From: Sphingomonas sp. URHD0057
Lineage (GTDB): Bacteria > Pseudomonadota > Alphaproteobacteria > Sphingomonadales > Sphingomonadaceae
Assembly (NCBI RefSeq): GCF_000620665.1
Contig: NZ_KK211162.1
Coordinates: 951,764-1,015,763 of the forward strand
Length of the DNA: 64,000 bases
Direction of reading: 5' to 3'
The translations under genes were made by a program, and so were the position numbers. Under the pieces are notes generated by a model, which worked only from the letters and a program-made list of their open reading frames with translations, ran no database searches and was not told the origin of the DNA. Positions within the stretch are counted from its first letter, which is position 1, and each line of letters opens with the position of its first letter. Shown one piece after another: positions 1 through 64,000 of the stretch.

Positions 1-688
<688 letters not shown>

Positions 689-1225
689 CTATCGTCCGAA
701 CAGCTTTCCGAGCAGCCCGCCGCCACGCTCGACTTTCACGCCGTGGACTCGCCCGGCTTCGGCAGCGGCCCTCTCCATCTCGGGAGTCAGCGTCAGTTGA
801 TCCAGGAAGCTCGCCTTGGCGTCACCGTCGATCGGCGCGATCTGCAGACGAAAGCTGCTGACGTCGGTCTTCGCGGCAGTGATGCCGGCGCGCAACTGGT
901 CGAACTCGCGCATGACGAAATAGAGGTCGCGGTTGCCCTCGCCGTTCACGACGGCGATCAGGTAAACTTCGGCATTCGCTGCCTCGAGCTTTCCGATCAG
1001 CCGGTCCTCATAATCGTCGAGGTCTTTCGTCGACCTGGGCATGCCGGCATCGTTCGCCTCGCCCTCCGCAAGGATGCAGCGGATCCGCGCCATCTCATGC
1101 TGCTCTGCGAATTGGCGCACGTCGGGCCCGTGGGTGCGCGATCGGAACAGCAGCGGTTTACCGCTCTGCCCCTTGCGGCCGAACAGTTTCCAGTCGCTGC
1201 TATGCATCGATAGCCTGTCGCTCAT
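689..1225 (-). CDS. DUF695-like protein inserted between carA and carB
   Basis: A 178-aa soluble protein without signal peptide or membrane segment. The pattern of an early DW motif, a long helix (DLDDYEDRLIGKLEAANAEV), then a strand pair around YLIAVVNGEGNRDLYFVMRE resembles DUF695, a family of unknown function that I recall occurring with RraB-type domains. A longer reading from 1291 is possible, but the ATG at 1225 overlaps the upstream lipoprotein stop as ATGA, so I chose it. The stop abuts the carB start. Function is unknown. The neighbouring RraB-like gene supports the family call, which is from memory. Confidence 0.75.
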   Translation of the reverse strand: MSDRLSMHSSDWKLFGRKGQSGKPLLFRSRTHGPDVRQFAEQHEMARIRCILAEGEANDAGMPRSTKDLDDYEDRLIGKLEAANAEVYLIAVVNGEGNRDLYFVMREFDQLRAGITAAKTDVSSFRLQIAPIDGDAKASFLDQLTLTPEMERAAAEAGRVHGVKVERGGGLLGKLFGR

Positions 1226-1512
1226 GTCGCGGGTCCTTCCGGGAACTGCATGTTGACGAACACGGCCTTCAATCCATTGCGCCGCGCCCATTTGGCGACG
1301 CAGACGCGCTGCTCGACGCTGGGGTCCTGGCGCACCATCAGCAGCAGCTTTTTTTCGCTTTCGTCCTGGATCAGCTCGCCCAGCGCCAGCCCGCAGCCGA
1401 GCGCGATACTGTTGAGCTGCGCCTCGTCATGCATCCGCGCCGGCGTCGCGCAGGCTGAGAGGGCGAAGGCGCCGATTAATAAGCTGCGCTCGAGCCTTGC
1501 GAACCGGGCCAT
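1222..1512 (-). CDS. small putative lipoprotein in the car operon
   Basis: A 96-aa protein beginning MARFARLERSLLIGAFALSA and followed by CATP, so it has a charged N-terminus, a hydrophobic core and an LSAC lipobox. It is probably lipidated at Cys21 and held in the periplasm. The mature part contains two further cysteines (LGCGLAL and QRVCVAK). The ATG overlaps the stop of the RraB-like gene by one base (TGATG), and its own stop overlaps the DUF695 start (ATGA). No family recognised. The in-frame upstream extension to 1590 would bury the signal peptide, so I rejected it. Confidence 0.7.
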   Translation of the reverse strand: MARFARLERSLLIGAFALSACATPARMHDEAQLNSIALGCGLALGELIQDESEKKLLLMVRQDPSVEQRVCVAKWARRNGLKAVFVNMQFPEGPAT

Positions 1513-1916
1513 CAGGATAGTTTCCGAAAATCGAGCATTCCAAAACTCGTTGCCGAGACTATCGCCCTGTCCCGTGGCTCCCAGGACCAACCGAGGTATT
1601 CGAGCTGGTGCTCTCGCGCGTAGCTGTAAAGCTTCTCAACACGCAGCGAGAGAGACGCAGAACTAGGCAACGCGGTTTCCCACGCTTCCAGTCTATCGGA
1701 CAACCACTCCAATCCCATTTCCTGGAAATCGGCAGTTAGAGGTGCGTAAAAGTCGAAATTACCCTCAGCGAATAGATCCACATCCCCGTTAAAATGGTGA
1801 CACACGCGGTTAGGACCATCATCACCGCGCTGTTCAATGATGCGGATCGCATCATCCGATGCCTGCAATAGATTTGCGATCGTTGGTTCGAAGAGAGGCT
1901 CATCAAAATCTGTCAC
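1512..1916 (-). CDS. RraB-like protein (possible RNase E regulator family), within the car operon
   Basis: A 134-aa soluble protein starting at GTG 1916, which overlaps the carA stop as GTGA; the upstream ATG at 2030 would lie deep in carA. It follows the layout of E. coli RraB, an inhibitor of RNase E: a leading helix, then GDDGPNRVCHHF, a central helix ending in EMGLEWL, and a C-terminal helix leading to EYLGW where RraB has EYDGW. It lacks the acidic tail of RraB. The coding DNA is clearly A/T-richer than carA: I counted 27 of 60 G/C at 1741-1800 against 46 of 60 at 2461-2520, suggesting later acquisition. The family call is from remembered alignment. Confidence 0.65.
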   Translation of the reverse strand: MTDFDEPLFEPTIANLLQASDDAIRIIEQRGDDGPNRVCHHFNGDVDLFAEGNFDFYAPLTADFQEMGLEWLSDRLEAWETALPSSASLSLRVEKLYSYAREHQLEYLGWSWEPRDRAIVSATSFGMLDFRKLS

Positions 1917-3094
1917 CGCATCGCACCGACGAATTTCTCGAACAGATAGAAGCTGTCCTGCGGCCCCGGGCTCGCCTCGGGATGATATTGCACGCTGAAC
2001 GCCGGGCGGTCGGTCAGCTCGATCCCGCAATTGCTGCCGTCGAACAGCGACACGTGGGTTTCGCGCACATGGTCGGGCATCCCTTCTCGCTCGACCGCGA
2101 AGCCGTGGTTCATGCTGGTGATCTCGACCCGTCCGTCGGCGAGCCGCTTGACCGGATGATTGGCGCCGCGGTGCCCCTGGAACATCTTACTGGTCTTGCC
2201 GCCGACCGCGAGCGCCAGCATCTGATGGCCGAGGCAAATGCCGAACAGCGGCTTCTTGGTCTCCAGCATCTGCTGGATCACCGGCACCGCATATTCGCCG
2301 GTCGCCGCCGGGTCGCCCGGCCCGTTGGACAGGAAGAAGCCGTCCGGCTCGTGCGCCATGATCTGGTCGAAGGTCGCGGTTGCCGGGACCACCGTCACCC
2401 GCGCGCCGGCCTCGACCAGCAAGCGGAAGATGTTGCGCTTGTTGCCGTAATCGACCGCGACGACGTGGGGGCGGCCGTCCTCCTCGGCGCCCACCCCATG
2501 ACCCTCACCCCAGGCCCACTTGCCGCCGCTCCAGCGCTCCACCTGCAGCCGGCTGACGTCCTTCGCCAGGTCCATGCCCTCGAGCCCCGGCCACTGCGCC
2601 GCCATCGCCTGCAGTTTCTCGAGGTCGAACTGCCCATCCGCGTGATGCGCAACGGCGATGTTGGGCGGCCCGTCCTTTCGCACCAGCTTGGTCAGTGCCC
2701 GCGTGTCGACTCCCGCAATCCCGATCCGACCCCATTTCGCCATCCACTCGGCGAAGCCCTGGCTCGCCCGGTAGTTCGAAGGCTCGGTCACCATTTCGCG
2801 GACCAGGCAACCGAGGGCATGCGCCTCGCCCGCCTCGACGTCCTCGTCGTTGGCGCCGACATTGCCGATGTGGGGAAAAGTGAAAGCGATGACCTGCTTG
2901 GCGAAGCTCGGGTCGGTCATGATCTCCTGATATCCGGTCATCGCCGTGTGGAAGCACAGCTCCCCGACCGCCTGCCCTTCCGCGCCGAAGCCCTTGCCCC
3001 ACACCGTCCGGCCATCGGCGAACACCACTACTCCCGTCGCGCCCTCCGGTTGTCGGGCGCGCGTAGCCAAGGGGACCGGGCGTGCGTCGGCCAT
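1913..3094 (-). CDS. carA: carbamoyl-phosphate synthase small subunit (glutaminase)
   Basis: A 393-aa glutamine amidotransferase that hydrolyses glutamine and channels ammonia to CarB. The N-terminal CPSase_sm_chain domain contains FHTAMTGYQEIMTDPSF. The class I GATase domain has the nucleophile Cys287 in FGICLGHQ and the His371/Glu373 pair in QYHPEASPGP, so the triad is complete. The ATG at 3094 gives normal length. It is transcribed away from the gatB/yqeY-like gene, with about 140 bp between them for both promoters. Its TGA is shared with the GTG start of the RraB-like gene. Confidence 0.97.
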   Translation of the reverse strand: MADARPVPLATRARQPEGATGVVVFADGRTVWGKGFGAEGQAVGELCFHTAMTGYQEIMTDPSFAKQVIAFTFPHIGNVGANDEDVEAGEAHALGCLVREMVTEPSNYRASQGFAEWMAKWGRIGIAGVDTRALTKLVRKDGPPNIAVAHHADGQFDLEKLQAMAAQWPGLEGMDLAKDVSRLQVERWSGGKWAWGEGHGVGAEEDGRPHVVAVDYGNKRNIFRLLVEAGARVTVVPATATFDQIMAHEPDGFFLSNGPGDPAATGEYAVPVIQQMLETKKPLFGICLGHQMLALAVGGKTSKMFQGHRGANHPVKRLADGRVEITSMNHGFAVEREGMPDHVRETHVSLFDGSNCGIELTDRPAFSVQYHPEASPGPQDSFYLFEKFVGAMR

Positions 3095-3234
3095 GGGCGG
3101 GAAGAGCCTTTCCGTCAGGGTCAGAACAACGATGTCGCTAAGGCATTTCCGCTATGCGCTTTGGCGGTGCGGGTCAACGCTGGTCAGCGCCAAAATCGCT
3201 CGCTAGGGCCCAAGTTACACTTCAAGAGTGCACC

Positions 3235-3687
3235 ATGATCCGCGACGCCATCAAGACCGCCACCATCGCTGCGATGAAAAGCGGCGACAAGGAAACGACG
3301 CAGACCCTGCGCCTGGCCTCCGCGGCGATCAAGAACCGCGACATCGAGGCGCGCACCGGCACGGCGCCGAAAGACGACGACCTGTTGGTCACCGAAGTCC
3401 TGCAGAAAATGGTCAAGCAGCGCCGCGAATCCGCGGAGATCTACCGCACCAATGGCCGCGACGACCGCGCCCAGGTCGAAGAGGCCGAGATCGCGGTGAT
3501 CGAGGGCTTCCTGCCGGCCCAGCTCGGCGACGCCGAAGCCGAGGCGAAAATCCGCGACATCGTCGCCGAGACTGGCGCTTCTTCGATGAAGGACATGGGC
3601 CGGGTGATGGCGCTGGTGAAGGAGCGTCTGGGCGGCGCGATCGAGCCGGCCCGCGCCAGCGCGCTGGTCAAGGCCGCGCTGTCTTAG
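3235..3687 (+). CDS. GatB/YqeY domain-containing protein
   Basis: A 150-aa protein starting MIRDAIKTATIAAMKSGDKE and ending in a helical domain (FLPAQLGDAEAEAKIRDIV). This matches the YqeY family, related to the C-terminal tRNA-binding domain of the amidotransferase subunit GatB. A link to tRNA metabolism is inferred from the family; no enzymatic activity is established. ATG 3235 was chosen over 3154 because the extension reads like non-coding sequence and homologues start at MIRD or MLR. It is followed by a strong hairpin whose T-run serves the opposite strand. Confidence 0.92.
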   Translation: MIRDAIKTATIAAMKSGDKETTQTLRLASAAIKNRDIEARTGTAPKDDDLLVTEVLQKMVKQRRESAEIYRTNGRDDRAQVEEAEIAVIEGFLPAQLGDAEAEAKIRDIVAETGASSMKDMGRVMALVKERLGGAIEPARASALVKAALS

Positions 3688-3692
3688 CCCAC

Positions 3693-3725
3693 AAAAAAGG
3701 CCCCGCCGCGCGTGGCGGCGGAGCC
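3693..3725 (-). terminator. rho-independent terminator for the 3743-4117 gene
   Basis: Read on the minus strand, an 11-bp GC-rich stem with one mismatch (arms 3715-3725 and 3699-3709, 5-nt loop) is followed by six T residues (3693-3698). It lies just past the stop of the minus-strand membrane protein gene. On the plus strand it also follows the GatB/YqeY gene but lacks a T-run there. Confidence 0.8.
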
Positions 3726-3742
3726 ATGAAATTCAACCGAGC

Positions 3743-4117
3743 TTAGTGCGTTGCAGCGGCTGGTGTTCGCGTGCCGCCACCGGCGAGACCCATCAGGCCG
3801 TCCATGACGAGCCCGTACAGGAAGATGGCGATGGCACTGGCCAACGCGCCGCCGACACCGATCTGGAGATTGGCGGCAACTGCCATGAGTTGCGTACCGA
3901 TCGCCGGGATATGACCAAGCGCTCCGCCCACAATCGGAAGCACGAGGGCGATGACTCCCGCCAGGATCATCTTGTCCTGCGGCATCGACAGGCCCGAGAT
4001 CAGGCCGAGGGCGACGAGGATCAACGCCATGTCCATCGTTCCCAACGCTACGAATCCGGTAATGATCGCGAGCAGAATATAGAGAGCGCGGGCAAGCCCG
4101 CTGATCTTGTTCAGCAT
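3743..4117 (-). CDS. small polytopic membrane protein
   Basis: A 124-aa very hydrophobic protein with about four predicted membrane segments: roughly residues 8-26, 29-46, 52-70 and 83-110. Charged residues are few, mainly in the N-terminal MLNKISGLAR and in MPQDKM. The C-terminus is a short Gly/Thr/Ala-rich tail. No family is recognised. It stands alone: it is divergent from dnaG across a 188-bp spacer and ends at its own terminator. The rc of the upstream DNA gives a purine-rich AAGGAGGGGG stretch before the ATG, a good ribosome binding site. Confidence 0.75.
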   Translation of the reverse strand: MLNKISGLARALYILLAIITGFVALGTMDMALILVALGLISGLSMPQDKMILAGVIALVLPIVGGALGHIPAIGTQLMAVAANLQIGVGGALASAIAIFLYGLVMDGLMGLAGGGTRTPAAATH

Positions 4118-4183
4118 ATGAATCCCCCTCCTTGTTGGCCCGTCTCCCGCTCTTTCGGCGGTTCGTTTCGGAGCCAGTCCAGA

Positions 4184-4256
4184 TTAACCATTCACGGCCG
4201 TATGCACAGCGCTATGAATCCTTTCGAATCAGCCCGCTGCGGGAGTCTGTGGATAA
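4184..4256 (+). promoter_or_regulatory. dnaG upstream region with CtrA-like half-site and perfect DnaA box
   Basis: The 188-bp space between the membrane protein gene and dnaG contains TTAACCAT at 4184-4191, matching the CtrA half-site of alphaproteobacteria, and TGTGGATAA at 4248-4256, the reverse complement of the consensus DnaA box TTATCCACA. The DnaA box ends 49 bp before the dnaG GTG. Both could set cell-cycle timing of primase expression. This rests on motif matches only; no -10/-35 was confidently placed. Confidence 0.45.
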
Positions 4257-4305
4257 CTATTTGGCGTCCGTTTGCCCCGGGCCGATTCGCGCATAGGGTC
4301 GAGTC

Positions 4306-6141
4306 GTGACGCTCTCCCCCGCCTGGCTCGACGAATTGCGCGCGCGGACCGTGCTGAGCGCCGTGATCGCGCCGACCGTCAAGCTGCTCCGTGCCGGGCG
4401 CGAGTGGAAGGCGTGCTGCCCGTTCCACAACGAGAAGACGCCGAGCTTCACCGTCAACGACGACAAGGGCTTCTACCATTGCTTCGGCTGCGGCGCGCAC
4501 GGCGACGCGATCCGCTTCCTCACGGACCAGCGCGGAATGCCGTTCATGGACGCGGTCAAGGAGCTGGCGTCCAAGGCCGGCATGGACGTGCCCGCGCCCG
4601 ACCCCCAGGCGAAGGAGCGCGCCGACCGCGCCGCCACCCTCACCGACGTCATGGGCGAAGTCGCCAAATATTACGCCGAGCAGCTGCAGGGCCTCGCTGG
4701 CGCCGAGGCGCGCGAATATTTGAAGCGCCGCGGGATCGACCCGGCCACGGTGCAGCGCTTCGGCATCGGCCTGGCGCCCGACAGCCGCAACGCGCTGAAA
4801 CGCGCTCTCGCGCATCTCGGCGAGGACCGGCTGGTCGAGACCGGCATGCTGATCCAGCCCAAGGAGGACGGCAAGGACAGCTACGACCGTTTCCGTGGCC
4901 GGCTGATGATCCCCATCCGCGATCCGCGCGGCCGGGTCATCGCGTTCGGCGGCCGCATCCTCGGCACCGGCGAGCCCAAGTACCTCAATTCCCCCGACAC
5001 CCCCCTCTTCGACAAGGGCCGCACCCTCTACAACATCGACCGCGCCGGCCCCGCGAGCCGCACCGCGAAGCGCCTGATCGTCGTCGAAGGCTATATGGAC
5101 GTGATCGCCCTCGACCGCGCCGGGATCGCCGAGGCGGTTGCCCCCAACGGTACCGCGGTCACCGAGGCGCAGCTCGAGCGGATGTGGCGCCTCGACCCCT
5201 CGCCGATCCTCTGCTTCGACGGCGACAGCGCGGGCCGCAAAGCCGCGATCCGCGCCGCCTTGCGCGCCCTTCCCTTCATCACCCCCGAGCGGACGCTGCG
5301 CTTCGTCGAGCTGCCTGCGGGACAAGACCCCGACGACGTCGTCAACGCCGGCGGCCGCGAGGCGCTGGAAGCCATGCTGGCCGCGCCCGAAGCCCTCTCA
5401 GACCGCCTCTGGCGCCACGAGTTCGAGGCGGCGCCGTTGAGCACCCCAGAAGCCTGGGCGGGCCTGAAGCAGCGGCTGATCGACCACGCCTCGACGATCG
5501 GCCACGCCGACCTTGCCCGCATCTATCGCGAGGAGTGGCTCAACCGCTTCTTCGCCCAGCGCCGCCCGGCCACCCCACAGCGCTCGTCCGCGCAGCAAAG
5601 GCGGGGCACGTTCAAGAACGGTCGTTTCGTCGCCCCGGAAAAGCCGCCGGGCGACATGATGAAGCAGATCGGCACGCGCGGCATCGATGCCCGCCACGCC
5701 CGCGCGCTGCTCGAAGGATTCACTTTGTTCCCTGAGGAATTGCCCGCTCATTGCGAGCAGCTCGAAGGCCTCGTCATTGCTGACAAATCCATTGCATCCC
5801 TGCGCGATCAACTGGTCGAGGCCGCCTTCTCCGGCGCGGCGCTTGATCGAGACCGCGTAATGACCATATTGGGCGGCAACGAAGCGGGGGGCGGAACCGT
5901 CCCGCGCACGATGGGCTTTTCCTTCACCCGCCGCGACAGCGATCCGGAGCGCGCGCGAAGCGATCTCGCCGCTGCGGTCGAGATCCTCTCGGCGGCGGAG
6001 GAAGTGGAAAAAGCTCTCGACGATGCAACGGAACGGCTGAAGCGGGATTTGACCGACGAGGCCTACGAGGAACAGCAGCGTCTCCAAGAGGCGCAGCGTG
6101 GATTGAGACAGAGGCTGGCATCGCTTGCCGGCACCGATTAA
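4306..6141 (+). CDS. dnaG: DNA primase
   Basis: A 611-aa primase that makes RNA primers at the replication fork. The N-terminal zinc-binding domain has the CHC2 ligands Cys38, His41, Cys59 and Cys62. The catalytic core contains the RNA-polymerase basic motif region, the Toprim motif [11 protein letters not shown], and the acidic pair in [12 protein letters not shown]. The C-terminal part is the helical helicase-binding domain. The start is GTG at 4306; the next possible starts would cut into the conserved first helix. It lies 11 bp upstream of rpoD, the classic dnaG-rpoD arrangement. Confidence 0.97.
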
Positions 6142-6152
6142 TTAGGCGGACA

Positions 6153-8188
<2,036 letters not shown>

Positions 8189-8198
<10 letters not shown>

Positions 8199-8220
8199 CG
8201 TCATCGACCAGTAACGTCAT
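8189..8220 (+). repeat. 16-bp perfect tandem duplication over the rpoD stop codon
   Basis: CGACCAGTAACGTCAT occurs at 8189-8204 and again, back to back, at 8205-8220. The first unit contains the rpoD stop codon, so the duplication does not change the protein. It looks like a slippage or insertion scar. Confidence 0.9.
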
Positions 8221-8280
8221 CGCGAGGAGCGCAGCGACGTGGCGATCCAGAGACGGATCGCTTCACGCTCGCGTGGCGCC
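8215..8280 (+). repeat. REP-like palindromic intergenic element
   Basis: The stretch starting CGTCATCGCGAGGAGCGCAG resembles the dispersed GTCATTGCGAGGAGCGNAGC-type element that I recall from many alphaproteobacterial intergenic regions. It includes the inverted pair GCGATCC (8242-8248) and GGATCGC (8255-8261) with a 6-nt loop. The right arm (CGCTTCACGCTCGCGTGGC) is a degraded mirror of the left. It sits between the convergent ends of rpoD and the next gene. Copy number elsewhere cannot be seen here. Confidence 0.55.
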
Positions 8281-8287
8281 ACGCCCC

Positions 8288-8617
8288 TCAACACGTATCG
8301 ATGTCGAGCGACCAGATCGCCGAATAATCCGTGTCGCCAGGTGAGCTGTGCGCTCCATCGGGGGCGCCGGTGCCGTCGCCGTTGGTGGCATGGGTCGGCA
8401 CCCGGACGTCCGGCCCGCCGATCGTATAATCGCCGCCGGCCAGCGTGCCGCCCTTCGGGCTGTGAAGCACATTGGGGGTCGAGATCACCGGGCACACGAA
8501 GCCCGTGCTGAACTGGACCGAGCTGGCGTTGGGGTTCGGGCCCGAAGGCGGCTGGGCCGCAACACTTCCGGCCCAGGCCAGCGCACCGGCCGCGGCCGTC
8601 ATTGGAATGATCCTCAT
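8288..8617 (-). CDS. small secreted protein of unknown function
   Basis: A 109-aa protein beginning MRIIPMTAAAGALAWAGSVA with likely signal peptidase cleavage near AAQ. The mature part is rich in Gly, Pro, Asp, Ser and Thr and has two cysteines, one in TGFVCPV and one as the last residue. ATG 8617 follows an AGAGGA ribosome binding site; a longer reading to 8719 adds implausible N-terminal sequence. It is convergent with rpoD and bracketed by the duplicated rpoD 3' end, so it may have arrived as an insertion. No family recognised. Confidence 0.6.
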   Translation of the reverse strand: MRIIPMTAAAGALAWAGSVAAQPPSGPNPNASSVQFSTGFVCPVISTPNVLHSPKGGTLAGGDYTIGGPDVRVPTHATNGDGTGAPDGAHSSPGDTDYSAIWSLDIDTC

Positions 8618-8723
8618 CGCATCCTCTTGGATTGTTGGGGAAACTCGCAGCAACGCGCGTGCCCAGCCAACCGTTCGCATTCGCCCGCGTTCCTCAGCCC
8701 AACCGCCATCCCATGGCACTCGC

Positions 8724-8755
8724 CGCTCGCGGAAGATGCGGAGCTTCCTCGACCA
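8724..8755 (+). repeat. direct repeat copy 2: displaced duplicate of the rpoD 3' end
   Basis: Identical over 32 bases to 8163-8194, 561 bp further along, and followed by TAA after one mismatch. It lies in the non-coding space before the 8787 gene and has no upstream rpoD coding sequence, so it is a fragment. The arrangement is what integration at, or segmental duplication of, the rpoD end would leave. Confidence 0.9.
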
Positions 8756-8786
8756 ATAAACGGCGTCGAGCTAGGATCGGCCCGCG

Positions 8787-9434
8787 ATGCGCCTGATTGA
8801 CGAGATCACCGCCGGCGCCCCGATCGCCACCTTCACCCACGACCAGGGCGGCGCCGCGACGCTTTACGCCTATCAACCGCAACCGGCGGCCGAGACACGG
8901 TCCGGCGAGAAGATGGCGAATGCCCTGTTCGGAGGGATCATCGACACGCGGTCGCCCAAGACGCCATATTTCTGCTCCTGGCGCGATCCCGCCCCGAGCC
9001 GGTTCAGGGCCGGTCCGGATGCGGGCCCACCGCACGAAATCCTGTCTCTTTGCCACTTCGGCACGTCCGCCTGGTCGCCTCCGACCGACCTCGTCAAGCA
9101 CGCCGAACAGGCGATGAGCCGAGACTCGGCGTCGGTCGTAATGGGCTGGAAACGGCGCGACGACGCTTATGTCCTGACCAGACTCGAAGTGGTGATTTCC
9201 AACCTCGCCGCCGAACGGGACTTTCGATCGGTGTGGTTCGACGACGAGATCCAGGAACTCCCGTTCGAGCGGCAGGCCATCACATTCCCGGCCTCGCCGG
9301 TTGATGTGCTGACCTTCGAAGTCACCGCCTCGCTGCCCAAGCGGTACAACCGGCGCGAGCAGCCGAAGGAGCCCACGGCGACGTTCACAATGACCGGAAG
9401 CGCCCCGCCACTGCCGGAGTGGGTGCTTTACTAA
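8787..9434 (+). CDS. hypothetical protein (215 aa)
   Basis: A soluble 215-aa protein starting MRLIDEITAGAPIATFTHDQ. It has no signal peptide, membrane segment or recognised catalytic motif. Notable features are a Trp-rich middle (YFCSWRD, SAWSPP, GWKRRDD) and a C-terminal half predicted to be mostly strands. Codon use matches the GC-rich background. It starts 31 bp after the displaced rpoD repeat and is the first gene after that scar. I do not recognise the family. Confidence 0.65.
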   Translation: MRLIDEITAGAPIATFTHDQGGAATLYAYQPQPAAETRSGEKMANALFGGIIDTRSPKTPYFCSWRDPAPSRFRAGPDAGPPHEILSLCHFGTSAWSPPTDLVKHAEQAMSRDSASVVMGWKRRDDAYVLTRLEVVISNLAAERDFRSVWFDDEIQELPFERQAITFPASPVDVLTFEVTASLPKRYNRREQPKEPTATFTMTGSAPPLPEWVLY

Positions 9435-9603
9435 GGCGCCGAAGCCAAGCGGCCACGCTTCTGGTAGATCGAGGCGCCGACGACGACCGACGGCGCTTCG
9501 CTTTCTTGTATTCTGCTGCTAACCCCTTGCGACGATCCGAAGATCAGCAAGGCGGCGGGCCTGACGAAGCCGGCACGAAACCATTTTGAATAGGAGAAAG
9601 TGC

Positions 9604-9936
9604 ATGGCGGGCCGTTGGACCAACAATAACCGCGAAGCTCTGCATTTGGCTAAGATGATACGAGACGTCCCATTCGCCGGAGTCTGCCAGATTAGCTTAC
9701 TTGGTGGCCAGGTAACGATCGAGGGCATTGTCCGGGGGTGCTCAGCCGGTAACAACGCTGGTCTTGGAGGTAACTGGGCCTATCACGGCTCCATGACTGC
9801 GGAGACGCTAAATGGCGGCGTTCATGAAATTGACCTGTTGGATGCTCACGCCGTTGTGGACGTCACTGCGCAGCGGCTGCAAGCATATGCTGACGCTGGA
9901 CTGGTGACCTTCGTCGAAGTGCCGACTGACTGCTAA
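9604..9936 (+). CDS. hypothetical protein (110 aa) in an A/T-richer segment
   Basis: A 110-aa protein starting MAGRWTNNNREALHLAKMIR after an AGGAGAAAG ribosome binding site; the alternative TTG at 9586 lies within that site and was rejected. It is glycine-rich in the middle (LLGGQVTIEGIVRGCSAGNN) and has no signal peptide or membrane segment. A hairpin 25 bp after the stop may end its transcript. Together with the next gene it forms an A/T-richer patch suggesting transfer. Family unknown. Confidence 0.6.
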   Translation: MAGRWTNNNREALHLAKMIRDVPFAGVCQISLLGGQVTIEGIVRGCSAGNNAGLGGNWAYHGSMTAETLNGGVHEIDLLDAHAVVDVTAQRLQAYADAGLVTFVEVPTDC

Positions 9937-9960
9937 GCTACTACAAATCGGCAGGCCTCT

Positions 9961-9983
9961 GAGCGACGAGGTTGTCGCTCTTT
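9961..9983 (+). terminator. candidate terminator after the 9604-9936 gene
   Basis: GAGCGAC, a 6-nt loop and GTCGCTC (9961-9980) form a perfect 7-bp stem followed by TTT. The T-run is short, so efficiency is doubtful, but the position 25 bp past the stop fits. Confidence 0.5.
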
Positions 9984-10092
9984 CGGGCACATGAAATAGT
10001 CGCTGCGAAAAGATTGCGCAAGCACATGGGGCTTGCACCTCATTGATTACACTCAATTAGCCGCCACACTGACTGCGACAGAAAGGGGAGGA

Positions 10093-11202
10093 ATGAATAC
10101 CGAACAACTGGTTGCGCTAGTTAATGAACTTGTCGAAGACGATGAGAACTTTAAGATCCAGCCCGCCCTTGCAACGGTCTCGCAGGCATTAGCGAACTTG
10201 GCGGCTAATCCCCAAGATCCGGCTCATCAAACGGCAGTGGCCTCCGCCATGGAGGAGCTCGCCAATGCCTCCGACCTCGAATATGTCCCTGCGACTTTGC
10301 AGCGCATGGAAGAAATTGGCGCGAAGCCCTACTTCACGTCAGCAATGGTAGCGCGGTTGCGTCAGAGCATGGAAGATAACCCCATGACTCCCGCGATCGT
10401 CCAAACAGAGGCGGCCCAGCTGGTCCAAGAGCGCGCTGAGTTCTTGAATCATTTGCTCAATCTTCAGGCCGCTTTAAGCACGCTCGGATTCCAGGAAGAC
10501 GAACTCAAAGTAGGAGAAGCCGAAATCGGTTTCCAACTTCCTCGTTCACTATTTCGGAACGAACTGGAGGGGTTCGCAAAAGAGCTTCACGAACTTCGTC
10601 TCATCATACGGGCATTCTCCGAGGCTGCCGGTAATACGGGCGAACGAATACAACTTCGGCAGATTTCGACGAGCGACCCTTTAATCTACGTCCTGCTCGG
10701 ATACCTTACGATCAGCAAGATTGGCGGGGCAGTGAAATGGTGTCTCGATCAGTGGAAGACACTCGAGGAAATCCGTGGCCTGCGGGCGAGCACCGCCAAT
10801 CTGAAAGGAGTTCCCGCTGCTCAAAAAATGGCGGAGCAGTTTGATGAGATTATAGAGCAAACGGTAACCACCCGAATTCGCGAAGAAGCCGAGCGGCTTT
10901 CGTCTGAGGCTAATGCCGACGCATCGCGTGAAAACGAACTCGCAAATCATCTAGCGAAAGCGCTTGAAGGGTTGCTGGCGCGGATTGAGCGCGGAATGAA
11001 GGTGGATATCCGTGTCCTGCCACCATCGACGGAAGGCGAAACCGTGGACAAGTCCGTCGCGGATGAATTTGATAGACTTGAGGAACTACGAGACGAGCTC
11101 GTTTTTCCAGTGCTTGGAAATGATCCACCCATCCTGAAGCTGACTAAGCAACCAGAACCGCCACGTGGCAGCGGGGGCAAGCGGAAGCCAGACCCGAGCT
11201 AA
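10093..11202 (+). CDS. hypothetical helical protein with a possible membrane segment (369 aa)
   Basis: A 369-aa protein that I do not recognise. The start MNTEQLVALVNELVEDDENF follows a GGGGAGG stretch; the upstream TTG at 10033 is less likely. The first two thirds are predicted helical with Glu/Leu-rich segments. A hydrophobic stretch near residues 197-215 (DPLIYVLLGYLTISKIGGAV) could be a membrane or buried helix. A charged coiled-coil-like region (IIEQTVTTRIREEAERL) follows, and the tail ends in Pro/Lys/Gly-rich PPRGSGGKRKPDPS. The DNA is A/T-rich for this genome (27 of 60 G/C at 10801-10860), a sign of transfer. No enzymatic motif seen. Confidence 0.7.
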   Translation: MNTEQLVALVNELVEDDENFKIQPALATVSQALANLAANPQDPAHQTAVASAMEELANASDLEYVPATLQRMEEIGAKPYFTSAMVARLRQSMEDNPMTPAIVQTEAAQLVQERAEFLNHLLNLQAALSTLGFQEDELKVGEAEIGFQLPRSLFRNELEGFAKELHELRLIIRAFSEAAGNTGERIQLRQISTSDPLIYVLLGYLTISKIGGAVKWCLDQWKTLEEIRGLRASTANLKGVPAAQKMAEQFDEIIEQTVTTRIREEAERLSSEANADASRENELANHLAKALEGLLARIERGMKVDIRVLPPSTEGETVDKSVADEFDRLEELRDELVFPVLGNDPPILKLTKQPEPPRGSGGKRKPDPS

Positions 11203-11299
11203 GCTTCGTCGAATTTCGATGACAGCGGAATTTGGCGACAGCGCGCTTAATTTCCAACGGCACATTGACCGCCTTCCGCCTTCCACCCAGCATCGAGAT

Positions 11300-11506
11300 A
11301 TGCCGCACGATCTCACGGCAAATACAGATGACACACACGAGCCGCGCCGCCTGAGCTTTCCGCTCATGCTCGGGATCGTGTTCTTTCCCGTCATTTGCTG
11401 CTGGTTCTTGCTCAGGCGCGGATACTCCGATCACCTGCGGATCGTTGCATTTCTATGGGCAGCGATCGCGCTGGTCATCGGCCTCGTTAGCATCGCCAAC
11501 CCCTAG
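11300..11506 (+). CDS. small two-segment membrane protein
   Basis: A 68-aa protein starting MPHDLTANTDDTHEPRR, with two hydrophobic segments (FPLMLGIVFFPVICCWFLL and IVAFLWAAIALVIGLVSIA) separated by the charged RRGYSDHLR. An in-frame ATG at 11219 would add 27 residues; neither start has a strong ribosome binding site. It lies 97 bp after the 369-aa gene. Function unknown; the two-segment hairpin layout is visible, the family is not. Confidence 0.5.
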   Translation: MPHDLTANTDDTHEPRRLSFPLMLGIVFFPVICCWFLLRRGYSDHLRIVAFLWAAIALVIGLVSIANP

Positions 11507-11603
11507 AAACGCACTCTCTCGGCAGGCCAACGAATTCGTGCGGTCGACCCGCCTAATCCATGTTAAAGCCGTGCTGCTCGGCGCTCCAACCTTGGAGGGC
11601 ATC

Positions 11604-12068
11604 ATGCGCCCCATCACAAACCGGACCCTGCTCGCCTCGATCGGAATCGCGGCGCTCGGCATTGCCGCGATCGGGTCAGTGCAGTCCGCTGCACAGCCCC
11701 AGAATCCCGAGGCCGCCAATGTGGCTACTTGGATCCAGAGCGTACCCAACCGCGCATTGATCGCCTGCCCGGCGTCAAAGGCGGTCGAAACGCCCGACAA
11801 TCCGTGGTTCGGTTTCGGTCAGCTCGCCAATCCGGTCATGGCTTCCTGTCTCGAGGATGGTGCCTACACCTGGAACGGCAACCGCTGGTACCTCCAGCGG
11901 ATCAAGGGGTTCGTGTTCACCGACGGCACGAAGGACGCAGTCCGGGTGTGCAGCCCCGCCGCCGTCGACCCCGATCGCACATCGCATTTCCCGGGACCGT
12001 GCCGGACCAAGGATGGGGCCGGCCCTAAAGGGTGCGAGCTCTGCGTGAGAGGCGGCGTGCCGCTTTAG
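11604..12068 (+). CDS. secreted hypothetical protein with cysteine-rich tail
   Basis: A 154-aa protein starting MRPITNRTLLASIGIAALGI after a GGAGGG ribosome binding site. The signal peptide ends near QSAAQ. The mature part holds a cysteine in LIACPAS, one in MASCLED, one in VRVCSPA, and a C-terminal cluster (GPCRTKDG, GCELCVRG), so an oxidised periplasmic or secreted fold is likely. The longer frame from 11445 lacks coding character. No family recognised. Confidence 0.65.
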   Translation: MRPITNRTLLASIGIAALGIAAIGSVQSAAQPQNPEAANVATWIQSVPNRALIACPASKAVETPDNPWFGFGQLANPVMASCLEDGAYTWNGNRWYLQRIKGFVFTDGTKDAVRVCSPAAVDPDRTSHFPGPCRTKDGAGPKGCELCVRGGVPL

Positions 12069-12237
12069 GAACGGGTGCGGGCCGGACGCGGCGGCCACCG
12101 CTCCCCCGGTCGCGAAGCGCCCGAGAAGGCGGACGCCTGGGAGCGTCGCCGTGAGCGCCCGCGGCGTCCGCTGATCGAGCTTGCACCGACCGCTAGTCAC
12201 CACTTTCAATCCATGCCACTTCCGCCGCGGGGGTCGC

Positions 12238-12855
12238 GTGGACAATTTCGATTATTTCATCGTCTTCTACACGCTGATCCTCGGCCTTGCCGTGACCGAG
12301 TTGCTGGGCGGCTTTGCGCGGTTGGTCCGGGCCCGCGCGGTCGGCAAGCTCGAGCCGCAGACGGCCCTCCTTGCGTTGCTGACGCTCATCCTCGTCCTCG
12401 CGACGTGGATCGACGCCCGCATATCGCTCCTCTCGGTCACGGTCGATTTCGCCGGGTTATGGGCCCCGATCCTGCTCGCGATCCTCTATTATCTGGCCGC
12501 CGCGGTGGTCTTTCCGCACGACGATGCGGACCACGAGCGCCTCGCCGATTATTATTCGGCGCGAAAGCGGTTCGTTGTCGGCATGTTGCTCGCCGCGGGC
12601 ATCGTCGAGCATGTCACCTATCTCCCCGTGTTCGAGGGGCAATGGGCGCGCCATCCGGCGATCTTCTGGCTCTATCTGCTGCCTTACAATGTCGCGATCG
12701 ACGGATCGATGATCGCGCTTCTGTTCGTCCGCTCGCGGCGCGCCAATGTCGTCATGCTGTCCGTGCTCATCCTGCTCATCACCATACCCTATTGGGATGC
12801 CGGCCTGATCCGGGAGGTGATCGCCAGGCATTTCCACTACAGCTCGGCCGGCTAG
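12238..12855 (+). CDS. polytopic membrane protein of unknown function
   Basis: A 205-aa protein read from GTG 12238 (VDNFDYFIVFYTLILGLAVT); the first TM helix begins almost at once. About six hydrophobic segments follow, including LLALLTLILVLATWI, LWAPILLAILYYLAAAVVF, FVVGMLLAAGIVEHV and VVMLSVLILLITIPYW. Conserved-looking polar residues lie between the helices (WIDAR, HDDADHERL). A 169-bp spacer separates it from the secreted protein upstream. Not recognised; could be a small integral membrane protein of the kind often annotated only as hypothetical. Confidence 0.6.
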   Translation: MDNFDYFIVFYTLILGLAVTELLGGFARLVRARAVGKLEPQTALLALLTLILVLATWIDARISLLSVTVDFAGLWAPILLAILYYLAAAVVFPHDDADHERLADYYSARKRFVVGMLLAAGIVEHVTYLPVFEGQWARHPAIFWLYLLPYNVAIDGSMIALLFVRSRRANVVMLSVLILLITIPYWDAGLIREVIARHFHYSSAG

Positions 12856-13068
12856 CCGACTGGGGCGAGAGATCTTGACGAGGCTTTGCTGAAATCCAGC
12901 TCCCAATTGCGCAAAAAACGCTGTCCTACAGCCCCACTTTTGTGATCCAAGCTGGCGGATGGAGCTCCTCGGCCTTCCGGCGAAGTTGACCAAGTTGACT
13001 CACCCCACCCCCCCGTGGGCGTGCGCTGCCAACTTTGTTGACTTTCGAGCCCAGGAGCTCGTGCTCGT

Positions 13069-13692
13069 TCAGCCCCTCACCACCCGCACCGCCGCTTCCA
13101 TCCGCCTGGTGATCGCGGCTTTCTCGTCCGGCGCCAGCACCCAGTCGCCGTCCTCGTCGGGCTGCCCGGTCGGCGGGCGGGCGTCGGCGTTTTCGAGGTA
13201 GAAGATGATCACTTCGGAGAGGCCCTTGGGGTCGCTCACCCGCGCCAGCCGCGCGACCCGGTACAGCTTGGGCGACGCGTAGCCCGCGGCCCTCAGGAAG
13301 GCGCGGGTCTTGCCCGGCTCCTTGTCCGGCGTCGCCTTGGCCGCCGCCGCATCGTCATAGGCGAACGCCCCATAACGGTAGGTCTCGGCGCCGAACTGGC
13401 GCGGCGGGGTTGAGGGATAGCGGAAGCGGAAATCGGAGCCGGGCCGGACCTTCTCGAACTGGATCACGACCATGCGGTCGATCACGCGGTCGCGGCCGGC
13501 GTCGACGAAGATCCGCCGCTCGGCATTGGTCAGATCCTCGATCGGGAATTTGAGCGGCTTTAGCGCCGTGAAGCGCGGATCGATCCGCAGCGTCAGCGCG
13601 GGCGCTGCCTTCGACACGATCAGGTTCGGCGCCGCCGCTGCCGGCAAGCTCGCCGCCACCAGCAGCGCGGCTGCAATCTTCGCTAGTTTCAT
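13069..13692 (-). CDS. secreted hypothetical protein (207 aa)
   Basis: The 207-aa product starts MKLAKIAAALLVAASLPAAA, a clear signal peptide, and ATG 13692 sits behind AAGGGGG. The mature protein is soluble and probably periplasmic. The middle region reads VIDRMVVIQFEKVRPGSDFR and RQFGAETYRYGAFAYDD. No catalytic motif or cysteine pair is obvious. The longer ORF start at 13821 would place the signal peptide internally, so it was rejected. The flanking 213 bp at 12856-13068 holds no recognised feature. Confidence 0.65.
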   Translation of the reverse strand: MKLAKIAAALLVAASLPAAAAPNLIVSKAAPALTLRIDPRFTALKPLKFPIEDLTNAERRIFVDAGRDRVIDRMVVIQFEKVRPGSDFRFRYPSTPPRQFGAETYRYGAFAYDDAAAAKATPDKEPGKTRAFLRAAGYASPKLYRVARLARVSDPKGLSEVIIFYLENADARPPTGQPDEDGDWVLAPDEKAAITRRMEAAVRVVRG

Positions 13693-13782
13693 GCGCACCC
13701 CCTTCGACCACGCCATCGTAGCCAATTCGCCGAAGGAAGCAGCGGCTTTTCGACCAAGGGTTTCTCTGGCTGCGGGCCAAAG

Positions 13783-13816
13783 AAAAGGGTGCCCGGCCCT
13801 CTCGAACCGGACACCC
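13783..13816 (-). terminator. rho-independent terminator after the 39-aa exported peptide
   Basis: On the minus strand a 10-bp stem with one G-T type mismatch (arms 13807-13816 and 13787-13796, 10-nt loop) is followed by TTTTCTTT. It lies about 18 bp past the stop at 13835. Confidence 0.75.
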
Positions 13817-13834
13817 TCCATCTACCGTCCTCGA

Positions 13835-13954
13835 CTAGCCCTGGTGCGGGCAGTCGGGGCAGCAGTCGGCGATCGCCTTCGCCGCCCCGGGAACGGCGGC
13901 AAAAGCCCCCGCGCTCGCGGACAGCATCAGGACCGCTGCAAGCAGCTTCCTCAT
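13835..13954 (-). CDS. 39-aa exported cysteine-rich peptide
   Basis: MRKLLAAVLMLSASAGAFAA is a signal peptide; only about 19 residues remain after cleavage and they end in ADCCPDCPHQG. The CCPDCP cluster with a nearby His is a plausible metal- or thiol-binding motif. ATG 13954 has GGAG seven to ten bases upstream. It is followed by a good terminator and preceded on the same strand by the His/Met-rich exported protein at 13995-14321, which suggests a shared role in periplasmic metal handling. That role is inference. Confidence 0.6.
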   Translation of the reverse strand: MRKLLAAVLMLSASAGAFAAVPGAAKAIADCCPDCPHQG

Positions 13955-13994
13955 GTCATTCTCCATTGAAATGGTTGATCCGAAAAGCTGGGCT

Positions 13995-14321
13995 CTACCC
14001 AAGTCGCGGAGGCGGCGGGTCGAGCGCCGGATCGACGCTGGAAAGCGGACTAAGCTCGGACGTGAATGGCTCAAACGAAGGCGGTGCTTCGCCGCCGACC
14101 GGCGCCGGCGCCGGCAGCACCGCGAGGCACGCCGCGCAATTGGGCCCGACGTCCGCCTTGGCGGGCGCCCGGCTGCCGTGCTGGTGCATGAGATGACCGC
14201 TCATCGCCATTGCCGGCGAGTCCATCGGGCACGACGCAATCGCCTGATTGCTCCAGCCGAGCGTCGACAGAAGCGCGGCAACGGCAACCAGGACCGACAG
14301 TGCATGGCGGACGCGGGTCAT
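13995..14321 (-). CDS. exported His/Met-rich protein, DUF2946-like, possible copper link
   Basis: A 108-aa protein starting MTRVRHALSVLVAVAALLST with a signal peptide ending near AIAS. The mature N-terminus contains SCPMDSPAMAMSGHLMHQHG, dense in Met, His and Cys, and then a CAAC pair (PNCAACLAVLP). The tail is Pro-rich (DPALDPPPPRLG). This composition resembles DUF2946-type proteins found near copper-resistance genes. The gene sits 40 bp upstream of the CCPDCP peptide on the same strand. Copper binding is inferred from composition, not shown. Confidence 0.6.
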   Translation of the reverse strand: MTRVRHALSVLVAVAALLSTLGWSNQAIASCPMDSPAMAMSGHLMHQHGSRAPAKADVGPNCAACLAVLPAPAPVGGEAPPSFEPFTSELSPLSSVDPALDPPPPRLG

Positions 14322-14372
14322 GGCTTGCTTGTAGCGGTGGCCGGCCACGCTCGCCAGCCCACGATCGCCGGC

Positions 14373-14585
14373 CTATTTCGCCGGGATCGGCTCCGCGGCC
14401 GCCTTGGCCGCTTCGTGGGCGTCGCGCATACGGAGCGTGCGCGCGGCACGGTCGGCGAGCGCTTCCCACGCTTCTTGCGAACGCCGGCAACGCTCGCGCA
14501 CATGGGCGAGCGTTGCCGCGTCCGCCTCGGCCCGGGCCTGCGCGGCCCGGGCGAGGTAGAAATCGAGGTCGGTCGAGTGACGCAC
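14373..14585 (-). CDS. small hypothetical helical protein
   Basis: A 70-aa protein, MRHSTDLDFYLARAAQARAE at the start, almost entirely helical and rich in Ala, Arg and Glu, with no signal peptide. I recall near-identical small proteins in sphingomonad genomes, without assigned function. It lies 5 bp downstream of the cold-shock gene on the same strand, so it is probably cotranscribed with it. Confidence 0.65.
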   Translation of the reverse strand: MRHSTDLDFYLARAAQARAEADAATLAHVRERCRRSQEAWEALADRAARTLRMRDAHEAAKAAAEPIPAK

Positions 14586-14590
14586 GAAGC

Positions 14591-14857
14591 CTATTCGGCC
14601 TCGTCCGACCCCGCTTCGTCATTGCCGGCCGCTTCGGCGGGAGCGCCTTCGTCGGCATCGCGGATGTTCACTGCCGCCATCTTGCCGCGGCGATCGGCTT
14701 CGAGGTCGTAGCCGACGCGCTGGTTCTCGCGCAGCGTGCGCATCCCGGCGCGCTCGAGCGCGGTGATGTGGACGAATGCGTCCTGTCCGCCGCCGTCCGG
14801 AGCGATGAAGCCGTAGCCTTTGCCTTCGTTGAAGAATTTTACTGTGCCGGTAGGCAT
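14591..14857 (-). CDS. cold-shock family RNA-binding protein with acidic tail
   Basis: An 88-aa CspA-type protein. The OB-fold carries RNP1 (KGYGFI) and RNP2 (DAFVHI), both intact, so it should bind single-stranded RNA or DNA. After the usual 67-residue domain there is an Ala/Glu/Asp-rich tail (DEGAPAEAAGNDEAGSDEAE), longer and more acidic than E. coli CspA. The 213-bp upstream region is long enough for a structured 5' leader, but I cannot identify a specific thermosensor. Confidence 0.9.
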   Translation of the reverse strand: MPTGTVKFFNEGKGYGFIAPDGGGQDAFVHITALERAGMRTLRENQRVGYDLEADRRGKMAAVNIRDADEGAPAEAAGNDEAGSDEAE

Positions 14858-15071
14858 ATTGTATGTCCTTGCGCTGGCGGGCCGGAATCGCCGGTCCGCT
14901 TCCTGCTAGAAGTCTCGAGAAGAAGGAAAAGGAGCCGCAAAGCGCCCTGGACCGTCCGTTTGCGACTGGTAGCCCGGGCCCTATGCGCCATTTTGAGGCC
15001 GAAGTCCAAGGATCGGCGAGGATACCCATCGATAGCTAGGCGCCGTTTCCATCCTGCCCTAGGCGGGAGCC

Positions 15072-15251
15072 ATGAAATTCTATCACGTCTACAGCGTCGA
15101 CCCGCAGGGTTCGATCACCGGCGACCGCACGATCCGGGCAAACAGCGACGACGACGCGATCTTCGAGGTGCGGGCGATGCAGCGCGCGCTGGAAACCCAG
15201 ATCTGGGACAAGGACCGCCGCGTCGCGCGAATCCCGGCTCACCAGGGCTAG
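15072..15251 (+). CDS. 59-aa conserved small protein
   Basis: ATG 15072 follows GGCGGGAG. The protein starts MKFYHVYSVDPQGSITGDRT, continues through ANSDDDAIFEVRAMQRALET and ends RRVARIPAHQG. It is soluble and mixed strand/helix. I recall similar short proteins in sphingomonads (MKFYHVY... with a DDDA helix), function unknown. The length, balanced composition and ribosome binding site support it as real although it is under 60 residues. Confidence 0.7.
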   Translation: MKFYHVYSVDPQGSITGDRTIRANSDDDAIFEVRAMQRALETQIWDKDRRVARIPAHQG

Positions 15252-15393
15252 TTTCGCGAGCCGGTCGGGCCACCGATTCGTTCATTTGTCTTAACCAATT
15301 TCCCTCATCTACCGCTAACCGCGGCGGAGTTAATAAGGGGTCGCAGCGCCGTTCCTGTTTTAGCGAGCTCGGGGCGGCCTGTTTCGAGCGTAA

Positions 15394-15436
15394 GAAGCCC
15401 TGCGATCAGGCGCCTCCCCTCGCCGAGCAGGGCTTC
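15394..15436 (+). other. candidate structured RNA: hairpin presenting an anti-Shine-Dalgarno loop
   Basis: A perfect 10-bp inverted repeat, GAAGCCCTGC (15394-15403) and GCAGGGCTTC (15427-15436), encloses 23 nt. Within these a second 4-bp stem (GGCG 15409-15412, CGCC 15421-15424) exposes the loop CCTCCCCT. Loops rich in CCUCC pair with ribosome binding sites in several alphaproteobacterial small RNAs. It lies in the 229-bp gap between the 59-aa gene and the lipoprotein gene. No T-run follows, and no promoter was confirmed, so it may instead be part of a leader. Confidence 0.35.
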
Positions 15437-15480
15437 ATCGCTCGATCTTCCCGTTAAGAAATTGAAATCCTCAGCGAAAT

Positions 15481-15963
15481 ATGCTGGCCATTATGCGGAC
15501 GTTCGCTGTTTTCGGCATCGCTCTCCTGACCAGCGGATGCCTGGCGCCGGGCCAGCGCAATCCCACCCGCTACCCATGGGATCAGCCGCCACCCAAAACC
15601 ACGTTTTGCGTCGTCGCACTGGAACCGCCGGGCACCAGCGGAATCACGATCGGCCGGCACCGCCCAGAGCTGCTGGGTTGCTCGACGCCCAAGGCCGCGT
15701 CCCGGAGGCCCGAGCAGGCGCGTCCGATCTTGCCGCCGCTTCCTTATTGCGTCGTCCCGAGCAGCGCGTGGGTAACCGACGGCAAGCCGAGCGAGCTCCG
15801 GACCGATTGCGTCAGGCCGGGCCTTGGTGCCGATTCGCCGCTCGGCCCGGCCTATGTGTCGCGCGAGCTCGGCAACGGCATCACCCAGACCATCAAACTT
15901 CGCGACCTCACCCCGGACGAGATCGCTGCGCTCCGGCCGAAGCAGCCGCCGAACCTTCGCTGA
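15481..15963 (+). CDS. putative lipoprotein
   Basis: The 160-aa product starts MLAIMRTFAVFGIALLTSGC; LTSGC is a lipobox, so the mature protein would be attached to a membrane through this cysteine. ATG 15493 is an alternative start. The mature part is Pro/Arg-rich with four further cysteines (TTFCVVAL, LLGCSTP, LPYCVVP, RTDCVRP), possibly forming disulfides. The C-terminus has LTPDEIAALRPKQPPNLR. It is upstream of, and in the same direction as, a TonB-like protein. No family recognised. Confidence 0.65.
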   Translation: MLAIMRTFAVFGIALLTSGCLAPGQRNPTRYPWDQPPPKTTFCVVALEPPGTSGITIGRHRPELLGCSTPKAASRRPEQARPILPPLPYCVVPSSAWVTDGKPSELRTDCVRPGLGADSPLGPAYVSRELGNGITQTIKLRDLTPDEIAALRPKQPPNLR

Positions 15964-16059
15964 AGCCCGACTTGGCTGGTTCAGGGCACCGCTTCACTCG
16001 CGGTTCAAGTCGAATGCCGCTAGGGCACTGGCTCACGCGACGCAGACCACTTCCCAACC

Positions 16060-16782
16060 TTGCCAGCCTATCGCCTTGCCTTGCCCCACGAGCGATCGCC
16101 ATTGCGGCGGCGCGCCTCGGGATTCGCGCTCGCTCTCGCCGTCAATTTGCTGCTGATCCTGGCTCTACTGACGCTTGGTGCGCGGTTGCCGAAGCCGAAG
16201 GGCAGCTCGGGCATACTCATCTTCGACGTCCCTCCCCAATCGAAGAAGAGCGAGAAGGAGCAGGAACAATCGGAGCCGGTGCGGCCGCGAAAATCAAAAC
16301 CGGTGCCCAAACCGCCACCGATCGTCCTTCCGTCCAAGCCGACCATCACCGTCGAAAAGCCGCCGCCCTATATCGAGCTCAGCCACGACCAATATGCTGA
16401 GGCGGATGTTCGGGCCTTGCCGAAGAGCGCGCCCAGCCCCGGGCAGGGAGATTCGCAGCCGGTCGGCCGCGGCCCGAACGGCGAAGTGCTGTACGCGGCG
16501 GAATGGGCGCGCGAGCCAACCAACCAGGAGCTGGGCTTCTACCTGCCGCGCAACTCCCCGGACGGTTACGGCCTCATCGCCTGCAAAACCTATCCGCAGA
16601 ACCGGGTCGACGACTGCATCGCGCTGGAAAGCTATCCGGTCAGCGGGCACCTCGCTCACGCCGTGCTCAATGCCGCCTGGCAGTTCAAGGTTCGCCCCCC
16701 GCGCAAGGACGGGAAACCGATGATCGGCGAATGGGTCCGCATCCGGATCGACTACGTCCACTCTGACGGCGGGCGCGACTAA
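16060..16782 (+). CDS. energy transducer TonB-like protein
   Basis: A 240-aa protein with a TonB layout: short cytoplasmic N-terminus, one membrane anchor (GFALALAVNLLLILALLTLG), a Pro/Lys-rich periplasmic spacer (RKSKPVPKPPPIVLPSKPTI) and a C-terminal domain with a cysteine pair (LIACKTYPQNRVDDCIALES) ending near GEWVRIRIDYVHS. I recall sphingomonad proteins with this same C-terminal pattern annotated as energy transducer TonB. The TTG start at 16060 is the best available before the anchor. It ends 5 bp from the convergent panD. No ExbBD neighbours are present. Confidence 0.75.
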   Translation: MPAYRLALPHERSPLRRRASGFALALAVNLLLILALLTLGARLPKPKGSSGILIFDVPPQSKKSEKEQEQSEPVRPRKSKPVPKPPPIVLPSKPTITVEKPPPYIELSHDQYAEADVRALPKSAPSPGQGDSQPVGRGPNGEVLYAAEWAREPTNQELGFYLPRNSPDGYGLIACKTYPQNRVDDCIALESYPVSGHLAHAVLNAAWQFKVRPPRKDGKPMIGEWVRIRIDYVHSDGGRD

Positions 16783-16787
16783 GCCGC

Positions 16788-17201
16788 CTAGGCGGCGACC
16801 AGGCTTCCGCGCTTCTGGCTGGAACCGGGAACCGGCTCCGAAGCGTCATTGCCGATCTTTACGACGTGGTTCTTCTCGTCGACGTGGACGACAAGCGGCT
16901 TCAGCGCGCGCGCTTCGGCGTCGTCCATCACCGCGTAGCTCATGATGATCACCAGATCGCCGGGATGCACGAGGTGCGCGGCGGCGCCGTTGATCCCGAT
17001 CACGCCGCTGCCGGCGGGGCCAGGGATCACATAGGTTTCGACGCGGGCGCCATTGGTGATGTCGACAATCGCCACCTGCTCCCCTTCGAGCAAATCAGCG
17101 GCCTCCATCAGCGCGGCGTCGAGCGTGACCGAGCCGACATAGTCCAGATCGGCCTGAGTCACCGTCGCGCGGTGGATCTTGGACTTCATCATGATCCGCA
17201 T
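16788..17201 (-). CDS. panD: aspartate 1-decarboxylase
   Basis: A 137-aa pyruvoyl enzyme that makes beta-alanine for pantothenate and CoA. The self-cleavage Gly23-Ser24 occurs in [10 protein letters not shown]; Ser24 becomes the pyruvoyl group. Other family signatures are [39 protein letters not shown] and IIMSYA. Start: ATG 17201 gives [11 protein letters not shown], near the family's usual length; the longer reading to 17234 is unlikely. It is convergent with the TonB-like gene. Confidence 0.95.
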
Positions 17202-17280
17202 CACGTGGCACCTGTCCTTCAAATGCGCTCTCAACGGGCGGCGCCTCTAGCAGATTTGCGACGAGCCGACACTTTTCAAG

Positions 17281-17309
17281 TGCTGCAGTGCAATATCGCA
17301 CTTGCAGCA
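17281..17309. promoter_or_regulatory. imperfect palindrome between panD and the PspC gene
   Basis: TGCTGCAGTGC (17281-17291) and GCACTTGCAGCA (17298-17309) form an inverted repeat with a single-base bulge and a 6-nt centre. It sits in the divergent panD/PspC region about 100 bp upstream of the sigma-54 promoter, the usual place for an enhancer-binding activator. It could also be an operator for panD. The binding protein is unknown. Confidence 0.4.
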
Positions 17310-17411
17310 TAAGGTGCAAATTCCCAACTCATGGGTGCGGGACGTGGCGCCATTTACGAACTTCGCCATGTCCTGCGTCGGTAAAGCGCTGACAAACAGC
17401 GTTTTTCCAAT

Positions 17412-17428
17412 TTGGCACGGCTCTTGCT
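17412..17428 (+). promoter_or_regulatory. sigma-54 promoter upstream of the PspC-domain gene
   Basis: TTGGCACG, four bases, then TTGCT match the RpoN consensus TTGGCACGN4TTGCW. The invariant GG (17414-17415) and GC (17426-17427) are exactly 12 bp apart. Transcription would begin near 17439, about 23 bp before the PspC ATG at 17462. Sigma-54 plus an enhancer-binding protein such as PspF controls psp genes in other proteobacteria, so context and motif agree. Confidence 0.8.
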
Positions 17429-17461
17429 CAGTATCGGGCAACAGTTCGCCAGGAGTTTGAG

Positions 17462-17767
17462 ATGCACGCGCAGGACAATATGATCGAGCAGGGTTACACG
17501 CCGCTTCCGCTTCGCGCCCACACCATTTTGGGCATTTGCGAAGCGATCGGCGAGGATTTCGGGTTCAATCCCGCGTTCCTGCGCATCCCCCTCGCGGCGT
17601 CGGTGATCGTCAGCCCGCTGTGGGCGTTCGGGACCTATTTCGCGCTTGGCGCGATCGTGCTGCTGTCCCGCCTGCTATTCCCCCACGCGAAGGCAGCCGC
17701 TGCCGCGGCGGGCGATCGGCGCCCGCTCGTCGCGAACGAGCAGCGCGAGCTTGCGAAAGCGGCCTAG
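17462..17767 (+). CDS. PspC-domain membrane protein (phage-shock/envelope stress family)
   Basis: A 101-aa protein with the PspC pattern: a polar N-terminus, the signature ILGICEAIGEDFGFNPAFLR, then hydrophobic segments (PLAASVIVSPLWAFG and YFALGAIVLLSRLLF) and a short polar tail. PspC proteins sense or respond to inner-membrane stress. ATG 17462 follows GCCAGGAG. A consensus sigma-54 promoter lies directly upstream. No pspA or pspB is adjacent here. The stop overlaps that of the next, convergent gene. Confidence 0.85.
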   Translation: MHAQDNMIEQGYTPLPLRAHTILGICEAIGEDFGFNPAFLRIPLAASVIVSPLWAFGTYFALGAIVLLSRLLFPHAKAAAAAAGDRRPLVANEQRELAKAA

Positions 17768-18435
17768 TAGTCGCTGCGTGCTTCGGCGCGGGCCTCGAGC
17801 AAGTCGAACAAGGCGCGGTGCTGGAGCAGCAATTGCTCGCCACCAAACGCCAGCGCGCGTGCGGCCGGAGCAATGCCGGCCAGATCGTCGATCACCGCAA
17901 CCACCGACGCTTCATCGGGCAGCGACGGCGCCGGAGTGTCGATGCCGCCGCGCGCCGCCGCGCGGTCGAGCAAGCGGCGAATCGGCCACCAGTCGCCGAC
18001 CAGGGCCGTCGCGGCGCCAACCGCACAGCCATTGCGTTCGGACAGCGCCAGCGTCTCGAGCGCATGGCGCGCCGCAAGCAGGCTCGCCTCAGTCTCGGCC
18101 GCTCCGGGCGTGCTCGGCATCGGCCCCACTGCGGAGGTCAGCCGGACCAGGTACAAGCGCTCGCGCTCGAACGCTTCGCTGGCATGCGCGAGCCAATCCT
18201 TGGCGGCCCCTCGCGGACAACGCTGAAGGGCGATCTCGATCAGTCCGGGATAACGCCCGTGAAGTGCGCACAGGAGATGTACCGCGTCGGCTAGGTCGCG
18301 CCCGGCATGAACGCCGGTGGCTTCGAGGAGGGCATTCAAATGCGGGTGGCGCGCGCATCCTTCGCCCGCGACGCGAGCGAGCTGCACTTCGGCAACGCTG
18401 ACCGGTTTGCTTTGAACTGACCGGTTGATCGCCAT
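17764..18435 (-). CDS. conserved hypothetical protein (223 aa)
   Basis: A soluble, mostly helical 223-aa protein. It contains His-rich helices near the N-terminus (GCARHPHLNALLEATGVHAG, DAVHLLCALHGRYP) and a region LVGDWWPIRRLLDRAA; the C-terminus reads LLQHRALFDLLEARAEARSD. No signal peptide or nucleotide-binding motif. The His-containing helices could bind a metal, but this is only a pattern. It overlaps the PspC gene stop by four bases in convergent orientation and follows the chemoreceptor-side spacer. I do not recognise a named family. Confidence 0.7.
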   Translation of the reverse strand: MAINRSVQSKPVSVAEVQLARVAGEGCARHPHLNALLEATGVHAGRDLADAVHLLCALHGRYPGLIEIALQRCPRGAAKDWLAHASEAFERERLYLVRLTSAVGPMPSTPGAAETEASLLAARHALETLALSERNGCAVGAATALVGDWWPIRRLLDRAAARGGIDTPAPSLPDEASVVAVIDDLAGIAPAARALAFGGEQLLLQHRALFDLLEARAEARSDY

Positions 18436-18559
18436 TCCCTTCCCCTCGTTCGCGAGCTTGAGGCGGAGCCTATTCCGGCTGGTCCTAAACCAAGGGCGTA
18501 AAGAGGAGGTTTATGCCGGCGTAAGTTTTCGGAAGTTAGCTCAGCGACAAAGCTGTGGA

Positions 18560-19957
18560 TCAATCGTCGCGGTACGCGAGCTCGAAATTGCCCCACCGGC
18601 GACCCTTGACCCACAGCGGGATGAAGATGTTCTTCACCGCGATGAACTTGTCCCCGAGCTCCATGCGGTAGGTCGCGAGCGTTGCCGGCCGGTCGCTGGC
18701 GAGTGCGTTGCGAGTGACGTCGTCGATCATGATCCGCCGATTGCGGCAATGTTCGTCGTTCCACACCGGATCCGGGCCTTGCGGATGGCAGCGCTCCGAC
18801 AAATGGGTCGGCAGATAGCCATTCATGTCGCCAATCGCCGAGCCGATGATGCGATTGTCGGTCGCCTTGTTGCGGTCGAGGATCGGACGAACGTGGCGGT
18901 CGGCGGCGTCGTTGAAGCGGACCATATATTGGACCGGGTTCGAGCCTTCGATCACCTGATAGTCGCGATCGAACACGTCCTCGAAGGTGACTTCGCCCTC
19001 ATCGATCGCGCGCTCGATGGCGACGACGATCTGGCGGCTGGTTTCCTGGGCCTTGAGGATGAACGGCGTGTCGTCGATCTCGGCGCCGGAATTGGCGAGC
19101 GTGTCCAGCATCGTGTTCGATAGCATTTCGAGATGCGCGAGCCGCTTCTGGGCGGTCTGCAGCTCGCTACCATTAGCGCGGGCGTCACCGGCAAACTCGG
19201 TGAGTCCCGCCTTCACGCGATCGACGCTGGTCTGAATCATGCTGGTCGAATGGGCGATGCCCTCGGTCTGGCGATCCACCATGCCGACGATCTCGCTGAC
19301 TTCGCGAACTGTCTCGCTGATGGTGCCGAAGCCCGACTGTGCCGCGCGGCTGCGCTCGACGCCGGTCTTGATCTCGGTCGTGACGGCGCTGGCCTCGCGG
19401 GTCAGCTCGCCGATGGTCGAGCCGATCTTGCTGGTCGCGGCGCGGGTGTCGTGGGCGAGCTTCTTCACTTCGGCGGCGACGACCGCGAAGCTGCGCCCGG
19501 CATCGCCGGCGCGAGCGGCCTCGATGGTCGCGTTGAGCGCGAGCATATTGGTCTTGCGGGCAATCGTTTCGATGGTCGAGGAGACGGTCTGGACCTGATT
19601 CATCGCCGAGGCGAAGCCGGCCATGCGCTCACCGAGCTGCACAATGAGGTCGGTCAGGCCCTTGAAGCCCTCGATCGTCCCTTCGATCGCCTCGCGTCCG
19701 GCGTCGAGCTTCGCCTTGGCCTGTTCGGAGAGCAGCCGCGCTTCATCAGTTGAATCGCTGACGCGCCCCTGGTCGCTGAGCAGCCGCGTCGTCACTTCCT
19801 CGAGCTGGTCGAGCATGCGCAGATGCTCACCGATGCGCTCGGAAACCCCCTTTACGTAACCGGAAACGTCGCTGCACTCCATCGACAGCGAGCCGCAATC
19901 GCGCGCGACCGCGCGGATCGCGTTTTCCGTGACTTCCTCAATCCCATGAGTGGCCAT
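18560..19957 (-). CDS. soluble methyl-accepting chemotaxis protein with C-terminal sensor domain
   Basis: A 465-aa chemoreceptor without any membrane segment. The MCP signalling helices occupy about residues 60-300; the conserved hairpin tip [19 protein letters not shown] is at 133-151 and should contact CheA/CheW. The C-terminal 140 residues form a separate sensor-like domain with [43 protein letters not shown] and [13 protein letters not shown] recall this domain at the end of alphaproteobacterial MCPs; its ligand is unknown. Sensing would be cytoplasmic. A TTAACCAC motif lies at 20019, upstream of the start. Confidence 0.9.
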
Positions 19958-20044
19958 TGAAGCCGCACTCCCACCAACACCGTGGGAGCGGGATTACGGA
20001 TAACCTCCTACTTCTTCGTTAACCACATCGCTCAGAGGCGGCCG

Positions 20045-20638
20045 TTAGTTGCCGGCACCGCACATTCCGTCACCTTTGCAACTATAGCCCTTGCCCTGCA
20101 TGTCCTCCCAGTGCTGCTTTTGGTTTGCAGTTTCCCGCGTCCATTCGGAACGGGTCATGCACATCTTGGTCGTTGCGATAAGCGAACCCGTCGTGATGTC
20201 TTTTCTGCAAATGATCTGATCGGGCTTCGGCATGGTTCTGCCGCTCGGCGCATCCGCCACCCTGGTCGCCCCCGGCGGAAGCTTCCACACGATGAAGCCC
20301 TGCTGCGCGGCGCGGATCGCGCGACCATCCTGGTTTCGAACGGGTTGAACCTGCGCGTACAGGCTCATGACCTCACAGGTTTCCTTGTCGAGCGCGGGAA
20401 AGCCGCTGCTTTCGGTGACGTCGCAGGATGAAATCGTCCCCACGGGATCGATCGTCAGACGAAAGGCGACGCGACCTTGTTCGCCGCGTTTCAAAGCTCC
20501 GGGGGGATAGTATTTCCACAGGAACTCGCCGTTCTTCTCGTTCCGGACGATCTGATCGGCGGCGTTGGTTGCTCCACCCGGTGCAGTCCACAGCATCGCC
20601 GGAAGCGAGATCAGCATCAACAAAGGCGGCATCCGCAT
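20045..20638 (-). CDS. exported TonB C-terminal-domain protein, paralogue 1 of 3
   Basis: A 197-aa protein with an N-terminal signal (MRMPPLLMLISLPAMLWTAP) instead of the membrane anchor of true TonB. The TonB_C-type core reads GEQGRVAFRLTIDPVGTISS, CDVTESSGFPALDKETCEVM and PVRNQDGRAIRA, with a cysteine pair that probably forms a disulfide. The C-terminus has PDQIICRKDITTGSLIATTK and WEDMQGKGYSC, a tail shared with both neighbours. The start was set at 20638 behind GGGAGGAG. The last ten residues add a CKGDGMC cysteine pair not present in the other two copies. Confidence 0.8.
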   Translation of the reverse strand: MRMPPLLMLISLPAMLWTAPGGATNAADQIVRNEKNGEFLWKYYPPGALKRGEQGRVAFRLTIDPVGTISSCDVTESSGFPALDKETCEVMSLYAQVQPVRNQDGRAIRAAQQGFIVWKLPPGATRVADAPSGRTMPKPDQIICRKDITTGSLIATTKMCMTRSEWTRETANQKQHWEDMQGKGYSCKGDGMCGAGN

Positions 20639-20693
20639 TCTCCTCCCTGAATTCAGCAATCCGGCCTAACTTCGTCGGCGAAGCGCTCCAGTC

Positions 20694-21275
20694 TCACTGT
20701 CCTGGGACGAGCCCGTCGCCGTTGGTGTAGCCCTTGCCCTGCATCTCGCCCCAGTGCGCCTTCTGGTCTTCGCTGTTGCGGTTCCATTCGGAGCGTCTCA
20801 TGCACACTTTGGTGCTCGCGATCAGCGAGCCGGTGGTGACGTCCTTACGGCAGATCACGTCGTCCGGCTTGGGCAAGACCTTGCTCGGCGACGCGCTGGC
20901 GACCCTCACCGACCCAGGCGGAAGCTTCCAAACGATGAAGCCGCCCTGCTCGGCACGGATGGCCCGGCCGTCTGAATTGCGGACCGGCTTTACCTGCGCA
21001 TACATGCCCATGATTTCGCACGTTTCGGCATCGAGGGTCTTGAAGCCACTGCTCTCGGTCACGGCACAGCTCGAAACCGTTCCCGTCGGTTCAATCGTGA
21101 GCTTGAACCCGACTCGCCCCTGCTCGCCGCGCTTGAGCGCGCCCGGGGGATAGTATTTCCAGATGAACTGGCCGTTCTTCTCGTCCCGAACCATCTGCTC
21201 GGCGGCGTTATTTGCACTACCTTCGGCAGTCCACAGCATCGAGGGCACCGAAGCCAACAACAGGAACGGTATCAT
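20694..21275 (-). CDS. exported TonB C-terminal-domain protein, paralogue 2 of 3
   Basis: A 193-aa tandem paralogue of its neighbours. Signal peptide MIPFLLLASVPSMLWTAEGS, then FIWKYYPPGALKRGEQGRVG, the cysteine pair in SSCAVTESSGFKTLDAETCE, and the tail ICRKDVTTGSLIASTKVCMR followed by WGEMQGKGYTNGDGL. The middle is nearly the same as paralogue 1, the signal peptide and the last residues differ. It lacks a transmembrane anchor, so energy transduction is unlikely; the domain may bind a receptor or another periplasmic partner. Confidence 0.8.
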   Translation of the reverse strand: MIPFLLLASVPSMLWTAEGSANNAAEQMVRDEKNGQFIWKYYPPGALKRGEQGRVGFKLTIEPTGTVSSCAVTESSGFKTLDAETCEIMGMYAQVKPVRNSDGRAIRAEQGGFIVWKLPPGSVRVASASPSKVLPKPDDVICRKDVTTGSLIASTKVCMRRSEWNRNSEDQKAHWGEMQGKGYTNGDGLVPGQ

Positions 21276-21372
21276 CCATCCTCTCCATCAAAAAGAGCTG
21301 CTCAATGATACGGACAATAAAGGCCCAGTCAAACCCGCAAACTGCCGCAAAGTCGGGCGATCGGTCACAGAT

Positions 21373-21930
21373 TCAATGGGAATAACCCTTGCCTTGCATC
21401 TCTTGCCAATGCTCTTTCTCTTGTTCGGAGGTCAGTTGCCATTCCGACCGCGGCAAGCACATCCGCGTCGTCGCGACGAGGGAACCGGTGCGGGTATCCT
21501 GCCGGCAGATGACCGGATCCGGCTTCCTCATCACGCTTTTTGACGGTTCGCTCGCAGCTACCGCGACGGCGGGTGGAAGCTTCCAGGTGATAAAGCCGTC
21601 CCGATTGCCCCGGGTGGCCCGTCCCGCCGAGTCTCGGATGGGCGTCAGGTGCGCGTACAAGCCCATGATCTCGCAAGTCTCCTTGTCCAGCGTCGCGAAG
21701 CCGCTGCTCCCGATCACTTCACAGGTTGAAATCAGGCCATCTGGTTCGATGGTAAGGCGGAACGCGACTCTGCCCTGCTCACCGCGCTTGGCCGCCCCCT
21801 CGGGATAGAATTTCCATAGGAACTCGCCGTTCTTTTCGGCGCGAACACTCTCTTCGCTCGCGTCGATAGCGCCAGCCGGCCCGACAAGCATCGTCGGCAA
21901 CGCGGCGAGCAGGACGAAGGGGATCATCAT
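21373..21930 (-). CDS. exported TonB C-terminal-domain protein, paralogue 3 of 3
   Basis: A 185-aa protein with signal peptide MMIPFVLLAALPTMLVGPAG. The core GEQGRVAFRLTIEPDGLIST, CEVIGSSGFATLDKETCEIM and the tail PDPVICRQDTRTGSLVATTR followed by WQEMQGKGYSH match the two downstream paralogues. It is the most diverged (for example PEGAAKRGEQ in place of PPGALKRGEQ). The three genes are in the same direction with gaps of about 55 and 97 bp, so they may form one unit arising from local duplication. Confidence 0.8.
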   Translation of the reverse strand: MMIPFVLLAALPTMLVGPAGAIDASEESVRAEKNGEFLWKFYPEGAAKRGEQGRVAFRLTIEPDGLISTCEVIGSSGFATLDKETCEIMGLYAHLTPIRDSAGRATRGNRDGFITWKLPPAVAVAASEPSKSVMRKPDPVICRQDTRTGSLVATTRMCLPRSEWQLTSEQEKEHWQEMQGKGYSH

Positions 21931-22024
21931 CTCTCTCCGTAGTACTGCGAGAATCGATGACTATGGGGCAGCAAATATCCAGAGAATGACGAATCTACAG
22001 GGCGCCGATGAAATTTCGACGAAG

Positions 22025-23215
22025 TTAGAGCTTTGACGAATTTTCCAGCCACTGACGCTCATCGGGGACCGCAAGCGCGTCGAGGTCGCCCGGCTCTGCT
22101 TCGCTGTCATCGGCCCATTCGCGCAAAAGCGGCGAGCCGTTGATCACGTCGATCGCCAGCTTTCCAAGCTCATATTCATAAGGAAAGTCTCGCCACAGGT
22201 CATAATCCGGATAGAGCCGCCGGATTGCCTTGAAAGCGAGCGCCTGCAACCGCCACGGCTTGAACGCCTGGTGATCGTACCACGGTCCTTCAGCATGGAT
22301 GTGAACTCCGCGGCACATCTCACCAACATGTTTGTGGAAAGTGGGCTGGAAGGTGATGTCGCGGAGCTTGCAGCCGGCGAGCCAATCGGGCGCCAGCCTG
22401 CGCATCTCCGCCATCACCGCAAGCGGCTCGATGTCCGGCGCCCCGAACAGCTCGAGCGGACGGGTCGTGCCCCGGCCCTCGCTCAAGGTCGTGCCCTCGA
22501 GCATGACCGTGCCGGCGTAGCAGCGCGCCATGTTGAGGTTCGCCGCATTGGGCGAGGGATTGATCCAGACACGCTCCGCCGGCCACCCGAACCCCGGCGG
22601 CGCTTCGGGCTGCCAACCGTCCATGGCGATCACGCGATAGTCGACGTCGAGCTTGAAATGGTCGACGAACCATTGCCCCATCTCGCCGAGCGTCAGCCCG
22701 TGCCGCATCGGCATCGGCCCGGCGCCGACAAAACTTTCCCAGCCCTCGCGCAGCGTCAGTCCCTCGACCGGGCGGCCGGCGGGGTTGGGGCGATCGAGCA
22801 CCCACACGCTTTTGCCCTGCTCGGCGGCGGCTTCGAGCACGTACAACAGCGTGGTGATGAAGGTGTAGATCCGGCAGCCGAGATCCTGGAGGTCGATGAG
22901 GATGGTGTCGAACGTGTCCATCGACTGGCCGGTCGGGCGCCGCACCTCGCCGTACAGGCTGAACACCGGGATGCCGTGGACCGGATCGGTATAGTCGTCC
23001 GACTCGACCATATTGTCCTGCTTGTCGCCGCGCAGGCCGTGCTGCGGACCGAACGCCGCCGTCACCTTGAGCCCGGCCGCCATCAGAGCATCGAGGCTAT
23101 GCGTGAGGTCCCGAGTGACTGAAGCAGGATGAGCGAGCAGTGCGACGCGCTTGCCTTCCAGAGGCTCGCACAACTCAGGCTCAATCAGCAGGCGGTCGAT
23201 TCCGAACAGGGTCAT
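22025..23215 (-). CDS. DUF1343 / NamZ-family exo-beta-N-acetylmuramidase
   Basis: A 396-aa member of the DUF1343 family, whose characterised Bacillus member NamZ releases MurNAc from non-reducing ends of peptidoglycan fragments. Signatures are VALLAHPASVTRDLTHSLDA, FGPQHGLRGDKQDNM, TILIDLQDLGCRIYTFITTL, WVLDRPNPAGR, WINPSPNAANL and LEGTTLSEGRGTTRP. No signal peptide is evident at MTLFGIDRLLIEPE, unlike secreted NamZ, so a cytoplasmic recycling role is possible. It ends 10 bp from the DOMON-like gene upstream on the same strand. The AmgK/MurU pair lies 26 kb away. Confidence 0.87.
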   Translation of the reverse strand: MTLFGIDRLLIEPELCEPLEGKRVALLAHPASVTRDLTHSLDALMAAGLKVTAAFGPQHGLRGDKQDNMVESDDYTDPVHGIPVFSLYGEVRRPTGQSMDTFDTILIDLQDLGCRIYTFITTLLYVLEAAAEQGKSVWVLDRPNPAGRPVEGLTLREGWESFVGAGPMPMRHGLTLGEMGQWFVDHFKLDVDYRVIAMDGWQPEAPPGFGWPAERVWINPSPNAANLNMARCYAGTVMLEGTTLSEGRGTTRPLELFGAPDIEPLAVMAEMRRLAPDWLAGCKLRDITFQPTFHKHVGEMCRGVHIHAEGPWYDHQAFKPWRLQALAFKAIRRLYPDYDLWRDFPYEYELGKLAIDVINGSPLLREWADDSEAEPGDLDALAVPDERQWLENSSKL

Positions 23216-23224
23216 GGCGCTTGT

Positions 23225-23758
23225 CTAGGGCAGGCTCGCCGCGAAGCAATCGGGGGCATGGAAATCGGGCTTGTCGCCCGGCGGATGCGCCAGTGCCCAG
23301 TAAGATTTCGTGCCGTCCGCTTCCTCGAGGATCGCGGACAGCCCGAGCGTCCAAACGGCGTCGGCATCGACGGCAATGGTGGCCCCCAGGCCCCACCATG
23401 TGAGATTGTCCTCGATCCGGATGTAGGGCGGCGCGACGTCGGCATCGGAGCGGCCGTCGCGGTGACCGGTGAAATCGTACGCGGCCCATTCGCCCGACGG
23501 CGCGAAATTCCACTCGCGGTAGGCGCTTGCGCCCGGAATCCGCAAAAAAGCCTCGAAGCAGGTCGTCTGCCACAGATCCTCGGCTCTTGCCGGTTCTTGC
23601 ACCTCCGGAATTACGAAGCGCTCCGCGGGCGCGCCGACCCCGTACCAGATGTTCGTCGATGCGGTGGCGCCGAGCGAGTTGGCGTGATCGATGCTGACCC
23701 AGACCTTCAGCGGCCCAGACGGCGGCGTGGCGGGATGCGGCACGAGGTTGAACTGCAT
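23225..23758 (-). CDS. DOMON-like domain-containing protein
   Basis: A 177-aa protein with a predicted beta-sandwich. The stretches [40 protein letters not shown] and [20 protein letters not shown] match proteins annotated as DOMON-like (carbohydrate- or haem-binding fold). There is no signal peptide. It lies directly upstream of the NamZ-family gene on the same strand, with only 9 bp between them, so they are probably cotranscribed. A sugar-binding role in cell-wall recycling would fit but is inference. Confidence 0.8.
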
Positions 23759-23805
23759 GGCCGCACAGTAGCAGCGAGCGAAGTGAGACGCTAAGCGCTG
23801 GGTCG

Positions 23806-25029
23806 ATGACAGCCTACAATTCCTCTTTGCTCAAGTTGCTCGACGAGCGCGGATATATCCACCAGCTGACCGACGCCGCGGCGCTCGATGCGCTAGCGGC
23901 GAAGGAAGTCGTGCCCGGCTACGTCGGCTTCGATGCGACAGCGCCGAGCCTTCACGTCGGCAATCTCGTTCAGATCATGCAGCTTCGTCGGCTCCAGCAG
24001 GCGGGGCACAAGCCCATCGTCCTGATGGGCGGCGGGACCACCAAGGTTGGCGATCCTTCGGGCAAGGACGAGAGCCGCAAGCTGCTCACCAGCGAAGAGA
24101 TCGACGCCAACATTGCCAGCATCCGCCGGGTCTTCGAGCGCTTCCTCACGTTCGGCGACGGTCCGAGCGACGCCATCCTGCTCAACAATGACGAATGGCT
24201 AGGCGGTCTCGAATATATCCCCTTCCTGCGCGAGGTCGGGCGGCACTTCACCGTCAACCGGATGCTGACCTTCGACAGCGTCAAGCTGCGCCTCGACCGC
24301 GAGCAGCCGATGACCTTCCTCGAGTTCAATTACATGATCCTCCAGGGCTATGATTTCCTGGAGCTGTCGCGCCGCGCCGGCTGCCGCCTCCAGATGGGTG
24401 GCTCCGATCAATGGGGGAACATCGTCAACGGGATCGAGCTCGGACGGCGGATCGACGGCGCCGAGCTTTACGGCGTCACCACGCCGCTGATCACCACCTC
24501 CGACGGCGCCAAGATGGGCAAGACCGCGCAGGGCGCCGTATGGCTCGATGCCGACTTCTTGAGCCCGTACGATTATTGGCAGTTCTGGCGGAACACCGAC
24601 GACGCGGACGTCGGACGGTTCCTGCGCTTGTTCAGCGACCTTCCGCTCGGTGAAATTGCGCGGCTCGAAACGCTCCCCGGCGCCGAGATCAATCAGGCCA
24701 AAATCGCACTCGCCACCGAGGCGACTGCGATGCTCCACGGGCGCGAAGCGGCCGACGCCGCAGCGGCAACTGCGCAAGCAACCTTCGCCGAAGGCGGCGT
24801 CGGCGCCGATCTGCCGACCCTCAACACTGGTGATGCCATCTCCATCCTGGCGGCGCTGACCGGCCTCGGCTTTTGCGCCTCCAACGGTGAGGCCAAGCGC
24901 AAGATCGCCGAAGGCGCGGTGCGTCTCGACGATGTCACCGTCAACGATCCGGGACTGATGCTGACGGCGAGGGATGAGCCGCTAAAGCTCAGCCTTGGCA
25001 AGAAACGCCACGGCTTGCTGGTCCGTTAG
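23806..25029 (+). CDS. tyrS: tyrosyl-tRNA synthetase
   Basis: A 407-aa class I aminoacyl-tRNA synthetase that charges tRNA-Tyr. The HIGH-type motif is His50-Val-Gly-Asn in [10 protein letters not shown], and the KMSKS-type loop is KMGKT starting at Lys236 ([11 protein letters not shown]). The tyrosine pocket region shows [20 protein letters not shown] followed by [11 protein letters not shown]. The C-terminal S4 RNA-binding domain follows [20 protein letters not shown]. The start codon is ATG 23806, divergent from the DOMON-like gene. Its stop overlaps that of the SRPBCC gene. Confidence 0.97.
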
Positions 25030-25445
25030 CCGGTCACCAGCTTCGCCAGTCGGCCGAGGTCCTTGCCAACCGAGCGCTTGACGAACCAGCCCATAAGCTG
25101 AGGCCCCGGCCCGGTGTTGCGGATCGATACCTGCGAGGCATTGCCGACGGGCTCGATGCGATACGTGACGGTCCCGCCCTTCATCGGCCCACTGACGAAG
25201 TTCATGTGCAGCAGGTGGTCCCGATCATGGCCGGCGACCTCGGTGGTCCATGAGAACTTCTTCCCCATGAATCCGCCGTGGCGCGTGGTTCGAGCACCCA
25301 GCGCCAAGGGATTGCTGGTCGCCTGCTCGACCGACTTTGCGCCGCCGATCCATTCGGGGTCGCGGGCGGGATCGAACATCACGGCAGCGACCCTATCGGG
25401 CGGGGCCGCCATGGTGCGGGTCGCGGTGACGTTCATGCGATGCAA
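25026..25445 (-). CDS. SRPBCC-family (polyketide cyclase/START-like) protein
   Basis: A 139-aa protein with the SRPBCC beginning ([20 protein letters not shown], then [20 protein letters not shown]) and strands such as [20 protein letters not shown]. The fold makes a hydrophobic ligand pocket; the ligand cannot be told from sequence. It ends in a short helix ([19 protein letters not shown]). It is convergent with tyrS (4-base overlap of stops) and lies 13 bp downstream of recG on the same strand, so it may be cotranscribed with recG. Confidence 0.85.
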
Positions 25446-25458
25446 ACGAACGTGCGGG

Positions 25459-27519
25459 TCAACCGCTCCGGATCAGGTCGATCGCCTGGTCGCGCTCGAA
25501 CAAATAGAGGCACGTCCGCGCCGCCTGGCCGCGCTCGCCCTTGAGGCCGCCATCCCGATCGAGCAGGAGCTGCGCGTCGCTCTGCGCGACCGGCGCCAGC
25601 GCCGCGACATCTTCGGGCCGGGCAACGCGGAACGCCTCCTCGCCCGACTGCCGCGTGCCAAGAATTTCGCCCGGGCCGCGCAACCGCAAATCCTCCTCCG
25701 CGATGCGGAAGCCGTCATTGCTTTCGCGCATCAGCGAAAGCCGGGCGCGGCCGACCTCGGTGAGGTTGGGGCCGCGGATCAGCAGGCACGTGCTTTTCCC
25801 AGACCCGCGGCCGACCCGCCCGCGCAGCTGGTGGAGCTGGGCCAGGCCGAAGCGCTCGGCGCCCTCGACGACCATCAGGGTCGCGTTGGGCACGTCGACC
25901 CCCACCTCGATTACTGTGGTCGCGACGAGGACGGCGAGATCGCCGGACGCAAAGCGCGCCATGACCGCGTCCTTGTCGGGCCCTTTCATGCGCCCATGGA
26001 CGAGGCCGATCTTGTGGTCGCCGAAACGCTGCTTGAGGACGCGCGCGCGTTCCTCGGCGGCGGCGGCGTCCGACTTCTCGCTTTCCTCGACCAACGGGCA
26101 CACCCAATAGGCTTGGCCGCCGGCGCTGATATGCCGCCCGAGGCCGTTGACGACGTCGGACAATTTCTCTTCACTGATCACCCGCGTCTCGACCGGCGTT
26201 CGACCCGGAGGCATTTCGTCGATCCGGCTGACGTCCATCTCGCCATATTGAGTCAGCGTGAGCGTGCGCGGGATCGGCGTCGCCGTCATCACCAGCAGGT
26301 GCGGCGGATGCTCCGCCTTCGACGATAACAGCAGCCGCTGCGAAACACCGAAGCGATGCTGTTCGTCGATCACCGCGAGACCGAGGGTCTTGTAGGCGAC
26401 CTTCTCCTGGAAGATCGCATGGGTGCCGACGAGGATGTCGATCGAGCCGTCGGCTAGCCCCATCATTACGCTCTCGCGCGCCTTGCCCTTCTCCCGCCCG
26501 GTGAGGATCGCGACCCGTACCCCGAGGCTGTCGACCTGACCCAGCAGAGTCGCATGATGCTGCCGGGCGAGGATTTCGGTCGGAGCGAGCAATGCCGCCT
26601 GCGCCCCGGATTCGACCGCGGTCAGCATCGCCGCCAGCGCGACCAGCGTCTTGCCCGAGCCGACGTCACCCTGAAGCAGGCGCAGCATCGGCGCGGCCTG
26701 GATAAGGTCGCCGCGGATCTCGCGGATCACCCGGCGCTGCGCGTCGGTCATTTGGTAGGGCAGCTGAACCCGCCGGATCAGCTCGCCTGTCCCCGCCAGC
26801 GGCGGGGTGCGGTGCCGCCGCTGCGATTGGCGGAGCAGCAATAGCGCGAGTTGGTTGGCGAAGATCTCGTCATAGGCGAGGCGCTTGCGGGCGCTCTCGG
26901 TGCCAGGTTCCTGGTGCGCTTCGGCGAGGGACGCACGCCACGGGCGCCACGCCTCGCTCGACAACAGGCTCGGCTCAACCCACTCAGGCAGCTCGGGCGC
27001 GCGTTCCAGCGCTTCGCGGGCAAGCTCGCCCATGCGGCGGTTCGTGAGCCCCTCGGTGAGCGGATAGACCGGCTCGCGGAGCGCCGGCGCGGGCCCCTTC
27101 CCCGCCTCAGCGACCTCGGGGTGGATGATCTGCCATTCGTCGCCATAGCTTTCGAGCTTGCCCGAGACGATCCGCTTCTGACCCATCGGCAGCTGGCGCT
27201 TCGCCCAACCCGGATTGTTGAAGTAGATGAGGCTGATCGCGTTGCCGTTGCTGTCCGAAGCGAAGACTCGCATCGGCCCGCGGCCCGAGCGGCTTTCGCG
27301 CGTCTCGAATGGGGTCAGCTCAAGGATGACGTTGCGCCCAAGCAGCGCCGAGCTCGCGGCCGGCGCCTGGATTCGCTCGATCGAACCGGTCGGCAAATGG
27401 TAGAGCACGTCGACGACGCGCGTCAGGTCGAGCCGCTTCAGCGTCTTGCTCACCTGCGGACCGACGCCCTTCAACACCTCGATCTCGGCGAACAAGGGGT
27501 TGAGGATGTCCGGGCGCAT
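25459..27519 (-). CDS. recG: ATP-dependent DNA helicase RecG
   Basis: A 686-aa helicase that regresses stalled replication forks and branch-migrates recombination intermediates. The N-terminal wedge domain has GVGPQVSKTLKRLDL and the OB-fold region LIYFNNPGWAKRQLPMGQKR. The helicase part has Walker A (LLQGDVGSGKT), the DEQH box (VIDEQHRFGVSQR), motif III (VMTATPIPRTLTLTQYGEMD) and motif VI (QLHQLRGRVGRGSGKS). It is divergent from sdhE with 33 bp between the start codons. Confidence 0.97.
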   Translation of the reverse strand: MRPDILNPLFAEIEVLKGVGPQVSKTLKRLDLTRVVDVLYHLPTGSIERIQAPAASSALLGRNVILELTPFETRESRSGRGPMRVFASDSNGNAISLIYFNNPGWAKRQLPMGQKRIVSGKLESYGDEWQIIHPEVAEAGKGPAPALREPVYPLTEGLTNRRMGELAREALERAPELPEWVEPSLLSSEAWRPWRASLAEAHQEPGTESARKRLAYDEIFANQLALLLLRQSQRRHRTPPLAGTGELIRRVQLPYQMTDAQRRVIREIRGDLIQAAPMLRLLQGDVGSGKTLVALAAMLTAVESGAQAALLAPTEILARQHHATLLGQVDSLGVRVAILTGREKGKARESVMMGLADGSIDILVGTHAIFQEKVAYKTLGLAVIDEQHRFGVSQRLLLSSKAEHPPHLLVMTATPIPRTLTLTQYGEMDVSRIDEMPPGRTPVETRVISEEKLSDVVNGLGRHISAGGQAYWVCPLVEESEKSDAAAAEERARVLKQRFGDHKIGLVHGRMKGPDKDAVMARFASGDLAVLVATTVIEVGVDVPNATLMVVEGAERFGLAQLHQLRGRVGRGSGKSTCLLIRGPNLTEVGRARLSLMRESNDGFRIAEEDLRLRGPGEILGTRQSGEEAFRVARPEDVAALAPVAQSDAQLLLDRDGGLKGERGQAARTCLYLFERDQAIDLIRSG

Positions 27520-27552
27520 GAGCCGTTGTTAGCGCGAGTCTCGCGTCTCGCA

Positions 27553-27849
27553 ATGAGCCGCGAAGGTGACTACATGCAGCGCATGCCTCCCGACGTGGAC
27601 CTGAAGCGCCTGCATTGGCGCGCGCACCATCGCGGCACCAAGGAGGCCGATCTGCTGATCGGCGGGTTTTTTGATGCTCACCACCGGCAGTGGGGATCGG
27701 ACGAGCGCGCGCTGTTCGAGGAAATGTTGAGCGAGCAGGACGTCGACATCATGGCTTGGGCGCACGGAACCGCCATTCCTCCGGCGCGCTTCGCGGGCCC
27801 CATGACCGAGGTGCTGAAGAAGCTCGACTATGTGCCGGTGAGCCGATGA
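27553..27849 (+). CDS. sdhE: succinate dehydrogenase assembly factor (FAD assembly, SdhE family)
   Basis: A 98-aa protein of the SdhE/Sdh5 family that helps attach FAD to the flavoprotein subunit of succinate dehydrogenase. It has the diagnostic RGxxE motif (HRGTKEADLLIGGFF) and the family tail ALFEEMLSEQDVDIMAW. ATG 27553 or ATG 27574 (MQRMPPDVD) could be the start; I took the upstream one. The stop overlaps the mfd start as ATGA, giving an sdhE-mfd operon. The upstream reading to 26851 is antisense to recG. Confidence 0.93.
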   Translation: MSREGDYMQRMPPDVDLKRLHWRAHHRGTKEADLLIGGFFDAHHRQWGSDERALFEEMLSEQDVDIMAWAHGTAIPPARFAGPMTEVLKKLDYVPVSR

Positions 27850-30800
27850 GCGGACCGCTGCAGCGCGTCCTTCGCGCCGATCGGCCGCTGACGCTGGCAA
27901 GCGTTCCAACCGGCTTCCTGCCGTGGCTTGCCGCGGATCTGGCGCGCGCCGCGCGCGGCACGGGAGAAGGCGGCCGCGCGGTCGTCATTGTCGCCGACGA
28001 AGCCGCCATGCGCGCGCTCGCGGAAACGGCGCCCTCGTTCGCGCCGGAGGTCGAGGTGCTGACCTTCCCCGGTTGGGACTGCCTTCCCTACGACCGAGCC
28101 TCGCCCGCGCTTCGCGTCATGGCGGAGCGGCTGGCGACGCTGAATGCGCTCCAGGCGAAGCGCGACAAGCCGCAGCTGCTCGTCGCCACCGCCAGCGCCG
28201 CCGCCCAACGCGTGCTGACGCCGTTCCGCATCCGCCAGCTGACGCGGCGCATCGCCGAAGGGGAGCGGATCGAGCGCGAAGTGCTGATCGGGCAGCTGAA
28301 CGCCCTCGGATACCAGCGCGCAGACACCGTCGCCGAGCATGGCGAATACGCGGTGCGCGGGTCATTGATCGACCTGTTCCCGGCGGGCGAGGAGCTGGCG
28401 CTCCGGCTCGATTTCTTCGGCGACGAGATGGATTCGATCCGCCGCTTCGATCCGGTCGACCAGCGCTCGACCGACAAGGCCAAAGCCTTCACTTTGATGC
28501 CCGCCTCGGAAGCCCTGCTCGACGAGGACGGCATCAAGCGCTTCCGCTCGCTCTACCGCGAGACCTTCGGAGCCACCGCGACCCAGGACCCGCTCTACCA
28601 GGCACTGTCGAGCGGGCGGCGGATGGCGGGCATGGAGCATTGGCTGCCGATGCTCGAAGAGCGGCTGGAGACATTGTTCGACCATCTTGGCGAGAACGAT
28701 CTCATCCTTCGCGACAGCAATGCCGACCAGGCGCTCGAGGCGCGGCGGGAGGCGATCAAGGACTATCACGACAACCGGGTTCGCGCCGCCGCGGCCGAGC
28801 CCGGCAGCTATCGACCGCTTGCCCCTGACGCGCTGTACCTCGGCAAAGCCGAGTGGGACGGTTTCGCCACCGACCGGCCGATCCACCTTGCCTCGCCGTT
28901 CCCCGAGCCCGAATCCGAACGGATCATCAACTTCGGAGTCGAGGCGGCGCGCGATTTCGCCCCGGAGCGCGCCCAGCAGGCGAACGTCTATGAAGCGGTC
29001 GCGGCGCATGTGAAGGCGCTTGCCAGGGGCGGCCGCAAGGTCGTGCTCGCGAGCTATACCGAAGGGGCACGCGACCGCCTGGCCGGCCTGCTGGCGGAGA
29101 ACGGCCTCAAGGCCCACACATTCGCCGACAGCTGGCAGGAAGCGCTTGGTGCCAAGACTCAGCCGGCGATGCTGGTCCTGCCGCTCGACCATGGCTTCGC
29201 CACGCCCGACGTCGCGGTTCTCACCGAGCAGGACATGCTCGGCGACCGACTGGTTCGGCGCCGCCGCAAGCGCAAGGCCGCGGCGGCGTTCCTCGAAGAG
29301 CTGGCGACGCTGTCCCCTGGCGACCTTGTCGTCCACGCCGACCACGGCATCGGCCGCTACGAGGGCTTGACCCAGATCCCGGTCAGCAGGGTCCCGCACG
29401 ATTGCGTCGCGCTCGAATATGCGCGCGGCGACAAGCTCTACGTGCCGGTCGAGAATATCGAGCTGTTGAGCCGCTACGGCAACGAGAGCGAGGGAGTGAC
29501 GCTCGACAGCCTCGGCGGCGAGGCATGGCAGCGGCGCAAGGCGCGGATGAAGGAGCGCATCCGGGAGATCGCCGGCGAGCTGATCAAGACCGCGGCGATG
29601 CGCGCCATGCGTCCCGGCGTCGTGGCTGAGCCCGACAGTAGCTATCCGCAATTCGTCGACCGTTTCCCCTACGAGGAGACCGATGACCAGGAGCGGGCGA
29701 TCGCCGACGTGCTCGCCGATCTCGAAGCGGGCAAGCCGATGGACAGGCTGGTGTGCGGCGACGTCGGCTTCGGCAAGACCGAGGTCGGGCTGCGCGCGGC
29801 CTTCGTCATGGCGATGTCGGGCAAGCAGGTCGCTCTGATCTGCCCAACGACCTTGCTCGCCCGCCAGCATTACAAGAATTTCGTCGAGCGGCTGCAGGGC
29901 TTCCCGATCAATGTCGGGCGCTTGTCGCGGCTGGTCCCCGCCGCCGAGGCCAGGAAGACCAAGGAAGGCCTCGCCGACGGCACGGTCGACATCATCATCG
30001 GCACCCACGCGCTGCTCGCCAAGAGCATCGAATTCAAGCGCCTGGGACTGGTGATCGTCGATGAGGAACAGCATTTCGGGGTCGCCCACAAGGAGCGGCT
30101 GAAGGCGCTGCGCGCCGACGTCCACGTGCTGACCCTGACCGCTACGCCGATCCCGCGCACGCTGCAGATGGCGATGTCCGGCTTGCGCGAGCTAAGCGTC
30201 ATTCAGACGCCGCCGGTCGACCGGCTCGCGATCAGAACCTACGTCACGCCGTGGGACGGCGTCGTGCTGCGCGAGGCGCTGCTGCGCGAACATTATCGCG
30301 GCGGGCAGAGCTTCTTCGTCGTGCCGCGCATCGCCGACCTGCCGCAGACCGAGGAATGGCTCCGCGACCGGGTGCCCGAAGTGAGTTTCGTGACCGCGCA
30401 CGGGCAGATGAGCGCGAGCCAGGTCGAGGAGCGGATGAGCGCCTTCTACGACCGCAAGTACGACGTGCTGGTGTCGACCACCATCGTCGAGAGCGGGCTC
30501 GATATCCCCAGCGCCAACACTTTGGTGGTCCATCGCGCCGACCGCTTCGGGCTCGCCCAGCTGTACCAGCTGCGCGGCCGCGTCGGGCGGGCGAAGACAC
30601 GCGCCTATGCGTATCTGACGATGCCCGCCGATCGATCGATCACCGACGCGGCGATGAAGCGGCTGCAGGTGCTCGCCGACCTCGACAGCCTCGGCGCCGG
30701 CTTCCAGCTCGCCAGCCACGACCTCGACATCCGCGGCGCCGGCAATCTGCTCGGCGACGAGCAGTCGGGCCACATCAAGGAAGTCGGGTTCGAACTCTAT

Positions 30801-31346
30801 CAGTCGATGCTCGAGGACGCGATCGTCGGGCTCAAGGCCGACGGGGCGGTGCGGCCGGAGGAATTCTCGCCGCAGATCAGCGTCGACGCGCCGATCCTCA
30901 TACCCGAGCATTACGTGCCCGACCTCGACCTCCGCATGGGCCTCTATCGCCGGCTCGGCGACCTCGAGGATCGGCCCGCGATCGATGCCTTCGCGGCCGA
31001 GATGATCGACCGCTTCGGCAAGCTTCCGGATGAAACGGCGAACCTGATGAAGATCGTCGAGGTGAAGCTGAACTGCCGCGCCGCCAGAATCGCCAAGCTC
31101 GACATCGGTGCGCGCGGCGCGGTCGTGACCTTCGCCGACGCCGGCTTCCCGGACCTGCAGGCGCTTCTCGGCTACATGGAGCGATTGAAGGGCGCGGCGA
31201 GGCTGAGGCCCGATAGCAAGCTCGTCATTTCACGCAACTGGGCGACGCCGGCCGCCCGGCTTGATGGAGCGTTGCAGGTATCCCGCGGCTTGGCGCGCGT
31301 CGCCGCGGCGGGCGAAGCGGCGAAGGAGGTGCTCGAACCCGCCTAA
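27846..31346 (+). CDS. mfd: transcription-repair coupling factor
   Basis: A 1166-aa translocase that removes stalled RNA polymerase and recruits UvrA. The N-terminal UvrB-like module includes FPGWDCLPYDRASPALRVM. The RNA-polymerase interaction domain contains GDLVVHADHGIGRYEGL near residue 490. The RecG-like motor has Walker A GDVGFGKTEVGLRAAFVM near 637, VIVDEEQHFGVAHKERL, TLTATPIPRTLQMAMSGLRE and LYQLRGRVGRAKTRAY. The C-terminal domain follows LDLRMGLYRRL. The start is fixed by ATGA overlap with sdhE; the longer ORF beginning at 27690 runs out of frame through sdhE. Confidence 0.97.
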   Translation: MSGPLQRVLRADRPLTLASVPTGFLPWLAADLARAARGTGEGGRAVVIVADEAAMRALAETAPSFAPEVEVLTFPGWDCLPYDRASPALRVMAERLATLNALQAKRDKPQLLVATASAAAQRVLTPFRIRQLTRRIAEGERIEREVLIGQLNALGYQRADTVAEHGEYAVRGSLIDLFPAGEELALRLDFFGDEMDSIRRFDPVDQRSTDKAKAFTLMPASEALLDEDGIKRFRSLYRETFGATATQDPLYQALSSGRRMAGMEHWLPMLEERLETLFDHLGENDLILRDSNADQALEARREAIKDYHDNRVRAAAAEPGSYRPLAPDALYLGKAEWDGFATDRPIHLASPFPEPESERIINFGVEAARDFAPERAQQANVYEAVAAHVKALARGGRKVVLASYTEGARDRLAGLLAENGLKAHTFADSWQEALGAKTQPAMLVLPLDHGFATPDVAVLTEQDMLGDRLVRRRRKRKAAAAFLEELATLSPGDLVVHADHGIGRYEGLTQIPVSRVPHDCVALEYARGDKLYVPVENIELLSRYGNESEGVTLDSLGGEAWQRRKARMKERIREIAGELIKTAAMRAMRPGVVAEPDSSYPQFVDRFPYEETDDQERAIADVLADLEAGKPMDRLVCGDVGFGKTEVGLRAAFVMAMSGKQVALICPTTLLARQHYKNFVERLQGFPINVGRLSRLVPAAEARKTKEGLADGTVDIIIGTHALLAKSIEFKRLGLVIVDEEQHFGVAHKERLKALRADVHVLTLTATPIPRTLQMAMSGLRELSVIQTPPVDRLAIRTYVTPWDGVVLREALLREHYRGGQSFFVVPRIADLPQTEEWLRDRVPEVSFVTAHGQMSASQVEERMSAFYDRKYDVLVSTTIVESGLDIPSANTLVVHRADRFGLAQLYQLRGRVGRAKTRAYAYLTMPADRSITDAAMKRLQVLADLDSLGAGFQLASHDLDIRGAGNLLGDEQSGHIKEVGFELYQSMLEDAIVGLKADGAVRPEEFSPQISVDAPILIPEHYVPDLDLRMGLYRRLGDLEDRPAIDAFAAEMIDRFGKLPDETANLMKIVEVKLNCRAARIAKLDIGARGAVVTFADAGFPDLQALLGYMERLKGAARLRPDSKLVISRNWATPAARLDGALQVSRGLARVAAAGEAAKEVLEPA

Positions 31347-32110
31347 GGCTTCACGAATTTGTAGGCGAATTGGCTCGTGTGGCCGCGGATCGACTTGTCG
31401 AACACCGGGATGTCGAGCGGATCGTTTGGGTTGTTCAGTACCTTCGACTCTCCGGCGAATTGGAACCCCACGGCCTCGACCTGTCGGCGCACGATCGCGG
31501 GGTCGATGCGGTGCAGCGCCTCGGTGTCGGCCATGCCGCGCCCCGGCTTCGCCATATGGTCGATGATCATGTAGGTCCCGCCCGGCTTGAGGATCTTGAA
31601 CACCGCTTTGTTGAGCAGGCCGGGATCGGCGTCCTTGCCCATATATTCGTCGGGATAGTCGTGGTAATTTTGCGACGTCCAAACCACGTCGAGCAGCTCG
31701 GGCGCACTCAGGATCGCGCTAGGCTGAACCTCTGTGACGATATTGCCATAATATTTGTCCGCGGACAGCTTACGCATGTCCTGGACGTTGCCCATCGAGA
31801 AGCGCGCATAGGCTTGTGGCCAGACGGCATAGACCTTGCCCTCCGGCCCCACGATCTTCGAGAAGATCCGCGTCCAGTATCCGCTGCCTGGAATCAGATC
31901 CAAGACTTTGTCGCCGCGTTTCACCCCCGCAAGCGCGATCAACGGCCCCGGCTTGCGGCGCTCATCGGCCGCATCGCGCTGAGCCTTCCGGCCGGGATCG
32001 GCGAGGGCCTGATCGAGCGCGGCCTGTGAGAACGCGCGCGGGGTCTCCGCCTTCTTGCAACTGGCGCACAGCGCCGCAGTCAGTGCCAGCCCGATTATCA
32101 ATGTCCGCAT
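31343..32110 (-). CDS. methyltransferase-fold protein with lipoprotein signal peptide
   Basis: A 255-aa protein starting MRTLIIGLALTAALCASCKK, with LCASC as a lipobox. The rest is a class I SAM-methyltransferase fold: motif I VKRGDKVLDLIPGSGYWTRI, then LLDVVWTSQNYHDYPDEYMG and LKPGGTYMIIDHMAKPGRGM. I recall related predicted methyltransferases (COG4798 type) that also carry export signals. Export is puzzling because SAM is not expected outside the cytoplasm. The stop overlaps the mfd stop in convergent orientation. Start 32110 was chosen as the signal peptide start over 32137. Confidence 0.82.
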   Translation of the reverse strand: MRTLIIGLALTAALCASCKKAETPRAFSQAALDQALADPGRKAQRDAADERRKPGPLIALAGVKRGDKVLDLIPGSGYWTRIFSKIVGPEGKVYAVWPQAYARFSMGNVQDMRKLSADKYYGNIVTEVQPSAILSAPELLDVVWTSQNYHDYPDEYMGKDADPGLLNKAVFKILKPGGTYMIIDHMAKPGRGMADTEALHRIDPAIVRRQVEAVGFQFAGESKVLNNPNDPLDIPVFDKSIRGHTSQFAYKFVKP

Positions 32111-32183
32111 GAGGTCCTCCTGCCAAGCAACAAGCACGGCAATGCCGGCGCGCCAACGCCCCGACGAAAAGTTGACGGAAAAT

Positions 32184-33017
32184 TTAGGCGGCTTCGATGT
32201 GCGCGGCGGCGACGAACCGGGTCAGCTCTTCGTGAGTGAGGGCGCCGGCGCCGAGGAATCCCTGGTAGAGGTCGCAGCCCCATTCGACGAGAAGGCCAAG
32301 CTGGCCGGTGCTCTCGACACCCTCCACCACCACCGCCAGATCGAGCTCGCGCGCCAGCTGGATCAGCGCCCGGACGACGATCCGGTCGCGGCTTCCGCCG
32401 ACGATGTCGGCGATCAGGCCACGGTCGATCTTCAGCATGTCGAGCGGCAGTGTGGTGAGATAGGCAAGGCTGGTATAGCCGGTGCCGAAATCGTCCACCG
32501 CAACGCGCAGCCCCCGTTCGCGCAAGCGTGTGAGGCGGTCGGCTACGGCGCGTTGATCGACCAGCAGCGCGTTTTCCGTGATCTCGATGGTCACGCGCGT
32601 GGGATCGATGCCCGCGGCGTCGATCTCCGCCAGCAGCCAATCGTCGTATCCATCGCGCGAAATGTCTTCGGGCAGCAGGTTGATCGACAACCGCAAGTCC
32701 CTGAGCGGACCCTCCCACACCGCGGCGCTGCGCAGCGCCTTGCGTTGCACCAGCCGTGACAGCCGTTCGCTAAGGCCGCTTGCCGCGGCGCGGGCGAACA
32801 GGGCCTGAGCCGAATCGGCGATCGACGAGCGCGCCAGCGCTTCCGCGCCAAGGATCCGGCCCGTCTTCGGTTCGATCAAAGGTTGATAGAGGACCTCGAT
32901 CCCCTCGTGCGCGATGACCGTCTCCAGGAGACTGTCCCTGACGCGACCAACGGGCGCCGGAGCCTCTCGGTCCGACGCCCGCCTCCCCCACTCGAATACG
33001 CTATCCCACTTGAACAT
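32184..33017 (-). CDS. EAL-domain protein, probable cyclic-di-GMP phosphodiesterase
   Basis: A 277-aa protein made almost only of an EAL domain. The signature E59-A-L occurs in ILGAEALARSS. Other catalytic elements are present: LSINLLPED, VTIEITENALL, VAVDDFGTGYTSLAYL, LDMLKIDRGLI, VVVEGVESTGQL and the Gln in DLYQGFLGAG. The metal-binding set looks complete, so hydrolysis of c-di-GMP is plausible. There is no GGDEF, PAS or membrane segment; the 30-residue N-terminus is short and polar. ATG 33017 (MFKWDSVFEWG) was preferred over 33056. Confidence 0.88.
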   Translation of the reverse strand: MFKWDSVFEWGRRASDREAPAPVGRVRDSLLETVIAHEGIEVLYQPLIEPKTGRILGAEALARSSIADSAQALFARAAASGLSERLSRLVQRKALRSAAVWEGPLRDLRLSINLLPEDISRDGYDDWLLAEIDAAGIDPTRVTIEITENALLVDQRAVADRLTRLRERGLRVAVDDFGTGYTSLAYLTTLPLDMLKIDRGLIADIVGGSRDRIVVRALIQLARELDLAVVVEGVESTGQLGLLVEWGCDLYQGFLGAGALTHEELTRFVAAAHIEAA

Positions 33018-33147
33018 GGCGGGTCCGTAACGCCCCGCTCTGCCACCCGAAACCAAGGCCTCCTCGCGTGAGCCGAAACGGGACAGTGACGCTTTGCCCC
33101 AATCCCCTTATGCTGGATGCGGTTGAGGCTGCCCCGCGAGGACCAGG

Positions 33148-33969
33148 TTGAACGCCGACGCGCCCCATTCGCCACGCGGCCGCAAGGCCGACCTCAAGAG
33201 CCTCGGGATCGGGCTCCTCGCCTCGAATCGCGAAGCATCGCAAGCCGCCTCGGCGGTCCTTGCCCAGCGCTATCAGTTCGCAGACCCGGACAGCGCCGAG
33301 ACGCTGGTGGCCCTCGGCGGCGACGGCTTCATGCTTCACACCCTGCACCGGATGCTCGAGGGCGAGTGCCCGAACCTGCCGGTGTTCGGGATGAACCGGG
33401 GCACGGTCGGCTTCCTGATGAACGAATGGCGGTTGGAGGATCTCGCCGAACGCATGGCCCAGGCCAAGGCAATCCGGGTCGCACCGCTCGAAATGCGCGC
33501 CACGACGGTCGGCGGCGACACCTTCGTCCATGCCGCGATCAATGAGATCTCGCTGCTCCGCGAAACCCGCCAGACGGCAAAGATCGAGGTGTTGGTCGAC
33601 GGCCGCGTCGTCCTGCCCGAGCTGGTCTGCGACGGCGTCCTCGTTTCGACGCCGGCCGGCTCGACCGCCTACAACCTCTCCGCGCACGGGCCGATCCTCC
33701 CGCTCCAGGCGAAGATGCTGGCGCTGACGGCGATCAGCCCGTTCCGTCCGCGCCGCTGGTCGGGCGCGATCCTTCCCGACGAGAACAATATCTGCTTCCG
33801 CGTGCTCGAGCCAGAAAACCGCCCGGTCTCGGCGGTCGCCGACCAATATGAGGTGCGCGACGTCGCCAAGGTCGAGATCCGGCTCGACCGCGAGCGCTCG
33901 CTGACCCTGCTGTTCGATCCCGAGCACGCGCTCGACGAACGCATCGCCATGGAGCAATTCGCGACCTAA
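33148..33969 (+). CDS. nadK: NAD kinase
   Basis: A 273-aa enzyme that phosphorylates NAD to NADP. The GGDG motif is at residues 57-60 (LVALGGDGFMLHT), followed by VFGMNRGTVGFLMNE, the NE/D-type motif AAINEISLLRET, and DGVLVSTPAGSTAYNLSAHG. The length is normal for alphaproteobacterial NadK. The start is TTG 33148 with GAGG upstream; no ATG is available before the conserved core. A tRNA-Asn gene follows 69 bp later. Confidence 0.95.
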   Translation: MNADAPHSPRGRKADLKSLGIGLLASNREASQAASAVLAQRYQFADPDSAETLVALGGDGFMLHTLHRMLEGECPNLPVFGMNRGTVGFLMNEWRLEDLAERMAQAKAIRVAPLEMRATTVGGDTFVHAAINEISLLRETRQTAKIEVLVDGRVVLPELVCDGVLVSTPAGSTAYNLSAHGPILPLQAKMLALTAISPFRPRRWSGAILPDENNICFRVLEPENRPVSAVADQYEVRDVAKVEIRLDRERSLTLLFDPEHALDERIAMEQFAT

Positions 33970-34038
33970 ATTCGGTTCGGTCACTTGCCTTTAAGGTCGG
34001 CTTGGCTATTTAGCCCCCGCGCCCCGCCAAGGGGCTGC

Positions 34039-34113
34039 TCCCCGGTAGCTCAGCGGTAGAGCGTTCGACTGTTAATCGAATGGTCGCCTGTTCGAATCAG
34101 GCCCGGGGAGCCA
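34039..34113 (+). tRNA. tRNA-Asn (anticodon GTT)
   Basis: A complete 75-nt cloverleaf. The acceptor arms TCCCCGG (34039-34045) and CCGGGGA pair over 7 bp, with discriminator G and encoded CCA at 34111-34113. The D arm GCTC...GAGC, the anticodon loop CTGTTAA with GTT, and the T-arm with TTCGAAT are all present. It stands alone between nadK and a GFA-family gene. Confidence 0.97.
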
Positions 34114-34153
34114 TTCTTCTCGATCCTCCAGCCCTCAAATCGAGAGGCGCAGC

Positions 34154-34543
34154 TTGGACCAAGTTACCGGAATTTGCCTCTGCGGGGACATGCGGATCGT
34201 GGCATCGGGGCCGCCATACCGGGTCGGCGTTTGCCATTGCCTTGACTGCCGCGAGCATCATGGCGCGCTCTTCCACGCCTCGGCCATCTTCCCGGAGGAT
34301 GCCGTCACCATCGAGGGCGAGACCCGCGAATATGCCGGGCGGCATTTTTGCCCCCGCTGCGGCTCGTCCGTCTTCTCCCGCTCGGGCGATGAGATCGAGG
34401 TCAGCCTGGGGGCGCTCGATGCGCCTGACCAGTTCACGCCGACTTACGAACTGTGGACCGTCCGCCGGGAATCCTGGCTGCCGCCGTTCCCGCTCAAACG
34501 ATACGAGCGCGATCGCGACCCCACCGCTCGATCTGAGCCCTAG
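34154..34543 (+). CDS. GFA-family (glutathione-dependent formaldehyde-activating-like) zinc protein, copy 1
   Basis: A 129-aa GFA-fold protein with the zinc-binding pattern CLCGDM, then CHCLDCREHHGALFH, then FCPRCGSSVFSR. These three cysteine clusters bind two zinc ions in family members. The biochemical role of most family members is unsettled, so formaldehyde metabolism is not assumed. The start is TTG 34154 (protein MDQVTGICLCGD); no ATG precedes the first cysteine motif. It is the only gene between the tRNA and the convergent DUF1801 gene, whose stop it overlaps. Confidence 0.88.
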   Translation: MDQVTGICLCGDMRIVASGPPYRVGVCHCLDCREHHGALFHASAIFPEDAVTIEGETREYAGRHFCPRCGSSVFSRSGDEIEVSLGALDAPDQFTPTYELWTVRRESWLPPFPLKRYERDRDPTARSEP

Positions 34544-34929
34544 GGCTTGGCGCCGTTGAAGGCCGCGGCCTCGCGGACAAGTGCCTTGAACGCGCCCGGG
34601 TCGACTTCGTCCCCGTCGTGGAAGTCGATCGCGCGACGGGTATTGCCGTCGAGGCTGGAGTTGAACAGGCCCGCCGGATCGGGAAGCGAGGCGCCCTGGG
34701 CAAAGGTCAGCTTGACCTTGTCTCGGTAAGTCTCGCCGGTGCAGATGATCCCGTCGTGCTCCCACACGGGCACTCCCATCGGGTTCGACGGCTTCCGCCA
34801 TTTGACCGTTTCGACCACTTCCGGGTCGGCGTCGCGAATGAGCGCACGGAGTCGCTTCAGTGTCGCGCCGCGCCAGTCGTCCAGGGATGCAAGCTTGGCG
34901 TCAATCAGTTCAGAAGATGATTCAGACAT
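34540..34929 (-). CDS. DUF1801-domain protein
   Basis: A 129-aa protein with the DUF1801 (YdhG-like) layout: helix WRGATLKRLRALIRDADPEV, VETVKWRKPSNPMGVPVWEH, then DKVKLTFAQGASLPDPAGLF and a terminal helix ALVREAAAFNGAKP. The fold resembles a small ligand-binding domain; the function is unknown. There is no signal peptide. It is convergent with the GFA-family gene with a 4-base overlap. Confidence 0.88.
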   Translation of the reverse strand: MSESSSELIDAKLASLDDWRGATLKRLRALIRDADPEVVETVKWRKPSNPMGVPVWEHDGIICTGETYRDKVKLTFAQGASLPDPAGLFNSSLDGNTRRAIDFHDGDEVDPGAFKALVREAAAFNGAKP

Positions 34930-35116
34930 GCCGCGCGCCGTAGCATGAACGGAGCGGCGCGGACATGACGCCCGGCCGCTCCGGCGGAGTGCGTTCGTGT
35001 CTCGCTAAAGACCACCCCGCACCACGATCAACCATCATTTGCGCGCCGCGCTCCACAGGCCACTTGCGACCGTATCAAGCCGGGACAATGATGCTGCTAC
35101 AGGCAGGGGGGCGAAA

Positions 35117-35356
35117 ATGGTCTGGTTCCTAATTTTCCACATCTACGTCGCGCCGGCGGATGCAGTGGACTGGGATGGACCTTGGACCATAGACGACAAG
35201 CCAGCGCTGACCGCTGAACATTACTTCAATTCGCAAGCCGAATGTGACGCCACAGCAAAGAAGTTCATTGCCAAAATGCATGAGGGAATGCTCACACCCA
35301 TGCGATACAACTGTGTCGCGATCCCTTCTTCCCTTCCGAAGGGGACTCCGCGGTAG
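35117..35356 (+). CDS. small hypothetical protein (79 aa), possibly exported
   Basis: ATG 35117 follows CAGGGGGGCG, an excellent ribosome binding site. The protein begins MVWFLIFHIYVAPADAVDWD; the hydrophobic start could be a weak signal sequence without a basic N-terminus. The rest is polar with two cysteines (AECDATAKKF, RYNCVAIP). It ends one base before the putA stop on the other strand. The 187 bp upstream (34930-35116) shows no recognised element. No family recognised. Confidence 0.6.
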   Translation: MVWFLIFHIYVAPADAVDWDGPWTIDDKPALTAEHYFNSQAECDATAKKFIAKMHEGMLTPMRYNCVAIPSSLPKGTPR

Positions 35357-35357
35357 T

Positions 35358-38300
35358 TTAGCCCTCGAGCGCCGCCATCAGGCTGGCGTTGCCGCCGGCG
35401 GCGGTGGTGTCGATGCAGGTCACGCGCTCGGTCGCGAAGCGGGCGACGTAATGCGGGCCGCCGGCTTTGGGTCCGGTCCCGCTCAGCCCCTCGCCGCCGA
35501 ACGGCTGGCTTTCAACCACCGCGCCGATCTGGTTGCGGTTGACGTAGAAGTTTCCGACATGCGCGTGCTCCTCGATATAGTCGCGCACGGTGTCGATCCG
35601 GCTCTGCAGGCCCAGCGTCAGGCCGTAGCCCGTCTGATTGATATCCTTGACCACCTGTTCGAGGCCTTCCGCGGGGAAGCGGACGACGTGCAGGATCGGT
35701 CCAAAGTTTTCGTGATTCAATTGGCTTAGAGAACTAATTTCATAAAACGCGGGAGCAACGAAACAGCCGTGCGCGGCGTCCTTCGGCAACGCCAGCTGAC
35801 AGACCTTCTTCGCATTCTTGCCCAGCCATTTGATATGCTCGTCGAGCAGCCGCTTGGCGTCGCCGTCGATCACCGGGCCGACATCGGTTTTGAGTTCGCT
35901 AGGGTCGCCGATCGCGAGCGCGCTCATGGCCCCCGCGATCATCGCGATCATTGGATCGGCAACGTCGTCCTGGACGAACAGCACGCGCAGGGCCGAGCAG
36001 CGTTGGCCGGTGCTCTGGAATGCCGAGGAAATGACGTCACGGGTGACCTGCTCGGGCAGCGCCGAGCTATCGACGATCATCGCATTCTGGCCGCCGGTTT
36101 CGGCGACGAACGGGATGATCGGCCCGTCGCGGTCGGCCAGCGTGCGGTTGATCATGCGCGCGGTTTCGGTTGAGCCGGTGAACACGACGCCGGCAAGCAG
36201 CGGATGCGCGGTTAGCGTTCCGCCGACCACCCGGCCTTGCCCGGGCGCGAGCTGGACGACGTCCTTGGGGATGCCGGCCCGATGCATCAGCTCGACCGCA
36301 AGCGCGCCGACCAGCGGCGTTTGCCCGGCCGGCTTGGCGATAACCGCATTGCCCGCGGCCAGCGGCGCCGAAACCAGGCCGGTGAAGATCGCCAGCGGAA
36401 AATTCCATGGCGATATGCTGGCGAAGACGCCGCGGCCGTGGAGGCGAAGCTCGTTTTGTTCACCGGTCGGCCCGGGGAGCGGCATCGGCCTGACGAACTG
36501 GCGCCGCGCTTCAGAAGCATAGAAGCGGAGGAAATCGACCGCCTCGCGCACTTCGAGCACCGCGTCGATCAGGGTCTTCCCGGCCTCGCGAATGCACAGC
36601 GAGAAGAGCTCTTCCCGATGTTCCTCATAGAGATCGGCGGTGCGGTCGAGCAGGGCTGCGCGCGCCTCGCCGCCGAGCGCATCCCAATTCTGCTGCGCCG
36701 CGTGGCCGGCGCGGGCCATCCGGTCGACTTCGGCGGCCGTCGCTTCGAACACCATGCCGACGGTGATCCGCCGGTCGTGAGGCGAGGTGACCGGCCTGGC
36801 CTCGCCTTTCCCGAGCGTTGGGCTGGCGGTCCAGCTGCGGGCTTCCAGCGCCTTCAACCGCTCGAGCAGCGGCTCGCGGACGAGCGGGTCGGACAAATCG
36901 ACGCCAGCGCTATTGTGCCGTTCAGCTCCGAAGACATCGCGGGGCAGGATGATCTTGGGATTGCGCTTGGGTTCCAGCGCTTCGAGCTCGGCCACCGGAT
37001 CCCTGACCAGCTCGTCGAGCGAAAACTGCTCGTCGGCGATGCGGTTGACGAAGCTCGAGTTCGCGCCATTCTCAAGCAGCCGCCGGACGAGATAGGCAAG
37101 CAGCTCCTTATGGCTGCCGACTGGCGCGTAGATGCGCACCGGCGTCGGCGTCTCGCCAATCCCGCGTTCGAGCTCGGCCAGCTCGTCGTACAGCGCCTCG
37201 CCCATGCCGTGGAGGCGCTGGAACTCGAAGGCCTTGCCGTGGGCAAGCGCCTTCACCTGGCCGATGGTATTGGCGTTATGGGTGGCGAAAGCGGGGTAAA
37301 TGACGTCGCTCGCGGCGAGCAGCTTCCTGGCGCACGCGAGATAGGAGACGTCGGTCGCGACCTTGCGCGTGAACACCGGATAATCGCTCAGCCCGGCGAC
37401 CTGCGCGGCCTTGATCTCGGTGTCCCAATAGGCGCCCTTGACCAGCCGGACCATCAGCGTGCGGCCGTGCGCCCGCGCTGCCTCGGCGACCCAGTCGCAC
37501 AAAGCGGCGGCGCGCTTCTGATAAGCCTGCATGGCGATCCCGAAGCCAGCCCAGGAGCTTCCATCTTTTCTTGGCGCGAACAATTCGTCGTCGGCAAGAA
37601 GCGCTTCGAACACGTCCATCTGCAGCTCGAGCCGGTCAGCCTCCTCGGCGTCGATGGTCAAATGCACGTCGGCGCGGCTCGCCTTCAGCGCCAGCGCGCG
37701 GACCACCGGCACCACCGCCGCGACCGCTTCTTGCGCATGGCTGTATTCGAAGCGCGGGTGAAGCGCGGTCAGCTTGACCGAAATGCCGGGAGAGCGGCGG
37801 AAACCGTCCTTCGCATCCTTGGCGATGCGGTCGAGCGCACCGGCATAGGCCTCGGCGTAGCGCTCGGCATCGGCGAACGTGCGCGCCGCCTCGCCGAGCA
37901 TGTCGAAACTGTGGCTCAGCCCCTGCCGCCGCTCGGGCTCGCCGCGCTTCATCGCTTCGTCGATGGTGCGCCCAAACACGAAATTGCGGCCGAGGATCTT
38001 CATCGCCTCGCGCACAGCGGTGCGCACCACGGGCTCGCCGAGGCGGCCCACGGCACGGCCGAGCGCCGCCTTCCAATTGTCCGACCGATCCTGGGCGCCT
38101 TCGAGCACCTTGCCGGTGAGCAGCAGCGAGAAAGTCGCGGCGTTGACGAACGACGAATCCGATCGTCCCAGCTTCTCCGACCAATCGGGCCCCGCAAGCT
38201 TGTCGGCGATGAGCTCATCGGCGGTGTGCGCGTCAGGGATGCGCAGCAGCGCCTCGGCAAGGCACATCATGGCGATGCCCTCGTCGCTGCCAAGATCGTA

Positions 38301-38498
38301 GGCGTGGAGGAAGGCGTCGATCCCGGTCGCCTTGTGGGCGCGAACGCCCTTGACCAGCGCGCGCGCCATCGCCGTCGCTTCGCCCAGCGCCGCTGGCTCC
38401 AGCCGAGCCTCCGCCAGGCGCTCGGCGACGACCTCCTCCTCGTCGGGACGATAGGCGCGGCGCAGCGCCGAACGGTCGATTGGGCTAACGAGCGCCAC
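35358..38498 (-). CDS. putA: bifunctional proline dehydrogenase / L-glutamate gamma-semialdehyde dehydrogenase
   Basis: About 1046 aa. The N-terminal half is FAD-dependent proline dehydrogenase (ISVKLTALHPRFEYSHAQEA, LMVRLVKGAYWDTEIK, FATHNANTIGQV). The C-terminal half is the NAD-dependent aldehyde dehydrogenase with Glu in VAETGGQNAMIV and the nucleophile Cys834 in TGQRCSALRV. Together they turn proline into glutamate with channelled intermediate. No ribbon-helix-helix DNA-binding domain is present, so this is not an autoregulator like E. coli PutA. I prefer the GTG at 38498, five bases after the secA stop; the ATG at 38558 would overlap secA by 55 bases. Confidence 0.95.
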   Translation of the reverse strand: MALVSPIDRSALRRAYRPDEEEVVAERLAEARLEPAALGEATAMARALVKGVRAHKATGIDAFLHAYDLGSDEGIAMMCLAEALLRIPDAHTADELIADKLAGPDWSEKLGRSDSSFVNAATFSLLLTGKVLEGAQDRSDNWKAALGRAVGRLGEPVVRTAVREAMKILGRNFVFGRTIDEAMKRGEPERRQGLSHSFDMLGEAARTFADAERYAEAYAGALDRIAKDAKDGFRRSPGISVKLTALHPRFEYSHAQEAVAAVVPVVRALALKASRADVHLTIDAEEADRLELQMDVFEALLADDELFAPRKDGSSWAGFGIAMQAYQKRAAALCDWVAEAARAHGRTLMVRLVKGAYWDTEIKAAQVAGLSDYPVFTRKVATDVSYLACARKLLAASDVIYPAFATHNANTIGQVKALAHGKAFEFQRLHGMGEALYDELAELERGIGETPTPVRIYAPVGSHKELLAYLVRRLLENGANSSFVNRIADEQFSLDELVRDPVAELEALEPKRNPKIILPRDVFGAERHNSAGVDLSDPLVREPLLERLKALEARSWTASPTLGKGEARPVTSPHDRRITVGMVFEATAAEVDRMARAGHAAQQNWDALGGEARAALLDRTADLYEEHREELFSLCIREAGKTLIDAVLEVREAVDFLRFYASEARRQFVRPMPLPGPTGEQNELRLHGRGVFASISPWNFPLAIFTGLVSAPLAAGNAVIAKPAGQTPLVGALAVELMHRAGIPKDVVQLAPGQGRVVGGTLTAHPLLAGVVFTGSTETARMINRTLADRDGPIIPFVAETGGQNAMIVDSSALPEQVTRDVISSAFQSTGQRCSALRVLFVQDDVADPMIAMIAGAMSALAIGDPSELKTDVGPVIDGDAKRLLDEHIKWLGKNAKKVCQLALPKDAAHGCFVAPAFYEISSLSQLNHENFGPILHVVRFPAEGLEQVVKDINQTGYGLTLGLQSRIDTVRDYIEEHAHVGNFYVNRNQIGAVVESQPFGGEGLSGTGPKAGGPHYVARFATERVTCIDTTAAGGNASLMAALEG

Positions 38499-38503
38499 CG
38501 GCG

Positions 38504-41239
38504 CTACGCGAGCTGGCCGTGGCAATGCTTGTACTTCCGCCCCGAGCCGCACGGGCATGGCGCATTGCGGCTGAGCGGCGCTTCGACCACCTCGGCGGAG
38601 CCTTCATGCTGGGGCATGGTCGGCTGCGGGATGTTGAGCGGTGGCAGGTTCGACAGGATCGCGCCGGTCGCCGCATCGATGTCGGCAGTGTCGTCGTCGC
38701 CCGAGAACGGGTCGATGTGCTGGGTAATGAAATCGGGCAGGCCCGGCGGCGGCCCTTCCTCCAGCTGAACCTGAGCCCGCATCAGCACGCGAGTCACTTC
38801 CTCGCGGATCGAGACCAGCAGCCGCTCGAACAGCAGGAAGGCCTCCTGCTTATATTCGTCGATCGGCTTCTTCTGCGCGTAGCTGCGCAGGTGGATCACC
38901 TGCCGCAGCGCGTCGAGCGTCGCCAGATGCTCCTTCCAATGGTGGTCGAGAGTCTGGATCAGAATCTGCTTCTCGACGTCGTTCCAGCGCTCGGGCTCGA
39001 GGCCGTGGACCTTGGCGGACATCGTCGCTTCGGCCGCCTCGTTGAGCCGGTCGATGATCATCTCCTGCTCGACCGCTTCCTCGTGAAGCCAGTCGTCGAT
39101 CGGCGGCTGAAGCCCGAACACTGCCTCGACGCTCTCCTTGAGCCCGGCGACGTCCCACTGCTCGGGATAGCTTCCCGGCGGGCAGTGCACGGTGACGAGC
39201 GCCGCCGCGGTCTCGACGCGCATGTCGGCGATGACGTCGTTGACGTTCTCGGCGTCCATGATGTCGGCGCGCTGCTCGTAGATTACCTTGCGCTGGTCGT
39301 TCATCACGTCGTCGAATTCGACGACCTGCTTGCGGATGTCGTAGTTGCGCGCCTCGACCTTCTTCTGGGCCGTTTCGATCGCCTTGGAGATCCACGGGGA
39401 GACGATCGCTTCGCCATCCTCGAGGTTCTTCTGCATCATCCGCGCGAACAGCGTCTGCGGTCCGAAGATGCGCAGCAAATCGTCGTCGAGGCTGAGGTAG
39501 AATTTGGACAAGCCGGGATCGCCCTGCCGGCCCGAGCGTCCACGCAGCTGATTGTCGATGCGCCGGCTCTCGTGGCGCTCGGTGCCGAGGACGTAGAGCC
39601 CGCCAGCCTCGAGCACGCGCTGCCTCTCGGCGGCGATCTCGGCGCGGACCTTCTCGGCCTGCGCGTCATATTCCGGCGTTCCGGCGACAAGGTCCGGAAA
39701 TTCGTCGAGCATCCGGAAGTCGAGGTTGCCGCCCAGCTGGATGTCGGTGCCGCGGCCCGCCATGTTGGTCGCGATCGTCACCACACCACTTCGCCCGGCC
39801 TGCGCGACGATGTGCGCTTCCTGCTCGTGGAAGCGGGCATTGAGGACCGAGTGCTTGACGCCCTGCGCCTCCAGATATTCCGACAGCATCTCCGATTTTT
39901 CGATCGAGATGGTGCCGACGAGCGCGGGCTGGCCAAGCTCCTGCTTGAGCTTGAGCTCCTCGGCGATCGCCGCGAACTTCTCGGTTATCGTCTTGTAGAA
40001 GACGTCGTCCTCGTCGATGCGGAGGACCGGAACGTTGGTCGGGATCGCGACAACGTTCATCCGGTAGATGTCGAAGAATTCGGGCGCTTCGGTCATCGCC
40101 GTGCCGGTCATGCCCGACAGCTTGGGGTACATGCGGAAATAGTTCTGGAAGGTGATCGAAGCGAGCGTCTGGTTCTCCGGCTCGATCGCCACGCCCTCCT
40201 TCGCCTCGACCGCCTGGTGGAGGCCGTCCGACCACCGGCGTCCGTCCATCATCCGGCCGGTGAACTCGTCGATGATGATGACCTTGGCGTCCTTGACGAT
40301 GTAATCGATGTCCTTCTTGAACATCATATTGGCCTTGAGCGCCTGGTTGAGGTGGTGGACGACCTGCGTGTTGGCGATGTCGTAGAGGTTGCGCCCCTCG
40401 ATCAGCCCGGCCTCCTCGAGCGCTCGTTCGGCCTTCTCCGTCCCGTCTTCGGTGAGGACGACGCTCTTCTGTTTCTCGTCCTTCTCGTAATCCGCTTCGG
40501 CCAGGGTCTTCACGATCTTGTCGGCTGAGATGTAGAGATCCGACTTGTCGTCGGTCGGGCCCGAAATGATCAGCGGCGTCCGGGCCTCGTCGACCAGGAT
40601 CGAGTCCACCTCGTCAACGATCGCGAAATGGAATGGCCGCTGGACCATCTGATCGCGCGAATATTTCATATTGTCGCGCAGGTAATCAAAGCCGAGCTCG
40701 TTGTTGGTCGCGTAGGTGATGTCGCTGTTGTAGGCGTCGCGCCGCTGCTCGTCGGTGAGGTTGGGGACGATGACGCCCACGCTCATGCCGAGGAAGCGGT
40801 AGATTTGCCCCATCCAGTCGGCGTCGCGGCGGGCGAGATAGTCGTTGACGGTGACGACGTGGACGCCCTTGCCCTCGAGCGCGTTGAGATAGACCGCAAG
40901 GGTCGCAACCAGCGTCTTGCCTTCGCCGGTCTTCATCTCGGCGATCTCGCCGCGATGGAGCGCGATGCCGCCGATCAGCTGGACGTCGTAGTGACGCTGG
41001 CCGAGCGTGCGGGTGGCCGCCTCGCGCACCGTGGCGAACGCCTCGGGGAGAAGCGAATCGAGCTTCTCGCCGGCCGCCAGCCGCTCACGGAGGCGGTCGG
41101 TCTGGCCGCGCAGTTCGTCGTCGCTGAGCGCGCTGATCTGCGGCTCGTACGCGTTGACCGCGTCGACATATTTGCCAAGGCCCCGGACATAACGATCGTT
41201 GGCCGATCCGAAGATGCTCTTTGCCAGTCCGGCGATCAT
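38504..41239 (-). CDS. secA: preprotein translocase ATPase SecA
   Basis: A 911-aa motor that pushes unfolded preproteins through SecYEG. Walker A MKTGEGKT is at residues 102-109, the preprotein crosslinking and second nucleotide-binding domains follow ([30 protein letters not shown]), then the helical scaffold and wing. The C-terminal zinc-binding SecB-interaction motif [14 protein letters not shown] is intact. The start is ATG 41239. It is upstream of putA in the same direction and divergent from a GFA-family gene. Confidence 0.98.
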
Positions 41240-41358
41240 GGAAATTCCTTAAAAACCGCGCGTTTCGCGGAGAGCCGTGTGGCTCTTTGGCGACGCTCGG
41301 GAAACCGTCGCGGGCGATGTAAGGAGCGGCCTAGCCGTAGTCAATTAAGAGGAAGCGT

Positions 41359-41817
41359 ATGGGACAGACCGGTGGATGCATGTGCGGCAGCGTGCGGTAC
41401 GAGTTGCACAGCGAGCCTTTCGACGGCGGCTGGTGCCATTGCCGAACCTGCCAGCTGAACAGCGGCGCGCCGGCTATGGCTTTCGCCAGCGTCAAGAACG
41501 GCGACTGGGTGGTCACCAGCGGCCAAAGCGCCCTGCGAACGATCCGGTCGAGCAGCTTCGGCCACCGCACCTTTTGCGGCGAATGCGGCACGCCGCTCCA
41601 TGTGAAGGTCGATCATCAGCCCGATACCGTCGATTTCAGCATCGTCACGCTCGACGACCCGAACGCGATCGCGCCCGAGTTCCATATCTTCTGGTCCAGC
41701 AAGGCCGACTGGTTCCCCGGCCTCGATTTGCCAAAGCATGCTCGATTTCGTCCGGATACGCGCGGGCTCAGCGGAACCGAGCCGCCCGATGATTCATCGC
41801 TCGTCGGCGGCGGTTAG
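41359..41817 (+). CDS. GFA-family zinc protein, copy 2
   Basis: A 152-aa protein starting [20 protein letters not shown]. Zinc ligands are [21 protein letters not shown] and [11 protein letters not shown], the typical GFA pattern. The FWSSKADWF region is typical of the C-terminal half. It is a second, divergent member of the same family as the gene at 34154. Its stop overlaps that of trxA in convergent orientation. Substrate unknown. Confidence 0.9.
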
Positions 41818-42161
41818 CCGGCGCTCGACTGGGCCGGCGCGTCGAGATTGCTTTCCAGCCACTGCTGGATCTGGCTGCGCGGCGCCGCGCCAACCTTTTG
41901 CGCGATCGGCTGGCCGCCCTTGAACAGCAGCATCGTCGGGATTCCGCGGACTCCGTAACGGCCGGGAATATCCGGGTTTTCGTCGATGTTGAGCTTGGTC
42001 ACCGTCACCTTGTCGCCAAGCTCGCTGGCAATTTCCTCCAGCGCGGGGGCGATCATCCGGCACGGCCCGCACCATTCGGCCCAGAAATCGACGAGGACAG
42101 GGCCTTCGGCGCCAAGCACATCGGTGGCGAAGCTCTGGTCGGTGACGGTCTTTGTAGCCAT
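41814..42161 (-). CDS. trxA: thioredoxin
   Basis: A 115-aa thioredoxin that reduces protein disulfides in the cytoplasm. The active site WCGPC has Cys31 and Cys34; the cis-proline loop is [14 protein letters not shown] 42161 gives [20 protein letters not shown] at normal length; the longer reading to 42218 lacks family support. It lies 61 bp downstream of addA on the same strand, as in other alphaproteobacteria. Confidence 0.96.
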
Positions 42162-42222
42162 GGCGGGCGAATCTCCATCTGGGCAATCGTTAACGGCAAT
42201 ATGGGCGCTCGATCGCACCCTC

Positions 42223-45200
42223 TCAAGGTATCAGTTCGATGAGCTTTGGTTCATTTGTGTAGAGAAGCGCGGCCCGGACCGTGCGCCCCGGGAAGATCAC
42301 GCCCAGCGCTTGCGCATAGGCTTCCATCTGGGCGCGGTGCGCCGCGGGAACGTCGCCGTCACTCGCGGGCACGCGACCGGTCTTGAAGTCGATCACCGAA
42401 ATCCGGTCCTGCTCAACCAGCAACCGGTCGACGGTGCCGGCAATCACGCGGCCGTCGGGCAGCGTCGCGGCGAGCGGCGCTTCGCCGAGCGACCCGAGCC
42501 CGAACAGCTCGCCGAATTGCGGGTCCGACAGGATTCCGCACACCTGGTCGGCGATTTCGGCGCGCATTGCCGCATCATCGACTCCCGCCGACCGCTCGAG
42601 CCAGGTCAGCGCTGCCTCGCGCCGCCGCTCGCCTTCGACGGACACGAGCCGTTCGAACAGCTGATGGATCAAGGTTCCGCGCCGGGCGGCGGCGCGCATC
42701 GCGATGCTCGGCGGCGGAGCAGCTTCGTCGTCGGCGGCGATGGCCGAGGGAGCGAGCGGCCGCGGCGGGCGTGCTTCAGGCGGCGCCGCCCGCAGCGCCC
42801 AGTCAGGCACAGCCACCGGCGCAAGCTCGAGCTTCGCCTTGAGCCGTTTCGGCGGACCAGGGCTCGCTCCGTAAGTCAGCGCCGGCCCCCACGGCCCCTC
42901 GGCCACCTGAGCCGAGAGCGATTGCAACGCCTGCTCGACAATGCGGTGCCAGCAGTTCACCGGCCGCGGATCGGAACCGTCCTTTTTCGCCTTGGGCTCG
43001 ACGCCGGTCACGATCAGCCGGTCGGCAGCGCGAGTAAGCGCCACGTAGAGCAGCCGCCAATGCTCTTCGAGGTCGCGTTTCTCCCGTTCGGCGATCACCT
43101 CGTTGAAGACCGGCCCCCGCCCCTCCTTCCTCGGGCGGAGGAGCGGCACCTTCCCCCACGGCGGCACCTCGAAGTCGAGAGTCAGCGGCACTCGTCCGAG
43201 CCTCGCCGGGTCGGCGGTCGCATCGGCAAGGATGACGACGGGCGCCTCGAGGCCCTTGGCGCCGTGTACGGTCATCACCCGCACCTCGTTCGCCGGCTGG
43301 CCGGGATCGCGCTGGACGTCGACCGTGCCGCGCGAGAACCAGGCGAGGAAGCGCTCGAGCGACGGCGTTTCATTGCGTTCGAAGTCGAGCGCGCTGTTCA
43401 TCAGTTCGTCGATCGCGTCGCGCGCGGCCAGGCCAAGGCGGGAGTACAGCTTGCGCCGCCCCTGCATTGCGCCGGTCAGGATCGTTTCGAGAAAGCGCGC
43501 GGGGGTCGTGAAATCCGCGATCCGGTGCAAGTCCGCCAGCGCCTGATGCGCTTCGGCAAATTCGGACGCGCGTTGCCTTAGCTCGCGCCACAGGCTGCCG
43601 CGGCGTTCGAACGCGAGCTCGCGCAATCGGTCCTGGTCCCAACCGATCAGCGGCGACACCAGCAAATTGGCGAGGTTGAGATCGTCGTTCGGTTGAATCG
43701 CAAACCGCATCGCAGCGAGGAGGTCCTGGACGACGATCGGCTCGTGGAGCTGGAGGCGATCGACGCCCGCCACCGGGACCTCCGTCGAGAACAGGCGCGC
43801 GACGATCAGCGACGCAAGTTCGCCGCGGCTGCGCACGAGGATGAGGATATCGCCCGGGGTCAACGGCCGCTCCGTCGACGGCAGATAGGGCGCGTCGTCG
43901 ACCATCCTCTTGATCTGCCCCGCGAGCGCCTCGGCGTAGCGGCGGTCGCGCAGGCTGATCCAGCGCTCCTCCCCCTCATCGGATTCGTCGTCGCTCGCCT
44001 CGATCCTGAACGGCGCCCACAGCTCGACCTGGCCGGCGCGCCCCGAATGATGCGCGCGGTGCGGTGGTGGCGGCTCAGCCAACGCCATCGCCTGGTGGCC
44101 AAGCGCACCGATCACGGCATCGACGACGTCGAGGATCGGCTGCGCGGAGCGGAAGCTCGCGGCGATCGACAGGTCGCGGAATTCTCGCGCGCGACGCCGA
44201 AACAGGTCGAGCGTGTCGGCACTGTCGGAGAGCGAATCGGCGAGGCGCTTGAAGTGCTCGCGCGCCTCCTGGAAGCGCCGCGGATCCGTGCCCTGGAAGC
44301 CGTAGATCGATTGCTTGAAGTCGCCGACCATGAACAGGGTCCGGTGGCGCTCCTCGCTTTCGCTCGAGCCGCTGAAGAACTCCTCGACCAGCCGCTCGAT
44401 GATCTCCCATTGCGCGGCGTTGGTGTCCTGCGCCTCGTCGACCAGGACATGATCGATCTGGCGATCGAGCTTGTAGCGGATCCAGTCCCCCATCCCGGGT
44501 TGAGCGAGCAGGCCCCTGGTCCATTCGATGAGGTCGTTGAAATCGGCGACGCCGGCGCTGCGCTTGGCCTGGGTGTAGGCCGCGGCGAACGCCTGGCCGG
44601 CGCTGAGGCCGGCGGTCATGTCGGCCGCCAGCCGCGCTCCGTTCTGAATCCGCAGCAGCTCGCCGACGAGGTTCGCCAGCCGCCACGCCTGTGCCTCGTA
44701 ATCCGGCGCGGCCTTGGTCTGCCCCGCGGATACGCGCGGCGTGCCCTTGTCCGTCAGCACCACCTTGCGCAGGCCCTGCAAATCGGCGGCGCGCTCGATC
44801 GGGGTCAGCGACAACCATTGCTCGATGACCTCGGCGTGGCCGATCCCCGACCGTGCGCCCCATTTGCGATTGGCGTCGGCGACCGCGCGCAGCAGGTCAC
44901 AATCGAAGCCGGCGTCGCCGCATTGCTCGGCGATATATTGCTCGACCGAGCCCTCGGGCAGGTCGAGCAAGCGGCGGATCGATTGTTCGATCCTCTCCCG
45001 CGAACCGAGCGCCGCAAGCGCCTCGTGACGGCGGGCGCAAATCTGCAAATATTCGACCGCGCCAGCCTCGCCGAGGCGGATGCTCAAGGTCTGGACGTCG
45101 CGGATCAGTTGCTGGTCGCCGCGCTCTTCCGCCGCGACCATCAGCTCGGCGAGCGTGCGCCGCACCAGCTCCTCCTCGGCGCGACCCTCGATCGCCTGGA

Positions 45201-45639
45201 AGCCCGGCACGATCCCGGCCTCCGCCGGAAAGGCGGCAAGGATCGATTGGGCGAAGCTGTGGATGGTCTGGATCTGCAGCCCGCCCGGGCAGTCGAGCAC
45301 CTTGGCGAACAGCTGGCGCGCGCGCTCCCGCGTTCGCGGGTCATTGGATTCGCCGAGATGATCGAGATCCGTCGCCAGTTCGCTGTCCTTGAGGCGCACC
45401 CAGCGCGCCAGCCGCGCCCCGATCCTGTTGGCCATCTCCGCGGCAGCAGCTTTGGTGAACGTCAGGCACAGGATCGATTCCGGCCGCGCGCCCTGGAGCA
45501 GCAGGCGAAGCACTCGCGCGGTCAGGACTTGGGTCTTGCCGGTGCCCGCCGAGGCGGACAGCGCGGCATGGGCCTGGGGATCGGACGCTCGCGACTGCTC
45601 GCCCTTCAACTGCGGAAGCGGTTTGAAGCGCGCGCTCAT
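42223..45639 (-). CDS. addA: double-strand break repair helicase AddA
   Basis: A 1138-aa UvrD-like helicase-nuclease subunit. Walker A ASAGTGKT is at residues 29-36. Later motifs include [60 protein letters not shown] and [18 protein letters not shown]. The C-terminal nuclease domain keeps [12 protein letters not shown]. With AddB it processes double-strand ends for RecA loading. The start is ATG 45639 ([14 protein letters not shown]); the reading to 45768 extends across the divergent 46-aa gene. Confidence 0.96.
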
Positions 45640-45680
45640 TCGGCTTTCCAAGCGAAGCCGGAGGCCATAGAAAACCGCCA

Positions 45681-45821
45681 ATGACCGACGACAATGACAA
45701 AGCGAGCGAAGAGCGTCGCACGAAACTGGTGAAGGCGGGAGTCGCCGTGGGCATCGGCTCGGCGGCAATCGTCGCCGCGCTGCTTTATGCCTCCAAGGTC
45801 AAGAAGAAGCCGCGCCGCTAG
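45681..45821 (+). CDS. 46-aa single-pass membrane protein
   Basis: ATG 45681 opens a 46-codon gene on the plus strand between addA and addB. The product starts MTDDNDKASEERRTKLVKAG, has one hydrophobic segment (VAVGIGSAAIVAALLYA) and ends in the basic tail SKVKKKPRR. This acidic-TM-basic layout recurs in small sphingomonad proteins that I recall, function unknown. It has its own orientation inside an otherwise minus-strand cluster, and its stop lies 2 bp from the addB stop. Confidence 0.65.
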   Translation: MTDDNDKASEERRTKLVKAGVAVGIGSAAIVAALLYASKVKKKPRR

Positions 45822-45823
45822 GG

Positions 45824-48694
45824 TCATGAGCGGCCGTACCATTCTTCGAGCCGCATCAATTGATCATAGTCCCCATAGGGTGCGTAAGCCGGGTTGAGCT
45901 TGGCCGTGAACGGTTCGGCGCCCGTCAGCCATTTCTGCACGGCATCGGCAAAGTTCGCGTGGGCATGGGCGAGGAACTCGCCGGGCGCCATGTCCTTGTC
46001 GGGCGCCATCAGCCGCCCGAACCGGCCGCGGTAGCGCGCAAGCGACCAATATTCGAACGCGGTCGGATCGCCGCTGACGCCTTCGAACCCGCCGGCGCGC
46101 CCGATCAGGCCGAGCAAGCCAAGCTGGAGCGCGAACCCGGCGTCGACCGCTTTTTGCGTCGGCGGGGCGCCGGTCTTGTAGTCGATTATCGCAAGTCCGC
46201 CGTCGGCGAGCCGGTCGATGCGGTCGGCCCGGCCGTGAACTATCACGCCGGCAACCGCTGCCTCGCCTGCCGCCTCGGCCTTGAGCGGGCGCCGGCCAGT
46301 CGCCCGGTTCTCCCGCTCCAGCTCGGCTATCCAGTCGATCGCTTCGAGCAGCCGGGGCGCCCACAAGGCCCGCAACATCGGATGGATGCCCTGATCCTGC
46401 AGCAAGGCCTCGGCCCGCCATCGCAGCTTGGCCGGGTTGCAGTCGTCCTGGTCGAGCCATTCCTGCATCGCGGCATGGACCGCAATGCCCTTCCACGCCG
46501 CGGAATAATCGGCATCGACCGGATCGATCCGGCGCAGCTTAAGGATGGATTGAGCATAAAAGGCGAAGGGGTCGGATTTGAGCCGGTCGACCTGCGTCAC
46601 CGAGATGCGGTCGGGCCGCTGCTCGGGCGGCGGCGACGGCTGCGGACGGGCAGCGGGCGTGGACGACCCTGGGTCGTCGAGTGCCTGTGCCATCCGCTCG
46701 AGCCGGACATCGCGCGGCAGGCCGCCACTCAGTGCGTCAAGCCGCATCAACAGGCGCGACGCCACCGTGGGCGAGCGGCCGTCGCGCCTGGATCGGGTGA
46801 TGAGCACCTCGGGCGCGCCCAGCGCGCTCGCGAAATCATGCGCGGCGAGGCCGATCCGAAACTCCAGCCCCGGGAGATTGAGCTTGGCGCGGACCTTGGG
46901 CGCGAGCCAAGGGTCCGGCGCGGCAAGCGGCGGCCAGGTGCCCTCGTTCAAGCCGCCGAGAACCATCAGGTCGGTCCGCTGCAGCCGCGCTTCGAGAAGG
47001 CCCCAGATGAAGACGCGGGGATGACCGCCGTAGGGGGGGCGGACCGCGCGCGCATCGAGCAGGTCGCGGAGCAGCGGCACTGCATCGTCAGCGGTGACGA
47101 TCAGCTCCGCGGCCGCCGGCGATGCCTCGATCTCGGACAGCAATTCCGCGGCCATGCGCCCGGCCGGCCCGCGCCAGGCGGAATCGCCGGCGACGGCTTG
47201 AACGGCGGCGCCCAGCCCACCGCTGAACTGCGCCAGCGACATCGGCTCCTTGAGCAATTCGTCGACCGCGACGAAGCGCGGCCGAACCGTCCGCCACTCG
47301 CGCACCTCCTCAAGCTTGCCGTCGAGCCCGGCAAGCCCTGCGGCGGGGCGCGGCCCGCGCAGCTTGAGGTCAACCGCCCGCACGGCGTCGAGCCAGGCGA
47401 GGCGCTCCTCGCCCTCCCCGCCGACCAGCGGATGCTTGGCCAGCGCCAGGAGCGTGACCGGCGCAAGGTTTTCCGCGGCCGCCGAAGCCACTCCAAGCAG
47501 CAGGGTTCCGGGCGCGGTTTTCGAAAGCGGGCGGCCCGCGCTGTCGTCCGCTTCGATTCCCCACCGCGCGAGAAGCGCGGAGACTCGCGACGCCAGCTGC
47601 CGGTCGGGCGTGACCAGCGCCGCCGTCTTGCCTGGCGTTTCGAGCGCCTCGCGCAGCGCCAGCGCGATCGCCTGAGCCTCTCCGGCGGCATGCGGCAGGG
47701 TTGCGAGCCGCACGCCGGTCAGGCGGCGTGCGCTCGGCCCCAGGCTCCCCCATTTGTGCGAATAGTCGGGTGACGCCATGGCATTTGCAACCGCCCGGGC
47801 CCGCGTCGGCGACGAGGCGGCGCCGCCGGTCGATCGCCATTGCCGCACTTCGCCCCGCGCAACGCCCATCCGGTCGAGCAGCAGCTTGAGATGGAATTGC
47901 GGATGGGTTTCCTCGCCGTGGCCACGCTCGTCGGGCCCAAGCGCGTCCCACTCCTCGTCCGGCATCAGATTCGCGAGCCACAGGCCGGGAATCACCACCA
48001 TTCCCTCGGGCATGCGGGCGACGCGCGCGACGAGGTTCGCGACCGCCGGAGCGGCGGTCGTGATCCCGGCGGCGACGGTGAATCCGCTCGGCGGATCGCA
48101 CCTCCAGCGCTCGGCGACCCGCTCGAGCTGCCGGTTGCGGCGCTCGGCAAGGTCGATCGCGCCGGCGTCGCTCAGCAGCTGCGGCCACACCTCGTAGATC
48201 AGCTGAAGCTTCTCCAGCGATTTGCGCCAATGGCCCGCCACTTCGTCGCTCTCGGCGATGGCTTCGCGCAGCCGGGTTGGCTCGACCTTCTCGATCAGCA
48301 GCGCATCGAGCGCGCGCGCCAGGTCGGTGGCGAGGCGGACGGCGTTGGCGCTGCCTTCGCCCTTGATCGTCGATCCCAGTCTCAGCAGTCGTTCCAGCGG
48401 TTCGATCGACGGCGGCACCGGCGCCCCTTCGTCGATCCGATCGAGCGCGCCGCCGATCCGCTCATCGAGCTCCGGGTCGCCGACGGGGATCAGCCGCGGC
48501 AACAGGAGGCCGCTGCCGCTCGCGCGAACGAAAGCCTCCGTCAGCGCTCTCACGGCGCGATTGTTGGGCAGCAGGATCCGGCCGCCGGCGAGGCCGAGCG
48601 GATCCTTCCCGAAGCGCTGGATCAGCCCGGCGGCAAGCGCGTCGGCGAACGAACGATGTGACGGGATGGTGAAGACCGCGACGCGGTCAGACAT
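45824..48694 (-). CDS. addB: double-strand break repair protein AddB
   Basis: A 956-aa partner of AddA. The N-terminus FTIPSHRSFADALAAGLIQR and GRILLPNNRAVRALTEAFVR is typical of alphaproteobacterial AddB, an inactivated helicase. The C-terminal nuclease domain has RISVTQVDRLKSDPFAFYAQ and the catalytic-type GLAIIDYKTGAPPTQ. It overlaps the murU stop by eight bases and lies upstream of addA, separated from it only by the small opposite-strand gene. Confidence 0.94.
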   Translation of the reverse strand: MSDRVAVFTIPSHRSFADALAAGLIQRFGKDPLGLAGGRILLPNNRAVRALTEAFVRASGSGLLLPRLIPVGDPELDERIGGALDRIDEGAPVPPSIEPLERLLRLGSTIKGEGSANAVRLATDLARALDALLIEKVEPTRLREAIAESDEVAGHWRKSLEKLQLIYEVWPQLLSDAGAIDLAERRNRQLERVAERWRCDPPSGFTVAAGITTAAPAVANLVARVARMPEGMVVIPGLWLANLMPDEEWDALGPDERGHGEETHPQFHLKLLLDRMGVARGEVRQWRSTGGAASSPTRARAVANAMASPDYSHKWGSLGPSARRLTGVRLATLPHAAGEAQAIALALREALETPGKTAALVTPDRQLASRVSALLARWGIEADDSAGRPLSKTAPGTLLLGVASAAAENLAPVTLLALAKHPLVGGEGEERLAWLDAVRAVDLKLRGPRPAAGLAGLDGKLEEVREWRTVRPRFVAVDELLKEPMSLAQFSGGLGAAVQAVAGDSAWRGPAGRMAAELLSEIEASPAAAELIVTADDAVPLLRDLLDARAVRPPYGGHPRVFIWGLLEARLQRTDLMVLGGLNEGTWPPLAAPDPWLAPKVRAKLNLPGLEFRIGLAAHDFASALGAPEVLITRSRRDGRSPTVASRLLMRLDALSGGLPRDVRLERMAQALDDPGSSTPAARPQPSPPPEQRPDRISVTQVDRLKSDPFAFYAQSILKLRRIDPVDADYSAAWKGIAVHAAMQEWLDQDDCNPAKLRWRAEALLQDQGIHPMLRALWAPRLLEAIDWIAELERENRATGRRPLKAEAAGEAAVAGVIVHGRADRIDRLADGGLAIIDYKTGAPPTQKAVDAGFALQLGLLGLIGRAGGFEGVSGDPTAFEYWSLARYRGRFGRLMAPDKDMAPGEFLAHAHANFADAVQKWLTGAEPFTAKLNPAYAPYGDYDQLMRLEEWYGRS

Positions 48695-49448
48695 TCTGCA
48701 ATGCCGTTTCCGTCAGCTCGATCGATTGTGGCGTCCCGACGTCAAACCACAGCCCCTGATGGACGGCGCCGAAGCATCGTCCCTCCTCGATCGCCCGGTC
48801 CCACAGGATGTTGGTCGAGAACGGCCCGTCCGGTGCATCGCGCAGCACGCGCTTCGAAAGCATCTGGATGCCGGTGAAAACGAACGGCGCGACGTGACTG
48901 CGCTGGCGCCGGCGCAGCCGGCCGGTGCGCGTCATGTGAAAGTCGCCAATGCCCTTGTGGTTGAGCGCCCGCGCCAGCGGAACCAGCAGAAGCAGCGCAT
49001 CCATCTTCGCATCGTCCCAGTGCGACGCCAGCAGCTTCAGCGTGTCAGCCGGGCCGTCGACCCACAGATTGTCGCTGTTCAAGGCCAGGAACGGGTCGCA
49101 ATCGATCAGCGGAGCCGCTTGGACTAGCCCGCCGCCGGTCTCCAGCAGCAGCTCGCGCTCGTCGGAGATCACAACCTCGAGGCCGTGCGCTCGGCTGGCC
49201 AGATGCGCTTCGAGCGCGTCGGCCAGATAGTGGACGTTGACGACGACCTTGCGCACACCCGCCAGCCGCAGCTTTTCGAGCACATGGTCGAGCAGCGCCT
49301 TGCCGCCGACTTCGATCAGCGGCTTGGGCCGGGTCGCGGTCAGCGGACGCATCCGCTTGCCCAGCCCGGCGGCCATGATCATCGCGGTATGGGGCACCTC
49401 CGCCGGCACTTCCGCCCGGAGCCGAAGGGCTCGCCGGGCCTCGCTCAT
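48687..49448 (-). CDS. murU: nucleotidyltransferase, probable N-acetylmuramate alpha-1-phosphate uridylyltransferase
   Basis: A 253-aa nucleotidyltransferase. The signature AMIMAAGLGKRMRPLTATRP is followed by KPLIEVGGKALLDHVLEKL, then LLETGGGLVQAAPLI and FLALNSDNLWVDG. In the recycling pathway first described in Pseudomonas, MurU makes UDP-MurNAc from MurNAc-1-phosphate. Adjacent AmgK supplies that substrate, and the starts overlap as ATGA (ATG 49448), which supports this identity over mannose-1-phosphate guanylyltransferase annotations. Confidence 0.85.
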   Translation of the reverse strand: MSEARRALRLRAEVPAEVPHTAMIMAAGLGKRMRPLTATRPKPLIEVGGKALLDHVLEKLRLAGVRKVVVNVHYLADALEAHLASRAHGLEVVISDERELLLETGGGLVQAAPLIDCDPFLALNSDNLWVDGPADTLKLLASHWDDAKMDALLLLVPLARALNHKGIGDFHMTRTGRLRRRQRSHVAPFVFTGIQMLSKRVLRDAPDGPFSTNILWDRAIEEGRCFGAVHQGLWFDVGTPQSIELTETALQNV

Positions 49449-50431
49449 GCGGCCTCTCGCCAGGGATCGCGCCGATATCGCGCCGGGACGTTGGCGTCGA
49501 ACCAGTCGCGCACCGGCTCCAGCCCCGGTTGTTCCAAGTCGCGTTCGAGCAAGCCCCACATCCGCGGCTGGAATTGCCGGTAGTGCGGTTTGTTGTCGCG
49601 CTTCCACAGGCGGGTGAAGACGCCGAGAATGCGCGTGTTGCGCTGGGCGGCAAGCGCCCAATAGGCCCGCTCGAAGGCCTCACCGTGGCCGGTCGCGGCG
49701 ATGTAGCGGTCGATCATCGCGCGCTCGATCGCCGCAGGAACGTCGCGCCGCGCATCCTCCAGCACCGACGCGAGGTCGTAGGCCGGGTGACCCGACAGTG
49801 CGTCCTGGAAATCGAGCAGGCCGAAATGCTCGACGCCGCCGCGCCCGGCCACCAGCATGATGTTCTCGGCGTGATAGTCTCGCAGCACCGTGACGGGACT
49901 CATCCCATCGCCCGCGACCGGACTCAGCGCACGCGTCCACGCCTCGCGATAGCCCGCCGCATCGATCTCGAGCCCAACCGCCGGGCAATACCAATCGGTG
50001 AACAGCTTCACCTCCTCGAGCCATTGGTCGAGGCCGTGAACCGGAAGGCCGGGCATGGGCCGGTGCTGATGGAGGTGGATGAGGACGTCGGTCGCCACCT
50101 CATAGAGCTCGCGCTCCCCGTCCGGATTGTCGTCGAGCCATTCGCGCAGCCGCCAGTCGCCGAAATCGCCGAGCAGGAGCAACCCCTTGTCGAGGTCGCG
50201 GGCGATGATTTCGGGCGCGCTCAAGCCGACCGAGGCCAGCCACTCGGCGATCGCCACGAACGGCCGCGGATCCTCGTGCGGCGGCGGGGCGTCCATCAGG
50301 ACCGCGCTGCGATCCCCCTGGACGACGCGAAAATAGCGGCGGAACGACGCATCGCCCGCAAGCGGCAGGACGTCGGCCCCCTTCCACCCGCAAGAGGCAA
50401 GGAATTCAGGAGCATGGGCAGGCGGAGTCAT
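49445..50431 (-). CDS. amgK: aminoglycoside phosphotransferase-fold kinase, probable anomeric MurNAc/GlcNAc kinase
   Basis: A 328-aa APH-fold kinase. Nucleotide-binding region LPLAGDASFRRYFRVVQGDR; catalytic loop VTVLRDYHAENIMLV with Asp; metal-binding Asp in GLLDFQDALSGHPAYDLASV. This fits AmgK, which phosphorylates the anomeric carbon of MurNAc or GlcNAc. The ATG at 50431 overlaps the tsaE stop (ATGA), so I chose it over 50443 or the longer 50650. The murU start overlaps its own stop. Confidence 0.86.
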   Translation of the reverse strand: MTPPAHAPEFLASCGWKGADVLPLAGDASFRRYFRVVQGDRSAVLMDAPPPHEDPRPFVAIAEWLASVGLSAPEIIARDLDKGLLLLGDFGDWRLREWLDDNPDGERELYEVATDVLIHLHQHRPMPGLPVHGLDQWLEEVKLFTDWYCPAVGLEIDAAGYREAWTRALSPVAGDGMSPVTVLRDYHAENIMLVAGRGGVEHFGLLDFQDALSGHPAYDLASVLEDARRDVPAAIERAMIDRYIAATGHGEAFERAYWALAAQRNTRILGVFTRLWKRDNKPHYRQFQPRMWGLLERDLEQPGLEPVRDWFDANVPARYRRDPWREAA

Positions 50432-50862
50432 CGTGGAGGCCATCGTCCCACCCATGCCGGGGGCACTTGGGCTGTCAAGTTTCTGTCGCCATTCTGCCCG
50501 AACTCGAGCGACAAGCGGAGCGCGTCGGGCCAGATTCCCGCGCCCGCTCGCTCGGGCCATTCGACCAGCAGGATCGCGTCCGCGGCGGAATCGAGGCCCA
50601 ATTCCTCGATCTCGGACGGATTTTCGATCCGGTACAGGTCGACGTGCCACACCGGAGGGTCCAGGTCCTCGTAAGGCTGAACGATCGAGAAGCTGGGGCT
50701 CGGCACTTCTCCGTCATGTCCGAGCGCGGCGATGACCCCCCTCGCGAGCGCCGTCTTGCCGACACCGAGCGGCCCCGAGAGCGTGATCACGTCGCCCGGC
50801 TTCGCCGCCTGCGCAAGGGCTGCGCCCAGACGCGCGGCTGCGGCTTCATCCTGGAGGATCAT
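50428..50862 (-). CDS. tsaE: tRNA threonylcarbamoyladenosine biosynthesis ATPase TsaE
   Basis: A 144-aa P-loop protein of the t6A pathway. Walker A GPLGVGKTALARG is near residues 30-42; the family motif SPSFSIVQPYEDLDPPVWHV then HVDLYRIENPSEIEELGLD and LLVEWPERAG are all present. It works with TsaB and TsaD to modify tRNAs reading ANN codons. It is embedded in a cluster by 4-base overlaps at both ends (divL upstream, amgK downstream). Confidence 0.95.
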   Translation of the reverse strand: MILQDEAAAARLGAALAQAAKPGDVITLSGPLGVGKTALARGVIAALGHDGEVPSPSFSIVQPYEDLDPPVWHVDLYRIENPSEIEELGLDSAADAILLVEWPERAGAGIWPDALRLSLEFGQNGDRNLTAQVPPAWVGRWPPR

Positions 50863-53216
50863 TTCGCGTCGCGCGGGACCGTGATGGTGACGGTCGTGCC
50901 TTTCCCTTTTTTCGACTGGAGGTCGACCGTGCCGCCGTGGGCTTCGATGAACTGGCGCGTCAGCGGCAGGCCGAGCCCGAGCGCGGCCTCGCCTCGAACG
51001 CCCTCCTCGACGACGCGGTCGAACCGGTTGAACACGCGCGGGACGTCCTTGGCCGCGATCCCCATGCCGTTGTCGCTGATCTCGATCACCGCCTCGGTCT
51101 CATCGCCGCTCGCCTTGAGCGCGATCCGCCCTTTGCGGTCGGTGTAGGCGATGGCGTTCTGGAGCACGTGCTCGACCGATTCCCGGATGCGCCGGGCGTC
51201 GCCGAACACGAACCCGGCGTCGGGCGAAATGTCCGCCTCCAGCTTTTGCGCCTTTTCCGCCGCGCGCGCCTGGGCGGTCTGGACCGCGGCCCGGCACAGG
51301 CCGCCGATATCGACCCGTTCGCGCTCCAGCGCGACGCCGCGGCTGTCGCCGGTCGTCAGGTCGAGCACATCGTTGATCAGCTTCGACAACCGCTCGACGG
51401 ATTCGACGATCGCCGAGACATAATCCTGCCCCTTGGCGCTGAGCTTTCCGGCGTAGCCGCCCTCGAGCAGCTCGGCGAACCCGCCAATCGAGGTCAGCGG
51501 GGTCCTCAGCTCGTAGCTCATGTTGGCGACGAAGTCGGTCTTGATCCGGTCCGCCGCTTCGAGTGCCGCGGCGCGCTCGCGCAGCGCCGCCTCGATCCGG
51601 CTGGAATCGGTGACGTCGACCATGGTGAACAGCGCATTGCCGTCGGGTAGCGGGACGGCGGCGAACTGGAAGTTGCGGCCGTCGGTCATGGCGATGCGGC
51701 CATTGGCGGACTGGCGGTCATTGGTGGCCTGCCGCACCATCTCGCGGATCTGCGCCGCCGCGGTCGGATTGACGAGCTTGGGCGCCATTGCCGGCACCAG
51801 TTCGTCGACCCGCGGGTGCTCCGAGAGCCATTCCTCGTCGAGCTCCCAATTGTCACAGAAGCGGCGGTTCCACAGGTACAGCCGCCCATCGCTGGCGAAC
51901 ACGCTGATCGCCTCATACAGGTTGTCGAAGGTCGCGGCCCGCACCCGAAGCAAAGTATCGCGCGCCGAAGCAAGCCGCAGCTGCTCGGTGCGATCCTCGA
52001 AGAACAGGCGGAGCCCCCCGTCCGGAAGCGGCTGGGCGACGATCCGGATATGGTCGCCGTCGGGCAGCATCCATTCCTCTTCGATGACTTCCTCGGCGCT
52101 GGTGAACCAGTTGCGGCGCTCGTCCTTCCACGCCGGGAAGTCGCGGGTCTCGGGCAAGCGATGATTGTCGCGCATGCGGTCGATCAGGCGGTCGAACTCG
52201 GGTTGCTCTGCCAGCCACTCGGGGTCGAGCTGGGTCATTACTGCGAACGGGCGATTGAAGAAGCTCAGCGTCCGGTCGCCGTCGAATTGGGCGGTGCCCG
52301 CGGTCATGCGATCGGCGAGCTCGCGCTGGGACTCGATGTAGCGCGTGAGCTCGGTCTGCGCGTCTTCGAGGTCCTGGACGTCGACCGCGAAACCGGCCAC
52401 GGCGCCGGTCGGCAGCGGCACGTTGACGATCTTCAGCATCCGCCGCTCGCCGCGAATGATCGCCGGCTGCATCCGCGACTGGACCCGCCCGGTTTCGACC
52501 GCCGTGCGGGCGCTTGCCGCGGGGCTGTCGTCGCCGGCAGCGTCGATCAGCTCCAGGCCCTGGTCGATCACTTGCCCGGCGTCCTTGCCCTCGACCGCCC
52601 CGACGAACGCACTGTTGACCAGGCCCAGGCGAAGGTCGGGACCGCGGTACCACATGGGAAACGGTGCCGCCTCAATCAGCTGGGTCAACGAATTGAGCGC
52701 GCCTTCGGTTTGCCTCAGGCGTAGTGCGATTTTGGCTTTTTCTTCCTCGCTCGCGCTGGTGTCGAAGAACCACAACAGCATGGTCCCGGCGGGTTCGGGC
52801 GCCGGGGCCGGACCGCCGCGGATTTCGAACATCCGTCCCGATCCCGCCGTCCGGACCTTGCGGGAGATCCTCCCGGCCGAGACGCGTGCGGCCTCGAGGT
52901 CGTCGGTCAATGCGGCGAGATCGTCGGCGGCGATACCGTGGTCGTTGCCGAGCAGCTCGCCGAGCCGTGACGGCTTGGTGCGCAGCCCGAGCTCGCGAAC
53001 TAGCTGCGAGTCGATCTCGATCCGCGCATCGGCGCGAACGAGCATCGGCCGTGCCGGGGTCAGCTCGAGCAAGGTCGCATTCGAACGAGCGGCAGCCAAG
53101 ACGCTCTGGGCGAGCTTGAGCCGGCGCGCGGCAAGGATCGACAGGCCAACCGCGATGGCGAGCCACAGGACTGCCAGGGCGATGGTGACATAAACGGCAG
53201 CCGCGTTCCCGTTCAC
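50859..53216 (-). CDS. divL: DivL-type sensor pseudo-histidine kinase with Tyr in place of the phosphoacceptor His
   Basis: A 785-aa protein: one N-terminal membrane helix (about residues 7-30), several PAS-like segments, then a HisKA/HATPase module. The H-box reads DFVANMSYELRTPLTSIGGF, so the usual His is Tyr568. The ATPase core is intact (HVLQNAIAYT, EISDNGMGI, LGLGLPLTRQFIEAHGG). A Tyr at this site is the mark of Caulobacter DivL, which regulates CckA and through it CtrA. Its place upstream of tsaE-amgK-murU also fits my memory of alphaproteobacterial divL loci. Its own catalysis may be absent or altered. Confidence 0.87.
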   Translation of the reverse strand: MNGNAAAVYVTIALAVLWLAIAVGLSILAARRLKLAQSVLAAARSNATLLELTPARPMLVRADARIEIDSQLVRELGLRTKPSRLGELLGNDHGIAADDLAALTDDLEAARVSAGRISRKVRTAGSGRMFEIRGGPAPAPEPAGTMLLWFFDTSASEEEKAKIALRLRQTEGALNSLTQLIEAAPFPMWYRGPDLRLGLVNSAFVGAVEGKDAGQVIDQGLELIDAAGDDSPAASARTAVETGRVQSRMQPAIIRGERRMLKIVNVPLPTGAVAGFAVDVQDLEDAQTELTRYIESQRELADRMTAGTAQFDGDRTLSFFNRPFAVMTQLDPEWLAEQPEFDRLIDRMRDNHRLPETRDFPAWKDERRNWFTSAEEVIEEEWMLPDGDHIRIVAQPLPDGGLRLFFEDRTEQLRLASARDTLLRVRAATFDNLYEAISVFASDGRLYLWNRRFCDNWELDEEWLSEHPRVDELVPAMAPKLVNPTAAAQIREMVRQATNDRQSANGRIAMTDGRNFQFAAVPLPDGNALFTMVDVTDSSRIEAALRERAAALEAADRIKTDFVANMSYELRTPLTSIGGFAELLEGGYAGKLSAKGQDYVSAIVESVERLSKLINDVLDLTTGDSRGVALERERVDIGGLCRAAVQTAQARAAEKAQKLEADISPDAGFVFGDARRIRESVEHVLQNAIAYTDRKGRIALKASGDETEAVIEISDNGMGIAAKDVPRVFNRFDRVVEEGVRGEAALGLGLPLTRQFIEAHGGTVDLQSKKGKGTTVTITVPRDAK

Positions 53217-53303
53217 GCCAATCGATCTCCCCGCCCCATAAGCGAGTGAAATAGCTTAAGAACCGGCGCGCGCCAAAGCGCTAATTCGACGCCTGGGTGA
53301 CGG

Positions 53304-53337
53304 CAAAAAAGAAGGGCGGGATTGCTCCCGCCCTTCT
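53304..53337 (-). terminator. rho-independent terminator of the first TonB-dependent receptor gene
   Basis: On the minus strand a perfect 12-bp stem (arms 53326-53337 and 53310-53321) with a 4-nt loop is followed by six T residues at 53305-53310. It sits 22 bp after the stop of the receptor gene, and isolates it from divL downstream. Confidence 0.92.
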
Positions 53338-53358
53338 GAAGTCACCAAACGGCTCTAC

Positions 53359-56300
53359 TTACTTGAACGTGCGCGTCACGTTCACGAATATCGAGCGGCC
53401 ACGATAGTCATACCCGGAATTGGCAAAGAAGTTGCCGAAACGCCCGTATGGATTCACGTTATCGTTGCTGATCGTCGGCGGATCCTTGTCGAACAGGTTG
53501 TTCACGCCAATCGTGAACTCACCAATGTCACGCCACAGATATTGGGCCGACACGCTGTGCTCGAAATAGTTGGGCACCTTGAAGTCGTAGTCGACAAGGA
53601 AGCAACCCGGCCCAGCGCCCAGCGGACAGACAGTACCGTCGTCTTGTCGGTAAGCGGCGGTTGCGAACTGTTGCGAACTCATCTTGCCAATGAAGTTCAC
53701 GCCCCAACGGAAGGTGAAGCCGCCGGTCTTGAACCGTGTGTCGAGCGAGCCGCTCCACTTCGGGCCGGCGCCGGCACCAGGATAACCCAGCGTTCCGTTG
53801 AAGTCGTTAACTTGACCACCGGGGAAGTTGACGATCGACTGTTTCAACATCCGGGTTGCCTGCAACTGCGTCGAAAATTGACCGCCGAAGAAGCGTGCAG
53901 CGTAACGCGCGTCGAAGTCGATGCCCCTCGCTTTTTGCGACGCGATATTGAGATAGGGGTTTTTGAGTAGGACGAGGTTGCCGACTGCGTTCGGGGTCGG
54001 CGCATTGGCGACCGTGTAACGCGCTCCCGCAAGCGCACAATAGGGGTTGTCGGGGTAGGACCCGCCATAGGTATCCGTATCCAAGCAGAACAACAGGATG
54101 TTTTGGGCGCCTAGCACTGAGACTTCGCCCTTCACATTGATGTTCCACAAATCGACCGCGAGCGAGAAATCGGCGATCCGCTTCGGCACGGTCAAGACTA
54201 CGCCGCCGCCCCAGGTCCTGGCGGTTTCCGCCTTGACGACGCCTGCTCCGCCCGTCGTTTCCACTTGGAACCCGCCGCCTTGCCCACCATAGTTGAGCGC
54301 TTTAGCCTGGTTGCCGTTAAACGCCGCCGTCAGTTCGGACAGGCAGTGGTCATAGAGCGCTTGGCCAGGTGCAGATTTCTGCGGAAACAGGTCGCAGGGA
54401 TCGAGAGAGTTAGGCTGGAAGCCGATCTGGGACGCAACAAACTGCTCGTAGAGGTTCGGCGCGCGGAAGTTGGTGCCGTAGTTGCCGCGGAACCGAACCG
54501 CCGCCACCGGCGCCCATTGCGCACCGAGGTGATAGGTCCATCCCGTGCCGTACGATTTATAGTCGGTGTAGCGGCCCGAAGCGTCGAGCTCGAGTAGGTT
54601 TAGGAACGGCCGATCCCGGAAGAACGGCAGGTCGATTTCGGCGTAAGCTTCCTTGACGTTGTCCGAGCCCTTCGTCCGCGCAGCCGTGCCATAGCGGTAA
54701 ATGTCGCCAGCCGAGCGTTCGGCGCCGGGCTGATCGTCGATATGGTCGCCGCGATATTCGAAGCCGACGGCGCTCTTTACGTCGCCGCCGGGCAGGGCGA
54801 ACAGGGTACCATCGAAGTTGAGAGCGAAGGTTTCCTGCTTGTACGTCGTCTTGGTGTAATTCAGCCATGGGTAGAGATAGGCGATCTGCTGAGGGGTGAT
54901 CGCGCCATTGAGGAAAACGTTCGGGTCGAAGATATTGAGCGGCTGACAGGTACCGCCATTGTATGCGCCGTTCGTGACGTTGCTCGCGCACGTGAACGAC
55001 TGACCTGCCAGATACTGACCGGGAAGCGCGGTCGTGATGAAGTCCGCGGGCGTGCCCGAGGGAGCCACCACTGCGTTCAGGACGTTCGTGACCGCGTCAG
55101 TGGTCGAAACCTGACGGTCGTCGCGCCCTTTTGTGTGCGACAATTGCACGTTGGCATCATAACGCCAGTCGCCAAGACCCAGGTTGCCGCGAATGCCGCC
55201 ATTGGCGCGCCAGAAATCTACCTTCTGCTTATTCTGCGGTACGAAGTTTGGCGCATAGAGCGGATTGGTTGCTATCAGCCCAGCGTTATTCCAGGCAATC
55301 GGGTAGAAGGGCGAAACCTGCGACGCATATATCGGGCTATGGACGTAGTACTGATCGCCCGGGAAAAAGTCGGGACCATACCTTTGAACCGTCAGCGCGC
55401 TTCCGCCGCTGGCGCTGCCTAGCCAGTCCAGACGGTCCGTCGAATACTGATGCGACGTACGGCGGACGAACAAGCCTTCGCCATACAGTTCGGCATCGCC
55501 CAGCGCCCCCAACTCATAGGAGCCGTTCACATAGCCCGTGTACGTCTTGAGCGGCGTCAGGAACGTGTTGTCCAGAATGTTGTAGTTGGTATCCGGGCGA
55601 TCGTTGAAATCGAACTGATTCTTCGCAACCGCGACCGGAACACCAAAAATGTCGGGATGGCCGGTCCAGTAATCGGCGAAGGAGACTCGGGCCGGTCCTG
55701 GTGCCGGGCCGGTGAGGTTCTGACGCCACCACGATCCCAAGCCGTAACCCGCCGGAGTGCCGAGGGTGGGACCAGGCCCGAGTGAATAGCAACGCAGTGT
55801 GCCAGGCTCGTGTGGCCGGGTCTGGCCAACCTCGTGGCCATTGACGAAGGCCAATTCACGCGCGCAGCGGGTATCCTTACGATCGCCGAAGTCCAGACCC
55901 TGGTCCTGCTTATATTCGAACGAAGCCATGATGTGGCCGCGGGCGAAGGTCTTGCCGGCGGTAATTGAACCGCGCAGCGTCTGGCCAGCGCCGATCAGCG
56001 GATTATCCGCGAAACCGTCGAGCGTGATACCGTTGATTGACGTGTCCGTGACGACGTTGATGACGCCCGCGATCGCGTCCGAACCGTAGATCGAGGACGC
56101 GCCCTCGCGAAGGATTTCGATGCGCTGAACGACAGCCGTCGGCAGCGTGTTGAGATCGGCCGCGATGAGCTGTTCGCCGACGCCGGCCGGCGAAAGCCGG
56201 CGGCCGTTGAGCAGAACGAGGGTACGCGACGAGCCAAGGCCGCGAAGACCGACCGTGTTCGCACCCGTTCCGTTGTCGGACAAGAAGCCAAGGAAGCTCC

Positions 56301-56661
56301 CGCTGACCTGCGACGTGCCGGACGTAACGCTGCTTGATTGCAACGTGTCGGCCACCGAACGAGTGCCCGCCAAGACCTGATCGTCGCGCGTCAAAACGTC
56401 GATGTTCTGGGGTGTGTTGAAGTTATTGCGGCGGATGCGCGATCCGGTGACGACGATCGCGCCGCCGCTTGCGGCCGGCGGCGTCTGAGCTACCGCCTGG
56501 CCTGTGGCGTTGGTCGGCCCGCTCGACGGCGGAGTGGCCTCGCCCTCTTGCGTCTTCTCGGGGGTCGTATCGACCGGAGCTGGAGTCTGCGCAAATGCCG
56601 GCGAAGCGGTCAGTGCGACAATGGAGATCGAAGAAAGAAGCAGTGAATTAAAGGCGCGCAT
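53359..56661 (-). CDS. TonB-dependent receptor (1100 aa), left member of the receptor/sulfotransferase locus
   Basis: An outer-membrane active transporter. Signal peptide [25 protein letters not shown], a Pro/Thr-rich linker, then a TonB-box-like [10 protein letters not shown] at residues 67-76. The plug contains [20 protein letters not shown] and [17 protein letters not shown]; the remainder is barrel ending [10 protein letters not shown]. Extracellular-looking regions carry several cysteines ([33 protein letters not shown]). The subfamily resembles the receptor at 58835. It shares its strand with the TPR-sulfotransferase 151 bp upstream. No ligand can be inferred; iron-siderophore specificity is not supported. 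Confidence 0.93.
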
Positions 56662-56812
56662 GGCTCGGCCATCCCCTCAGATTGGCTAGAAAACGAAGGG
56701 GCTTACTGACCGACTGAGGCTCTAAAAAAAAACTAAATCTGCCGCCGTTCGCAGATTGCTCGAACCATGTAACATTAATGCCACATGAAGAGGTGTCGGC
56801 TATACGACACTT

Positions 56813-58591
56813 CTACTCCCGCCAATTGCCCAGCGTCTCTCCCAGCGCTCCCTTGAGGTCGCCGAGCCACGGCTCATAGTTGCGCCACTTGCCGAAGCCG
56901 GCGCGATTGATGGGCCGCCGAACCTGTTCGGAGCTCGGCGTGTGCACGGCACGCTCGGTTTCATAAAAACGCAGGCATGCCTCGTCGAACGGAACCCCGA
57001 CATAGTTCAGGAGCCGGCGCACCTCCCCCTCGAGATCGTCGACTAGATCGTCATGGATCAGGCGATGAACGCGGCCGGGCAAAACCTCATCGAAATGACG
57101 CATCGCCGCGACATAGTCGGCATAATATCGCCCCATGCCACTCTGGCTGAAACTATGGTCTGCCGCGGAGCCATAATAGCGGAAGTAGTTTGCGAAGCAG
57201 CAGTCCATGGGATTGCGCCGGACGTCGATGATCCTCGCGTTCGGCAGCATGCAATGGATCAGGCCGATAAACTTCCAGTTCCCGGGATATTTGTCGGTCA
57301 GGAACGGGCGCCGCGTCCGCCGGGATCGCGATGATATCTCGAAATAGCGTTGGCCGAACAACTTGAAATCTTCATTCTCGAGGGCTCTCAGCGTGTCGCC
57401 ATAATTTTGATCCGGATGACTCAACGCCAGCTCGTTCGAGAAGGTGTTGATGATGAAAAGCTCTTCGCTGCCCTCGATCTGCGAATGGCTGGAAAGGATC
57501 TGCTCGACCAGGGTTGAGCCGGCACGATGCATCCCGACGATAAAGATCGGGCCGCTGCGCTGGTCACCCCACCCTTGCCGCTCATCGAAGAATTGCTGCG
57601 TGAAAGTCTCGCGGATGAAGGCGGACCTCCCGATGATGGATTTCGATTTCGGCTTCTCGGTCTTGCCGCGGATTTCACTGCCGAGTTCGATATGCTCGAT
57701 GGCGCGCTCGAACTCGCCCGCCGAATCCAGCGCCTTGGCAAGCGCGAAATGAAGCGGAACCCGTTGCCCGTCGGGCAGATCGTCACGCTCGAGCGCCGCC
57801 TCCATCTGGGCGATATCGCTTTCGAACAAAGCGACATTCTTGAGGTCGGCCAGGGTCCACCACCCTGATCCGTTGCCGGGATCGAGCGCAAGCGCCGTCC
57901 GGATCGCCGCCACCCCCTCGCCCGCCTCGCCGAGCGTTTTCAGCAGATACCCGTATCCGATCCAATATGCCGCGACCTGCGACTGCAGCGAGACGAGCTT
58001 GCGACAGGCCGCGTGAGCCTGGTCGAGGCCGCGCGTCTGCATCATCATTTCGGCCTTGAGCGCCAGACCGCGCTCGTGAGCGGGTTCGATCTCCAGCGCC
58101 CGGTCAAACACTGCCGCCGCCTTGTAAATCAGCTCCGGAATGTCTTCGTGAACCGCAATTCGGCGAAGCGTCGCGGCGAGATCGACAAGCGCATCCGGAT
58201 CATCGACATGAAGGCGAGAGGAATGATCGAGGATTCGGTCGCTATCGGCGCGAAGCCCGCAATAAGCGGCAATCTCGGCCATCATATGCATGGCCGGAGG
58301 ATCGTTGCGGATAATCGCGAGGTGCTTCCGCAGGAGGATTTCCGCTTCCTCCAGCTCGTTCTCGTCAATCAATCGCCGCGCCTCGACGATTTCCGGCGCG
58401 GTCGGCGTCGCTTCCGGCTTGGAGTTGGGGAAATCCCGTTGGTATTGCTGCACGACTTCGCGGAGCCGCTCGGCGGCTGACTCATCGCGCGGCGCGGCCG
58501 CAACTGCCGCGCGGGCCCGCTCAGCAGCTTCCCTCGATTGGCTTTCCGGTCCCACTTCGCGAGCATTACTTTTTGACGAATTCGACAGCAT
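56813..58591 (-). CDS. TPR-repeat sulfotransferase-family protein
   Basis: A 592-aa protein. Residues about 60-300 are TPR-like helical repeats (for example EARRLIDENELEEAEILLRK and AYWIGYGYLLKTLGEAGEGV). The C-terminal sulfotransferase domain has the PAPS 5'-phosphosulfate loop GPIFIVGMHRAGSTLVEQIL near residue 355 and the 3'-phosphate site in IIDVRRNPMDCCFANYFRYY. It resembles TPR-fused sulfotransferases found beside TonB-dependent receptors. No signal peptide is visible, so it probably works in the cytoplasm. Target unknown; protein tyrosine or a glycan are possible. It is divergent from the receptor at 58835. Confidence 0.9.
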   Translation of the reverse strand: MLSNSSKSNAREVGPESQSREAAERARAAVAAAPRDESAAERLREVVQQYQRDFPNSKPEATPTAPEIVEARRLIDENELEEAEILLRKHLAIIRNDPPAMHMMAEIAAYCGLRADSDRILDHSSRLHVDDPDALVDLAATLRRIAVHEDIPELIYKAAAVFDRALEIEPAHERGLALKAEMMMQTRGLDQAHAACRKLVSLQSQVAAYWIGYGYLLKTLGEAGEGVAAIRTALALDPGNGSGWWTLADLKNVALFESDIAQMEAALERDDLPDGQRVPLHFALAKALDSAGEFERAIEHIELGSEIRGKTEKPKSKSIIGRSAFIRETFTQQFFDERQGWGDQRSGPIFIVGMHRAGSTLVEQILSSHSQIEGSEELFIINTFSNELALSHPDQNYGDTLRALENEDFKLFGQRYFEISSRSRRTRRPFLTDKYPGNWKFIGLIHCMLPNARIIDVRRNPMDCCFANYFRYYGSAADHSFSQSGMGRYYADYVAAMRHFDEVLPGRVHRLIHDDLVDDLEGEVRRLLNYVGVPFDEACLRFYETERAVHTPSSEQVRRPINRAGFGKWRNYEPWLGDLKGALGETLGNWRE

Positions 58592-58834
58592 CGCCAGCCG
58601 CTTAAGGGCGAAGCGCCAATGGCGTCAATCTACGTGACAGAAGCGAGAGCCGCGCGCGCCAAAGGATCCGCCGGAAGCGCTCGCCCCGCAACACGACTGA
58701 GTCGGCAAAAACGTCACAGTTCATGCTTGATTCACTTTCGTGCTCTCCCGTCGATTGACAGTTCCCCTTCGGGAGGCAAATCATTGCGATCGAGTACCGG
58801 TCTCTTGCCTGGACCGGTCCAGAGGGGACGAGCA

Positions 58835-61800
58835 ATGGGAACAACAGAGCGTCGGGCTGCACCCGCACGCGCCGGGCTTCTGGTCAGCGTGTCGGCCACC
58901 GCCATCCTCCTTTCTTCACCGGCTTTGGCCCAAACCGCCGATCAGCCGCCCGCTCCGGCGGCGACAACGCCTCCGACCGCCGACCAGCGACAGGCTCAGC
59001 AGAGTCTGCCGGCCAATCCGACGGTCGGTTCGAGCGGCGCGAACACGGCCGCGAGCGAAGACCGCAACCAGATCGTCGTCACCGGCACGCGCATCCGGCA
59101 GCCCGAGTTTACGAGCTCGGACCCGGTCGCCTCGATCGACCCCTCGCTCGCGCGGCGGGAAGGCAAGCTGGATACCGCGGACACGCTGCAATCGTCACCG
59201 ATCGCCGCCGGATCTGCGCAGGTCACCGCGGCGATTTCGTCGAACCTGGTTACGAACGGCGGCCCAGGCGCCCAGACCATCGACCTTCGCGGCCTTGGGC
59301 CCAACCGTACCCTGGTGCTCCTGAACGGCCGCCGCGCCGGCCCCGCCGGAACCCGCGGCGGCGTGTCGTCCTTCGACCTCAACGTGCTTCCGCAATCGAT
59401 CATCAGCCGCATCGACATCCTCAAGACCGGCGCTTCGTCGATTTACGGCTCGGACGCCGTGGCCGGCGTGGTCAACATCATCACCAAGACCGACACGAAC
59501 GGCATCCAGCTCGATGCAAATTCCTCGGTTCCGATCAGCGGCTCGGGGAGTCAGTATCAAATCTCCGCGACATGGGGGAAGAAGTTCGATCGCGGCCACG
59601 TCATGGTCGCCGTCGATTACTACCGACAGAACGAGCTGCAGCGCGGCGACCTTCCCTATCTCGGTTGCCCGGAAGCCTTCGTTTTCACCGACGAGAGCCA
59701 TAACCAGCGCGCCGACCTGATCGACCCAAGGACCGGGAAACCGCACTGCGAGGACCTGCGGTGGGGCCACGTTTGGACCTATGAGAGCACCGGCCAGCTT
59801 TACACCACCACCGGCCGGTACGCCGCTGGTCCGGGGTACACCCTGCTGCAATATCAGTATCCGGGCGAGAATCTTGGTTTGCCACCGATCGACCCATCGC
59901 TAGGATTCTCATCGCCACCGGGTTGGTTCCCGACCGGCTATGACAGCGCATCCCTTGCGGTGCAGAACGCCTTCCACCCGTTCGTTGGCCAGCAGTCGAT
60001 CATTCCGCCAACCACCCGCTACACCGTGTACGCCGACGCATCCTACGAATTCGCCGACGCGATCGAAGGCTATGCCGAGTTCCTCGGCAATCGCAGGAAG
60101 ACGTACCAGAACGGCTGGCGCCAGCTGTGGACCTACGGCTACGGCGAAGACGTTTATCCGGACAACCCGTGGGGCCAGGGTTGGCACGGCCCCAACCTGC
60201 TCAGCCCGCTGACGATCACCAATCACGCCGATGCCGGGCAGAAGGTCGATTACTGGCGCGGTGTCGGCGGGCTTCGCGGCGATCTCGGCGGCCTCTTTAA
60301 GGGCTGGGCGTATGACGCTTACGTCCAATACAGCCATAACAAGGGGCTCTATAAGACCGAGCAGTTCCTTCAGGACGTCTACGACGCCTCCTATTCCCAA
60401 ACCGCGTCGTGCGTCGGGAGGACCCTCCCGTTTTCGGGCAAGCAGTGCATGGATCTACCGTGGACGGATCCATTCTTCCTCGCCGGCCAGATGACCCCCG
60501 AACAGATCGACTATATGTTCGATTGGGAGACCGGCAAAACCATCTACAAGCAGCTGAGCGGCGAAGCGTCCGTCAACGGGCATTTGTTCGACATGCCGAC
60601 CGGCGCAGGCCCCGTCGGACTGGCCTTGGGCGTGACGGTGCGGCGTGACTCGATCGTCGATACACCGGGCGACATCACCTTCTCGCCCAACCCCAATTAC
60701 GATCCAACGATCCCGCTGACCGATCCGCGTTGCACCAAGCATTTCTTTGCCCAGCCCTTATATCCGTGCGATCAGTTCCACAGCAATGCGTGGGGGGTCA
60801 GCTCGGGCGGGATTACCGCGGGCCACAGCATTACGAAGGAAGCGTTCGGGGAAATCGAAATCCCGATCCTGAAGGACGTCCCGTTCTTCCGCAGCCTGAC
60901 ATTGTCCGGCGCGGCGCGCATCACCAACGTCACCGCCGTCCAGCGAGACTCTGGGATAACCGACAAGGACACCGGGAACTGGACCTACAAGATCGGAGGC
61001 AATTGGGCGGTCAACAAATGGCTGCGGTTCCGCGGGACCTATGGGACGTCGTTCCGGGCGCCGGCCTTGTTCGAAGAGTTCAAGGCGAACGAGACAAGCT
61101 TCGTCACTACCTCTCGTATCGACCCTTGCGTACGGGTCACGGCAAACCTCGCGGCCCACAACATCGGCCAGGCGCAGCATGATCGATGCCTCACTGAGCT
61201 AACGGCGCTTGGCGTGCCCAATCCCGGAAATTACGGAGGAGGCACGGTCAGCGCGACCGTCTTCGGCCAAGGCGGCATCGGCAACCTCGATCCGGAAACG
61301 TCCAAGGCGAAGACCGCGAGCGTCATCCTGACTCCGAGCTTCTCCTTCCTGCCCGACACCCGTTTCAGCGTCGCCGTCGATTATTTCGACATCGACGTCA
61401 AAGGCGAAGTCTCGCAGCTCGGCGCATCAACGATCCTGAACCAATGCTATCAGAGTGCGGAGTTCCCGAATTCGTTCTGTGGGCTCTTCACGCGCGCTGG
61501 TACTGGCTCACCCGACCCGGGTCAGATCCTCGCGATCCACGACAGGTACATCAACATTGCGGACCAGAAGACCAAGGGCATCGATGTGACCGGACTGGTC
61601 CAGCACAATATCCCCGGAGCTGGCCAGATAAGCCTGCTGGCAAACATGAGCTGGACGCTCAAGCAGCAATTCTCTCTGTTCCCCGAGCAGCCCGAGGACC
61701 TCCTCGGGGTCATCGACGCGGTCGGCCAGACGCGCACGGGGACGAGGAGATTTGTCGGGGACTTCAGGGTGACCTGGCGAGTGCCGGGCGGCTGGTCGCT

Positions 61801-62185
61801 GTTCTGGGGAAGTGAGGTCTTCAGCGGAGCGAGCAACGAGAAGGAATTCCGGGACAATAACGGCGGCAGCCTGTGCGTCGACAATTTCGCTGCGGACATC
61901 AACGGCGACCCGACGACGATCCCGCTTCGAGGCCACATTTGCGTGGACGTGAAAGTGCCGTCGGCGTGGTATCACAATGCGTCGATCACCAAGGAGTTCG
62001 GCAAGGACTTCGAGTTCACGGTCGGCATGAGGAACGTCTTCGACAAGAAGCCGCCGCGGGTGAGCCTGGTCGGCCCGACGACAGGCGCCGTCGGCCTCCC
62101 CGCTACCATCGGCCCGGTCGTCGCGACGTCGCAATACGACTTCCTTGGAAGGCGGATGTTCGTCAGTGTGAGCAGGAAATTCTAG
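58835..62185 (+). CDS. TonB-dependent receptor (1116 aa), right member of the locus
   Basis: A paralogue of the left receptor. It starts MGTTERRAAPARAGLLVSVS with a signal peptide ending near ALA-Q, then IVVTGTRI at residues 80-87, plug signatures [20 protein letters not shown] and [19 protein letters not shown], and a barrel ending MFVSVSRKF. Cysteines in loops align roughly with the left paralogue (YLGCPEAFVFTDESH, KPHCEDLRW, ASCVGRTLPFSGKQC). ATG 58835 follows AGAGGGGACG. The upstream in-frame stretch to 58619 is likely promoter DNA. A strong terminator lies after the stop, before the sulfotransferase genes. Confidence 0.93.
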   Translation: MGTTERRAAPARAGLLVSVSATAILLSSPALAQTADQPPAPAATTPPTADQRQAQQSLPANPTVGSSGANTAASEDRNQIVVTGTRIRQPEFTSSDPVASIDPSLARREGKLDTADTLQSSPIAAGSAQVTAAISSNLVTNGGPGAQTIDLRGLGPNRTLVLLNGRRAGPAGTRGGVSSFDLNVLPQSIISRIDILKTGASSIYGSDAVAGVVNIITKTDTNGIQLDANSSVPISGSGSQYQISATWGKKFDRGHVMVAVDYYRQNELQRGDLPYLGCPEAFVFTDESHNQRADLIDPRTGKPHCEDLRWGHVWTYESTGQLYTTTGRYAAGPGYTLLQYQYPGENLGLPPIDPSLGFSSPPGWFPTGYDSASLAVQNAFHPFVGQQSIIPPTTRYTVYADASYEFADAIEGYAEFLGNRRKTYQNGWRQLWTYGYGEDVYPDNPWGQGWHGPNLLSPLTITNHADAGQKVDYWRGVGGLRGDLGGLFKGWAYDAYVQYSHNKGLYKTEQFLQDVYDASYSQTASCVGRTLPFSGKQCMDLPWTDPFFLAGQMTPEQIDYMFDWETGKTIYKQLSGEASVNGHLFDMPTGAGPVGLALGVTVRRDSIVDTPGDITFSPNPNYDPTIPLTDPRCTKHFFAQPLYPCDQFHSNAWGVSSGGITAGHSITKEAFGEIEIPILKDVPFFRSLTLSGAARITNVTAVQRDSGITDKDTGNWTYKIGGNWAVNKWLRFRGTYGTSFRAPALFEEFKANETSFVTTSRIDPCVRVTANLAAHNIGQAQHDRCLTELTALGVPNPGNYGGGTVSATVFGQGGIGNLDPETSKAKTASVILTPSFSFLPDTRFSVAVDYFDIDVKGEVSQLGASTILNQCYQSAEFPNSFCGLFTRAGTGSPDPGQILAIHDRYINIADQKTKGIDVTGLVQHNIPGAGQISLLANMSWTLKQQFSLFPEQPEDLLGVIDAVGQTRTGTRRFVGDFRVTWRVPGGWSLFWGSEVFSGASNEKEFRDNNGGSLCVDNFAADINGDPTTIPLRGHICVDVKVPSAWYHNASITKEFGKDFEFTVGMRNVFDKKPPRVSLVGPTTGAVGLPATIGPVVATSQYDFLGRRMFVSVSRKF

Positions 62186-62203
62186 GCCTTACGGCTTGGT
62201 TTT

Positions 62204-62240
62204 ACGGGGGGCGGCCCTATTCTGCCGCCCCCCGTTTCTT
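62204..62240 (+). terminator. terminator or attenuator between the receptor and the sulfotransferase genes
   Basis: A perfect 12-bp stem (62204-62215 and 62224-62235) with an 8-nt loop is followed by TTCTT. It starts 19 bp after the receptor stop and ends 18 bp before the GTG of the next gene. It probably lowers read-through so that the receptor is made in excess over the enzymes. Confidence 0.75.
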
Positions 62241-62257
62241 GTAAGCGAACTCCAACC

Positions 62258-63067
62258 GTGGCCATGCAAGCCGTCATCAGGGTGAAGCCGGATACGCTGG
62301 ACGCCGACACCGTCCGCTTCGCTCCCGAGCCCTTGCGGCAACCCTTGTTCCTCAACAGCATTCCGAAGAGCGGCAGCCACCTTCTTCGAAACATCCTGCG
62401 GATGTTCGTGCCCGTCGAGCAGCAATATCGCGAACAATTCATCCAGTGGCCGAACATCCGGCAACATCTCGACGCCTTCGACTCCGCCCGCAACTACATG
62501 AGCTTCGGGCATCTGTTTTTCACCGACGGCCCGGCGATTGAGCTCGCCGACGTGCGCAAGATCCTGCTTTACCGCGACCCCCACGAATGGGTCTTGTCGC
62601 GTGCGCGATTCTATCTCTCCGATGAGTTCCAGGGCGAGCTTGAGCATCTCAAGGACGGCCGCATCCACGTCGATGATCTCCTGACGCTGATGATCTTTGG
62701 AATTCGCACCGTCGTTCCGTCCCTGAACCACATGTACGAGCTGAATGTCGTCGCCTGGCTCGGGTCGGATGTTTTTGTGGTGCGTTATGAAGACCTTATC
62801 GAGCACGTGCAGGCACTCGAAACGAACCAGGCCGAGTCTTACTTTGCCGCACTGTTCGAGGCGTGCGGCATTTCCCCCGTGCCGGCCAATTGGAAAGAGC
62901 GCGTCCTGGTCGGAGCAGACCGACGCCAAAGCGGAACGGCGCGCGAGAACCTGACCGGCATCCGGACCAAGCTCCCCGACACCCTTCCCGCCAAGCACCA
63001 GCAAATGATCGAATATGCGGCGCCGGGGTTGCGCGCGATCCTCGGCTATGCCGATCGCGCTCGATGA
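62258..63067 (+). CDS. stand-alone sulfotransferase-family protein (269 aa)
   Basis: A 269-aa sulfotransferase-fold protein without TPRs. The 5'-phosphosulfate loop is PLFLNSIPKSGSHLLRNILR, and the 3'-phosphate site likely DVRKILLYRDPHEWVLSRAR. VVRYEDLIEHV is a second family element. The start GTG 62258 or ATG 62264 is only a two-residue difference. Its stop overlaps the start of the next TPR-sulfotransferase as ATGA. It follows the receptor gene by 72 bp including the terminator. Substrate unknown; there is no signal peptide. Confidence 0.85.
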   Translation: MAMQAVIRVKPDTLDADTVRFAPEPLRQPLFLNSIPKSGSHLLRNILRMFVPVEQQYREQFIQWPNIRQHLDAFDSARNYMSFGHLFFTDGPAIELADVRKILLYRDPHEWVLSRARFYLSDEFQGELEHLKDGRIHVDDLLTLMIFGIRTVVPSLNHMYELNVVAWLGSDVFVVRYEDLIEHVQALETNQAESYFAALFEACGISPVPANWKERVLVGADRRQSGTARENLTGIRTKLPDTLPAKHQQMIEYAAPGLRAILGYADRAR

Positions 63068-64000
63068 CCGGCATTTCCGCATACCCTCGCCTGCGCCAGG
63101 CGGAGAAGGCGATCGAAGAGGGCCGTCTGGAAATGGCTTCGGCGATCGTGATCCAGCATTTGCGGGAAAATCGGAACGAACCGCGCGGGGTTGCTCTTCT
63201 CGGCTCGATCGCGTTCAAGATGGGCGCGCTGGTTCAAGCCGAGCAGTTCCTTCGGCAAGCGATCGCGGTTGGCGGCAGCTCACTCGAAGTCCAACGCGAG
63301 CTCGCCTCCGTCATGCACCACCAGGAGCGTTTGCCAGAGGCGTTGAGCGCTCTGAGCGTGCTTCAGGACCAAACTCCCGACGTGGGACTCCGCGGTGCAA
63401 AGGCGCTGATCCTCGATAAGCTCGGACGCAACGCCGAAGCGATCCGCGAACATGAAGACCTGGTGGCGAAGCATCCCGACCACCCCCGGGTCTGGCTCGG
63501 ATATGGGAACAGTCTTCGCTGGGCCGGCCGCAACGAGGAAGCCATTGCGGCTTACCGCCGGGCGACCGCGATCGATCCTGAACACGGCGATGTGTGGTGG
63601 GCGCTCGCCAATATCAAAACGAAGGTCCTCACCGACGAAGACATCGAGATCATGAAAAGCGCGTTGAAGCTTGCGATCGACGAACGAAACGTCATTCCGC
63701 TTCATTTCGCGCTCGGCCGAGCCCTTCACGATCGCAAGGAGTATCAGGGCGCTTTCGAGCATTTCGAAACCGGCAACCGACTGCGCGCAGAAACGATCAA
63801 TTACGTTCCCGAAGACCTGAGCGCCGAGGTGGATGAGATCGGCCGGCTATTCGACCGGGAGTTCTTCGAACGCCGTGAACGGCCGGCGCCGCGCGACGAA
63901 CCGACGCCGGTGTTCCTGATCAGCTTGCCCCGCGCCGGGTCGACATTGCTCGAGCAGATGCTCGACCAGCATCCGGACATCGAAGCCGTCGGTGAGCTCC
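63064..64000 (+). CDS. TPR-repeat sulfotransferase-family protein, partial (runs off the right edge)
   Basis: The first 312 codons are in the window and the gene continues. The protein starts MTGISAYPRLRQAEKAIEEG and has TPR repeats over about residues 15-200 (LEMASAIVIQHLRENRNEPR, VWLGYGNSLRWAGRNEEAIA). A short linker follows, then the sulfotransferase 5'-loop VFLISLPRAGSTLLEQMLDQ near residue 285. It is clearly related to the gene at 56813. The ATGA overlap with the preceding gene indicates coupled translation. The 3'-phosphate site lies beyond the window. Confidence 0.9.
   Translation, partial: MTGISAYPRLRQAEKAIEEGRLEMASAIVIQHLRENRNEPRGVALLGSIAFKMGALVQAEQFLRQAIAVGGSSLEVQRELASVMHHQERLPEALSALSVLQDQTPDVGLRGAKALILDKLGRNAEAIREHEDLVAKHPDHPRVWLGYGNSLRWAGRNEEAIAAYRRATAIDPEHGDVWWALANIKTKVLTDEDIEIMKSALKLAIDERNVIPLHFALGRALHDRKEYQGAFEHFETGNRLRAETINYVPEDLSAEVDEIGRLFDREFFERRERPAPRDEPTPVFLISLPRAGSTLLEQMLDQHPDIEAVGEL

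Follow-up and report, generated by a model that had tools for sequence, protein, structure and literature searches.

Conserved pairing of TonB-dependent receptors with sulfotransferases in sphingomonads suggests chemical tuning of receptor loops before export

The window, a stretch of 64,000 nucleotides of Sphingomonas sp. URHD0057, ends within a locus encoding TonB-dependent receptors (TBDRs), TPR-containing sulfotransferases (TPR-STs) and short sulfotransferases (short STs) (Table 1). An initial annotation had described two receptors of about 1100 aa and three sulfotransferase genes, two TPR-fused and one short; this gene content is borne out by clear Pfam Plug and barrel matches in the receptors, from which ligand import is predicted, by Sulfotransfer_3 matches and by a predicted SULT fold. 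The locus extends past the window, where TBDR3, short ST b and TPR-ST3 are encoded, and thus comprises three TBDRs, three TPR-STs and two short STs. The start of TPR-ST2 overlaps the stop of the short ST by 4 bases. The divergent arrangement described in the annotation stands, but its receptor-first order on the minus strand does not, TPR-ST1 being promoter-proximal and TBDR1 following it.

Table 1. Features of the receptor/sulfotransferase locus within the window
Feature	Coordinates	Strand	Description
TBDR1	53359..56661	-	1100 aa; Pfam Plug 9e-17, barrel 6.5e-19
TPR-ST1	56813..58591	-	592 aa; N-terminal TPRs and Sulfotransfer_3 (residues 348-537), tyrosylprotein-sulfotransferase-like
Divergent intergenic region	58592..58834	.	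243 bp
Promoter-like TTGACA-N18-AATCAT upstream of TBDR2	58755..58784	+	consensus match only
TBDR2	58835..62185	+	1116 aa; Pfam Plug and barrel; partner of short ST; start taken as the ATG that leaves the 243-bp gap
TBDR2 codons 266-392	59630..60010	+	long loop, probably extracellular (TBDR2 model)
GC hairpin	62204..62235	+	12-bp, T-rich tail; between TBDR2 and short ST; attenuator-like
Short ST a	62258..63067	+	269 aa; SULT fold (predicted)
TPR-ST2	63064..64000	+	526 aa in genome; continues to window-equivalent 64644

The suggestion that the unit had been duplicated around a shared divergent promoter did not hold. The left, divergent unit lacks a short ST and is distant, with 31% identity between TBDR1 and TBDR2 and 32% between TPR-ST1 and TPR-ST2. 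The plus-strand units are nearer to each other but old (TBDR2/TBDR3, 47%; short STs, 55%; TPR-ST2/TPR-ST3, 37%), and in the receptor tree (FastTree, as for all trees here; some branches are long) TBDR3 clusters with receptors of other genomes, apart from TBDR2. On these identities and the tree we rejected recent duplication, whether centred on the divergent promoter or in tandem. The promoter-like element upstream of TBDR2 also precedes TBDR3; such sites number 5 in the region scanned versus 3.8 expected in shuffles. A terminator-like hairpin, scored with a hairpin-plus-T-tail test, is present in 58/68 receptor-short ST gaps versus 0.5% of mononucleotide shuffles, which fits low output of the enzyme and high output of the receptor. 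An energy threshold for intergenic hairpins was dropped because 94% of shuffles passed it.

Co-occurrence of the two gene families across sphingomonads had been proposed in the initial annotation as its own test, and the pairing clearly exceeds chance. Among the matches listed, a TBDR lies within 300 bp of 45/75 TPR-STs of other Sphingomonadaceae, with about 2 expected and 2/20 in controls. These 75 TPR-STs are the listed matches (match length below 600 bases) from 59 genomes, one per genus, at least 45 of which contain TPR-ST-type matches; the TPR part was confirmed with Pfam in the four TPR-STs of the home genome tested, loci L095, L087 and L096 were retained despite low scores with the home-made HMM, and tandem second matches in G032 and G054 fell within the neighbour's region. 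ORFs were taken from stop to stop and neighbours called with home-made HMMs, an approach that misses frame-broken genes. Seen from the receptor side, a TPR-ST lies within 300 bp in 30/33 loci of class A, one receptor subfamily, among the matches listed, with the best 15 or fewer candidates per genome scored, positions compared by eye, and second pieces of one receptor and a contig-edge fragment (G052:C135) left out; in one further, frame-broken class A locus the TPR-ST is 1.8 kb away. The short ST directly follows its receptor in 23/24 loci of a first sample and in 66/71 loci with room of a larger sample, which partly overlaps the first and includes Gammaproteobacteria; its misses include L157 and L180, where genes are frame-broken. 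Loci with TBDR2-like receptors scoring above 500 bits contain a short ST in 22/23 cases (compared by eye); the G102 receptor (674 bits) lacks both a short ST and a nearby TPR-ST, and TBDR2-like receptors of G151 and G119, among others, likewise have no short ST. At 300-490 bits (15 loci), L123 and L128 adjoin short-ST units, G271, G145 and G274 have a TPR-ST within ~3 kb, and the other ten have no TPR-ST nearby, judged by coordinates. Furthermore, TPR-ST clades track receptor class, with 14 label changes versus 61.7 in shuffles (FastTree). The original observation is real, and the locus is larger than first described; the literature listings searched showed no paper on the pairing.

The TPR-STs match Sulfotransfer_3 at 4.4e-42 and 1.4e-41 (Pfam). 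Compared with solved structures, their profile is best matched by protein-tyrosine sulfotransferases (1e-30 to 1e-25), followed by CurM (4e-20), uncharacterised proteins (1e-9), SULTs (6.5e-6 or weaker) and heparan-sulfate enzymes (3e-4 or weaker). The alignment to TPST1/TPST2 covers ~225 residues and includes the PRxGxT loop, a GE-type Glu, a Lys and an S..QV motif. Among 95 sequences, R12, T16 and E33 are each conserved in 93, K90 in 89 and S209 in 92; Arg, Glu, Lys and Ser are therefore present at what we take to be the catalytic positions of TPSTs. The donor-loop residues are kept in the TPR-STs, in line with the intact PAPS-binding loops noted earlier. The nearest relatives of the TPR-ST domain by sequence are thus tyrosylprotein sulfotransferases, and transfer of sulfate from PAPS to protein tyrosine is predicted. 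Unlike animal TPSTs, the TPR-STs show no N-terminal membrane (Golgi) anchor, their N-termini being TPR or soluble by reading; they have no obvious signal peptide when read by eye, and so appear cytoplasmic and are TPR-fused. One TPR-ST of the home genome precedes cysD and a cysN/APS-kinase fusion (PAPS synthesis). Elsewhere, the sole cysD-cysN pair observed was close to L103, a control locus with a stand-alone ST, and a partial cysD match lay at the edge of L218; linkage to PAPS synthesis did not emerge as a general feature.

The short STs are more divergent. Short ST a scores 20.1 bits against Pfam Sulfotransfer_1, below the cut-off of 22, short ST b has no match to this family, and PDB searches with the short ST, as a single sequence or as a profile, returned no match. 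The predicted structure, in contrast, places the short ST in the SULT fold family, with Z scores of up to 13.6 over 203-217 residues; Teg12, a glycopeptide sulfotransferase, and SULT7A1 match at Z 13.6, and StaL, another glycopeptide sulfotransferase, is also among the nearest folds, although identity to such proteins is 11-19% in the rows shown.

The cysteine-containing receptor loops that had been noted from the sequence were recovered: all ten conserved cysteines of the TBDR2 family, which sit in long loops of the TBDR2 model, are present in TBDR1. Loop 266-392 of TBDR2 contains C278, C305, the motif W310-G-H-V-W314-T-Y316 (codons 59762-59782) and Y342. WG[HQ]xWxY occurs in 82/89 short-ST-linked receptors, a set containing near-duplicates because the two short-ST samples overlap, versus 2/119 others, both of which lie in short-ST loci. 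In 71 non-redundant rows, W310 is kept in 70, W314 in 65 and Y316 in 70. The TBDR2-type loop has the form WGHVWxY...QYxY. Class A receptors share one loop tyrosine (31/31), preceded by Asp in 30, and 22/31 carry DYx[DE]Y versus 2/177; their loop has the form SDYSDYxxxYD. For human TPSTs, Asp at position -1 is a main determinant (PMC5562738). Acid-flanked tyrosine sites exceed shuffles in classes A (1.42 vs 0.85) and B (1.90 vs 0.93) only; in classes C (1.00 vs 0.94), D (0.67 vs 0.62) and E (0 vs 0.19) there is no excess, and enrichment as a rule for all linked receptors is excluded by these three classes. Dependence of the motif on an adjacent enzyme is likewise ruled out by an unlinked class A paralogue in G018 that retains DYSYY; this genome has another class A TPR-ST. 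For the home-genome TPR-ST at C3:382 kb, a candidate loop peptide lies around TTDYTDYAEAYD.

The best explanation, to which we give about even chances, is that dedicated cytoplasmic enzymes sulfate receptor loops prior to export. Sulfation of a receptor was among the options listed in the initial annotation and is the best supported of them: what constantly adjoins the enzymes is a receptor, TPSTs are the closest relatives of the TPR-ST, and the Tyr/Trp loop motifs of linked receptors are specific to receptor subfamilies. We infer that the sulfotransferases would move sulfate from PAPS to tyrosine side chains in the loops of a newly made, still unfolded receptor. The TPR-ST would act like a tyrosylprotein sulfotransferase, its TPR part holding the client, and the short SULT-type enzyme would have as its target the aromatic WGHVWxY loop found in its partner subfamily of receptors; once exported, the sulfated residues would sit in disulfide-stapled extracellular loops and could shape ligand binding. 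Action in the cytoplasm would fit the lack of an obvious signal peptide and, by analogy, the bacterial TPST described in PMC9372746, which is unanchored and acts in the cytoplasm. RaxST of Xanthomonas offers a functional parallel: this bacterial TPST works on its client, the peptide RaxX, in the cytoplasm, ahead of secretion, and the two are encoded together (PMC6637879 and PMC9372746); here, however, the constant neighbour is a TBDR and the enzyme carries TPRs.

Several observations count against receptor sulfation. We know of no precedent for the precursor of an outer-membrane protein being sulfated in the cytoplasm. The DYSYY-bearing unlinked paralogue in G018 and the lack of a general excess of acid-flanked tyrosines, both described above, belong here too. 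Among the matches listed, 30/75 TPR-STs lack a receptor within 300 bp, and 13/75 lack one anywhere in the 20-kb region; a TPR-ST is absent after the short ST in 29/74 loci. Two unlinked receptors inside the short-ST clade retain Y316, and 14/36 receptors without a nearby TPR-ST also carry at least one acidic-Tyr site. Since each motif-bearing receptor set corresponds to roughly one clade, the motif may instead be kept for ligand binding.

The strongest competitor, considerably less probable than receptor sulfation, is that the substrate is secreted, either a peptide or a small metallophore, and is re-imported by the receptor, as proposed for MbnS and the transporter of methanobactin operons. 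Methanobactin operons do combine a sulfotransferase (MbnS) with an adjoining TonB-dependent transporter (PMC3621798), and differ in that MbnS is a PF00685 member for which sulfonation of a peptide Thr has been proposed. The proximity of the short ST model to Teg12 and StaL points in the same direction, as do the hydroxylase and Trp-halogenase genes that also occur in receptor/ST loci, enzymes of natural-product chemistry. A survey of gene families (28 of 80 loci used; ORFs of at least 60 aa; three shared families identified) included 18 loci outside named Sphingomonadales, where the families in more than one third of loci were the receptor, the short ST and Trp halogenase (13/18). A prolyl-oligopeptidase-type peptidase came next (6/18); it would fit a peptide ligand and speaks against the receptor as substrate. 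We also counted against that substrate a gene table in PMC10040529 in which STs and Asp beta-hydroxylase of halotolerant Pontixanthobacter relatives are numbered beside clusters for lasso-peptide B2, PqqD and asparagine synthase. However, among ORFs of at least 60 aa and families shared by more than 4 of the 18 loci, no precursor or exporter family was prominent. Lasso-peptide B2-type genes (PF13471) were found at 36 places in the 59 genomes, with none within 20 kb of TPR-STs among the matches listed and the closest 31 kb off by eye; this comparison, which covered the TPR-STs, argues that their client is not a lasso peptide.

Two further readings are improbable, and to a similar degree. Sulfotransferases commonly act on glycans, and the sulfate acceptor could be a component of the envelope such as a glycan or a lipid, the receptor being a co-regulated neighbour; the TPR-ST is nevertheless nearest to protein-tyrosine sulfotransferases, with heparan-sulfate enzymes matching far more weakly, and the tracking of receptor class by TPR-ST clades would be unexpected under a shared glycan target. 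Alternatively, an aromatic compound brought in by the receptor could be sulfated, halogenated or hydroxylated by these enzymes in the cytoplasm. SULTs act on phenols, and the short ST model has this small-molecule fold, but no inner-membrane transporter family was prominent beside the pair among the families identified in the 18 loci, and the TPR-bearing enzymes, which include TPR-ST, TPR-AspH and TPR-2OG oxygenase, suggest protein clients. That the target is another exported or periplasmic protein working with the receptor would suit the TPST-like domain of the TPR-ST but is very unlikely, no second exported candidate besides the peptidase (6/18) being prominent in short-ST loci.

Receptor sulfation would suggest that bacteria chemically tune particular outer-membrane receptors before export. 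More tentatively, and with less confidence than for sulfation itself, the TPR-hydroxylases and Trp halogenases could belong to a system, general among bacteria, by which enzymes of the same operon edit a given TBDR before export, its ligand-binding loops acquiring non-standard residues through tyrosine sulfation and perhaps Asp/Asn/Pro hydroxylation and Trp halogenation. If some sphingomonad receptors do have sulfated, halogenated or hydroxylated loops, prediction of their ligands from sequence would fail, and bacteria would use protein-tyrosine sulfation much more widely than the few known cases indicate. Most sphingomonad TBDRs have no assigned ligand; the home genome has 23 plug matches, and the average over the 59 genomes is ~36, with six genomes of at least 65 counted as 65.

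Of 59 Sphingomonadaceae genomes, each from a different genus, 55 had Sulfotransfer_3 domains and at least 45, among the matches listed, had matches of the TPR-fused type (TPR-STs). We compared the 20-kb regions around all 75 such listed matches, leaving out the home genome (Sphingomonas sp. URHD0057), with those around 20 stand-alone sulfotransferase matches. Of the 75 TPR-STs, 45 had a receptor plug within 300 bp, 55 had one within 3 kb and 62 had one anywhere in the region; the respective control counts were 2, 5 and 6 of 20. Given at least 2135 plug matches in 191 Mb, about 2 of the 75 would adjoin a plug by chance. Thus, among the matches listed, the pairing of TonB-dependent receptors with TPR-STs, which the initial annotation had noted for sphingomonad genomes, exceeds chance across sphingomonads. 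No report of it was found in full-text literature searches of open-access journals, which gave methanobactin operons and RaxST as the nearest known cases (PMC3621798, PMC5562738, PMC6637879, PMC9372746, PMC10040529, PMC3908369, PMC4110880). According to unpublished observations mentioned in PMC9372746, genes encoding bacterial TPSTs are frequently neighbours of genes for extracytoplasmic proteins.

In a tree of 121 receptors, 22 of the 24 members of one clade were linked to short STs (short sulfotransferases, 269 aa in home copy a), the remaining 2 sharing loci with linked receptors, and another clade comprised 31 receptors, all TPR-ST-linked. Because these receptors had been gathered around TPR-STs and short STs, a set biased taken alone, reverse searches were run. 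A query with class A, a TPR-ST-linked subfamily, against the same 59 genomes, with distances compared by eye, yielded 33 distinct loci, 30 of them with a TPR-ST within 300 bp. One more locus, in genome G032, has a frame-broken receptor with a TPR-ST at 1.8 kb, and two (G018:C3 and G009:C12:1157980) have none within these distances. A second receptor class, convergent with its TPR-ST (L022, L024, L025, L027, L030, L033, L054), carries three conserved Tyr columns preceded by Asp/Glu.

The short ST was found in 23 of 397 Sphingomonadaceae genomes. In this first sample, both home copies included, a receptor was directly upstream at 23 of 24 loci and a TPR-ST directly downstream at 19. A second sample (the best 80 of 168 loci from a scan of named genomes, some shared with the first) drew on Sphingomonadales, Maricaulis, Marinicaulis, Henriciella, Hellea and others, and on gammaproteobacterial Porticoccaceae, Woeseiaceae and Alteromonadaceae. 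Here the receptor was directly upstream at 66 of 71 loci with room, and a TPR-ST was directly downstream at 45 of 74; therefore, receptor plus short ST is the most conserved unit. A terminator-like hairpin occupies 58 of 68 receptor-short ST gaps, compared with 0.5% of shuffles.

With flanking sequence added, the home locus runs past the window end, and in both copies the start of the downstream TPR-ST overlaps the short ST by a few bases. Two more loci of this genome have a TPR-ST beside or near a receptor.

Gene order at the home locus and at compared regions (L numbers, fetched genomic regions)
Region	Positions	Features	Strand	Remark
Home locus		TBDR1, TPR-ST1	-	First genes of full locus
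Home locus		TBDR2, short ST a, TPR-ST2, TBDR3, short ST b, TPR-ST3	+	In that order
Home locus		S-adenosylhomocysteinase-like gene	-	After TPR-ST3; named by eye
Home genome, further locus 1		TPR-ST, then receptor
Home genome, further locus 2		Receptor, ST-like gene without Pfam match, TPR-Asp/Asn hydroxylase, TPR-ST		Pfam
L018	2380-9369	Receptor, ST-like gene, TPR-Asp/Asn hydroxylase, TPR-ST		ST-like by reading only, no Pfam match; cluster also in L084, L088, L092
L019	4842-10040	768-aa TPR-ST directly upstream of cysD and cysN/APS-kinase fusion (PAPS-making)		Home genome
L015	9812-11814	ST-like-reading gene (no Pfam match), then PKHD-type 2OG oxygenase		~18 kb downstream of window end; pair recurs in L133, L231
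L133	2145-8009	Receptor, then TPR-2OG oxygenase and prolyl-hydroxylase-like gene		G392, same genus; these genes in place of sulfotransferases
L223; L228; L219	339-6725; 10813-15835; 3435-6709	2-4 tandem tryptophan-halogenase-like genes by receptor-short ST pairs		Two Woeseiaceae MAGs, one unclassified Proteobacteria MAG
L157, L180		Upstream receptor broken in frame or short		Miss (5/71 in all)
L213		Receptor downstream of short ST		Miss
L236		Receptor with hydroxylases ~4 kb upstream		Miss
L212		No receptor		Miss

The TPR-ST domain profile best matched solved protein-tyrosine sulfotransferases (1.3e-30 to 2.5e-25), followed by CurM (4e-20); uncharacterised proteins came next at 1e-9, ahead of SULTs at 6.5e-6 or weaker. 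Between 89 and 93 of 95 TPR-STs retain the residue at each catalytic position. For the TPST residues, PMC6637879 names, in general terms, an Arg, a Ser and a His/Glu base. The short ST is confidently predicted to have a SULT fold (mean pLDDT of the model, 93.6).

The motif WG[HQ]xWxY, which follows a pair of Cys in a long loop, occurs in 82 of 89 short-ST-linked receptors versus 2 of 119 others, both within short-ST loci. Among 71 non-redundant rows (TBDR2 numbering), W310 is conserved in 70, W314 in 65, Y316 in 70 and Y342 in 68. Unlinked paralogues inside the short-ST clade keep Y316 and have lost W310, W314, Y342, Y499 and W543, a single event since the two sequences are near-identical. In class A, all 31 receptors share one loop Tyr, preceded by Asp in 30 of them, in a D-Y-[ST]-x-Y-like stretch. 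Loop sides were inferred from strand and turn lengths for TBDR2 and by reading for class A.

PAPS is produced in the cytoplasm, the sulfotransferases have no obvious export signal, and the receptor precursor is unfolded ahead of the Sec pathway; hence, its linear Tyr motifs would be reachable by cytoplasmic sulfotransferases, as are those of RaxX in the RaxST system. We infer that the receptor is the substrate. The hairpin between receptor and short ST would yield much receptor and little enzyme. Against the receptor as substrate, the motif persists in a class A receptor that has no such enzyme encoded beside it, acid-Tyr sites are not enriched in receptor classes C to E, and clade-wide receptor motifs can be ligand sites. 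The peptidase, hydroxylase and halogenase neighbours would also fit a peptide client. Lasso B2-type genes, a peptide machinery, are named beside sulfotransferases in PMC10040529, but none lies near any TPR-ST among the matches listed in the 59 genomes; the two pull opposite ways and leave the odds of the readings unchanged.

Genes for TPR-Asp/Asn hydroxylases, for TPR-2OG oxygenases and for prolyl-hydroxylase-like enzymes also adjoin receptors of this kind. Among 18 short-ST loci outside named Sphingomonadales (2 from unclassified Proteobacteria), 13 have tryptophan halogenases in the region, up to 4 in a row, and 6 a prolyl-oligopeptidase-type peptidase, which could process a peptide ligand. 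Receptor, short ST and such a peptidase occur together in L198 (by Pfam), L203, L208, L221, L223 and L228. The L133 receptor lies near an ahcY-like gene, like that of the home genome, as if modifying enzymes had been swapped at one chromosomal site.
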